NCBI GenBank assembly: GCA_003158365.1
Contig: PMIW01000235.1
Location: forward strand, 8,173 to 50,852
Reading direction: 5' to 3'
DNA: 42,680 nt
Origin: Ignavibacteriota bacterium
GTDB lineage: Bacteria; Bacteroidota; Ignavibacteria; Tepidaquicellales; Tepidaquicellaceae
In this document: positions 1 through 42,680 of the stretch, in pieces
How positions within the stretch are numbered: the stretch's first letter is position 1
How the letters are laid out: every line of letters starts with the position of its first letter
Notes under the pieces: model-generated
Databases searched by the model: none
Told to the model about the DNA's origin: nothing
What the model saw: only the letters and a program-made list of their open reading frames with translations
Position numbers and translations under genes: made by a program

Positions 1-1
1 G

Positions 2-664
2 GAAGGATTCATAGATGACACTGTCGGCTCTGTTGCCTGCAAGATGATGAATTATTACAACAGGAATATTATTGATGATGCCGGGGATTTTATTAAACTG
101 ATAGGGTCACCCTATGCAAGAGGCCACGCTGAAGAGGACAAAGGTCAGTACGATACCCCCGAATATATTTTCGGTGCATGTGCCGGAGCGGCTTTGTACA
201 GGAAAGAAATTTTTAATAAGATTGGATTTTTTGATGAGGACTTTTTTGCATATTACGAAGATGTTGATTTTAGTCTAAGGTCACAGCTTGCAGGTTTTAA
301 GTGTTACTATAATCCGAAGGCAGTTTGCTATCACAAGCGCGGTGCAACTTCAGGTTATACATCGGGCTGGCAGACGATGCTATGCGAAAAAAATCTCGTA
401 GCGCTAAGAATAAAAAATTATCCGCTTTCACTTTATATAAAGCTGAATCCTCTTTTTCTTGTCGGCAGGTTAAAAAGGTACTATGGATTATTAAGGGCAG
501 GAAATTATAAAGTTTTTAGAAGTTCAATAAAAGGGTATTTGCTTGGATTGCTGCAATATCCAAGATCGCTTTTAAAAAGAAGAAAAGTTCAGTCTCTGAA
601 AAAAATGGATAATAAATATATAAATTCTATTTTTACTTACAGAAAAGATAAATATAATAATTGA
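2..664 (+). CDS. Glycosyltransferase family 2, C-terminal part (5' end outside window)
   Basis: The frame is open from base 2, so the gene begins before the window and 220 residues are visible. It is the C-terminal part of a WbbL/rhamnosyltransferase-like GT2 enzyme, which would transfer a sugar from a nucleotide donor to a growing surface polysaccharide at the inner face of the inner membrane. The visible signature is the acceptor-side ED motif in FFAYYEDVDFSLR, followed about 25 residues later by a YHKRGAT segment, as in COG1216 proteins. The DxD and N-terminal nucleotide-binding parts are missing because of the window edge. The methionine at 44 is internal, because coding similarity continues upstream of it. 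The stop overlaps the TTG start of the next GT2 (661), which indicates translational coupling. Donor and acceptor cannot be told from sequence. Confidence 0.85.
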   Translation, partial: EGFIDDTVGSVACKMMNYYNRNIIDDAGDFIKLIGSPYARGHAEEDKGQYDTPEYIFGACAGAALYRKEIFNKIGFFDEDFFAYYEDVDFSLRSQLAGFKCYYNPKAVCYHKRGATSGYTSGWQTMLCEKNLVALRIKNYPLSLYIKLNPLFLVGRLKRYYGLLRAGNYKVFRSSIKGYLLGLLQYPRSLLKRRKVQSLKKMDNKYINSIFTYRKDKYNN

Positions 665-1698
665 AAATATCCGTCATCATATTAAATTATAACGGAAAAA
701 AACATCTGTATGACTGCCTGAAATCAGTTCTGGTGCAGACTTTCACTGATTTCGAAGTTATCTTTGTCGACAATAGCTCGGAAGACGGGAGCGTGGATTT
801 CATAAAGCAGAATTTCGAAGATGAAAGAATAATAATTGTAACATCAGAAAAAAACCTTGGCTTTGCAGGCGGAAATAATCTTGGGCTTAAACATTCAGGA
901 GGGGAATATATAGTATTACTTAATAATGACACGGTTGTTGATAAAGACTGGCTGAAATATTTATATGATATCATTAATCCCGATGAAAATATCGGGATAG
1001 CACAATCACTCGTGCGGACAGAAGGAGTTCCGGAAAAATATTACCTGAAAAACGGTACTCTTAATTTACTCGGACATAATATAATGGAGGTATTTGATAT
1101 AAATGAGGATGGCACCGGCGAAATATTTCAGGCGAATGGTTGCTCGATGATTATCAGAAAAGAATTGCTTGATTCTTTTGGCGGACTTTTTTTGGATGAA
1201 TATTTTGCTTATGCAGAGGATTCATACCTCTCTTTTAAAGTGAAGTTTGCAGGACTGAAAATTATGCACACGTCCAAATCAATCGTAATCCATAAGGGAA
1301 GTGCAACAACTAAAAAATATAAATCTTCATTCCGGACTTTCCTTCAGGAAAGAAACAGGCTGCTGAATTTTCTTATATTTTTTTCAAGGAGTTTCAGGCT
1401 TAAATATTTTCCCATACTTGTTTTTAACCTGAAATTAAAACTTATTATGTCGCTATTTTCCGGGAAATACTCGTTCTCAGGGGTTTGCAGGGCATACTGG
1501 TGGCTTATAAAAAACAGAAAATGGATAAAAGAACAAAGGGAAAAAGAAGATATGATAAAAAGGATTAACGAAAAGGATGTAATAAAATTATTAAGCGGGA
1601 AAGTGTTTAACGGGGAACACATTGTTGGAAGGTTTTTTAACTTTTTCTCGTTACTCTATTGCAGAATAGTAAATATAAAAGTGATTGAAATAAAATGA
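661..1698 (+). CDS. Glycosyltransferase family 2 (WbbL/rhamnosyltransferase-like)
   Basis: This is a 345-residue GT-A fold glycosyltransferase. It begins with the beta-strand MKISVIILNYNG, has the nucleotide-binding DNSSEDGS at residues 37-44, NNDT in place of DxD at 88-91, the ED pair at 186-187 (YAEDSYLS), and a conserved His at 211 (VIHKGSATT). Residues after about 230 are basic and partly hydrophobic, so membrane association is likely. The start must be TTG: it overlaps the previous stop as TTGA, and the next in-frame ATG (residue 142) lies beyond the nucleotide-binding site. The gene overlaps the next by ATGA. It probably adds one sugar to a surface glycan; the specific sugar is unknown. 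Confidence 0.88.
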   Translation: MKISVIILNYNGKKHLYDCLKSVLVQTFTDFEVIFVDNSSEDGSVDFIKQNFEDERIIIVTSEKNLGFAGGNNLGLKHSGGEYIVLLNNDTVVDKDWLKYLYDIINPDENIGIAQSLVRTEGVPEKYYLKNGTLNLLGHNIMEVFDINEDGTGEIFQANGCSMIIRKELLDSFGGLFLDEYFAYAEDSYLSFKVKFAGLKIMHTSKSIVIHKGSATTKKYKSSFRTFLQERNRLLNFLIFFSRSFRLKYFPILVFNLKLKLIMSLFSGKYSFSGVCRAYWWLIKNRKWIKEQREKEDMIKRINEKDVIKLLSGKVFNGEHIVGRFFNFFSLLYCRIVNIKVIEIK

Positions 1699-2576
1699 TA
1701 AAATACTCGATAATAATAATTAACTACAAACAGGAAGAGCTTGTAAAGAATTGTATAAGTTCGGTTTACAATACTTTTAAATCATCTTCTTTTGAGGTGA
1801 TACTTATAAATAACTCCCCTGATAATTTATTGCCGAAATTTAACCTGCCGAATTTTAAATTAATTGAAACCAAAAACTACGGTTTTGCAAATGCGAACAA
1901 TATAGGCGCTGAAAATGCCAACGGAGAATATTTGTTTTTTCTGAATGGCGACACAATAGTAAAGTCTGATTTCCTCGAAGATTTCGATAATGAGTTTTCG
2001 GGAAAAGAATTCGGGGCTGTCGGACTGAAATTATTTTTTAATGACGGCACATTCCAGCCGTCCTGTTATCTCGAAAATAATTTTTTCAATGAGATAAAAA
2101 ATAAAAAACTGGAAAAATTTTATAAATCAGGTAATACTGCGAAAAGACTCGAAATAGAAAAAAAATATTCAATCGTTCAAAAGGAAGACTGGGTAAGCGG
2201 TGCGGCTATGATAATAAAAAAAGATGTTTTTTTTAAAATCGGCGGTTTCGATGAAAGATTTTTCCTCTTTTATGAAGATGCTGATATATGCAAGCGGCTG
2301 AATGATTCGGGGAATCCTGTTTATTTCTATCCGAAAAGCAATATTGTGCATTTAAAGGGGGAAAATGTTAACAGAGAATTTAATAATATTACTTATTATT
2401 TTTCGAAGAAATCGCAATTGCTGTATTATAAACTGCATAACAGTTTTATGCAGAGGTTATTGATAAGAGCATATTTGATTCTGAAGTTTTCAGGGAAATG
2501 TCTTGTTAATCCGGTTAGAATGAATGTTCTTATTTTAAAACTTTTATTGGGTAAAAAAAATGATAAAAGTACTTGA
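1695..2576 (+). CDS. Glycosyltransferase family 2
   Basis: This is a 293-residue GT2 enzyme, the third in a row. NNSPDN at 39-44 corresponds to the nucleotide-binding loop, NGDT at 84-87 replaces DxD, and FYEDADICKRL carries the ED pair at 194-195. It lacks the long C-terminal tail of its neighbour but is of usual length for this subfamily. The ATG start overlaps the preceding stop (ATGA), and the 3' end overlaps the next gene by 17 bases, so the four transferases appear translationally linked. It is inferred to act in O-antigen-like or exopolysaccharide assembly on the cytoplasmic side of the membrane. Linkage and sugar are unknown. Confidence 0.87.
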   Translation: MIKYSIIIINYKQEELVKNCISSVYNTFKSSSFEVILINNSPDNLLPKFNLPNFKLIETKNYGFANANNIGAENANGEYLFFLNGDTIVKSDFLEDFDNEFSGKEFGAVGLKLFFNDGTFQPSCYLENNFFNEIKNKKLEKFYKSGNTAKRLEIEKKYSIVQKEDWVSGAAMIIKKDVFFKIGGFDERFFLFYEDADICKRLNDSGNPVYFYPKSNIVHLKGENVNREFNNITYYFSKKSQLLYYKLHNSFMQRLLIRAYLILKFSGKCLVNPVRMNVLILKLLLGKKNDKST

Positions 2577-3681
2577 GCTGATTGACGGCGGCTTTATCGG
2601 CGGAGGACAGATTCATACTCTTTCCCTTTCAAAAGGTTTGAATAAAACACTTTTCAATCCTGTAATAGCGGCTATGGGAGGAGGTGTGTTCGAAGAAATA
2701 GTAAACGACAGCGGAATACCGTTTAAAAGTATTTACCAGCCGAAAATATTAAGGAAAAAATATCTGAATCCCCTGCTTGAATTCTGCAAAGAAGAAAAAT
2801 TTGATATTGTTCATTCTCACGGCGGCGTTTCGGGTTTTTACGGGAGACTTGTGAAAAAATATTACCCTGAAATTAAAACCGTCCACTCCATTCACGGAAT
2901 ACACTATATAAACACGAAGAATTATATCCGTAAATTTGTTTCGCAATCAATCGAGCAGTATCTTGTTAAGTTCACGGACTATTCTATCTGTGAAACAAAT
3001 TCAGACTTCAGAAATGCAAAAAAACTAAAAATAATAAACACGGATAAGACCTTCATTATTCCTAACGGAATAAATCTGGGTAAATATCATAATCTGAAAA
3101 AAAAGAATCCGGATTTTCTGGCAAAGTTAAATCTGAAACCTGAAGATTTTATCGTTGGCAATATTTCCAGATTTGATGTGCAAAAAAATCAGAATTTAAT
3201 AATAAAAACAGCAGTTAGGTTGAAGGATAAATATCCCGAAATGAAATTTATTCTTGTCGGGAACGGTAAGCTTCTCGAACAATCAAAAAAACTTGCTGAA
3301 GAATTAAATCTCGGCAGCAGCCTGTTATTTACAGGTGAGCAGTTAAATCTTTTGGATTACTATTCTATTTTTGATACGTTTGTTTTCCCGACTTTTTGGG
3401 AAGGAATGCCGTACGTTTTACTTGAAGCAATGGCTTGCAGACTGCCGGTTATATGTTCCGATATCCCGTCTTTAAAGGAGATTGTGAAAGACAATTATTC
3501 TGCGCTGTTAATAAACCCGCAAAGCGAGTCAGAGCTTTATGACGCTATTATAAAACTTTTTACCGATAGAAAGTTGATGAACGAAATATCAAGGAATGCT
3601 CACGAAGCCGTGAAAAATTACAGCGAGTATTTTACGATTAAGAAAATCGAAGAAATTTATACAGGGGTGATGTCTGAATGA
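2560..3681 (+). CDS. Glycosyltransferase family 4 (GT-B)
   Basis: This is a 373-residue GT-B retaining transferase. The N-terminal domain starts with a glycine-rich acceptor-side loop (GGFIGGGQIH, about residues 9-18). The C-terminal domain begins near VGNISRFDVQKNQ and carries the E-x7-E signature: E281 and E289 in EGMPYVLLEAMA, followed by LPVICSD. These glutamates contact the nucleotide-sugar in the family. The ATG start lies 17 bases inside the previous gene, and the stop overlaps nadD (ATGA). It likely extends the same surface polysaccharide as the three upstream GT2 enzymes. Donor specificity cannot be assigned. Confidence 0.88.
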   Translation: MIKVLELIDGGFIGGGQIHTLSLSKGLNKTLFNPVIAAMGGGVFEEIVNDSGIPFKSIYQPKILRKKYLNPLLEFCKEEKFDIVHSHGGVSGFYGRLVKKYYPEIKTVHSIHGIHYINTKNYIRKFVSQSIEQYLVKFTDYSICETNSDFRNAKKLKIINTDKTFIIPNGINLGKYHNLKKKNPDFLAKLNLKPEDFIVGNISRFDVQKNQNLIIKTAVRLKDKYPEMKFILVGNGKLLEQSKKLAEELNLGSSLLFTGEQLNLLDYYSIFDTFVFPTFWEGMPYVLLEAMACRLPVICSDIPSLKEIVKDNYSALLINPQSESELYDAIIKLFTDRKLMNEISRNAHEAVKNYSEYFTIKKIEEIYTGVMSE

Positions 3682-4268
3682 AAAGGTATGGTATCTTCGG
3701 CGGGACATTTAATCCTCCTCATTTAGCGCATTCTGTACTTGCGGAAAAAGTGAGAAAAGAATTAAATCTTGATAAAGTGATTTTCATACCTTCAGCAGTA
3801 CCTCCTTTGAAAGATGAAAAAGAAGTCCTTGAAATCAGGCACAGGCTCGAGATGGCCAAAATTGCATTCGGTAATAATCCTGATTATGAGGTGAGCGAAA
3901 TTGAAATTAACAATTTAAACGGAAAATCTTATACAGTTGACACATTGCTGTGTTTGCACGAATTATATAAGAAAGAACAGGTAAAATTTTACCTGATTAT
4001 CGGAGCGGATAGTCTTATTGATTTTCCGAAATGGAAGAATCCTGAAAAAATATTCGAGCTTGCAGAAGTAGTGATTCTTAACAGGCCCGGGTTTTCAAAA
4101 GAAAAAATTAAACCCGGATATTTGGAAAAAGTCAGGTTCATAGATACAGAGTTACTGGATATTTCTTCAACTATGATTCGTGAAAAAGTAAGAAATAATA
4201 AGTCAATTAAATCTCTTGTTTTACCCGAAATAGAAAAATATATTACACAAAATAACCTTTACAAATAA
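3678..4268 (+). CDS. nadD: Nicotinate-nucleotide adenylyltransferase (NadD)
   Basis: NadD joins ATP and nicotinic acid mononucleotide to form deamido-NAD, a step in NAD synthesis in the cytoplasm. The protein has 196 residues, the usual length. The nucleotidyltransferase signature GGTFNPPHLAH is at residues 8-18 (H15 and H18), GADSLIDFPKW follows mid-protein, and the second family motif ISSTMIR is at 162-168. All expected motifs are present, so the enzyme should be active. The ATG start overlaps the stop of the upstream GT4 gene by four bases. This places a housekeeping gene on a sugar-transferase transcript, which is more likely operon drift than function, although coupling ensures expression. 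Confidence 0.95.
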   Translation: MKRYGIFGGTFNPPHLAHSVLAEKVRKELNLDKVIFIPSAVPPLKDEKEVLEIRHRLEMAKIAFGNNPDYEVSEIEINNLNGKSYTVDTLLCLHELYKKEQVKFYLIIGADSLIDFPKWKNPEKIFELAEVVILNRPGFSKEKIKPGYLEKVRFIDTELLDISSTMIREKVRNNKSIKSLVLPEIEKYITQNNLYK

Positions 4269-4277
4269 TTAAATCAT

Positions 4278-5048
4278 ATGGAAGAACAAAATATTATTGC
4301 CGAAGAACCGCAGGAATTATCGCAGATGGATGCAATTTCAGGTGTATTTACCGAACCCGGAAACACATTCGAAACGATTATGAAATTTCCAAAAAAGAAT
4401 TTCTGGCTATTGCCGGTTTTAATACTGGTTATTACCAGCGTAGTTTCGTCTTTTCTCTTTTTTTCTGATGCTGAACTTGTCGGGAAAATGATGGATAAGC
4501 AGAAAACAAAATTGAGGGAAAGAATGATGGAAAACGTGAAGCAGGGTAAAATGTCCCAGGAACAGGCAAATGACGCAATTGAAAAAGCCGAAAAATTTAT
4601 GGATCCGAACGGATTATTCTTTAAGATTACCGGATTTGCGGGAGCTGTTGTTGCCCCGTTCATAATGCTTTTTGTTCTTGCAGTAATTTATATGCTTATG
4701 CTGAAAATGTTTAAAGTAAATTTTGAATTTACGAACATCTTAAATGTGGTCGGGCTGGCTCTCACAATAAGCGCGGTAGGCGGTGTTTTGGGTATAGTGC
4801 TTTCGATTATTATGGGAGACCTTACATCAGTCGGTCTTGCACTTTTCCTGAAAGCAGATGTAGTAGGGGAAACTCTGCACGGACTGATAATGAAACTCGA
4901 TGTGTTTTCCGTCTGGTTTTATATTTTAGTCGCAATCGGGCTTGTAAAAGTGGCAAAAATAAAACCCGCAATTTCATATTCTGTTGTATTCGGATTGTGG
5001 ATAGCGTGGCTGCTTCTTACAACCTTTGTATTCAGCATGTTCACGTAA
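4278..5048 (+). CDS. Yip1-domain integral membrane protein
   Basis: This 256-residue protein fits the bacterial Yip1 family. It has an acidic cytoplasmic N-terminus with the segment MDAISGVFTEPGNTFETI, typical of the domain start, then a first membrane helix around residues 43-65. A charged, Gln/Lys/Glu-rich stretch follows (about 70-112, possibly helical and soluble), and then four more hydrophobic helices between about 115 and 256. The function of bacterial Yip1 proteins is not established; eukaryotic relatives act in vesicle trafficking, which cannot be transferred here. It is 9 bases downstream of nadD and is the last gene before a strong terminator. Confidence 0.75.
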   Translation: MEEQNIIAEEPQELSQMDAISGVFTEPGNTFETIMKFPKKNFWLLPVLILVITSVVSSFLFFSDAELVGKMMDKQKTKLRERMMENVKQGKMSQEQANDAIEKAEKFMDPNGLFFKITGFAGAVVAPFIMLFVLAVIYMLMLKMFKVNFEFTNILNVVGLALTISAVGGVLGIVLSIIMGDLTSVGLALFLKADVVGETLHGLIMKLDVFSVWFYILVAIGLVKVAKIKPAISYSVVFGLWIAWLLLTTFVFSMFT

Positions 5049-5081
5049 TAAACTGCAGATGACTTTGCAATTTAATTTTAT

Positions 5082-5129
5082 ATGGATTTGTGGCATTGCT
5101 ATAATGCCGCAAATCTATTTTTATTTTAT
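5082..5129 (+). terminator. Hairpin terminator between convergent genes
   Basis: The arms 5082-5097 and 5103-5118 pair over 16 bases with two G-U wobbles around a 5-base loop, followed by a T-rich run (TTTTATTTTAT). It should end the upstream glycosyltransferase-nadD-yip1 transcript. The T-run overlaps the stop codon of the convergent minus-strand gene (5121). In the minus direction the hairpin is followed by a less uridine-rich stretch, so it may work there more weakly. Confidence 0.85.
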
Positions 5130-6053
5130 AAGGGCGATTTTCTGAACTCCCCTGAATCCTTCGGTCTGCATCATTACAATGTAAATTCCGCTAGGGAGCC
5201 CTGATGCATCAAAAAAAGTTTCGTATTCACCTTCTTTTAAAATCTGTTTGACTAATACTGATAAAAGCTTTCCGGTTATGTCAAAAATCTTTAATTCTAC
5301 ATAATTCTTTGACGGTATCTGAAACCTGATTTTAGTGACCGGGTTAAACGGATTCGGATAATTGTTCAGTAGTTTACAGGATGATGGAATTTCAGATGAA
5401 ATCAAATTAATTCCCGTCGTTCTTATTCTGAAATTAGAAATTAATGACCAGTCACTTGTTCCGAGCTGATTTTTCGCATTGACTCTCCAGAAATATTTCA
5501 TTCCAAGCTGAAGAAAATCAGGACGCATTTGCAGAGGTGTATTTGAAACAACGGTATCGAACATAAAAGCAGGATTCGAAAATAAAGAGTCATCCGAAAC
5601 CTGCACCTCGAAAGTATTTGCATATGCATTACTGTCCCATACTAATGTCACGTTTTGTAATTGATTTGTAGCATTTTTTGGCGGAAGAATTAAAACCGGA
5701 ACAACGGGAATTGTTAAAAGAACTCTCATTGCACTGTCTTTTCCATAAACATTCGAAAACCTGTCCAGAACAAAAACAGCTCTTGGAATCGTAACTGCTT
5801 TGCCGTTAATATGTACAGTTGCAGTCAGAGTCGTGTCATTTACCAGTGCATTGAAATTTGCTGTTACACCTGTTGAATCAAAAAATATTTGAAAATATGG
5901 TGATACCAGCCACTGAGTACCATCCCCTATAATTGTAACGGGAAAATTTGTTCCCTGGTAACCGCTGTCCGGATAAACCTGCTTGACAGACTGGGACAGA
6001 GAAGTTGAAGAGATAATAAAAATTGCAAAAAAACTAATGAGACTTTTTTTCAT
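5121..6053 (-). CDS. Secreted protein with Ig/FnIII-like domains and T9SS C-terminal sorting domain
   Basis: This is a 310-residue exported protein. It has a signal peptide (MKKSLISFFAIFIISS, cut near SLSQS). Residues about 23-110 are beta-rich and open with KQVYPDSGYQGTNFPVTI, like IPT/TIG domains. Residues about 118-205 look like a fibronectin III-type module (LVWDSNAYANTFEVQVSDD, then KYFWRVNAKN). From N231 there is a T9SS type A sorting domain with NYPNPFNPVTK, ending GVQKIALIK. It is expected to cross the outer membrane by T9SS and be processed at, or attached to, the surface. Its start lies 20 bases inside the end of the upstream O-antigen-ligase-like gene, so the two are probably translated together. 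The binding partner is unknown. Confidence 0.85.
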   Translation of the reverse strand: MKKSLISFFAIFIISSTSLSQSVKQVYPDSGYQGTNFPVTIIGDGTQWLVSPYFQIFFDSTGVTANFNALVNDTTLTATVHINGKAVTIPRAVFVLDRFSNVYGKDSAMRVLLTIPVVPVLILPPKNATNQLQNVTLVWDSNAYANTFEVQVSDDSLFSNPAFMFDTVVSNTPLQMRPDFLQLGMKYFWRVNAKNQLGTSDWSLISNFRIRTTGINLISSEIPSSCKLLNNYPNPFNPVTKIRFQIPSKNYVELKIFDITGKLLSVLVKQILKEGEYETFFDASGLPSGIYIVMMQTEGFRGVQKIALIK

Positions 6054-7893
6054 TATAGTAATCTTTTATTTTTCCCAGAACATTATAGTTTTTAATATAT
6101 TGATGCTCGGCGGTTTTATGTTCTATTTCTTCCAACAGTATCATTGCAAGTGAGTCCTGTCCCGAATTCGAATATATTGAAAGTAAATTAATCTGTGATT
6201 CAATCAAAAAAGGATTTCTGGTTTTTAAATCAAGAAGTAATTTAACCGCATTTTCGGTATCGTTCAACATATAAAAGGAAGATGCTTTGTTGTTCAGAAT
6301 GGCAGGAGAAGTAGGCGTTAATTCAAGGGCATTATTAAAAGATTTCATAGCTTCAGTGTAATTCTTTAATTCGAAATACCCGATTCCGCGGTAATATTCT
6401 ACGGGCATGCAGTTTGCATCAACAGGATAAATGTCATCATTTATATCGTTTATTTTATCGAGCATCGAATTGTAATTCCCGGAGATTTTATCTTTTATGG
6501 CATTTAAATATGTTACCTCATACCTGTACCTGTAAAAGCAAAAGACAGTCGATGCCGTTAAAACAATTGTTGCTATTCCCAATATAGCTGTCTTAATTTT
6601 ATTGACATTTAAATTAATTAATTCCGCTTCCTTTCCTTCATCTTTTTTCGTAAAGGAAATTCCGATTGCCGTTCCGGCTAAAGTCATTATGGCAATATTA
6701 TCCCTGGGGAAAGAGAATAAAGATATTATTAAAAATCCCGCAAAAGACAATAATACCGGAAAGATTATCAAATCATCACGGGTTTCATAAAATAAATTTT
6801 TCCCGATTAGGAAAAGGAAGAATACAAAGAAAACAAATCCGAATATACCATTTTCGCTTAATACTTCCAGATAATCATTGTGCGGATTTAATTCGGATGT
6901 TTTTAAGATATTCTCGTCATTGTATATATTCCCGTTATATATCGGATAAATCCCGAACCAGCTTCCTGTTCCGATTCCTGTTATGGGTACATCCCTGAAT
7001 ATTTTAAGGGAAGTTTTCCAGTAGTTAATCCGGGCTTCGTTTTCGGGATAATTTTTGTCAACAATGGTTGTAATTGTTTTTACAAGGCTTGCCCTTTCCC
7101 TGTCTATATTGGGGGCCGTGAAGTTTCCGATTATAAAAGATATAACCAGTATAAAAATGAAACTTAAATAAGCTCTTTTTAAATATTGTTCATAGAAAAA
7201 CCTGTTGTAAAAAAAATATGCCGAAACAGACAGCAGGTAAAATAAAATAATTACGAATGAAGATCTTGTTCTGCAAAAAAAGATGAATGAAAGAATAATC
7301 ATCAATGAAACATAAGAAAATATTTTCACGGCTATACCGTTTTTTCTGAGGTAAAACATTAAAACGAAGGGTATTGCCGTTACCGAATACTCTGAAGCGA
7401 AATTTCTTATACTCAATGTGGAACCCGGCCTGGAGTTTATATGAAAATTAAGTAAGAATATATTAAAGAACTCGAATAACCCGAGTAAAGAAACCAATGT
7501 GCAGATTATTGTGATTGTAAAAGAAATATAATATATCAGTTTTTCCCTGTCAAATAACCGGAAACAGAGAAATAACAGATAAGAAAACACAAAAACATTT
7601 ATATATATTGCTATGTGCTCTAATGCCAGCAGAAACCTGTTGTTTACCGATGAAGTAATAAAGATAAATAATATAAATAATGCAAATGTTCCGAATAATA
7701 TTTTAACCCTGGAATTGTAGGTATAAGAAAACTTATAAAAGAAAAAGCTTAAGCACAGTAAAAGGGATAGTGCCGAAAACAAAAAAAAGTGAATAATATT
7801 TACGTTAATAAGATTATTATCGAAGAAAAGCGGGATAGTGTAAACGGATAATAAAATAATTACAGGAATAATATTTTTCCTTGTTTTTTCCAT
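6034..7893 (-). CDS. O-antigen ligase/polymerase (Wzy_C/WaaL-like) membrane protein with C-terminal TPRs
   Basis: This polytopic protein has about 10-12 hydrophobic helices over residues 1-430. Its large periplasmic loop carries the family signature GIGTGSWFGIYP and then NPHNDYLEVLSENGIFG, with the conserved His at residue 338. Wzy_C proteins join lipid-linked O-chains to lipid A core or polymerise repeat units at the periplasmic face. A soluble C-terminal part (about 470-619) holds TPR-like repeats (YRGIGYFELKNYTEAMKSFNNAL), as in many Bacteroidota relatives. I chose ATG at 7893 over an in-frame TTG at 7911, because the TTG would fall inside a candidate -7 box. The gene is divergent from the flippase operon and overlaps a T9SS cargo gene. 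Ligase and polymerase cannot be told apart by eye. Confidence 0.82.
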   Translation of the reverse strand: MEKTRKNIIPVIILLSVYTIPLFFDNNLINVNIIHFFLFSALSLLLCLSFFFYKFSYTYNSRVKILFGTFALFILFIFITSSVNNRFLLALEHIAIYINVFVFSYLLFLCFRLFDREKLIYYISFTITIICTLVSLLGLFEFFNIFLLNFHINSRPGSTLSIRNFASEYSVTAIPFVLMFYLRKNGIAVKIFSYVSLMIILSFIFFCRTRSSFVIILFYLLSVSAYFFYNRFFYEQYLKRAYLSFIFILVISFIIGNFTAPNIDRERASLVKTITTIVDKNYPENEARINYWKTSLKIFRDVPITGIGTGSWFGIYPIYNGNIYNDENILKTSELNPHNDYLEVLSENGIFGFVFFVFFLFLIGKNLFYETRDDLIIFPVLLSFAGFLIISLFSFPRDNIAIMTLAGTAIGISFTKKDEGKEAELINLNVNKIKTAILGIATIVLTASTVFCFYRYRYEVTYLNAIKDKISGNYNSMLDKINDINDDIYPVDANCMPVEYYRGIGYFELKNYTEAMKSFNNALELTPTSPAILNNKASSFYMLNDTENAVKLLLDLKTRNPFLIESQINLLSIYSNSGQDSLAMILLEEIEHKTAEHQYIKNYNVLGKIKDYYNEKKSH

Positions 7894-7908
7894 ATCCTTG
7901 GTTTTAAA

Positions 7909-7938
7909 CAAATTAATATAATATTAGCCTCATTTCAA
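7909..7938 (-). promoter_or_regulatory. Candidate Bacteroidota-type promoter for the O-antigen ligase-like gene
   Basis: Read on the minus strand, TTG (7938-7936) is followed after 19 bases by TTAATTTG (7916-7909). This is one mismatch from the Bacteroidota consensus TTG-N19-TAnnTTTG. Transcription would start near 7903, giving a very short leader before ATG at 7893. Confidence 0.4.
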
Positions 7939-7954
7939 TATAATAAATACATTC

Positions 7955-7983
7955 TTGCCTTAAATAATCTACTTATTTTTTTG
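7955..7983 (+). promoter_or_regulatory. Weak candidate promoter for the flippase-led operon
   Basis: TTG at 7955-7957 and TTTG at 7980-7983, with TA at 7974-7975, roughly match the Bacteroidota promoter pattern. The TA-TTTG spacing is two bases longer than consensus. It lies in the 123-base divergent gap, about 35 bases upstream of the TTG start codon at 8017. Confidence 0.25.
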
Positions 7984-8016
7984 TAATAAAATATTAACTT
8001 ATCAATAATTTTTCCT

Positions 8017-9261
8017 TTGACGCCAAAACTAACATATAATTTCGGGTTTTTAAAAGAAAGCAGGTATTTGCTTCTTCTTAATGTCACGGAACAGCTTTTT
8101 TTCTTCACAGTGTTTTTGGTTTTTGCGAGGAAATTTTCTGTCGAATCATACGGACAGTTAATTACACTTTTCACTCTTGCGAACGTTTTTATCACTCTTT
8201 TTAATTTAGGTCTGCCGGTTTATCTTCAGAGGGAAGTCTCGATATCAAATGAAAATCCCACGCTATTGCTAAGCCGCATTCTTTCCTTGAATATACTTGT
8301 ACTGTTTTTTTATTTAATTCTGACATTATTATATTATAAACTTTTTTACGGCTCTGTTTCCTTTAAGCTTTACATGGTTACTGTAATACCGGTATATTTA
8401 TATTCAAATATCAATTTACTTAACTCTGTTTTATCGGGTTTGCGGAAATATAAAGTGCAGTTTAAATTATTGCTGAACTCACGTGTAATTACTATTCTGG
8501 CGTTTCTTGTTTTTACGGTTTTCTATAATTCTTCGTTAAAATTACTTTTAGTAATATACTCTCTCGGATTTCTGTACCACGTAATATTGCTGGCAGTGAA
8601 TATAGTGAAAGCAGACGGGAAATTTGCGTTTTCGTTTAATTTAAAAGTTCTAACCGGTATTATTAAAATATCATTACCGCTTGGTTTGGCAGTGATTTTT
8701 AATTTTCTGTACGATAAAATTGACATTCTTCTGATTTCCAAATTCACGGATTTTTCTCAGGTAGGTTATTATAACATTGGTTACGGAATTTACAAGGCCT
8801 CTTCCTTTGCATTTTCTTTTTTACTGATCAGCGGACTTACACACGTGTCTTATTTAAGCCGTAGAAACAGTGCTGTTAAATTGTTTTTTAAAAAGTATGC
8901 ATTATGGTTTTTGTTTATCGGGATAATACTAAATGTAATTTTATTCTTTGCTTCTGATTTCATGATAAAATTGATTTATACTGATAAATTTTCAAATTCT
9001 GTTTTTATACTGAAGATTGTATCTTTCGCAGTAATCGGACTGGCTCTGAATAACCTTACGGGTATGATTTTAAACGGACTGGGGTTATTCAGGGAAAATA
9101 TGTATGTTACTTTTACGGGGTTAATTATTAATATTATTCTGAATATAATTTTTATACCGCTTTACGGTATTGTTGCAGCGGCTGTAATTTCAGTTATTAC
9201 CGAATACTTTATTTTTTATGGTGACTATTATTTCATTAAAATATTTCTGAATCCCGAATAA
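8017..9261 (+). CDS. Polysaccharide flippase (Wzx-like, MATE/MOP superfamily)
   Basis: This 414-residue protein has about 12 hydrophobic helices and an N-terminal FGFLKESRYLLLLNVTEQL segment followed by LVFARKFSVESYGQ, which is characteristic of Wzx/RfbX proteins (an ARxLGxxxYG-like motif). It would flip undecaprenyl-linked oligosaccharide from the cytoplasmic to the periplasmic leaflet. The start is the TTG at 8017; the first in-frame ATG lies more than 110 residues in, within the membrane domain, so TTG is needed for a complete protein. It leads a dense plus-strand operon of sugar transferases and is divergent from the Wzy/WaaL-like gene, so flippase and ligase or polymerase are side by side. 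Confidence 0.87.
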   Translation: MTPKLTYNFGFLKESRYLLLLNVTEQLFFFTVFLVFARKFSVESYGQLITLFTLANVFITLFNLGLPVYLQREVSISNENPTLLLSRILSLNILVLFFYLILTLLYYKLFYGSVSFKLYMVTVIPVYLYSNINLLNSVLSGLRKYKVQFKLLLNSRVITILAFLVFTVFYNSSLKLLLVIYSLGFLYHVILLAVNIVKADGKFAFSFNLKVLTGIIKISLPLGLAVIFNFLYDKIDILLISKFTDFSQVGYYNIGYGIYKASSFAFSFLLISGLTHVSYLSRRNSAVKLFFKKYALWFLFIGIILNVILFFASDFMIKLIYTDKFSNSVFILKIVSFAVIGLALNNLTGMILNGLGLFRENMYVTFTGLIINIILNIIFIPLYGIVAAAVISVITEYFIFYGDYYFIKIFLNPE

Positions 9262-9262
9262 T

Positions 9263-9937
9263 ATGGGAACTTCAAACTGGCAAAATATTTCATATTGCAT
9301 TGAGTTAATCAGAAGGATTAATCCGAATTCCATACTCGATGTTGGCGCGGGCTTCGGCAGGTGGGGAATTCTTGGCAGGGAATTCCTTGAAATCTGGGAT
9401 GACAGTAATTATTCGGATAAATGGAACAGGAAAATCGATGCTGTCGAGATTTTCGAGGATTATGTGAAGCCATATCACAGCTATTTTTATGATAACGTTT
9501 ATATAGAAAATGCAGCCGATTTTTTTAAAAACAATGAAAGTAAATATGATTTGATTGTATGCGGAGACGTGATTGAACACTTTGAAAAAGAAAAGGGAGA
9601 AAAATTCATTGAAGACTGCCTGAAACACAGCAGGTATCTGATGATTAATATTCCCATAGGAAAGAACTGGGAACAAGGGGTAATAAACAACAATGAATTC
9701 GAAGTTCACAAAAGCATTTGGTATAATTCCGATTTTAGAAAATATCCTAACAGAAAGATTAAAAAATTCAGGGATTATATTTCAAGAAAATTCAGCGTGA
9801 TATTGATATCAAACGGTAAAATTGATTTAATATCCGAATACAAGAAAAAGTACGGCAAATATATTTTTGTAAAGAATTATTTGTCGGGCAAATTGAATCT
9901 CGGGTGGCTTGTAAAAATGCTGTCAGGAAATAAATAA
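9263..9937 (+). CDS. Class I SAM-dependent methyltransferase
   Basis: This 224-residue protein has methyltransferase motif I at residues 24-35 (ILDVGAGFGRWG), where S-adenosylmethionine binds. An acidic residue follows at the end of strand beta-2 (DAVEIFEDY), and a motif II-like segment YDLIVCGDVIEHF runs over about 95-107. INIPIGKNWEQG may line the acceptor site. It starts one base after the flippase stop. In this setting it may methylate a sugar or cap the chain terminus, which in some O-antigens controls length, but the substrate is inference only. A small-molecule methyltransferase role cannot be excluded. Confidence 0.8.
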   Translation: MGTSNWQNISYCIELIRRINPNSILDVGAGFGRWGILGREFLEIWDDSNYSDKWNRKIDAVEIFEDYVKPYHSYFYDNVYIENAADFFKNNESKYDLIVCGDVIEHFEKEKGEKFIEDCLKHSRYLMINIPIGKNWEQGVINNNEFEVHKSIWYNSDFRKYPNRKIKKFRDYISRKFSVILISNGKIDLISEYKKKYGKYIFVKNYLSGKLNLGWLVKMLSGNK

Positions 9938-9943
9938 TTTAAG

Positions 9944-11056
9944 ATGGATTTAATATATATCGGAAGATATTGCAAAGATGAAATATTGAAGGGACCCGAA
10001 AAGGTCGCTAAAAGAATATTTAATAATTACACCGTAAATCATAAGTCTTTATTTATTGAATATTATTTTGACGGGAAAAAATACGGAATATTGAAAAAAT
10101 TATTTGGTAAAGAAACTGTTGAAACCATTAATGGAAGCGATGTTTGCAGAATGGGTATATTTTCTCTGTTTTTTGCACTTTTTAAGCTAAAACCAAAGAT
10201 AATACATCTTATTACATTTGAAAGATTTGCATTTGCCGCATATTTTTATAAAATGTTTTTTAAAACAAAAATAATTTACAGCCTGCACGGACTGATTGTT
10301 CACGAGAATAAATTTTTCAGGAAAGTAAACCGGTTTTTTAATTTAAAAGATAAAATTGCTGAAAGAATATTTGTAAAATATTCTAATGCGCTCATTTTGC
10401 TGTCAGGAAATTTCGGAAAATTACTTGAGAATTATTACACGGTTAATGATTCAAGGATAAGATATATAAAAAACGGTATAGACCCTGAATTTGCAGAAGC
10501 CGGAAAATTAAGAAAACCCTGTAAGAATAATCAGTTAAAAATTGTTTATATAGCAGATACAGACAGAAAAGAAAAAGGCTTCTCTTTTCTGAAGGATGCA
10601 CTGGAAACGATAAATATTGATATAGAGCTATACATTATTGATAAAAGCGAGCCCGTTCAAAATGAATTATTTATTAATAAACGCATAAAAACGTTTTATG
10701 TCGGGAAAATGAAGCCGGATGAACTTGCAGGGTATTTAACAGATAAAGATGTATTTATTTCATCGGGCAGCTATGAGCCCTTCAGCATAACAACCGTGGA
10801 ATGCATGGCCGCCGGCGTGATTCCCGTTGTTACAAAAGAAACCGGCGCATCTGAATCAATTGAACAAGGTAGAAACGGCTTTGTGTTTGACTACGGAGAT
10901 TGCGGAAAATTAAAGAGTATTTTAATTGAACTGAATAATGATAACGAATTAAAAGAAAATGTATCTGCAAGAGCTAAATACATTTATAATATTTTAAACT
11001 GGGATAAAATAACCGGGGATTATATTAACATTTATAAGTCATTGCAGCAAAAATAA
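9944..11056 (+). CDS. Glycosyltransferase family 4 (GT-B)
   Basis: This 370-residue GT-B enzyme has an N-terminal half containing KIIYSLHGLIVHENKF and KNGID before the interdomain linker. The C-terminal half has KIVYIADTDRKEKGFSFL and the E-x7-E signature E278/E286 in YEPFSITTVECMAAG, followed by IPVVTKETGASE. These are the usual donor-binding features, so it should be a retaining transferase. It starts six bases after the methyltransferase and ends one base before the next GT2. The donor sugar is unknown; it most likely builds the same lipid-linked repeat unit as its neighbours. Confidence 0.87.
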   Translation: MDLIYIGRYCKDEILKGPEKVAKRIFNNYTVNHKSLFIEYYFDGKKYGILKKLFGKETVETINGSDVCRMGIFSLFFALFKLKPKIIHLITFERFAFAAYFYKMFFKTKIIYSLHGLIVHENKFFRKVNRFFNLKDKIAERIFVKYSNALILLSGNFGKLLENYYTVNDSRIRYIKNGIDPEFAEAGKLRKPCKNNQLKIVYIADTDRKEKGFSFLKDALETINIDIELYIIDKSEPVQNELFINKRIKTFYVGKMKPDELAGYLTDKDVFISSGSYEPFSITTVECMAAGVIPVVTKETGASESIEQGRNGFVFDYGDCGKLKSILIELNNDNELKENVSARAKYIYNILNWDKITGDYINIYKSLQQK

Positions 11057-11057
11057 T

Positions 11058-12023
11058 ATGCCTGAAAATTTGATTTCAATAATAATGCCAATTAAGAATG
11101 CGGAAAAATATATCCGTGATTCTATACAGAGCATATTAAACCAGACATATAAAAATTTTGAATTTATAATTATAGATGATGGCTCGACTGACGGTTCTCA
11201 AAAAATAATCGAATCAATAAAAGATGACAGGATTAAATTTTATAAAAAAGAAAGTGCAGGATTAATTGAACAGCTTAATTTCGGACTTGGCGAAGCAAAA
11301 GGTGAATTCGTAGCAAGGATGGACGCAGACGATACTGTAAGTCCGGAAAAACTTGAAATGCAGATTAATTATTTGCTGAATAATAAAGATATTCAGCTTG
11401 TCGGAACAAATTTTACTTTTATTGATGAGAACGGAAAATCAATTATGCCTAAAAAACTTCCCGAAGAACACAGGGATATTGAATTTATGATGCCGTTTAT
11501 AGATTCTGTTTTGCATTCTTCAATATTGACATATAAGAGTGTACTTATCGATTCCGGAGGATATGATAAAGAATATTATTCTGCGGAAGATGATGAACTG
11601 TTTTTGAGGTTGCTTTCTCTCGGATATAAAATGCATAATATTCAAAGGTCGCTTTATAGATACAGGCTGGTTGAGCGTCCGTCCGAATATTACGATATGC
11701 AAAAAATCAATTACTATAAATGCAGCATAAAATATCTTGATAATCATTACACTGAAAAAACAGGTGAGTATTACCTGAGGATGGGGCTGCTGGAATATTA
11801 CAGGGGTAGTATTAATAAATCAAGGGAACATCTCCTGAAATCACTTAAGTATAAGGGTATAAAAAGGAAATATTTTTTCCGTTATATTCCTGTCACTTTT
11901 TTGGGTGATAAAATCGTGAATTTCCTGAGAAAGAAAAAAATTTCTTCAAAGGTTAATTCCTATTTTAATAAAAAATTCAAATACGATACTTATAATATTT
12001 CGGGTTCGGATGTGAAAAAATGA
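11058..12023 (+). CDS. Glycosyltransferase family 2 (GT-A)
   Basis: This 321-residue enzyme has a complete GT2 domain: VSIIMPIKN-type first strand (SIIMPIKNAEKYI), DDGSTDGS at residues 40-47, the metal-binding DADD at 89-92 (MDADDTVSPEK) and an EDDELFLRL acceptor-side motif with E177-D178. After about residue 215 there is a roughly 100-residue helical, lysine- and tyrosine-rich tail, longer than in minimal GT2 proteins and with TPR-like spacing. The start ATG is one base after the preceding stop, and the end overlaps the GT9 gene by ATGA. It is a polysaccharide-building transferase of unknown specificity. Confidence 0.9.
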   Translation: MPENLISIIMPIKNAEKYIRDSIQSILNQTYKNFEFIIIDDGSTDGSQKIIESIKDDRIKFYKKESAGLIEQLNFGLGEAKGEFVARMDADDTVSPEKLEMQINYLLNNKDIQLVGTNFTFIDENGKSIMPKKLPEEHRDIEFMMPFIDSVLHSSILTYKSVLIDSGGYDKEYYSAEDDELFLRLLSLGYKMHNIQRSLYRYRLVERPSEYYDMQKINYYKCSIKYLDNHYTEKTGEYYLRMGLLEYYRGSINKSREHLLKSLKYKGIKRKYFFRYIPVTFLGDKIVNFLRKKKISSKVNSYFNKKFKYDTYNISGSDVKK

Positions 12024-13126
12024 TTTCAAATGTGAAAAATATTATTTCCCTGCTTATTTTCTTTTTCCTGAAATTGTTTTTCGGAAAAAGAAACAATCCC
12101 GAATTTAAAAACATATTGTTTTTTAACTCCGAAAAAATAGGGGACCTTGTAGTTTCTTCCATGATACTTGAAAATGATTCGGTTTTTCCCGATGATACCG
12201 GTGTTTATTTCCTGATAAAGAAAAAATTCTTCACGCTTTTTGAAAATTATAAGGGAAAAATAAAAATCCTAAAATATAATTATGAATTATATAAATGGTT
12301 TTTACCATACCGGTTTAAACTACTGGGAAGTATAAGAAAATTAAGATTAAATAAACTATATAATCTTACACCGGCAAGGGGAATGCTGAATGACGAAATA
12401 TCCCTGTTAAGCGGAGCAAATAATATATATGCAGTGAGTGGTGACAGGAAATACTTAAAAAGAGTTGCGGGCAATATTACTGATAAGGGCTATACGGAAA
12501 TTATGTTTAATAATATTAAGAACGAATATGAAAAGCATAAGGAATTATTGAAAGTATTTTCAGGCGGAAAAGAAATATTGTTAGATAACAATAAAACATT
12601 TATTGTGCAGGGAGACAATGTACTTATTAATAAAGATTTAGTACAGAAAGATGAATATATCGTTGTGTCACCGCTTTCCACGGAATTGGACAGAACATGG
12701 GGAGTGGAAAATTTTACCCGCCTGAGCACCGAATTGGCAGAGAAATATAAAATTGTTTTAATTGGTTCTCCGAAGGAGAAAACTCTGCTAGAAGAAATAA
12801 GAAATGGAAACGTAAATATAATTATAGATACATCACCACTGAATAAATTGCCCGGAATAATTAATCACTGCAGGCTATTTATCGGCGGGGATTCCGGACT
12901 GACACACATTGCTTTGAAGCTCGGAAAGCCGCTGCTCGCTGTACTTGACGGCGGATATTTCAACAGGTATTTCCCTTATAAAACCGAAGACAGTAAAAAC
13001 AATTATATTTTTAACCTGATGGATTGCTTTGAATGCGGTTTCGACTGCATATATGATAAAAAATATTGCCTGCTGAATATTACGTACGAAAGCGTATTAA
13101 ATAAAGTAAATGAAATATTAAAATAA
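12020..13126 (+). CDS. Glycosyltransferase family 9 (heptosyltransferase-like)
   Basis: This 368-residue protein resembles ADP-heptose:LPS heptosyltransferases. It has NSEKIGDLVVSSMILEN near the N-terminus, an interdomain segment with VVSPLSTELDRTWGVENF, and the donor-site signature FIGGDSGLTHIALKLGKP followed by LLAVLDGG. Its C-terminus has four cysteines (DCFECGFDCIYDKKYC), as seen in several GT9 members. GT9 enzymes usually act on LPS core sugars, so its presence hints that the locus makes LPS-linked rather than purely capsular glycan; that is inference. It overlaps the preceding GT2 by four bases and is followed four bases later by the next transferase. Confidence 0.85.
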   Translation: MISNVKNIISLLIFFFLKLFFGKRNNPEFKNILFFNSEKIGDLVVSSMILENDSVFPDDTGVYFLIKKKFFTLFENYKGKIKILKYNYELYKWFLPYRFKLLGSIRKLRLNKLYNLTPARGMLNDEISLLSGANNIYAVSGDRKYLKRVAGNITDKGYTEIMFNNIKNEYEKHKELLKVFSGGKEILLDNNKTFIVQGDNVLINKDLVQKDEYIVVSPLSTELDRTWGVENFTRLSTELAEKYKIVLIGSPKEKTLLEEIRNGNVNIIIDTSPLNKLPGIINHCRLFIGGDSGLTHIALKLGKPLLAVLDGGYFNRYFPYKTEDSKNNYIFNLMDCFECGFDCIYDKKYCLLNITYESVLNKVNEILK

Positions 13127-13130
13127 TAAT

Positions 13131-13853
13131 TTGATTTTTTTAAGTATAATAATACCGGTTTACAATAATTCGGATGTACTGAAATATAATCTTCCATATC
13201 TCGCAGGTTATCTTTCAAAAAAAGATTATGATTATGAAATTATTATTGTTGATGACGGAAGTTCTAATGGAAGCGAAGTTAAAAATATTTCCGATAATTT
13301 CAACTGCAGATATATTGTAAATGGAAAAAACTTCGGTAAGGGTTATTCAATAAAACAAGGAATGCTTAATTCGGATGGAAAGTACAGAGTCTTTACCGAT
13401 GCGGATATTCCCTATGAAATCGAAGACCTTGAAAAAATCATTGAGACTCTTGATAAGGAAAAATATGACATGGTTATCGGTGACAGGACACTGAATGCCT
13501 CTTCATATTTTAAGGATGTTTCAATTCTGCGTTCTTTCGGAAGCAAGTTTTTTTCACTCATTATCGGTGGAATTACTTCGGGGAATTTCAGCGATACGCA
13601 GTGCGGCTTAAAGGGTTTCACTGCTGAAACAGCTGTTGATTTATTTAACAGGACTAAAATAAACGGTTTTGCGATTGATGTTGAGCTGATATATCTCGCT
13701 TTTAAAAGAAATTATAAAATCGGTAAGATTCCCGTAAAGCTGAGAAAGCAGGGGGTTAGCACGGTGATGATTTTTAAACACGGTATATTAATGCTTTTTG
13801 ATTTATTTAAAATTAAATATTATCAACTAAGTAAAAAATATGAAAAAAAATAA
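13131..13853 (+). CDS. GT2, dolichyl/polyprenyl-phosphate sugar transferase-like (DPM1/DPG-like)
   Basis: This 240-residue GT2 protein has DDGSSNGS at 41-48, the metal-binding DAD at D90-D92 (FTDADIPYEIEDL) and the SDTQCGLKGF segment typical of dolichyl-phosphate glucosyl/mannosyltransferases. These enzymes load a sugar onto a polyprenyl phosphate, which GT-C enzymes then use at the periplasmic side. Two GT-C-like membrane proteins lie downstream (13840 and 16501), which fits. The start is TTG at 13131: no ATG exists before residue 74, beyond the nucleotide site. The 3' end overlaps the next gene by 14 bases. Confidence 0.87.
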   Translation: MIFLSIIIPVYNNSDVLKYNLPYLAGYLSKKDYDYEIIIVDDGSSNGSEVKNISDNFNCRYIVNGKNFGKGYSIKQGMLNSDGKYRVFTDADIPYEIEDLEKIIETLDKEKYDMVIGDRTLNASSYFKDVSILRSFGSKFFSLIIGGITSGNFSDTQCGLKGFTAETAVDLFNRTKINGFAIDVELIYLAFKRNYKIGKIPVKLRKQGVSTVMIFKHGILMLFDLFKIKYYQLSKKYEKK

Positions 13854-15456
13854 ATTCTATATTTATTCGTTTCTATTGTTTGCAATTTTTATAATTGCAG
13901 TTTCTTCGTTGGGAATATTCAAAACAGGTATCCTGTCGGATACTTTCGGAGATGCTTACACTGCCGTGAATTCAACTTTCTCCGACAAGTTAACGAATAA
14001 CCTGCAATATATTGACCGGTACAGGTACAGGCCTGTTCTTTTTCTGACTTTAAAGGGTATCGTGAATATTCAGAAATCTCTTGGAATATCTTATGATAAT
14101 TTTGTTTTTTATAAATTAATTAATCTGTTCTTATATATCTTGTTCGCCTTCATAGCAGGGATTATAATTTTCAGAATCTCAAAAGACATTATTTTGTCTG
14201 TATTTTCCGAAGCTGTGATTTTATTTTATCCTAACAACCTTCATAATTTATGCTGGTCTGCTGCTTATTTCGAAATATTGTGCGGAATATTTTTTCTTTT
14301 TTCATTTTTATATACATTGAAATACATAGCAGATAAAAAAACAATACTTCTGATAATATCGCTTGTATCATTTGCCTTTGCTTTGCTGACAAAGGAAATG
14401 GCAGTATCTTTTCCGTTTATATGTATATTACTGGTTTATATAATTTACGGGAAAGAAACCGTAGTAAAAAATAAAAATGTATTTATTCTGCAATTTGCGG
14501 TTTTACTGATATATTTTGTCTCGAAAATGTTTTTAATCAGAAGCATACCCGTGTTTTTGGGTAAATTTTTTCAGGGTGAATTCTGGGCAAATTCAGCACA
14601 AATAATTTTTAAAGGAATTATAGCATCGCTGATTCCGTATGATTTTTCCGTATTGAGAAATGAGCTGAAAGAGTATAATATCCTGGTCTTAATATATCTT
14701 ATTTTTACTGCTGTCTTTGTCGTGTTTTCAGTTATAGAGTTTGTAAAACAAAAGCAGGTAAAAAATATTTTATTTCTAATACTTGTATTTCTTTTTTCTC
14801 TGTCTCCGTTGATTTATGCAGGATATTTGCGTCCCCAGCTTATATTAATAACCTTTACAGTTATGATTGTCGGGACAATATGCACTGTGAAATTAAATTC
14901 GAAAATGATTCTGTACAGTTTGATGTTCATATTTGAAATCTGGCTTTTTCTGGATTATGGAGTAATCGACGGCTGGAAAACAGCATACGCAGAGGGAAAT
15001 GCGAGAATGGGAAATGTGATTAAAACCGACTTCAATTCTTCAAAGAAAAATATTATAATCGGTAATCCCGCAAGAATGCAGCAGTATTTTATGTACGATA
15101 ATATTATGTTCCCGTATAATTACTTTAAATATCATAGTTTTGTTATTAAGGATACAATTTTGGATTTGGTAAGAACTGTTTCACTTGATAAGAACTCATT
15201 AATTTCTGATATAATAGTAAATAAAACAGGTGAAAAGGAATATGAATTAATCTGTACGGGAAAAACACAATTCTTTTATCTTGACGGTGACGAAAAAGAA
15301 ATAAAAAATAATAACGGAATTAAAAATGATTTTATGTCTGTGCAATATCTTGAATTTAATAATTTAGGTAAACCCGTAATGGTATTGCTGAAAATATTAT
15401 CCGGTAACTGCGATTTCTATATTTTCCGTGGAAATAATCTGGTAAAACTAGATTGA
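13840..15456 (+). CDS. Polytopic membrane protein, possible GT-C glycosyltransferase
   Basis: This 538-residue protein has about ten hydrophobic helices over residues 6-370 and a C-terminal soluble, probably periplasmic part (about 380-538). The first extracytoplasmic loop contains DTFGDAYTAVN and DRYRYRPVLFLTLKG, an acidic/aromatic arrangement like the catalytic first loop of PMT/ArnT-type GT-C enzymes. I do not recognise a specific family. It overlaps the DPM1-like gene, which could supply its polyprenyl-phosphate sugar donor, so periplasmic glycan decoration is a reasonable guess. It could instead be an O-antigen polymerase-type protein. The stop overlaps the next TTG start (TTGA). Confidence 0.6.
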   Translation: MKKNKFYIYSFLLFAIFIIAVSSLGIFKTGILSDTFGDAYTAVNSTFSDKLTNNLQYIDRYRYRPVLFLTLKGIVNIQKSLGISYDNFVFYKLINLFLYILFAFIAGIIIFRISKDIILSVFSEAVILFYPNNLHNLCWSAAYFEILCGIFFLFSFLYTLKYIADKKTILLIISLVSFAFALLTKEMAVSFPFICILLVYIIYGKETVVKNKNVFILQFAVLLIYFVSKMFLIRSIPVFLGKFFQGEFWANSAQIIFKGIIASLIPYDFSVLRNELKEYNILVLIYLIFTAVFVVFSVIEFVKQKQVKNILFLILVFLFSLSPLIYAGYLRPQLILITFTVMIVGTICTVKLNSKMILYSLMFIFEIWLFLDYGVIDGWKTAYAEGNARMGNVIKTDFNSSKKNIIIGNPARMQQYFMYDNIMFPYNYFKYHSFVIKDTILDLVRTVSLDKNSLISDIIVNKTGEKEYELICTGKTQFFYLDGDEKEIKNNNGIKNDFMSVQYLEFNNLGKPVMVLLKILSGNCDFYIFRGNNLVKLD

Positions 15457-16499
15457 ACATATTACACTTACATACAGGTCTGAATTTAACGGACGGAATT
15501 TCGAAAACCATTTATTTGATTGCGGGAAATAAGTCCGAAAAAAATAAGCATTTCGTAATTGCACTAGATGGTGATGCGGAAAGCAAGTTTACTGAAGCGG
15601 GTATAACGGTAAATTTTCTGAATCTTAAAAAGGATTATTTACCCGGAGTGATAAAATCCGTTAAAAACTATATCAGGGAAAATGACATCCGGATTCTTCA
15701 TTCGCATCACAGGTATTTTGACCTGATTTCTTACCTAGTTTCTTTTTCCTGCAAAGTAAAAAGAATAACATCCGTGCAGAGTTTTGTTTACGGGAAGAAA
15801 TTTTTCAGTTATAAATCACCCCTGCTGCTTGCAGCAGGGGAATCGGTGAAAAAACATTTAATTGAATATTTCGGAGTAAATGAAAATAGAATTAAGGTAT
15901 TTAATAATTTTATCGATGCAGAAGAAATTCCAAAAAACGATAATTCGGAAAATCTTAAGGCTAAGCTTAAAATCCCTCAAAATGCCTACCTGATTGGATA
16001 TATAGGCAGGTTCTCCGTTAAAGAAAAAGGAATAGATATACTTATAAATGCTTTCAAGTCATTCAATGAAAAACATCCTGATGCTTATTTACTGATGATT
16101 GGGGGCGGTGATGATATAAAATATTTTTCAAACCTTCCTGAGAATGTAATTATTCTGAGTTCGCAAAAAAACATTTTTGATTTTTACAGGATATTCTATT
16201 GCCTCGTCCTTCCTTCGAGAGTTGACCCGTTTCCGCTCACAGTTCTTGAAGCGGGAATGATGGAAGTTCCATTTATAGGCTCGGATGTAAACGGAATATC
16301 CGAAATTATTGAAGATGGAAAAGACGGTCTTTTATTCGAAAAAGAAAATATAAGTATGCTTTTGCAAAAGATGGAAAAATATTATAATGAAAAAGAATTC
16401 GCAAAAACATGTGCGCAAAATTTATATAAAAAGGTAGTGAGCAAATATAACGTAAAATCCGCTCTGGAAATTCTAAACAAAATATACGAAGAACTTTAG
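15453..16499 (+). CDS. Glycosyltransferase family 4 (GT-B)
   Basis: This 348-residue GT-B enzyme has an N-terminal loop HTGLNLTDGISKTI, the interdomain start LIGYIGRFSVKEKGIDIL, and the donor signature DPFPLTVLEAG with D258 in place of the first Glu of E-x7-E and E266 as the second. The Asp variant is common in GT4 and should be active. The start is TTG at 15453, overlapping the previous stop as TTGA; the next in-frame ATG is deep in the protein. A perfect 10-base inverted repeat lies inside the gene at 15819-15840. The gene ends one base before the next coding region. Confidence 0.86.
   Translation: MNILHLHTGLNLTDGISKTIYLIAGNKSEKNKHFVIALDGDAESKFTEAGITVNFLNLKKDYLPGVIKSVKNYIRENDIRILHSHHRYFDLISYLVSFSCKVKRITSVQSFVYGKKFFSYKSPLLLAAGESVKKHLIEYFGVNENRIKVFNNFIDAEEIPKNDNSENLKAKLKIPQNAYLIGYIGRFSVKEKGIDILINAFKSFNEKHPDAYLLMIGGGDDIKYFSNLPENVIILSSQKNIFDFYRIFYCLVLPSRVDPFPLTVLEAGMMEVPFIGSDVNGISEIIEDGKDGLLFEKENISMLLQKMEKYYNEKEFAKTCAQNLYKKVVSKYNVKSALEILNKIYEEL
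15819..15840. repeat. Perfect GC-rich inverted repeat inside a glycosyltransferase gene
   Basis: CCCCTGCTGC (15819-15828) and GCAGCAGGGG (15831-15840) are exact reverse complements separated by TT. As RNA it would form a nine-pair stem with a G(CUUG)C tetraloop, which is unusually stable for this AT-rich region. No T-run follows, so it is not a standard terminator. Confidence 0.8.
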
Positions 16500-16500
16500 C

Positions 16501-18018
16501 GTGAATATGAGAAAATATGTATATATATTTTTTTTTCTTGCCGCATTATGCGCTTTCTTACTGCCGTTTCAGTTCCTGCTTAACTTTGCCCATGATGACT
16601 CATTTTTTTATATAAAGACTGCAGGTAATTTTGCAAAAGGCCTGGGCTCTACATTCGACGGGATAAATCTCACGGACGGTTATCATCCGTTGTATTTTAT
16701 TTCACTGGTTCTGCTTTTCTTTATTCCCGAATTTCTGTTCAGAACGTCACCTGAATTTTTATACAGGCTTGTAGTATTGTATCATCTTATACTGATATTC
16801 GGGATTCAGTATTTTGTTTTCAGGTCTCTGAAAAATATATTTAAAAAAGAAACAAATAATATTTATGTTTTAATTTTACCTGTTCTTTTTTCGTCGTTTA
16901 TTTTTATAAGGGATTTCGGTCTGGAAAGCCATCTTGCCTGTCTTCTCGTGTCCGTATTTATATCTGTTAAATCAAAAGAATTAAATACCGGTGAGAATAA
17001 TATTTATTTGAAATCAATAATATTAATTTTATTATTCCTTACGCGGACTGATTATTTATACACTTTCATTCCGTTTGTACTTATTGCTGACTATTATACA
17101 AGTCCCGGTAAGAAGAAATATATTTTATTCTCACTTTCGTTTTTATTTGTAACTGCAGTTTTATATTATTTGGGTAATTATCTTTTTTTTGGACACATAG
17201 ATACTGTATCCGGAAGAATACTGAATAATTTCCCCGATATAATATTTTTAAGCAACATTAATACTTTGCTTACAGACCCCGCTAAATTTTACAACCAGTT
17301 TGCAAAAATAGTAATTGTTTTTGCCGCATTTATTTTTTTTGCTGTGTATTATTTTAGATTTAAGGGTAAGGAAAGCACAATATCAAAGTTTTATTTAATA
17401 ATCCTGAGTCTTGGAGCGGGAAGCATCCTATTTACACTGTTGCACCTGCTGTTCAATAATTACAGCATGCGCGAATGGTATATGACTATGCCTGTTATGC
17501 TTGCAATAATAATGTTATTTTTGGCAATCCGAAAGAATAAATTTGTTTTGAATATTTCACTGATTTTATCATTAATTCTTCTGATTTATGTGTTCTACGG
17601 TTCGAGGATTAAAAATTATAAATATGTTTCCAGTTATGAATATGCTAAAACATTGAATTATCTTGTAAACATAAATGAAAGTATTTACCAGGTTGACTAT
17701 TGCGGCGTGGCGGGATTTTTTTCGGAAAGAAATGTAATAGACGGTGACGGACTGATAAACAGTTTTGAATATCTGGATTGTTTAAAGTCAGGAAGAATAG
17801 ATTCCTACCTGGCAAAGTATAATGTGAAATATTATTCTACTTATTCGACCAATAATTTATTGAAAGACTCGGTTTATACGGATAATAATTTTTCCGATAA
17901 GATAAACGGAAAGGAATTCATTTTTCCGAAATCTTCGCTTGTAACCGAGCAGCCGTTTAACTGGAATCACATTGCGTTTGATTTGACCGGAAAATGGTAT
18001 TTGTTCAAATTAAAATAA
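16501..18018 (+). CDS. GT-C-like (family 39/PMT-type) membrane glycosyltransferase candidate
   Basis: This 505-residue protein has about 10-11 membrane helices. After the first helix the loop reads AHDDSFFYIKTAGNFAKG and then STFDGINLTDGYHPLYF. A DD pair (D32-D33) followed by an NxAxGxGxTFDGxxxTxGYHPL pattern is typical of bacterial PMT/GT39-like GT-C proteins that use polyprenyl-phosphate sugars at the periplasmic face. A soluble C-terminal segment of about 120 residues follows. The start could be GTG at 16501 or ATG at 16507; the two differ by two residues. It lies one base after the GT4 gene and 18 bases before the GT26 gene. Acceptor and sugar are unknown. Confidence 0.7.
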   Translation: MNMRKYVYIFFFLAALCAFLLPFQFLLNFAHDDSFFYIKTAGNFAKGLGSTFDGINLTDGYHPLYFISLVLLFFIPEFLFRTSPEFLYRLVVLYHLILIFGIQYFVFRSLKNIFKKETNNIYVLILPVLFSSFIFIRDFGLESHLACLLVSVFISVKSKELNTGENNIYLKSIILILLFLTRTDYLYTFIPFVLIADYYTSPGKKKYILFSLSFLFVTAVLYYLGNYLFFGHIDTVSGRILNNFPDIIFLSNINTLLTDPAKFYNQFAKIVIVFAAFIFFAVYYFRFKGKESTISKFYLIILSLGAGSILFTLLHLLFNNYSMREWYMTMPVMLAIIMLFLAIRKNKFVLNISLILSLILLIYVFYGSRIKNYKYVSSYEYAKTLNYLVNINESIYQVDYCGVAGFFSERNVIDGDGLINSFEYLDCLKSGRIDSYLAKYNVKYYSTYSTNNLLKDSVYTDNNFSDKINGKEFIFPKSSLVTEQPFNWNHIAFDLTGKWYLFKLK

Positions 18019-18036
18019 CACACATTAATTTATTTG

Positions 18037-18780
18037 ATGGAAACCGTAAATATACTTGATGTAAATATACTTAATACATCCTACGACGAGATTTCAACTC
18101 TGGTCGAAACCAAAGTAAATAAAAGGGAGAAATTTTCATTTCATAATGTCAACGCAAGTATTTTGCTGGAGTATTGTAAAAATGATGCTTTTAAGAAAAA
18201 TCTAAAATCATTTTCTGCATTACTTGGTGATGGAATAGGAATTTACTGGGCATCAAGGATATTATACGGCAAAAACGGATTAAAGAAAAGAATTACTGGC
18301 ACGGATTTATACTATTATATCTTAACTCTGGCAGATAAAGACAAATTGAACTGTTTTTTCTTCGGTGGAAGCAGTGATGCGGTAAAGATATTACCCGAAA
18401 CTCTTCAAAAAAAATTCCCAAACTTACGTATTTCAGGAATATTACCCCGTGAAACTGAATTCAGCGCTGAAACCCTCGAAACAATAAAAAATTCTAATTC
18501 CGATATTTTATTTATAGGGCTTGGAACACCTCTTCAGGAAGAATGGATTGCCTCACACTTTGACTCGGTTGATATTCCCGTTCAAATTGCAATTGGGAGC
18601 GGTATTGAGTTTATTTCAGGTGTAAAAAAAAGGGCGCCTGAATTTTTCCGAAATTACGGGCTGGAATGGCTTTACAGGGTGTACCTTGAACCTGAAAGAC
18701 TATGGAAAAGATACGTTTTTGGTATTCCTATTTTTATGTTTAAAATCATTGTATTAAAAGTTAAATTACTTCTTAAATAG
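18037..18780 (+). CDS. WecG/TagA/CpsF family glycosyltransferase (GT26)
   Basis: GT26 enzymes add the second sugar (ManNAc or ManNAcA type) to a polyprenyl-diphosphate-linked first sugar on the cytoplasmic membrane face. The protein has about 247 residues from ATG at 18037; an adjacent TTG at 18034 is less likely. Family motifs in order: LLGDGIGIYWASRI with D65 as the probable catalytic acid or base, RITGTDLYYYIL, FFFGGSSDAVKIL, LFIGLGTPLQEEWI, IGSGIEFISGVKKRAPEF and the membrane-contacting tail GLEWLYRVYLEPERLWKRY. It is the last sugar gene before the giant C25 peptidases, 14 bases upstream of the first. No initiating phosphoglycosyltransferase is in the window. Confidence 0.93.
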   Translation: METVNILDVNILNTSYDEISTLVETKVNKREKFSFHNVNASILLEYCKNDAFKKNLKSFSALLGDGIGIYWASRILYGKNGLKKRITGTDLYYYILTLADKDKLNCFFFGGSSDAVKILPETLQKKFPNLRISGILPRETEFSAETLETIKNSNSDILFIGLGTPLQEEWIASHFDSVDIPVQIAIGSGIEFISGVKKRAPEFFRNYGLEWLYRVYLEPERLWKRYVFGIPIFMFKIIVLKVKLLLK

Positions 18781-18794
18781 TTCAAAAAATAATA

Positions 18795-21700
18795 ATGAAA
18801 AAGTTAATACTCGTTTTCATTTTTTTGGGATTTAACTTTTCCCTTGCACAAAATTACAACTGGATAACTCCCAATAAAGACTATCTTAAATTGTATGTAA
18901 TACAGGACGGTATTTACAGAATAAATAAAATCGATTTTGTAAATGCAGGCGTGAATCCCGCAAGTATTGACCCCCGCACAGTCAAAGTCTTTTCCAAAGG
19001 AAATCAAATTCCCGTTTTCTTCTATGGTGAAAGCGACGGCGTATTTAACGATACAGATTATTTCGATTTCTACGGACAGAGAAATTACGGCGGTTTGACA
19101 AATACTTATAAGGAGCAATCGGGCGCATCGGTTGTAGATTATGTTACGGATGAGTATTATAATATGTATTCCGATACAGGTGTTTACTGGGTAGGGTGGG
19201 ATGGTGCTCAGGGGCTCAGATATTCAGATTATACTTTTTCATCTAACGTTAATTTTCCCCAGAACTATTTTACACAAAACCTGCATTTTGAAAAAGATTC
19301 CATTTATTCGATGGGGATTACAGTAGATGCAGGGTCGGATTTCAGGTATTTCAATACGGAAAAAGTTACTCAGGAAGGTTGGTACTGGAGACAATTTGAA
19401 TCGTTTAACTATGTCTCGGACACTTTCAGTTTGCCTAATTTATCCGCAGTTCCGCAAACTTGCTCTATAAAGCTATTTGCTTATCCGAATTCATATCAGA
19501 GCAGCGGGCATTGCCTTATAATAAAAATTAATTCTACCAGATTAGATACAATCATCAGAACCGATTATAATAAATTCGATACGACAATTAACTTCCCGGG
19601 TTCATTGCTGTCTTCGACTTCTGTTAACAGAATTACAATTTCTTATACAACAAGAGATTTAAATAGCGGATATCTTTATTTTGATTACTACGCTTTAAAT
19701 TACCCGAATACATTTACATTTGTAAATAACCTGTTAAGTTTTAAAACAGGCATCGCCGACAGTACATCTAAAAAATTCAGAATTAACGGATTCGTAAATA
19801 ATGAAATAAATATCTATGATACAAAAAATAATCTGAGGATAGTTAATTATGTTACTTCAGCCGATACACTTGCTTTTACCGGCAAGGGGAATGGAAATTA
19901 CGAGTTAGTTAATAAATACAATACAACCAAACCATACAGGATAAAAAGAAAGCAGGTACCGAACCTTGCATCGGGTGCGAATGGGGCCGATTATCTTATA
20001 GTATATAATAAGCTGTTTGAATCATCCGCCGAGCAGTTAAGAGCTTACAGAAATTCACATGATAATTTCAGAAGTGTAAAAGCAGAAATCGAGGATGTCT
20101 ATGATATATTTAATTACGGGATGGAAGACCCTGTCGCAGTCAGGAATTTTGTGAGATATGCAAACGCAAACTGGCAGTCGCCTGCATTAAAATATCTCTG
20201 CCTGTTCGGAAGGGGTTCCGTAGATCCAAAGCAGATATTCGGTAATTCTGTTTACTATCAGAATTATGTTCCCGTTTACGGTAATCCCGCATCGGACGGA
20301 TATTTTGCAACTTTGAATCCGGGTACTTTTGTTTACTGTCCGCAGATTTCAGTCGGCAGAATTCCCGCTTACACATCTCAGGAAGCGCAGGATATTGTTA
20401 ATAAAATAATCGGTTACGAAAGCAATCCGCTGGATGTGTGGATAAAAAAAACAACATTGATTACAGGCGGATTTACATTTTCCGACCAGGTTCAGTTTAT
20501 TACGGCATCGAATAATCTTATAAATTCATATATTGCAGTTCCTCCGCCTGTCAGTTTTCCGCAAAGGATATACCGAACGGATACTTCGGGACAGGTTTCT
20601 TATAACTTCGAAGATTCAATAAAAAATACAATTAACAGGGGAACGCTGATTCTCAACTATATCGGTCACGCCGCCACATCAACCTGGGATAACGGTATAA
20701 GAGACCTGAATATTTTAAGCAACGGAAATAAAAATCCGTTAATATTCAGCATGACCTGTTTTACGGGCAAGAATGCATCGACTGATCCTGTTGACGGCAG
20801 GGGATTCGGTGAAAAGTTTTTGTATCTTCCCGGTAAAGGTGCAATAGGATTTATCGGAACAACAGGCTGGAGCTTCTTTCCCGGCGGCGGAAATACTTTA
20901 AACAGTTTTCTTTTTAAAAGTTTCGGAGCCGATAGTTTAAGGCGTATTGGCGATATACTGAAATCTGCCGAGACATATATGAAACTTCTCGATACGACTT
21001 CCTTTGTTAATAAAAACACTATAAACAGTTATAATCTTCTCGGTGACCCCGCATCGAAATTGAATATGCCCCCATATCCCGAATTTGATATTCAAATGAC
21101 CGATTATCAGCTGCTGCCGATATTTCCGTCTCTGCGCGAACCAATTACGCTTAAGCTCTTCCCGAAGAATCTCGGCACGAGAGCGGATTCCTGTAAAATC
21201 AGGTTCCAGCTTTTAAAAAATAATATCAGCAACAGGATAACGGATACGGTTGTAAGAAATTTTGATTTTGTAGATTCAATTAATTATAATTTTAGAATTG
21301 ATTCTGCGGGAATATATGTTATGAAAGTAATTCTCGATGTGGATAACTGGTATACAAGAGAGATTGAACAGAATAATACTATCTTTGTTCCGATACCCCT
21401 TAAAAACGTGGCATTTATTCCACTTAAGCCGGTCGATAATTCCGTCATACAGGGTGATTCGGTAACATTTGTTGGAATAAATCCGAACATAGACCCGAAG
21501 AAATATAATTTGAAAGTTTATGTTCAGTTCGATACGAGTATTTATTTCAATTCACCGTTGAACCGTATATTCTATAAAACCTGCGACTCGGGAGTGATTA
21601 CAAAATTCAAAGTTATACTGCCTGTTCTTGATACAAACAGGGTGTATTTCTGGAGAACAAATTCTGTAATAAATAATACCGATACGTCGGGTTGGACAAC

Positions 21701-23651
21701 TGCAAGCAGATTTCTTTATTTACCTTCTTTTATTTTTAGTGATAAAAGACCGCTGAAAAGTATTTCCGATTCTTCGGTTACGATTTATAAAAAATATGCT
21801 TCCCAATACAGTGTAACTGATTTGGGAAATACAATTACTGCACCCGACGGAATTAAATTAAGAAATTTTACAGGCGACCTGTTTGCTCAGTCCTGGGGAG
21901 GTGACCCGTGGGATGCTTCATTTTTCAGGGTAAACGGAAATGAAATATTTTTACTTGACCCGGTACTTCACTGGGGAGGGCTAAATATTATTAAGGTACG
22001 GAAGAATAACGGTGCCTATGTGGAATATAAACATTTTAAATTTACCGACCCTATTTCATCGGATTCAGTTATAAATTATTTAAATACTTTTAACAGCAAT
22101 TATATTCTTATGGTTGTTAAAAATGTGCAGAACGGTGTTACGGATTCAATTCGTCCGGCTCTGGTAAACAGGTTTCATGATTTTGGAAGTACAAAAATTG
22201 ATTCTGTGCATCTTATTTCTTATGACAGATGGAGTTTTATAAGTTATCCGACAAATACAGGAAACACTGTTGCTGAAAGTTTTCTTGCAAGCGGTACTCC
22301 AGATGCCCCGGCAATTTCCGCTATGGCGCCGCAGTTCCAATATGACAGCGGATATGTATTCCATAATTTTGGACCTGCATCGTTTTACAGGAATTTCTCA
22401 TGGAACCAGTTCCTGTTTCCATTCAGTTCACTCAGGTTCGATGTTTACGGAATTAACAGAGATAATCAGAACATATTGTTGTATTCCAATATAACATCAA
22501 ATAATAATTTCAGTCTTGATTCGCTGAAATCTTATATTTACCCGAATCTTCTGCTTAAAACGAAATTTAATATCGATTCAATAAACGGAACAACATCACC
22601 TGTATTACAGTCTCTAAAATTTAACTACGTACCGCCTGCGGAGCTTATTTCGGATAATTATTCATTTGTGAAAAGCGATACTGTCGTTCAGGAAGGCGAT
22701 TCCGTGCGGGTCAGCGTGAAATATTATAACGTGGGTTTTATTGGTGCTACTGCTTCCATAAATACATGGTCGGTCAGTTCTCCTACGGGTGTAAAGGTAT
22801 TAAGAACCGATACGGTAAATTTATATATGCCGGTTGACAGTTCGCTTCGTTCAGGTATTTTAATTAACACTTCGAGACTGAGAAATATTCAAAAGCCAAG
22901 AGACACCGTTTATATATTTTTTGAAACGAAACTGAAAAGCACAGAGAACGAATTTTATACTTATAACAACACCGCCATTACATCCGTTGTCGTTACGAGT
23001 GATTCGATAAATCCCTCGCTGGATGTGACTTATGACGGATTGAAAGTCCTTACGGGTGATTTTATCCAGTCTAAACCTGTAATAGTAGCAAAATTTCTCG
23101 ACGACAGCAAAATGCAGATAAGGGATACTTCCAATATCAGGGTTTATCTCGATACTCACTATGTGCCTTATTATTTAGGCGGGTTAAAAAATCCTGAAAT
23201 AGAAATAATATTCCCTGCAAATAAATTTCTTCAGGCGACAGTAGTTTATAAACCCACACTTTCAGATGGCGTGCACGATTTTATGTATGTTGCATACGAT
23301 TTATCTAATAATTATGCCGATACAATAAGATATTTCTTATCGGTGAACCCGGATTTGAAAATATATGATTTGAATACTTATCCTAACCCGATGAAAAACC
23401 AGACTAACTTTATGTTTAATTTATCAGGGAGTAATATACCTAATAATTCCAGGATTAAAATATATACTGTCGCAGGCAGACTGGTAAAGACTATCAGCTT
23501 TGTACCAAATATAGGATATAACCAGATTCAGTGGGACGGAAGAGATAATGACGGTGATTATATGGCAAACGGTGTGTACTTATATAAGCTTATAATCGAA
23601 GGAAACTCCAAAAAGGAAACTTCCATTCAAAAGCTTGTTATTTTGAAATAA
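18795..23651 (+). CDS. Giant PorU-like/gingipain-type C25 cysteine peptidase with sorting domain (copy 1)
   Basis: This 1618-residue secreted protein has a signal peptide (MKKLILVFIFLGFNFSLAQ). Residues about 20-110 match PorU-type N-terminal regions (DGIYRINKIDF, IDPRTVKV, DYFDFYGQRNYG). The C25 domain has catalytic His625 (NYIGHAATSTWD) and Cys655 (SMTCFTGKN), 30 residues apart as in gingipains, then GRGFGEKFL and GFIGTTGWSFFPGGG. About 800 residues of beta-rich modules follow. The end has a FlgD/T9SS-type sorting domain from Y1529 (YPNPMKNQT, RDNDGDYMANGVYLYKL). PorU cleaves cargo sorting domains and attaches cargo to A-LPS. Canonical PorU is much shorter, so this may be a paralogue that is itself cargo. 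It starts 14 bases after the GT26 gene. Confidence 0.85.
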   Translation: MKKLILVFIFLGFNFSLAQNYNWITPNKDYLKLYVIQDGIYRINKIDFVNAGVNPASIDPRTVKVFSKGNQIPVFFYGESDGVFNDTDYFDFYGQRNYGGLTNTYKEQSGASVVDYVTDEYYNMYSDTGVYWVGWDGAQGLRYSDYTFSSNVNFPQNYFTQNLHFEKDSIYSMGITVDAGSDFRYFNTEKVTQEGWYWRQFESFNYVSDTFSLPNLSAVPQTCSIKLFAYPNSYQSSGHCLIIKINSTRLDTIIRTDYNKFDTTINFPGSLLSSTSVNRITISYTTRDLNSGYLYFDYYALNYPNTFTFVNNLLSFKTGIADSTSKKFRINGFVNNEINIYDTKNNLRIVNYVTSADTLAFTGKGNGNYELVNKYNTTKPYRIKRKQVPNLASGANGADYLIVYNKLFESSAEQLRAYRNSHDNFRSVKAEIEDVYDIFNYGMEDPVAVRNFVRYANANWQSPALKYLCLFGRGSVDPKQIFGNSVYYQNYVPVYGNPASDGYFATLNPGTFVYCPQISVGRIPAYTSQEAQDIVNKIIGYESNPLDVWIKKTTLITGGFTFSDQVQFITASNNLINSYIAVPPPVSFPQRIYRTDTSGQVSYNFEDSIKNTINRGTLILNYIGHAATSTWDNGIRDLNILSNGNKNPLIFSMTCFTGKNASTDPVDGRGFGEKFLYLPGKGAIGFIGTTGWSFFPGGGNTLNSFLFKSFGADSLRRIGDILKSAETYMKLLDTTSFVNKNTINSYNLLGDPASKLNMPPYPEFDIQMTDYQLLPIFPSLREPITLKLFPKNLGTRADSCKIRFQLLKNNISNRITDTVVRNFDFVDSINYNFRIDSAGIYVMKVILDVDNWYTREIEQNNTIFVPIPLKNVAFIPLKPVDNSVIQGDSVTFVGINPNIDPKKYNLKVYVQFDTSIYFNSPLNRIFYKTCDSGVITKFKVILPVLDTNRVYFWRTNSVINNTDTSGWTTASRFLYLPSFIFSDKRPLKSISDSSVTIYKKYASQYSVTDLGNTITAPDGIKLRNFTGDLFAQSWGGDPWDASFFRVNGNEIFLLDPVLHWGGLNIIKVRKNNGAYVEYKHFKFTDPISSDSVINYLNTFNSNYILMVVKNVQNGVTDSIRPALVNRFHDFGSTKIDSVHLISYDRWSFISYPTNTGNTVAESFLASGTPDAPAISAMAPQFQYDSGYVFHNFGPASFYRNFSWNQFLFPFSSLRFDVYGINRDNQNILLYSNITSNNNFSLDSLKSYIYPNLLLKTKFNIDSINGTTSPVLQSLKFNYVPPAELISDNYSFVKSDTVVQEGDSVRVSVKYYNVGFIGATASINTWSVSSPTGVKVLRTDTVNLYMPVDSSLRSGILINTSRLRNIQKPRDTVYIFFETKLKSTENEFYTYNNTAITSVVVTSDSINPSLDVTYDGLKVLTGDFIQSKPVIVAKFLDDSKMQIRDTSNIRVYLDTHYVPYYLGGLKNPEIEIIFPANKFLQATVVYKPTLSDGVHDFMYVAYDLSNNYADTIRYFLSVNPDLKIYDLNTYPNPMKNQTNFMFNLSGSNIPNNSRIKIYTVAGRLVKTISFVPNIGYNQIQWDGRDNDGDYMANGVYLYKLIIEGNSKKETSIQKLVILK

Positions 23652-23711
23652 AAGGACTTTTATACCGAAACTAGATATATGAAATTTGAGTTTTAAAGTT
23701 TATATTATAAT

Positions 23712-26700
23712 ATGAATCAAAAATTTTACTTTTTTATAATTCTTCTTATTGCTAATGTAACTTTCTCCCAGAATTACAACTGGATTACTCCCAATCAGCC
23801 GTACCTGAAAATGTATGTGGTTGATGACGGAATTTACAGAATCAATAAAATTGATTTTACTAATGCAGGCATAAACACCGCTGCAATCGACCCGAGAACC
23901 GTGAAAGTATATTACAAGGGAAACCAGATACCGATATTTTTTAACGGTGAGCAGGACGGGGTTATTGACGATACCGACTTTTTTGATTTTTACGGACAGA
24001 GAAATTACGGCGGTCTGACAAATACTTATAACAGTAATAACCAGGTAGTATATGTTACTGATGAATATAATGATTTATATTCCGACACAAGTGCATACTG
24101 GGTAGGATGGGGCGGAGCATACGGTACAAGATTTCAGAATTATAATTACACTTCCTATACTCTTTACCCGCTTGATTATTTTTACAAAAAATTACGCTAC
24201 GAAAAAGATTTAATTTATTCATACGGTGAGCAGATTAATGACCAGGACTACAGGAATTTTAACAACGAAAAATTTCAGGGTGAAGGCTGGTTCTGGATGG
24301 ATATGCTGTGGCAGAATACAATCTCGCAGACATTTACATCACCGCTGCTGTCAACTTCTCAGCCGTGTAAAGTTAAAATTTTTGCTTATCCGAAAAACCA
24401 GAGCTCGACCATTACAAATGAACATATGGTTGTGCTAAGCTTTAATAATAATCTGTTAGACACGCTTAAGGTAAATCATTTTGCAAGGTTCGATACTACA
24501 CTTTATTTTCCGTCTTCTTACCTGAATCCTTCTTCAAACAATACGGCAAAGGTTAAATATGCTCCGCCCGCAACATTTACCGAAGGTGAATTGTATTTTG
24601 ATATGTTCGAAATTTCCTATCCGAAGAGATTCGAATTTGATACTAATAAGGTAAGCTTTTCGACCGGCTCTGCCGATTCCACATCGAAGATTTTTAAAAT
24701 AAAAGGGTTTAATAACTCAAATCCAATCAGCATATATGATGTAAAGTACGGATACAGGATAACAAATTTCAATCTTTCTGCAGATACGCTTGTGTTTACA
24801 GGTAAAGGCGATGGTATATATGAAATCTTAAATAAATATATCACTAAAAAACCATTTAGGATTAAACAACGCCAGGTTCCTGCTTTAGCTTCTTCATCAA
24901 ACGGAGTTGATTACCTGGTCATCTATAATAAACTTTTCGAAACACAGGCGGAACAACTGAGAGCTTACAGAAACAGTCACGACGGTTTCAGGTCGGTAAA
25001 ATCAGAGATGGAAGATATTTATGATATATTTAATTATGGAATTGAAAATCCTGTAGCTGTCAGAAATTTTGTAAAATATGTTTATGATAACTGGACTCAG
25101 CCGAGAATATCTTATGTTTGCCTGTTTGGCAGAGGTTCTCTGGACCCGAAGAAAAATGCCGCAACATCTGTTTTCTACCAGAACTACGTTCCTGTATTCG
25201 GGAACCCGCCAACAGACGGGTATTTCGCGAATATGATTCCCGGAACTTTTTCTTATTATCATCAGCTTGGTATTGGCAGGCTTCCCGCTTTTACAATACA
25301 GGAAGCTCAGGATATGGTTAATAAAATTATTTCATATGAAAGCCAGCCGTTCGATACATGGTTTAAAAAATCCGTATTCGTTTCAGGAGGCTATAATGCA
25401 ACAGACCAGGGACAGTTCACGACACAATCGAATACATATCTTAATACGTATATTAATGTTCCTCCCTTGTCAATGGATGCTACAAAAATATTCCTGAAGG
25501 ATTCATCCGGACTGGTGACATTTAATTATTCGGATTCAATTAAAAATTCAATTAACAGGGGTGCATTGCTTGTAAGTTATATAGGGCATTCGGGAAATGG
25601 TTACTGGGATTATGCATATTCGGACCCCAATATATTAACAAACGGAAACAAACTTCCGCTTTTATTCAGCATGACCTGTTTCACGGGAAAGAATTCGGAA
25701 GCCAATGCACGGGGATTTGGAGAACAGTATTTAACCGCTCCCGGAAAAGGAGCAATAGGTTTTATCAGCACGACAGGCTGGAGTTTCTTCCCCGGCGGAG
25801 GAAATATTTTTGAACAGTTTTTCTTGACGGGTTTAAGTACGAACAATCTAAGAAGATTAGGTGATTTAATGAAATACGCTTCCACGACAATGGCACCCGA
25901 GTCGTTATATTTTGCTCAAAGAAATACCATAAACTGCTATAACCTTCTTGGTGACCCGGCATTGAAACTTTTGCTTCCGACCCATCCTGAATTTGACATT
26001 CAATTGACAGATTATATTTTATCAAACCCGTATTCTGTTGTAAGGGAAAATATTGTATTGAAAACATTTCCGAAAAATCTCGGTACTTATGCAGACTCCT
26101 GCAAAATAAGATTTCAGGTTTTGAGAAGTAACCAGAACCACAGCATAAAAGATACGATAATCCGGGGCTGGAGTTTCGTGGATACCGTTGTTTATAATTT
26201 TAAGCTGGATACAGTGGGAATTTACGGGATGAAAATAACGCTCGATGTTGATAACTGGTACCCTGCGGAATCAAAGCTGAATAACGTTATTACGTTTCCC
26301 CTTAATATAAAAAATACCGCATTTGTCCCGATTAAACCGATCGATAATATGATTATTAAAAGGGATACTGTTGAATTTGTCGGAATAAATCCTAACATTA
26401 ATACTTCGTCAAATACAGTCAGATTAATTGCACAAATAGATACATCGGTAACATTTACTTCTGCAATGACTCAGACTTATTTTAACAATAACATGACAGG
26501 GGCAGCCACAAAGTTTAAGGTCAGAATCCCTGTGCTCGATTCAAACATTGTTTATTACTGGAGGCTGAATGCAATCGTAAACAATGCCGATACACTGGGC
26601 TGGTCCGAAATCAGGAGGTTTAAATATAACACAACTCTGCCTCCGTCATTTTCTTCCAAAGGCAGTACAAAAATTAATTTGACCGATAACAGTTATGCTG

Positions 26701-28595
26701 ATTTACCGGGTGATTCAAATATTACTGTTTACAAAAATAAATTCGGACAGTATAATAATTATGAATTATCTTATATTGGCGGTGATAACAACGGGTTGAA
26801 AATTGTAAATTTGCAGGGTAGCCTTATTGCGAGTTCCTGGCAGGGCGATCCCTGGGCTCCGACTTATTATGCAGTTAATAATAATTATACATATCTCGTA
26901 AGGTCGCAAATAGATTGGAGCGGATTGGTTTTGGTTAAGGTGAATAAAACAAACGGATTCGTAATCGACACAAAACATATTTATATGTCTGACGCATCTT
27001 CATCGGATTCTGTATTAAACTTTTTAAATACTTTTGATGCAACGCATATACTTATGGCGGTAAAATTGATTCCAACTGCTTTAACGGTAAGTAATTTTAA
27101 TATTAACACAAAAAATAAATTCGTACAGTTCGGTAGTATTAAAGTTGATTCGGTGGAATTTTTAGCGTGGGACAGATGGAGCTTTATCAGCTATCCCAAT
27201 ACCCCGAATCCGGTTACGTCGGAAGGATACGACAATTCGAACGATATCCCCGTAAACAGCACTATGCAGCCTACATTCAAATTCATAAGCGGAAAAATTT
27301 ACCAGACATTCGGACCTGCTAAAACCTGGAAGAATTTTTCCTGGCAGCAGACTCTTTATCCCGGCACGACTATAAAATTCGACGTGTATGGCATAGACAG
27401 GTTTAACGCGGAAAATCTTGTAATGTCCGATATTGCTACAAACAGTAATGTTGACCTGCAGTCAATCAACGCATATACATATCCGAAATTAAAACTTGTT
27501 GCAAAATTAAATATAGATTCTATTACGGGTTCTCAGTCACCCGTGTTCCAGTCCTTAAAATTCAACTATGTCGCACCATCTGAGCTTGCACTGGATTATA
27601 ATACATTTATAAAATCCGATTCGCTGCTCAACGGCGGAGACAGCCTTGGCATTGCACTGGCATACTATAATGTCGGATATGTTGATTTATACGGCTATAC
27701 AAGGGATATATATTCATTCGATAATAACGGGCAGAGGGTACTTCTTAAATCCGAAACCAGCACGGCAACTCTAAAAATCGACAGCGTGAATTATGTAAAA
27801 ACAAATGTAAAGTTATCGGGTTTGCCTAATCTGAAAAAATACAATAATTATATTGTTCTGTATGTCGAAGCGACTCCTCTTATTCCTCAAAATGATTTAT
27901 ATGCATATAATAATATCACGACAACCAACATAGTTGTAAAAGGAACTTCACAAGTATACAGCCTCGAAATGTATTCCGACGGAACTAAAGTGAACGGTGG
28001 TGAATTCGTAAGAAATAAACCCGAAATGGAAGTTAAAATAAAAAATAAATCGGGAGTAAATGTAAATGCTTTCGATACATCCGATTTTAAATTATTTATA
28101 AATAATATTTACCAGCCGTATAATTCAAGAACAGCAAGCGGGATAAGAGTCGAGGGAAGCGATTTAAAATCGGGCGGTATATCGATAAGATTCAATCCGT
28201 CTTTGCCGATGGGAGAGAGCATTTTTAAACTGGTATCCAGAAAAAGTAACGGAGAGGATTTTGATACTTTAAAATATTCCGTCTTTGTCTCCAACCAGCT
28301 CTTGATTAAAGATTTATATAATTATCCGAACCCGATGAGAAACCAAACCGGATTTATTTTCAATCTCGGGGGAAATAATCCGCCGAGCGCCTGCAGAATA
28401 AAAATTTATACTGTATCCGGAAGACTTGTAAAGTTAATAAACTCGGCAGTGAACATCGGATTTAACCAGATTAACTGGGATGGACGCGATAACGAAGGCG
28501 ACTACATGGCAAACGGAGTTTACTTCTATATAATGACTATCGAAGGTGAAACAAAAATAGATTCACCAATACAAAAACTTGTAATATTAAAATAA
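23712..28595 (+). CDS. Giant PorU-like/gingipain-type C25 cysteine peptidase with sorting domain (copy 2)
   Basis: This 1627-residue protein is a full-length tandem paralogue of the preceding one. After the signal peptide (MNQKFYFFIILLIANVTFSQ) the two match closely: 17 differences in the first 86 aligned mature residues by hand count. The catalytic pair is conserved as His626 (SYIGHSGNGYWDYAY) and Cys656 (SMTCFTGKN). The sorting domain starts near Y1538 (YPNPMRNQT) and ends in the same PIQKLVILK tail. The middle, beta-rich part is more divergent, which suggests altered substrate or partner binding with retained catalysis. It lies 60 bases after copy 1 with no clear terminator between, so co-transcription is likely. 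A hairpin terminator follows it. Confidence 0.85.
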   Translation: MNQKFYFFIILLIANVTFSQNYNWITPNQPYLKMYVVDDGIYRINKIDFTNAGINTAAIDPRTVKVYYKGNQIPIFFNGEQDGVIDDTDFFDFYGQRNYGGLTNTYNSNNQVVYVTDEYNDLYSDTSAYWVGWGGAYGTRFQNYNYTSYTLYPLDYFYKKLRYEKDLIYSYGEQINDQDYRNFNNEKFQGEGWFWMDMLWQNTISQTFTSPLLSTSQPCKVKIFAYPKNQSSTITNEHMVVLSFNNNLLDTLKVNHFARFDTTLYFPSSYLNPSSNNTAKVKYAPPATFTEGELYFDMFEISYPKRFEFDTNKVSFSTGSADSTSKIFKIKGFNNSNPISIYDVKYGYRITNFNLSADTLVFTGKGDGIYEILNKYITKKPFRIKQRQVPALASSSNGVDYLVIYNKLFETQAEQLRAYRNSHDGFRSVKSEMEDIYDIFNYGIENPVAVRNFVKYVYDNWTQPRISYVCLFGRGSLDPKKNAATSVFYQNYVPVFGNPPTDGYFANMIPGTFSYYHQLGIGRLPAFTIQEAQDMVNKIISYESQPFDTWFKKSVFVSGGYNATDQGQFTTQSNTYLNTYINVPPLSMDATKIFLKDSSGLVTFNYSDSIKNSINRGALLVSYIGHSGNGYWDYAYSDPNILTNGNKLPLLFSMTCFTGKNSEANARGFGEQYLTAPGKGAIGFISTTGWSFFPGGGNIFEQFFLTGLSTNNLRRLGDLMKYASTTMAPESLYFAQRNTINCYNLLGDPALKLLLPTHPEFDIQLTDYILSNPYSVVRENIVLKTFPKNLGTYADSCKIRFQVLRSNQNHSIKDTIIRGWSFVDTVVYNFKLDTVGIYGMKITLDVDNWYPAESKLNNVITFPLNIKNTAFVPIKPIDNMIIKRDTVEFVGINPNINTSSNTVRLIAQIDTSVTFTSAMTQTYFNNNMTGAATKFKVRIPVLDSNIVYYWRLNAIVNNADTLGWSEIRRFKYNTTLPPSFSSKGSTKINLTDNSYADLPGDSNITVYKNKFGQYNNYELSYIGGDNNGLKIVNLQGSLIASSWQGDPWAPTYYAVNNNYTYLVRSQIDWSGLVLVKVNKTNGFVIDTKHIYMSDASSSDSVLNFLNTFDATHILMAVKLIPTALTVSNFNINTKNKFVQFGSIKVDSVEFLAWDRWSFISYPNTPNPVTSEGYDNSNDIPVNSTMQPTFKFISGKIYQTFGPAKTWKNFSWQQTLYPGTTIKFDVYGIDRFNAENLVMSDIATNSNVDLQSINAYTYPKLKLVAKLNIDSITGSQSPVFQSLKFNYVAPSELALDYNTFIKSDSLLNGGDSLGIALAYYNVGYVDLYGYTRDIYSFDNNGQRVLLKSETSTATLKIDSVNYVKTNVKLSGLPNLKKYNNYIVLYVEATPLIPQNDLYAYNNITTTNIVVKGTSQVYSLEMYSDGTKVNGGEFVRNKPEMEVKIKNKSGVNVNAFDTSDFKLFINNIYQPYNSRTASGIRVEGSDLKSGGISIRFNPSLPMGESIFKLVSRKSNGEDFDTLKYSVFVSNQLLIKDLYNYPNPMRNQTGFIFNLGGNNPPSACRIKIYTVSGRLVKLINSAVNIGFNQINWDGRDNEGDYMANGVYFYIMTIEGETKIDSPIQKLVILK

Positions 28596-28612
28596 GAAAA
28601 ATCTACCTTTAT

Positions 28613-28659
28613 ACTTCTTACTATATAATCAGCAATTTATAGTGAGAAGTCTCATTTTT
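28613..28659 (+). terminator. Hairpin terminator after the second C25 peptidase
   Basis: The arms 28613-28625 (ACTTCTTACTATA) and 28638-28650 pair over 13 bases with one G-U wobble around a 12-base loop, followed by CTCATTTTTA. It should end the long polysaccharide/C25 transcript and separate it from the LamG gene. The T-run is short and starts a few bases late. Confidence 0.65.
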
Positions 28660-28710
28660 ACACATCACTTATTTTGTAAGCATATCTGCTTAAATCATAG
28701 TTAGTTAACT

Positions 28711-28822
28711 ATGAGACAAACTTTAAAAAGTTCAATTTCACTGTAATTTCGAAGAAAAATTACGGTATGTTATTTGCAATAATAAGTTTAATTGAATAAA
28801 AAATTGAACAACAACAACAAAT
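28711..28822 (+). promoter_or_regulatory. Conserved leader element, copy A (upstream of LamG cargo gene)
   Basis: This leader shares ATGAGACAAA (28711-28720) and AATTACGGTAT (28758-28768) with the leader at 30941, with the same 47-base spacing in both. A CAACAACAACAAA run then sits directly before the start codon at 28823, with no Shine-Dalgarno sequence. ATGAGACAAA also opens an 11-codon reading frame (28711-28746, MRQTLKSSISL). The remainder of the 227-base gap holds the upstream terminator and nothing else I recognise. Confidence 0.6.
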
Positions 28823-30868
28823 ATGGTAAAAAAAGTAATGCTCTTCGCAATTGTAATTGTATTATTACAATTTTTACCTGCTGACTCGCAAACGACCAAT
28901 AACGCAATATTTTTAAATAACACAAACTTATCGACCAATAATGGATTTGTGTATCTCGGAGCTCCCGATTATCAACTAACTGATAAAATTACAATTTCAG
29001 TCTGGATAAAATGGAACGGTGATCCTCATATTTATACCGATATGAATGCTAATTATAAATGGGGAACTATTATTACAATGGACTGGGGTTATTATCCGTA
29101 TCATGATAACGGCATGTTCTGGTTACAACATTCAAGTGATAATAAAAAAATTGAATGGGCTGTTAAATCATCTACAAAAGGAAGATATTTCCTGCAGTCG
29201 AATACAACCCCCCTGAAGGATAAATGGTACTATATCACGGGTATATATGATGGTAATTCATCTGATACAACTATGAAATTATACATCAACGGTGTTCTTG
29301 AAAGCTTTGCATTAAACAATGCAGTTTCGGGAACTATTGTTCCAATGACATCTAATTACCGCCTGAATATCGGCAGAATTGCAGATGGTTATAGATTATT
29401 TTCGGGAAATATGGATGAACTCAGAATCTGGAAACGTGCATTAAGTTTTGGAGAAATTAATCAGCAAATGTATTCTAAATCAACAGTCAATCCGGCTAAT
29501 TTATTAAGCTATTATGATTTTGACCAGTCAACAGGTTCTACATTAGTCGATAAAGGTCCGGCGGGTGTTAACGGAAAATTTTATAACCAGTTACTCCAGG
29601 TTAATTCGATGAGCGGTTCACCTTCAATAAGTATTACCGACACTTCAAAATCCTGGACAACAGATGCTCTAAAAAACAGAACAATTAAAATCGTATCTGG
29701 TACAGGAATAGATGCAGGTTATATTATTGCAGGTAACACAAGTAACACAATTACTTTGACCATACCTTTTGCATCGGCTCCGACTATAAGCGGAAATACG
29801 AATATGACTCTGATTGGTGTTGAAGCTTCGCCCTCTGATGATTCGCTATGGTTAAGCTCGACGGCCCCGTTAAATACGGGAAACCTGAACGGCTATTCGA
29901 ATCTAAAAGGTGTGTGGAATGCGAATTCCGCAAATACTTCTTCGCTGGTTTCGATTTCTAATACAAATATTGGCGTTGATGAATATTTGCTTTTTGGAAA
30001 TGATGATGGTGCCCTGGCTTTTTCTGGACTTGATGTACCCGACAGCATTAACGGCAGGGTTACACGGGTATGGAAATTCCAGACAAATAAAATCGGCGGA
30101 GTTACGGGAAAAATCAGTATAGATTTTACTAATTTGAATATAGCTGACGCATCTAAACTTAGAATACTTGTTTCGCAGACAGGTACATTTGCAGCATCAG
30201 CATTATATATCGGAACCGTTGCAGGAACTACGGTGTCTATTAACAATATTTTAATACCCAATAATTCTTTCATAACTCTCGGCTCTAAAGAAGGGACTTT
30301 ACCTGTTGAACTGATTTCCTTTACGTCGGTTGTTAAAGACAGAAACGTAACTTTAAACTGGAAAACATCAAAGGAAATAAATAATAAAGGATTCGAAATT
30401 GAAAGAGCTTCTGAAAAAAATTCATCATACTGGGAAAAAATAGGCTATGTCAGCGGAAAAGGTACAACAAATGAATCCAGTCTTTATTTCTTTACAGACA
30501 GTAAATTAAATTCAGGAAAATATCATTTCAGGTTAAAACAAATCGATTACAACGGAATATTCACTTATTATAATTTAAATTCATTTGCGGAAATTGCTTT
30601 ACCCGGTAAATTTGAATTGCTGCAGAATTATCCGAACCCGTTCAACCCGGCAACGAAAATCGAATTTCAGATTTCAAATCAATCAGATGTAAGTATGACC
30701 ATTTGCGATATGTCAGGAAGACTTGTTTCCACACTTGTAAATAAAAACTTGCAGGCAGGGTATTATAAAATAGATTATAACGGCTCGAATCTATCAAGCG
30801 GTACATACTTCTGCATATTAAAAGCAGGCAATAATGTTAGTGTGAAGAAAATGGTTTTAGTAAAATAA
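28823..30868 (+). CDS. LamG-domain T9SS cargo protein
   Basis: This 681-residue secreted protein has a signal peptide ending near LPADSQ. Residues about 35-215 form a LamG/concanavalin A-like domain (DKITISVWIKWNGD, KWYYITGIYDG, TMKLYINGVLES, MDELRIWKRALSFGEI), usually a carbohydrate- or protein-binding fold. A beta-rich middle region spans about 220-490. A module starting GTLPVELISFTS (about 495-590) links to a T9SS type A sorting domain with NYPNPFNP at N602-P609 and the end VSVKKMVLVK. It should be exported by T9SS to the cell surface, where it may bind glycans. The last 86 residues differ from those of the next protein at only 15 positions. It has its own leader, so it is probably separately transcribed. 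Confidence 0.85.
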   Translation: MVKKVMLFAIVIVLLQFLPADSQTTNNAIFLNNTNLSTNNGFVYLGAPDYQLTDKITISVWIKWNGDPHIYTDMNANYKWGTIITMDWGYYPYHDNGMFWLQHSSDNKKIEWAVKSSTKGRYFLQSNTTPLKDKWYYITGIYDGNSSDTTMKLYINGVLESFALNNAVSGTIVPMTSNYRLNIGRIADGYRLFSGNMDELRIWKRALSFGEINQQMYSKSTVNPANLLSYYDFDQSTGSTLVDKGPAGVNGKFYNQLLQVNSMSGSPSISITDTSKSWTTDALKNRTIKIVSGTGIDAGYIIAGNTSNTITLTIPFASAPTISGNTNMTLIGVEASPSDDSLWLSSTAPLNTGNLNGYSNLKGVWNANSANTSSLVSISNTNIGVDEYLLFGNDDGALAFSGLDVPDSINGRVTRVWKFQTNKIGGVTGKISIDFTNLNIADASKLRILVSQTGTFAASALYIGTVAGTTVSINNILIPNNSFITLGSKEGTLPVELISFTSVVKDRNVTLNWKTSKEINNKGFEIERASEKNSSYWEKIGYVSGKGTTNESSLYFFTDSKLNSGKYHFRLKQIDYNGIFTYYNLNSFAEIALPGKFELLQNYPNPFNPATKIEFQISNQSDVSMTICDMSGRLVSTLVNKNLQAGYYKIDYNGSNLSSGTYFCILKAGNNVSVKKMVLVK

Positions 30869-30940
30869 AACCGCAGCATTCTCATTATGATACTAAACGG
30901 AATTGATAATATTGAAGATCAAAAACGGAGTATAAAAACT

Positions 30941-31041
30941 ATGAGACAAATTAGAAAAAGCCTCATATTGAGCTATTATTCAACATTAATTACGGTATAG
31001 TAATTGTAATATATATTGTACAACAAACAACAACAACAATT
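30941..31041 (+). promoter_or_regulatory. Conserved leader element, copy B (upstream of repeat-rich cargo gene)
   Basis: It contains ATGAGACAAA (30941-30950) and AATTACGGTAT (30988-30998), again 47 bases apart, then CAACAAACAACAACAACAA (31021-31039) directly before ATG at 31042. ATGAGACAAA opens a 19-codon reading frame (30941-31000, MRQIRKSLILSYY...). That frame differs in length from copy A, so the nucleotide motif rather than a peptide seems to be conserved. Confidence 0.6.
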
Positions 31042-33813
31042 ATGATTAACAGGAACAACTCAAACAACACAAGTAAAAATAATCTTGTAATAACAGTTTT
31101 ATTATTAGTATTATTAACAATCTCATCGAACGCTTTTTCACAAACAACAGGTGATTACAGGTCAAACGGAAATGTTAATTTCACTTCGGCAAGTAACTGG
31201 CAGATGTATAACGGTTCGCAATGGGTAAACGCAGCAACGGTACCCCCGTTAAGCAGCGGAGTTACCACAGTCACAAATTATACAGTTATCGATGCAAGCA
31301 TAAATATTGCAGGAACACTGAATATAGGAGCCACGGTAAATTCAAGTAATAATCCAACAATAAATGTTACAGGAAATCTTAATATTTATAACGGCAGCGG
31401 TTTGTACTTAACAGGTAATGTAAATGTATTATCAGCAGGCACTATGACAATCAATGGTCAGTTTAATTTCTCCGGCGGGAATTTAAATATTTCAGGTAAT
31501 TTCATAGTCTCGGCGACAGGACAGAATTATTGCAGTGGAAATGTAATCGTTTTGGCTGGCGGAATACTTGCAAATAATAATATTTTTCAGTCGGGTACTT
31601 ATCTTGAAATCAATGGGACTCTCCAGACAAACGGAACCAGTTTTTATAACGGCGGCAATACAATAGTTAAAAACGGCGGATTGTTGGATTATAATCAGGA
31701 TGGTAATTCAGGCAGCATTCCTGTTGCAACATGGAATACAGGTTCTACTTTAAAGATTTCCGGAATTGTTGGTACAGTTCCTCAATATCTGAACCAGTCA
31801 TTTTATAATTTAACGTGGGACTGCGCATCACAGGGACAGGATTTTAATCTATATGATGTAATTACTAATATTAACGGAAGCCTTAGCATTTCAAATACAA
31901 ACGGAAAAAATCTACAGTTTTTTAACTATAACTCCAATACTTTAAATGTCAGCGGAGATTTAAACATATCTGGTAATTCTAAAGTAGTACTCGGCGGCGG
32001 AGGTACAAACAAAGTTGTGTTAAACGTATCAGGAAATTACACACAGTCTAATGGAACTCTTGATATTGGTTATAGTAACAACGGGTTTAATTTAAAGGGA
32101 AACTTTACTTCTTCAGGCGGAAAAGTAATCAGGTCTTTGGGTTCGGGAAAAATAAATTTTAATGGAGTTGCAACACAGTACTTTACATCTACAAATCCGG
32201 GCGAAACATCAAACGGTGTTAATTTTGAAGTAGCAAGAAATTCCACACTTGTATTAAATACTGATATGAAAGTTCTTGGAAATAATGCGAATACAAATTC
32301 ATATATTTATGGCAAACTTGATTTGAATAATCATAATATTTCTATGAGTTTTTATATGGAAATTTATACAACGGGAATTTTAAAAACGGGTACCGGAATA
32401 ATCTCCACTCCCGATGCATCTTTAAACGATTTTAAACTCGATGACGGCGGAACAATTTATATTGGTTCACCAAACGGCATTACAACATCGGGACAAACAG
32501 GAAATATTCAGCTTAAAGGAAATAGAACTTTCGGTACAGGCGCTAATTATATTTATAACGGAACCGCAAACCAGGTAACCGGTAACGGCTTACCTTCGGT
32601 AATAAGCGGAAACCTTACAATACAGAGCGGGCAGGAGCTTGCCTTCAGCACTAACGAAACAGTAAGTGGTACAATTAACCTGACAAGCGGTTTGATTAAT
32701 ATGGGAGCAAATACTCTTATACTTTCTAATTCCGCAATAAATTCTCTTGCTTTCACTTCCGGTTATGTCAGCGGAAAATTCCAGAGAGCTATTGCAGGCA
32801 ATACAACAGGACAATATTTATTCCCGCTTGGCGTCAGCAGTTCTTTGAGCAGAGTATTAACCCTGAATATATTAACAGGCACTTCGACTGCTGGGAATAT
32901 TACTACGGAATTCAACTCGTCCGATGCAGGCGGTTTTTCAGTACCTTTAAATGATAACGGTTATACCGTCGATACATACAGCAAGGAAGGATACTGGAAA
33001 TTAACACCTGTTACAATTACAGGAATGAATTACAAACTTTCACTTGAAGCAAAATCAATTGGCGGTGTCCAGAACCCGGCATCATTAAGAATTCTTGAAC
33101 GCATAGCATCGGTGTGGTCGGTACAGGGAACACATGTTAACGGAACCGGCATCGTTTCCGACCCTACGGCAAACAGAACAGGATTAACATTATTCGGTGA
33201 TTATGTAATAGCAGGTAATTCCTCGGAAAATACACTTACAGGTACTTTACCTGTTGAAATGAAATCTTTCACTTCAGGTGTAAAAGACAATTCTGTGAAT
33301 TTGAACTGGAGCACAACAAGTGAAATTAACAACCTTGGATTTGATATAGAGCGCACTGATAACATAAATACAAGTTGGTCGAAAATCGGGTTTGTAAAAG
33401 GTAACGGAACTTCGACTCATATCAATAATTATAATTTCTCTGATACAAAACTTCAGACAGGAAAATATCATTACCGCCTGAAACAGGTAGATTTTAACGG
33501 CAACTTCGAATATTACAATCTGCAGAACGAGATATCAATTTCTACTCCCGATAAATTTAATCTTTCACAGAATTTTCCGAACCCGTTCAACCCTGCAACG
33601 AAGATAGAATTCCAGATCTCAAATCAGTCTGATGTAAACCTGACAGTCTTCGATATATCGGGAAGACTGGTTTCCACATTGGTTAACAAAAATCTACAGG
33701 CAGGATATTACAAAATAGAATTTGACGGCTCGAAACTCTCGAGCGGTACATATTTCTACACACTTAAGGCAGATAATAATGTAAGCGTAAAAAAAATGGT
33801 ATTAGTAAAATAA
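31042..33813 (+). CDS. Asn/Gly-rich beta-repeat T9SS cargo protein
   Basis: This 923-residue secreted protein has an unusual Asn-rich N-region (MINRNNSNNTSKNN) before the hydrophobic signal segment ending SNAFSQ. Residues about 90-250, and parts up to about 560, repeat short units such as GNLNIYNGSGLYLTGNVNV and GNLNISGNF, suggesting a right-handed beta-helix or solenoid as in adhesins. Residues about 735-840 are a GTLPVEMKSFTSG module, and a T9SS sorting domain starts at N844 (NFPNPFNPATK) and ends VSVKKMVLVK. No enzyme motif is seen; an adhesive or structural surface role is inferred. The C-terminal modules are near-copies of those in the upstream LamG protein, indicating duplication of a gene end. 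A perfect terminator follows. Confidence 0.82.
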   Translation: MINRNNSNNTSKNNLVITVLLLVLLTISSNAFSQTTGDYRSNGNVNFTSASNWQMYNGSQWVNAATVPPLSSGVTTVTNYTVIDASINIAGTLNIGATVNSSNNPTINVTGNLNIYNGSGLYLTGNVNVLSAGTMTINGQFNFSGGNLNISGNFIVSATGQNYCSGNVIVLAGGILANNNIFQSGTYLEINGTLQTNGTSFYNGGNTIVKNGGLLDYNQDGNSGSIPVATWNTGSTLKISGIVGTVPQYLNQSFYNLTWDCASQGQDFNLYDVITNINGSLSISNTNGKNLQFFNYNSNTLNVSGDLNISGNSKVVLGGGGTNKVVLNVSGNYTQSNGTLDIGYSNNGFNLKGNFTSSGGKVIRSLGSGKINFNGVATQYFTSTNPGETSNGVNFEVARNSTLVLNTDMKVLGNNANTNSYIYGKLDLNNHNISMSFYMEIYTTGILKTGTGIISTPDASLNDFKLDDGGTIYIGSPNGITTSGQTGNIQLKGNRTFGTGANYIYNGTANQVTGNGLPSVISGNLTIQSGQELAFSTNETVSGTINLTSGLINMGANTLILSNSAINSLAFTSGYVSGKFQRAIAGNTTGQYLFPLGVSSSLSRVLTLNILTGTSTAGNITTEFNSSDAGGFSVPLNDNGYTVDTYSKEGYWKLTPVTITGMNYKLSLEAKSIGGVQNPASLRILERIASVWSVQGTHVNGTGIVSDPTANRTGLTLFGDYVIAGNSSENTLTGTLPVEMKSFTSGVKDNSVNLNWSTTSEINNLGFDIERTDNINTSWSKIGFVKGNGTSTHINNYNFSDTKLQTGKYHYRLKQVDFNGNFEYYNLQNEISISTPDKFNLSQNFPNPFNPATKIEFQISNQSDVNLTVFDISGRLVSTLVNKNLQAGYYKIEFDGSKLSSGTYFYTLKADNNVSVKKMVLVK

Positions 33814-33842
33814 ATTTTAGAAAGCCCTCTCTTCAATCAAAT

Positions 33843-33872
33843 ACGGGATGGAAACATCCCGTTTTTATTTTT
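33843..33872 (+). terminator. Rho-independent terminator
   Basis: ACGGGATG (33843-33850) and CATCCCGT (33855-33862) form a perfect 8-pair stem with a GAAA tetraloop, followed by TTTTATTTTT. It closes the cargo gene transcript just upstream of the tetR promoter. Confidence 0.93.
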
Positions 33873-33876
33873 CCCC

Positions 33877-33907
33877 TTGACAAAACCCCTTTTTCTCTTT
33901 ATTTTTG
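33877..33907 (+). promoter_or_regulatory. Bacteroidota-type promoter of the tetR-efflux operon
   Basis: TTGACA begins at 33877, and TATTTTTG at 33900-33907 matches TAnnTTTG exactly. The spacer between TTG and TA is 20 bases, as expected for the Bacteroidota housekeeping sigma factor. Transcription should start near 33913, inside the palindromic operator region. Confidence 0.75.
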
Positions 33908-33910
33908 CAT

Positions 33911-33948
33911 TAACTAAACAGTTGGTTAACCTATTTAGTTAAACTAAA
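33911..33948. promoter_or_regulatory. Palindromic operator, probable TetR autoregulatory site
   Basis: ACTAAA (33913-33918) is inverted as TTTAGT (33934-33939) and appears again at 33943-33948. The last two form TTTAGTT-A-AACTAAA, a 7-base-arm palindrome, and GGTTAACC (33924-33931) lies at the centre of the first pair. Overlapping dyads between the promoter and the tetR start codon are typical of TetR self-repression; a dimer or pair of dimers here would cover the start of transcription. Confidence 0.65.
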
Positions 33949-33960
33949 TAATTTAATCGT

Positions 33961-34584
33961 ATGGATAACAAAGAAAAAATAATAGATTCTAACACAGAAA
34001 AAAGAATTCTCGAAGCCGCAAGAAGTGTTTTTCATATTAAAGGACTTGCTGGTGCCAGAATGCAGGAAATTGCAGACGAGGCAAAAATAAACAAGGCAAT
34101 GCTAAACTATTATTACAGGAGTAAGGATAAACTTTTTGAAGCGGTGTTTAAAGAAGCTGCTCAGAATTTCTTTCCTGAAGTATTTCAAATGGTAAATTCC
34201 GATTTGCCGCTCTTTGAAAAAATTGAATCCTTCGTCAGTGGTTATTTGACTTTCCTTCAAAGTAATATGTGTGTCCCCGGATTTATCATAAACGAACTTG
34301 CACAGAACCCGCAGAGATTAAAGGATTTTTTTATCGAGCACAAAATAAGACCTCCTGAAAAGTTTCTTCAGGAAATAAGAGACGCTGTAGATTCAAAAGA
34401 AATTATTCCAATCGAACCGATGACACTGGTTCTGAATATATTATCGCTGTGCATTTTTCCCGTGGTTGCAAAACCAATTATTGAAACCGTATTTAATTTA
34501 TCGGAAGAACAGTATGCGGATATGATTGAAGCGAGAAAAAAACTTGCAGCTCAATTTATTATTAATGCAATAAAAATCAAATAA
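33961..34584 (+). CDS. TetR/AcrR family transcriptional regulator
   Basis: This 207-residue regulator has an N-terminal helix-turn-helix domain, with EKRILEAARSVFHIKG (helix 1) and MQEIADEAKINKAMLNYYYRSKDKLFEAVF (helices 2-4, about residues 35-65), as in AcrR proteins. The C-terminal ligand domain is helical and contains GFIINELAQNPQRL. It is the first gene of the efflux operon and starts 12 bases after a palindromic operator, so it probably represses its own operon and is released by an exported compound. In E. coli the YbhGFSR exporter is controlled in the same arrangement by the TetR protein CecR (YbiH), the best analogy here. The inducer is unknown. Confidence 0.92.
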   Translation: MDNKEKIIDSNTEKRILEAARSVFHIKGLAGARMQEIADEAKINKAMLNYYYRSKDKLFEAVFKEAAQNFFPEVFQMVNSDLPLFEKIESFVSGYLTFLQSNMCVPGFIINELAQNPQRLKDFFIEHKIRPPEKFLQEIRDAVDSKEIIPIEPMTLVLNILSLCIFPVVAKPIIETVFNLSEEQYADMIEARKKLAAQFIINAIKIK

Positions 34585-34585
34585 T

Positions 34586-35848
34586 ATGAATTTAATAATT
34601 TTATTTTTAATGCTTTTTACTCAAAAGCAGGATACGCTGAAGCTGAACGACTGCTACGACAGGGTTTACGAGAAGTATCCTAATGCTTATCAGAAGACTC
34701 TTTATGAATCCTCATCGGGATTGAAATTAAAAAACCTCGATGTGAATTATCTTCCGCAGATTTCATTTAAGGGACAGGCAACATACCAGTCCGATGTTCC
34801 GGGAATCAGTCTCCCTATTCCCACTATCAAAATTCCCGAAACAAGCAAAGACAGGTATCAGCTTTTGCTCGATGTAAAGCAGTTGATATATGACGGAGGA
34901 AGTACAAGCTCACAGAAAGATGTGGAAGAATCACAGCTTTATTCGGATAAGCAGAAAGTGGAAGTCGAGCTTTACGGCCTGAAGCAAAGAGTAAACGATT
35001 TGTATTTTTCTGTTCTGCTTCTTCAGGAAAAGAAAAATATTTATACGGCTTACTACAACGATGTACAGTCGAAGATTAAAGAGATGACTTCGAAAGTGGA
35101 GAATGGTGTAACCCAGAAAAGCAATCTCTATATACTGCAGGCGCAGCTTCTGCAGATTGAACAGGACCTCGAGAGTACAGAAACGGACAAGACTGCATCA
35201 ATAAAAATGCTTGGTGAACTGATGGATAAAAATCTGGACAAAGATATCGCATTGAAATTGCCTGACCCGCAGGTAAATAATTATGAGATTACCCCGGGCG
35301 ACAGGCCCGAATATAAGCTTTTCGAATTCCAGAGAAACCAGTTTGATGCAATGAAGAGTTCGGTTAATACAAGGGTCCTTCCCAAGCTGAATATATTCGG
35401 CCAGGCAGGTTACGGAAGACCCGGGCTGAATATACTTGATAACTCATTCCAGCCGTTTTACACGGTAGGGATTAACGTTTCGTGGAATCCGATTAACTGG
35501 AATTCGAACAGCAATGAAATTCAGATTTATGAAGCAAATAAAAATATGATTGATAAGCAGAAAGAAACTTTCGATAAAAACCTGAAAGTTTCGCTTGAAA
35601 AATATAAATCCGAAATACAGAAATACGAATCGCTGATAAAAAAAGACGAAGAGCTGATAACATTAAGGGATAAGATAGTCGAGAGCACTGCTTCGCAATT
35701 GTTAAACGGAACAATTACATCTACAGTATACTTAACAGAACTTAACAATAAAAATCAGGTTTTACTGACATATAAAACACATATCGTGCAACTGATTCAG
35801 TCAAAAATAAATTTTTTAACTACAAAAGGAAGCAAAATTTATGAATAA
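34586..35848 (+). CDS. TolC-family outer membrane efflux protein
   Basis: This 420-residue protein of the OEP/TolC family has a short hydrophobic export signal (NLIILFLMLF). It then shows two OEP repeats with long helical stretches (about 60-230 and 250-415) and beta-strand segments such as ISFKGQATYQSDVPG and LNIFGQAGYGRPGLN, with the repeat-2 landmark TVGINVSWNPINW. It should form the trimeric outer membrane channel through which substrate leaves the cell. It starts one base after tetR and overlaps the adaptor gene by eight bases. E. coli ybhGFSR has no TolC gene of its own, so a dedicated channel is a difference here. Confidence 0.88.
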   Translation: MNLIILFLMLFTQKQDTLKLNDCYDRVYEKYPNAYQKTLYESSSGLKLKNLDVNYLPQISFKGQATYQSDVPGISLPIPTIKIPETSKDRYQLLLDVKQLIYDGGSTSSQKDVEESQLYSDKQKVEVELYGLKQRVNDLYFSVLLLQEKKNIYTAYYNDVQSKIKEMTSKVENGVTQKSNLYILQAQLLQIEQDLESTETDKTASIKMLGELMDKNLDKDIALKLPDPQVNNYEITPGDRPEYKLFEFQRNQFDAMKSSVNTRVLPKLNIFGQAGYGRPGLNILDNSFQPFYTVGINVSWNPINWNSNSNEIQIYEANKNMIDKQKETFDKNLKVSLEKYKSEIQKYESLIKKDEELITLRDKIVESTASQLLNGTITSTVYLTELNNKNQVLLTYKTHIVQLIQSKINFLTTKGSKIYE

Positions 35849-36728
35849 AATATATTTATACCTGCTCTTGTCGCTTATATTTTTTATTTCATCCTGCGGG
35901 AAGAACGAAAAACGCTCTGATGCATACGGAAATTTCGAAGCTGTCGAAACCATTGTATCTGCTGAGGCGACAGGGAAACTTATTGATTTCAATATCGAAG
36001 AAGGCCAGCTTCTCGAAAAGGATGCAACTATAGGGAATATAGATGCTGACCAGCTTTCATTAAAAAAGCAGCAGCTCGAAGCGCAGAAAAATACGATTAA
36101 GACAAAATTTAAAAATGTCTTTTCACAGATCAACGTTTATCAGGAACAGAAAAAAGTAAACCAGACCGAGAAGAATAGAATAGAAAGACTGTTAAAAGAT
36201 GAAGCCGCAACCACAAAACAGCTCGATGATGTTAACGGAAACCTTAATGTTCTCGACAAGCAGATTGCCTCGATTGAATCACAGAATTCGACCACAATAC
36301 AGGAAATGAAAGGTATAGATGCCCAGATAGATCAGATTCAGGACCAGATAAACAAAAGTGCAGTGATAAATCCCGTGAAAGGAACTGTGCTGATGAAACT
36401 TGCCGAGCAATCGGAAATTGTAAATTACGGAAAGCCGTTATACAAGATTGCGGATATAAGTGTAATGGAACTGAGAGTATATGTAAGCGGAGAGCAGTTA
36501 CCCGGAATAAAACTGGGACAAATTGTAAGGGTGTTAATTGATTCGGGTAACGGCGGGTTCAGGGAACTCGAAGGAACAATAAGCTGGATATCATCTAAAT
36601 CCGAATTTACTCCGAAAATAATTCAGACTAAAGAAGAAAGAGTAAATCTTGTTTATGCGGTAAAAGTAAGAGTTGCAAATGACGGCTCACTGAAAATAGG
36701 TATGCCGGGAGAAATCGTCTTTAAATAA
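35841..36728 (+). CDS. Periplasmic adaptor (HlyD/YbhG-like membrane fusion protein), lipoprotein
   Basis: This 295-residue adaptor has a lipoprotein signal peptide with lipobox-like FISSCGKN, so it is probably anchored by an acylated Cys near residue 19. A biotinyl-lipoyl half motif (ATGKLIDFNIEEGQLLEKDA, about 43-62) precedes an alpha-hairpin coiled coil (about 70-170, rich in Gln, Lys and Glu). The second lipoyl half is NPVKGTVLMKLAEQSEIV. A beta-barrel domain with LRVYVSGEQLPGIKLGQ follows. It should bridge the inner membrane ABC transporter and the TolC channel. It overlaps tolC by eight bases and lies nine bases before the first ATPase, matching YbhG in the YbhGFSR system. Confidence 0.88.
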   Translation: MNKIYLYLLLSLIFFISSCGKNEKRSDAYGNFEAVETIVSAEATGKLIDFNIEEGQLLEKDATIGNIDADQLSLKKQQLEAQKNTIKTKFKNVFSQINVYQEQKKVNQTEKNRIERLLKDEAATTKQLDDVNGNLNVLDKQIASIESQNSTTIQEMKGIDAQIDQIQDQINKSAVINPVKGTVLMKLAEQSEIVNYGKPLYKIADISVMELRVYVSGEQLPGIKLGQIVRVLIDSGNGGFRELEGTISWISSKSEFTPKIIQTKEERVNLVYAVKVRVANDGSLKIGMPGEIVFK

Positions 36729-36737
36729 TGCTGAATT

Positions 36738-37649
36738 ATGAAAATTGTTGAAGTTAAAAATATAGTAAAGACGTTTGATAAAACAACCGCAGTCGATGAT
36801 GTATCGTTCGAAGTTGAACAGGGTGAAATCTTCGGTCTGATAGGACCCGACGGTGCAGGAAAGACAACGCTTTTCAGGATGCTGACTACTTTATTAAAAC
36901 CCGTTAAAGGTAATGCAAAAGTATTGGGTCTTGATGTGGTGAAAAATTATAAGCAAATCAGGAAAAAAGTCGGGTACATGCCGGGAAGATTTTCTCTTTA
37001 CCAGGATTTATCCGTGGAAGAAAATCTTAAATTCTTTGCAACGATTTTCGGAACTACAGTCGAAGAAAATTATAATTTGATAAAAGATATTTATATTCTG
37101 CTCGAGCCGTTTAAAAAACGCAAGGCGGGAAAGCTTTCAGGCGGAATGAAACAGAAGCTTGCATTGTGCTGTGCGCTGATACATAAACCCGATGTGCTTT
37201 TTCTCGACGAACCGACAACGGGAGTCGACCCGGTGTCCAGAAATGAATTCTGGGATATGCTGCGTAAATTAAAAGAGCAAGGAATCACGATTCTTGTATC
37301 CACTCCTTATATGGATGAAGCATCGCTCTGCGACAGAGTTGCACTTATGCAGAAAGGCAAGACATTGAGCATCGATACTCCGGATAATATTATCCGGCAA
37401 TTTAAAAAATCCCTGTTTGCAATTCATTCCGAAAATCAATATGAATTATTTCAGACTTTAATGAAATATGAACACCGTAATACTGTGTTCCCGTTCGGTG
37501 AGTTTTTACATTATACAGATAAAAGAGAAAATATCAGTGAAGATGAAATTAAAAACTATCTCGAAACATTGAACCTGAAAGGATTAAAAATAAAATCTGT
37601 TAAACCGAATATAGAAGACTGCTTCATGGCATTAATGGAGGAGAAATAA
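36738..37649 (+). CDS. ABC transporter ATPase, first half of a split YbhF-like pair
   Basis: This 303-residue nucleotide-binding subunit has Walker A GPDGAGKTT (residues 36-44, K42), signature LSGGMKQ (133-139) and Walker B with catalytic Glu in VLFLDEPTTGVDP. The H-loop is degenerate: the usual His after the D-loop is Pro190 in STPYMDEA. A C-terminal extension of about 80 residues follows the ATPase core. Together with the next gene it corresponds to the two ATPase domains of E. coli YbhF, which are fused in one protein there. It drives export through the two permeases downstream. The stop overlaps the next ATG by one base. Confidence 0.92.
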   Translation: MKIVEVKNIVKTFDKTTAVDDVSFEVEQGEIFGLIGPDGAGKTTLFRMLTTLLKPVKGNAKVLGLDVVKNYKQIRKKVGYMPGRFSLYQDLSVEENLKFFATIFGTTVEENYNLIKDIYILLEPFKKRKAGKLSGGMKQKLALCCALIHKPDVLFLDEPTTGVDPVSRNEFWDMLRKLKEQGITILVSTPYMDEASLCDRVALMQKGKTLSIDTPDNIIRQFKKSLFAIHSENQYELFQTLMKYEHRNTVFPFGEFLHYTDKRENISEDEIKNYLETLNLKGLKIKSVKPNIEDCFMALMEEK

Positions 37650-38374
37650 TGGAAAACGAAAACATTATTTATGCTGAAAACCTGACTAAAAAATTCGGAA
37701 GCTTTGTTGCAGTTAATTCAATATCGTTTTCAGTTAAGAAGGGTGAAATATACGGATTCCTCGGTGCAAACGGAGCAGGAAAAACTACAGCCATCAGGAT
37801 GCTTTGCGGGCTTTCGACTCCTTCTTCGGGTAAAGCCACGGTAGCTGGTTTTGACGTGTATAAGCAGACTGAAAACATAAAAAAGAACATAGGCTATATG
37901 AGCCAGAAATTTTCCCTTTATGAAGATTTAACGGTTAAAGAGAATATTACTTTTTATGGCGGCATTTACGGATTATCCGATAAAGAGATAAAAGAAAAAA
38001 CAGAATACCTTCTTGATATTTTAAAAATAGGTGATGCAAAAGATAAACTAATTAAATCTCTGCCTCTCGGATGGAAACAGAAGCTCGCTTTCTCGGTTGC
38101 CGTTATACATAATCCGAAAATAGTTTTTCTCGATGAACCTACAGGCGGAGTTGACCCTCTTACAAGACGGCAATTTTGGAATATGATATACGAGGAAGCA
38201 TCGAGGGGTATTACCGTTTTTGTTACAACGCACTATATGGACGAGGCTGAATATTGCAACAGGGTTTCGATTATGTCCGACGGAATAATTGCGGCGCTGG
38301 ATACTCCAAGCAAACTTAAAGAAAAATATAATGCAAACACTATGCACGAAGTGTTCGTGAAAATAGCTCGCTGA
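37649..38374 (+). CDS. ABC transporter ATPase, second half of a split YbhF-like pair
   Basis: This 241-residue nucleotide-binding subunit has Walker A GANGAGKTT (residues 39-47, K45), Walker B and Glu in IVFLDEPTGGVDP, and an intact H-loop His195 (TTHYMDEAE). The signature is degenerate: LPLGWKQ (138-144) replaces LSGGxxQ. Because composite ATP sites pair Walker A of one subunit with the signature of the other, this defect and the missing H-loop His of the first ATPase fall in the same site. The pair should therefore be an asymmetric heterodimer with one full site and one degenerate site. Similar degenerate signatures occur in the second domain of YbhF-like proteins. Confidence 0.92.
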   Translation: MENENIIYAENLTKKFGSFVAVNSISFSVKKGEIYGFLGANGAGKTTAIRMLCGLSTPSSGKATVAGFDVYKQTENIKKNIGYMSQKFSLYEDLTVKENITFYGGIYGLSDKEIKEKTEYLLDILKIGDAKDKLIKSLPLGWKQKLAFSVAVIHNPKIVFLDEPTGGVDPLTRRQFWNMIYEEASRGITVFVTTHYMDEAEYCNRVSIMSDGIIAALDTPSKLKEKYNANTMHEVFVKIAR

Positions 38375-38505
38375 ATCACTGATTTCGCTGAGAAAACAGA
38401 AAACAGAAAATGAAAAGAGAAAACCACAAATTTTATATTAATTTTTGCCCCATGAAATCAAAGAAATCAGTGAAATCAGCGATTTCAGAGGAATCAATGA
38501 TATGA
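38370..38505 (+). repeat. Degenerate 9-bp tandem repeats between ATPase and permease genes
   Basis: Six 9-base units at 38452-38505 (ATGAAATCA, AAGAAATCA, GTGAAATCA, GCGATTTCA, GAGGAATCA, ATGATATGA) follow the consensus NNGAAATCA, and the last unit contains the permease start codon. Three weaker units occur at 38370-38396 across the stop of the preceding gene. The 127-base gap is the only long one inside the efflux operon. It holds no gene I can support. Confidence 0.65.
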
Positions 38506-39608
38506 AACGCTTTATCGGATTTTTAATAAAAGAGTTTTATCACATATTCCGTGACTTCAGGACACTGCTGATTTTGTTCGGTATGCCCGTTGCCCAGATA
38601 TTGTTATTCGGATTCGCAATCACAAATGAAATTAAAGATGTTAAAATTGCAATACTCGATGAATCAAAAGACAATGTGACACGGGAAATCAGCGATAAGC
38701 TTCTTTCTTCGGGATATTTTTTGCTTTACGATAATCTGCAGTCCGTAAAAGATATCGAACCCGAATTCAGAAAAGGAATTATAAAAGAAGTGATAATATT
38801 CGAACCAAATTTTTCGGATAATTTATTCAAAACAGGCAGCGCAAATATTCAGCTTATTGCCGATGCATCGGAACCGAACCTTGCAAATATGATTGTAGCA
38901 TATACAACTTCGATAATAACGAATTACCGAAGCGAAATTACAAAATCGGAAGATGTATTACCTTCGATTAATACCGAAATAAAAATGAGATTTAATCCGA
39001 ATCTCAAAAGTGTTTTTATGTTCGTTCCCGGCTTGATGGCAGTAATTCTGCTGCTTGTATCTGCACTTATGACTTCAATTTCAATTACAAAAGAAAAAGA
39101 AATGGGTACAATGGAAGTTCTGCTTGTATCTCCCCTTAAACCATTTCAGATTATTATAGGAAAAGTAATTCCGTATCTTCTTCTTGCTTTTGTAAACGCA
39201 TTTGTGATTCTCGGACTCGCGCAGTTTATATTCGGTGTGCCGATTGTTGGCAATACAATCTTACTTGTTCTGGAAAGCGCGCTGTTTGTTATTGTTGCTC
39301 TTTCACTTGGAATTTTAATTTCAACGATCAGCAATAACCAGCAGACCGCTATGATGATTTCGCTCGGCGGACTGATGCTGCCGACGATTATTTTATCGGG
39401 ATACATTTTCCCGATTGAAAATATGCCTATAGTTTTGCAGATAATCAGCAACGCCGTTCCTGCAAGATGGTTCATAGCAATCGTTAAAGGAATAATGCTG
39501 AAAGGCAGCAGCTTCGGATATATTATGAAAGAAACATTTGTGCTAATAGGTATGGCAGTATTTTTTATCTTCCTCAGCATTATTAAATTCAAAACGAGGC
39601 TGGAATAA
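38502..39608 (+). CDS. ABC-2 type permease (YbhS/YbhR-like), first subunit
   Basis: This roughly 368-residue membrane subunit has one N-terminal helix (LLILFGMPVAQILLFGFAI), a large extracytoplasmic domain (about 45-170, opening KDVKIAILDESKDN) and five C-terminal helices from about 180. EKEMGTMEVLLVSPLKPFQIIIGK is the conserved cytoplasmic segment that contacts the ATPase. This is the ABC2_membrane_3 layout of YbhS and YbhR. I start at ATG 38502; an in-frame TTG at 38445 would add 19 residues encoded by 9-bp repeats and is unlikely. It pairs with the next permease and ends three bases before it. Confidence 0.9.
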   Translation: MKRFIGFLIKEFYHIFRDFRTLLILFGMPVAQILLFGFAITNEIKDVKIAILDESKDNVTREISDKLLSSGYFLLYDNLQSVKDIEPEFRKGIIKEVIIFEPNFSDNLFKTGSANIQLIADASEPNLANMIVAYTTSIITNYRSEITKSEDVLPSINTEIKMRFNPNLKSVFMFVPGLMAVILLLVSALMTSISITKEKEMGTMEVLLVSPLKPFQIIIGKVIPYLLLAFVNAFVILGLAQFIFGVPIVGNTILLVLESALFVIVALSLGILISTISNNQQTAMMISLGGLMLPTIILSGYIFPIENMPIVLQIISNAVPARWFIAIVKGIMLKGSSFGYIMKETFVLIGMAVFFIFLSIIKFKTRLE

Positions 39609-39611
39609 TAT

Positions 39612-40733
39612 ATGAGAATAATAAGGTTTATATTGAAAAAAGAATTCCTGCAGATATTCCGCAACAAGGCTATGATACCTTTAATCTTTTTTATGCCTTT
39701 GGTACAGCTGCTTATCCTGTCTAATGCCGCCACGTATGAAATCAAGAATATAAAATTTTCAGTTGTGGATTTTGACCAGAGCAAGTTTTCAAGAGAGCTG
39801 ATTTCAAAATTCACTTCGACCGGATATTTTATTTTAACCGAAAATTCATTTTCCGTTGCTGAAGCAGAAGAAGGATTTAAAAAGAATACTACGAAATTAG
39901 TTTTAAATATACCTGAGGATTTTGAAAAAGATTACAGAAAAAACGGCACAGCGAAAATTCACGCAATCATAAACGCCGAAGACGGCTCGGCAGCGGGAAT
40001 AATAAATAATTACACGATGAATATTGTTCAGCAGTTTGCAGGCGGAGTGAAAACAGAATGGTCGGGTATTGCTGCTTTGGATAATTCCCCTGTGATAAAT
40101 ATAAATTATTCCAACTGGTTCAATCCCGAACTCGATTATAAAACCTATATGGTGCCGGGAATCCTTGTGGCACTTGTATCTATGATAGGTATGTTTTTAA
40201 CGGGAATGAATATAGTCAGGGAAAAAGAAATAGGAACAATAGAACAGCTCAACGTAACCCCGATTAAAAAAATGCATTTCATAATCGGCAAGCTTCTGCC
40301 TTTCTGGATAATCGGAATATTCGAACTTGCTTTTGGCACTACTCTCGGTATGCTTATATTTAATATTCCAATGCTCGGCAGTCCGTTTTTAATTTTATTG
40401 GTCGCATCCATCTATCTTCTTGTTATACTCGGAATGGGATTGTTCATTTCAACATTCACAAACACGCAGCAGCAGGCGATGTTTATTGCCTGGTTTTTTC
40501 TTGTCATATTTATGCTTATGGGCGGAATATTCACTCCCGTCGAGAGCATGCCCGACTGGGCGCAGAAAGTTACATTCTTCAATCCTATCTCTCACTTTAG
40601 CCGTACTTTGAGAATGATTATGCTCAAAGGCAGTGGGTTCTATGACGTCCTGAATACAATTTATGTCCTTGCTGGCTATGCCGCAGTGATGCTTACTTTC
40701 GCTATATTCAGGTACAAGAAAGTTGAAGGGTAA
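39612..40733 (+). CDS. ABC-2 type permease (YbhS/YbhR-like), second subunit
   Basis: This 373-residue paralogue of the preceding permease shares its layout: an N-terminal helix (MIPLIFFMPLVQLLIL), an extracytoplasmic domain (about 45-170, with KFSVVDFDQSKFSREL) and five C-terminal helices. The coupling segment EKEIGTIEQLNVTPIKKMHFIIGK lies between them, and GGIFTPVESMPDWAQ before the last helix is typical of the family. It should form the heterodimeric membrane channel with the previous subunit. In E. coli the related YbhFSR exporter has been linked to drug and cation export; the substrate here is unknown. It is the last gene of the operon. Confidence 0.9.
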   Translation: MRIIRFILKKEFLQIFRNKAMIPLIFFMPLVQLLILSNAATYEIKNIKFSVVDFDQSKFSRELISKFTSTGYFILTENSFSVAEAEEGFKKNTTKLVLNIPEDFEKDYRKNGTAKIHAIINAEDGSAAGIINNYTMNIVQQFAGGVKTEWSGIAALDNSPVININYSNWFNPELDYKTYMVPGILVALVSMIGMFLTGMNIVREKEIGTIEQLNVTPIKKMHFIIGKLLPFWIIGIFELAFGTTLGMLIFNIPMLGSPFLILLVASIYLLVILGMGLFISTFTNTQQQAMFIAWFFLVIFMLMGGIFTPVESMPDWAQKVTFFNPISHFSRTLRMIMLKGSGFYDVLNTIYVLAGYAAVMLTFAIFRYKKVEG

Positions 40734-40815
40734 AAAATTTATATTTCGTTTTCTTGTAAAAAAGATTGGAATTTAACTGCACACAAAAATTATAAATCAT
40801 TAAATTTAATTTCTC

Positions 40816-40845
40816 TTGACATTATTTGAAAAGATTTTTAATTTG
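40816..40845 (+). promoter_or_regulatory. Candidate Bacteroidota-type promoter for the BNR-like cargo gene
   Basis: TTGACA begins at 40816, and TAATTTG at 40839-40845 is one base short of TAnnTTTG. The TTG to TA spacer is 20 bases, the same as in the tetR promoter. It sits in the 133-base gap before ATG at 40867; I see no other feature in that gap. Confidence 0.5.
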
Positions 40846-40866
40846 AATTAATAAATTACCGGGTCT

Positions 40867-42180
40867 ATGAAAAAGTTTACATTTTTCATTATAGCTATTC
40901 TATTCTTTATCATTGTACATTGCACATTGAAAACTGAAAATTGTATGTGCCAGTGGTATCAAATCACTCTTCCTGTATCAGGCATAGTTGATAAAATGCA
41001 ATTCATAAATCAAAATTCAGGATGGGCTACTGTATATCAAAATAGTTATGTTTATGCTCTGATAAGAACAACTAACAAAGGACTAAATTGGACTATAATT
41101 TATTCTGACTCTGCAAAAGTAAAAAAATTTCAATTTATAAACGATACTATAGGTTATTCAACCGGTAAATCGAACGGAAATTATTTAATTTCTAAGACAA
41201 CAAATAAAGGATATAACTGGACAATAATAAGAAGTTCAGTTTCTGATGTAGATAATGGATTTTATATGATAAATAAAGATACTGGATGGGTAAGTATATT
41301 TAGATATCCGAATAGTTATATACTAAGAACAAATAATGGATTTCAGACTCTTGATGAAATTTCTACAGGGTTTGGAAATGGACCATCAACATTATATTTC
41401 TTTAAAGAAAAATATAATGGAGAATATTGTGGATACGTTTTAAACCCGTTAAATTTATACAAGACAACAAACAGTGGATATAACTGGCAATATATTTCCT
41501 GTAATGAAGACGGTAATACAAAAAGTTTTAGTTTTATTAATAAGGATACAGGATGGGTGGTTTTTAATTCCTCAACCGGAAATAATTCGAAGATATTGTT
41601 TACAACAAACAGCGGGATAAACTGGACATTGCAATATAGTTATCCAATGTTTTACGGTTTAGGTAATTTACAGGCATTGAACAAAAATATAATATATTGC
41701 GGTGCAATTCTGTTTTATAACATAATTTTGAAAACAACAAATTCGGGGTTAAATTGGGGAAGTCAAACAAGTCAAATAAATTCAAATGATAATTTATATT
41801 TAGTGGATACTGCGTTGGGTTTTTCCTGGTCAAATAGTGAAGTAGCGAGAACGTATAATGGGGGAGGTATAATTAATTCAATCGTAAATATATCTGATAG
41901 TAAATTAAACTCATATCTTTTAAAACAGAACTATCCAAACCCTTTTAACCCTGTAACCCAAATAAATTTCGAACTTCCAAAAGATGGGAGAGTAAAACTC
42001 GTAATTTACGACATACTTGGAAGAGAAATAAATACCCTCGTTAACGAATTAAAACAAGCAGGTCGTTATACTGTAGAATTTAATGGAACGCAGTATGCAA
42101 GCGGTATTTATTTCTATAGAATACAGGTTGAGGACGGAAAGAGCTTTACTTCTGTAAAGAAAATGGTTTTGTTAAAATAA
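40867..42180 (+). CDS. BNR/Ycf48-like repeat T9SS cargo protein
   Basis: This 437-residue secreted protein has an N-terminal hydrophobic segment (FTFFIIAILFFIIVHC). About six repeats follow with the pattern TTNxGxNW (TTNKGLNWT, TTNKGYNWT, TTNSGYNWQ, TTNSGINWT, TTNSGLNWG), alternating with FINxxxGW segments. This is the Ycf48/photosystem II assembly-like beta-propeller repeat, common in Ignavibacteria-type secreted proteins. The T9SS type A sorting domain starts at N355 (NYPNPFNPVTQ) and ends SVKKMVLLK. It probably folds as a surface propeller of unknown ligand. The gene looks more AT-rich than its neighbours, and the signal-peptide coding region contains a 7-bp tandem repeat. It has its own promoter and terminator. 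Confidence 0.82.
   Translation: MKKFTFFIIAILFFIIVHCTLKTENCMCQWYQITLPVSGIVDKMQFINQNSGWATVYQNSYVYALIRTTNKGLNWTIIYSDSAKVKKFQFINDTIGYSTGKSNGNYLISKTTNKGYNWTIIRSSVSDVDNGFYMINKDTGWVSIFRYPNSYILRTNNGFQTLDEISTGFGNGPSTLYFFKEKYNGEYCGYVLNPLNLYKTTNSGYNWQYISCNEDGNTKSFSFINKDTGWVVFNSSTGNNSKILFTTNSGINWTLQYSYPMFYGLGNLQALNKNIIYCGAILFYNIILKTTNSGLNWGSQTSQINSNDNLYLVDTALGFSWSNSEVARTYNGGGIINSIVNISDSKLNSYLLKQNYPNPFNPVTQINFELPKDGRVKLVIYDILGREINTLVNELKQAGRYTVEFNGTQYASGIYFYRIQVEDGKSFTSVKKMVLLK
40912..40946 (+). repeat. Five 7-bp tandem units inside a signal-peptide coding region
   Basis: ATTGTAC, ATTGCAC, ATTGAAA, ACTGAAA and ATTGTAT run head to tail over 35 bases with consensus ATTGNAN. They encode IVHCTLKTENCMC at the end of the signal segment of the BNR-like cargo gene. 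Since 7 is not a multiple of 3, gain or loss of a single unit would shift the reading frame. Confidence 0.7.
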
Positions 42181-42209
42181 AAATATCTGATATCAATAAT
42201 AATTTTTAT

Positions 42210-42241
42210 AAAGACTACAAGAAATCGTAGTCTTTTTTTTA
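42210..42241 (+). terminator. Rho-independent terminator
   Basis: AAGACTAC (42211-42218) and GTAGTCTT (42227-42234) form a perfect stem, extendable by one A-T pair, around an 8-base loop and followed by an unbroken T-run. It ends the BNR-like cargo transcript, 30 bases after its stop codon. Confidence 0.93.
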
Positions 42242-42296
42242 TTAGATTATTTTTGATTTGAATTTTATTTATTTTACTAAAATTAATAAAAACAAT

Positions 42297-42680
42297 ATGA
42301 ATTACGGAATAACAAAAACAATAGAGCTTTCTTACGAGCAGGCAATCGAAAAGGTAACCGAAGAATTAAAGAAAGAAGGCTTCGGCGTGCTGACTACGAT
42401 TGATGTGAAAGAAACTCTGAAGAAGAAACTTGATGTGGATTTTCAGAAATACATTATTCTCGGTGCCTGCAATCCGCCCTTTGCTTATGAAGCCCTGAAA
42501 GCCGAAGAGCAAATTGGACTTCTGCTGCCATGCAATTTCATAATTTATGAAAAAGAAGGAAAGACATTTGTGTCAGCTTTCAATCCTTCTGTAATTTCTT
42601 CAATTTCGAATAATGAGAAGCTGAAAGAAATTTCTGTAAAGTTAAATGAGAAAATAAATAAGGTATTAGATAGTATATAA
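42297..42680 (+). CDS. DUF302 domain protein
   Basis: This 127-residue protein is of the DUF302 family. Its segments match the family in order: LSYEQAIEKVTEELKKEGFG, VLTTIDVKETLKKKLDVDF, YIILGACNPPFAYEAL, LLLPCNFIIYE and VSAFNP. It has no signal peptide or membrane helix and is probably cytoplasmic. The biochemical role of DUF302 is not established. I chose ATG at 42297; an upstream in-frame TTG at 42258 would add 13 hydrophobic/basic residues not typical of the family. The stop codon is the last three bases of the window, so the gene is complete. It is separated from the preceding gene by a terminator. Confidence 0.88.
   Translation: MNYGITKTIELSYEQAIEKVTEELKKEGFGVLTTIDVKETLKKKLDVDFQKYIILGACNPPFAYEALKAEEQIGLLLPCNFIIYEKEGKTFVSAFNPSVISSISNNEKLKEISVKLNEKINKVLDSI

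Follow-up and report, generated by a model that had tools for sequence, protein, structure and literature searches.

The leaders of two neighbouring type IX secretion cargo genes each very probably consist of a sigma-54 promoter preceded by upstream activator site (UAS) dyads, and their sequences suggest that this module serves a subset of type IX cargo genes under the control of an enhancer-binding protein (EBP). Both genes lie on the plus strand of the 42,680-nucleotide stretch of an Ignavibacteriota genome analysed here (the window; coordinates refer to it unless a locus is named). The first encodes a LamG-domain cargo protein of 681 amino acids (28823..30868) and the second a repeat-rich cargo protein of 923 amino acids (31042..33813). 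An earlier note on this DNA had described them as surface-protein genes with sorting domains, in agreement with the Por_Secre_tail domain found above the Pfam cut-off in each.

The two leaders share a pair of sequence islands at an invariant distance. ATGAGACAAA occurs at 28711 and 30941 and AATTACGGTAT at 28758 and 30988, so that the previously reported offset of 47 bases is indeed present in both leaders; none of 100 dinucleotide shuffles produced the pair at this offset. The upstream island is identical over 14 bases, AACTATGAGACAAA (28707/30937), and is therefore longer than had been noted, and the stretch between the islands is as poorly conserved as described, with 17 of 37 positions identical. 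Two further common elements had been missed: TCTCATT, at 28650/30880, and TAnTTGnAATA, located 3' of the second island in both leaders. One ungapped register (offset 2230) holds AACTATGAGACAAA, AATTACGGTAT, TAnTTGnAATA and TCTCATT. Given the overall level of matching, two identical runs of such length would arise under uniform decay with a post hoc probability of 0.0005-0.0016. The two leaders probably also descend from a duplication, after which the functional elements would have been retained while the spacers diverged.

A search of the genome for the exact leader string, as the earlier note had proposed, returned the two window copies but no third copy. Two matches were found in 29 genomes of the family, both seemingly unrelated, a search of the order likewise gave no more than the two window copies or scattered chance matches, and the string was absent elsewhere in 391 genomes of the class. 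Among 84,980 GTDB species there were four matches, all in unrelated bacteria and near the chance expectation, and a BLAST search of the leader against its own genome recovered the second copy and AT-rich noise only. By the reasoning of the earlier note, a string found only twice would speak against a shared element, and homologous genes were therefore examined instead. In place of AATTACGGTAT, homologous cargo genes carry GGCACGTTAATTGCA (own genome, contig C243), GGCATAAGAATTGTA (the congener G009) and GGCATGAAAATTGCA (G004), all of which are, judged by sequence, sigma-54 -24/-12 boxes. The exact string proved too narrow a test, because the other members share two functional elements rather than the string itself or its 47-base spacing; the expectation of further copies failed for the string.

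In the window, AATTACGGTAT and the bases that follow it form a sigma-54 -24/-12 promoter, GGTATGTTATTTGCA in copy 1 and GGTATAGTAATTGTA in copy 2. The copy 1 promoter (28764..28778, plus strand) has its -24 GG at 28764, with the -24 end within AATTACGGTAT, and its -12 GC at 28776; the copy 2 promoter (30994..31008, plus strand) has its -24 GG at 30994 and a -12 GT at 31006. Ten bases separate GG from GC or GT in both copies, copy 1 being exact and copy 2 carrying GT instead of GC. The genome encodes a single RpoN with all three Sigma54 domains (PF04552, E=1e-53, together with CBD and AID) and eight strong PF00158 proteins, that is, EBPs of the Sigma54_activat class, most of which contain receiver domains. 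Upstream of 120 sorting-domain genes, the core pattern GGYAY-N5-TTGYW was matched ten times in the sense orientation (three of these within coding sequence) and once in antisense, compared with one to three sense matches at wrong spacings. Generic scoring against the textbook sigma-54 consensus failed to distinguish sense from antisense matches, whereas the fixed-spacing core pattern did so.

ATGAGACAAA represents half of a candidate UAS with the consensus GTCTCA-N3-TGAGAC. On the plus strand of copy 1, a distal dyad GTCTCATTTTTACAC (28649..28663; 10/12 matches to the consensus) is accompanied at a distance of 54 bp by a proximal half-site AGTTAACTATGAGAC (28703..28717; 8/12) that overlaps ATGAGACAAA. 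Copy 2, on the same strand, has the corresponding distal dyad TTCTCATTATGATAC (30879..30893; 10/12), again 54 bp from a proximal half-site TAAAAACTATGAGAC (30933..30947; 7/12) overlapping the ATGAGACAAA island, and an additional dyad GCCTCATATTGAGCT (30960..30974; 9/12) within the less conserved stretch. In the window leaders, the distal dyad, which holds TCTCATT, lies 115 bp before the -24 GG and the proximal half-site, which holds ATGAGACAAA, 61 bp before it; dimeric activator sites of sigma-54 promoters are located about 50-200 bp upstream. Since ATGAGACAAA resides in the proximal half-site, upstream of the -24 GG, the invariant 47-base spacing corresponds to a distance between activator site and promoter. 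The weak points are the GT at -12 in copy 2 and the proximal sites, which in both copies are half-sites only (7-8/12). An enumeration of all palindromic words and gaps put TCTCA-N3-TGAGA first as the most widespread, present in 12 of 14 sigma-54 cargo promoters; in 60 shuffles the maxima for palindromic words were 8-11, with 11 reached once. The dyads upstream of module promoters often occur in tandem, spaced by 19-21, 54 or 62-63 bp, near whole helical turns.

Dyad and promoter are also coupled beyond the window. For 40 non-redundant dyads (at least 10/12, gap of 3) collected from about 1.2 Mb of chosen stretches of the own genome and its relatives, a sigma-54 site was present within 25-245 bases in 27 cases, versus 3 of 83 for dyads with gaps of 0, 1, 2, 4, 5 or 6 (p=3e-14; like the p-values that follow, somewhat optimistic, since some of the promoters counted had also served to define the motif). 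All 12 dyads matching at 11/12 or better had a sigma-54 site beside them, and none had the N4 control. In the own genome and the congener, the composite of dyad and promoter preceded 10 of 159 sorting-domain genes as opposed to 3 of 632 other genes (p=1.4e-5; own genome p=0.0018, congener p=0.0006), and most cargo genes are without the module. The independent part of this evidence, which lessens that optimism, comprises the controls with wrong spacing and four loci found later, L264, L279, L108 and L286. At L279 (G009:C18, 14914-15090), one dyad pair is common to two divergent sigma-54 promoters, one before a cargo gene and the other before a gene whose small product is lipoprotein-like.

Orthologues of the LamG gene in G004, G009 and G019 (35-38% protein identity) retain dyads and sigma-54 boxes in all three cases found. 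Inspection of the region upstream of the G004 homologue of the 923-residue gene (60% identical) revealed no module, and a blind test for the strict composite in stretches of other genera gave 0 of 61 cargo genes; the regulon therefore appears to be a subset of cargo genes and patchy across genera. In one further genus (G003), almost perfect tandem dyads, spaced by 20 bp, precede two more genes for secreted proteins, together with TGGCAC...TTGAA/TTGAT boxes. One of these loci (L286, G003:C69, ~11444-11478) has two perfect GTCTCATTATGAGAC dyads, 20 bp apart, together with a TGGCACG...TTGAT box; they precede a gene for a secreted protein of 258 amino acids in which no sorting domain was detected.

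Sigma-54 promoters usually initiate transcription about 12 bases downstream of the -12 box. On this basis, the predicted 5' UTRs extend over 28789..28822 in copy 1 and 31019..31041 in copy 2 (both plus strand), are unstructured, and each hold the CAA tract CAACAACAACAA; we infer that the tract would be transcribed as part of the leader in both copies. As the earlier note had pointed out, CAACAACAACAA (28809-28820 and 31028-31039) stands just ahead of the ATG of each gene (28823 and 31042), at a distance of two bases, and no Shine-Dalgarno site is visible in either leader. The tract is off the register of the islands, beginning 51 versus 40 bases after the start of AATTACGGTAT, and is instead anchored to the start codon. 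Similar tracts occur in two other module genes, L240 (CAACAACAAAACAACAACAATG) and L182 (AACAACAACAAAAAAATG), and several others have G-rich, Shine-Dalgarno-like leaders instead of CAA. The sigma-54 cargo leaders at L141, L166, L170, L206 and L279 contain G-runs (GGGGG) or GGAGG-like sites. CAA as opposed to G-rich leaders suggests that a single regulon uses two modes of translation start. The unstructured predicted UTR suits the initiation without Shine-Dalgarno sites described for Bacteroidetes (PMC6847099).

Taken together, these elements suggest the following mechanism. An EBP of the Sigma54_activat class would bind the GTCTCA-N3-TGAGAC dyads, which here precede the -24 GG by 61 and 115 bp. 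By looping, it would reach the RNA polymerase-sigma-54 complex at the GG-N10-GC promoter, which it would open at the expense of ATP. Transcription from about 12 bases after the -12 element would then yield a short, unstructured, CAA-rich 5' UTR that is translated without a Shine-Dalgarno site, and a single EBP, acting through the common module of dyad and promoter, would turn on a group of surface or secreted proteins. Binding, activation, transcription start and the action of one EBP on all members are inferred from DNA sequence. The same apparent switch before other secreted-protein genes, here and in relatives, points to one dedicated activator for a set of surface proteins; with moderate confidence, we favour a dedicated sigma-54 regulon of type IX cargo under a previously undescribed EBP that reads GTCTCA-N3-TGAGAC in this Bacteroidota-like family. 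If so, a sensed signal (most of the EBPs have receiver domains) would turn on the whole surface-protein coat at once. A dyad at its own promoter might have pointed to the EBP, but none was found upstream of the EBP gene at any EBP locus.

The leaders could instead reflect a recent duplication and nothing else, the islands being functionless chance survivors of uniform decay. The confinement of the exact string to these two adjacent genes, both in the genome and among the 391 genomes of the class, speaks for this explanation, as do the unrelated hosts of the four GTDB matches, the single ungapped register with more similarity beyond the motifs, and the occurrence of the exact CAACAACAACAA before ATG in no other leader of the genome. 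We nonetheless regard it as improbable: the islands coincide with correctly spaced elements that recur ahead of unrelated cargo genes, both in this genome and in other genera, and two runs of this length are rare under uniform decay. Duplication may be the origin of the leaders but leaves the islands unexplained, and the earlier proposal of a regulatory element, rather than recent duplication alone, is supported, since the islands' elements recur together, as a module, ahead of further type IX cargo genes.

That proposal had left the choice between a protein-binding and an RNA element. A cis-acting RNA in the transcribed leader (riboswitch, thermometer or leader peptide) would be compatible with the fixed spacing of the islands, and copy 2 has a possible 19-codon frame running from ATGAGACAAA. 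Such an element is very unlikely, as the leaders have no Rfam match, their folds differ from each other and are no better than those of shuffles (z -1.57 and -0.78), and transcription is predicted to start downstream of both islands; a leader peptide was rejected because the 19-codon frame is interrupted by a stop in copy 1. Of the two options, the protein-binding one is well supported, in the form of the sigma-54 promoter and the dyad half-site, and the RNA one is not. It is equally hard to credit that the TCTCA/TGAGA dyad is an ordinary operator of a housekeeping-sigma promoter next to an incidental GG-N10-GC. The dyad is a typical dimer site and copy 2 has less than ideal sigma-54 boxes, but the association of the dyad with correctly spaced sigma-54 boxes is strong (27/40 versus 3/83), and the sigma-A -7 box TAnnTTTG occurs neither in 28596-28822 nor in 30869-31041.

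The sigma-54 module resembles known systems in part. In Flavobacterium psychrophilum, sigma-54 (SM4) promoters, the bases of which were validated by mutagenesis, include that of the remFG-sprCDBF operon encoding the type IX substrate SprB; three EBPs might divide these promoters between them, and the accessible portion of that report gives no activator-binding site (PMC9723704). As here, these are -24/-12 promoters of Bacteroidota before genes for exported proteins; the present set differs, as far as the same portion goes, in its specific dyad GTCTCA-N3-TGAGAC and in consisting mainly of Por_Secre_tail cargo genes. More generally, sigma-54 and its EBPs control how bacteria interact with their environment, and also their surface structures (Francke et al. 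2011, PMC3162934), a theme of exterior control that applies likewise here, although type IX cargo and a GTCTCA-N3-TGAGAC operator are unmentioned in the sections available. The PorY-PorX-SigP system of Porphyromonas gingivalis also ties dedicated transcriptional control to type IX secretion, but through an ECF sigma factor acting on machinery genes, whereas here sigma-54 would act on cargo (PMC4800418). At the level of translation, Flavobacterium johnsoniae uses Kozak-like starts that lack Shine-Dalgarno sites, and in Bacteroidetes leaders the structure of the mRNA and the bases close to the start codon modulate initiation; the window leaders likewise have no Shine-Dalgarno site, but the regular CAA tract, seen here in a few sigma-54 cargo leaders, is not described in the available parts of that study (PMC6847099). 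The literature searched, with partial coverage, described neither a GTCTCA-N3-TGAGAC activator site nor a cargo regulon based on one. Surface features and a type IX substrate operon are already known targets of sigma-54; within that coverage, the activator site is new.

Type IX secretion serves a great many proteins in a single genome, yet, to our knowledge, little is known about what decides when each type IX cargo is produced. For part of this cargo, the module provides an address that can be read and tested: a sigma factor, a consensus for the activator site, and a list of target genes and their orthologues. It makes the search for the activator and its signal experimentally tractable. It also connects cargo genes of another lineage with a mode of control, by sigma-54, that is known from one Flavobacterium surface-adhesin operon.

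The 3.0 Mb draft genome contains at least 150 type IX sorting domains, a large secreted repertoire. The presence of such domains suggests a relative of the Bacteroidota. Just upstream of the two cargo genes, two adjacent similar genes for proteins of ~1620 amino acids (18795-23651 and 23712-28595) encode Peptidase_C25 (gingipain family), ILEI-like and FlgD_ig domains, with no good dyad nearby. At another locus of this genome (L113, G000:C80, 1045-2181), a gene directly 3' of a type IX cargo gene and 5' of one resembling that of an HPt phosphotransfer protein encodes an EBP that has receiver and AAA domains but in which no helix-turn-helix was detected.
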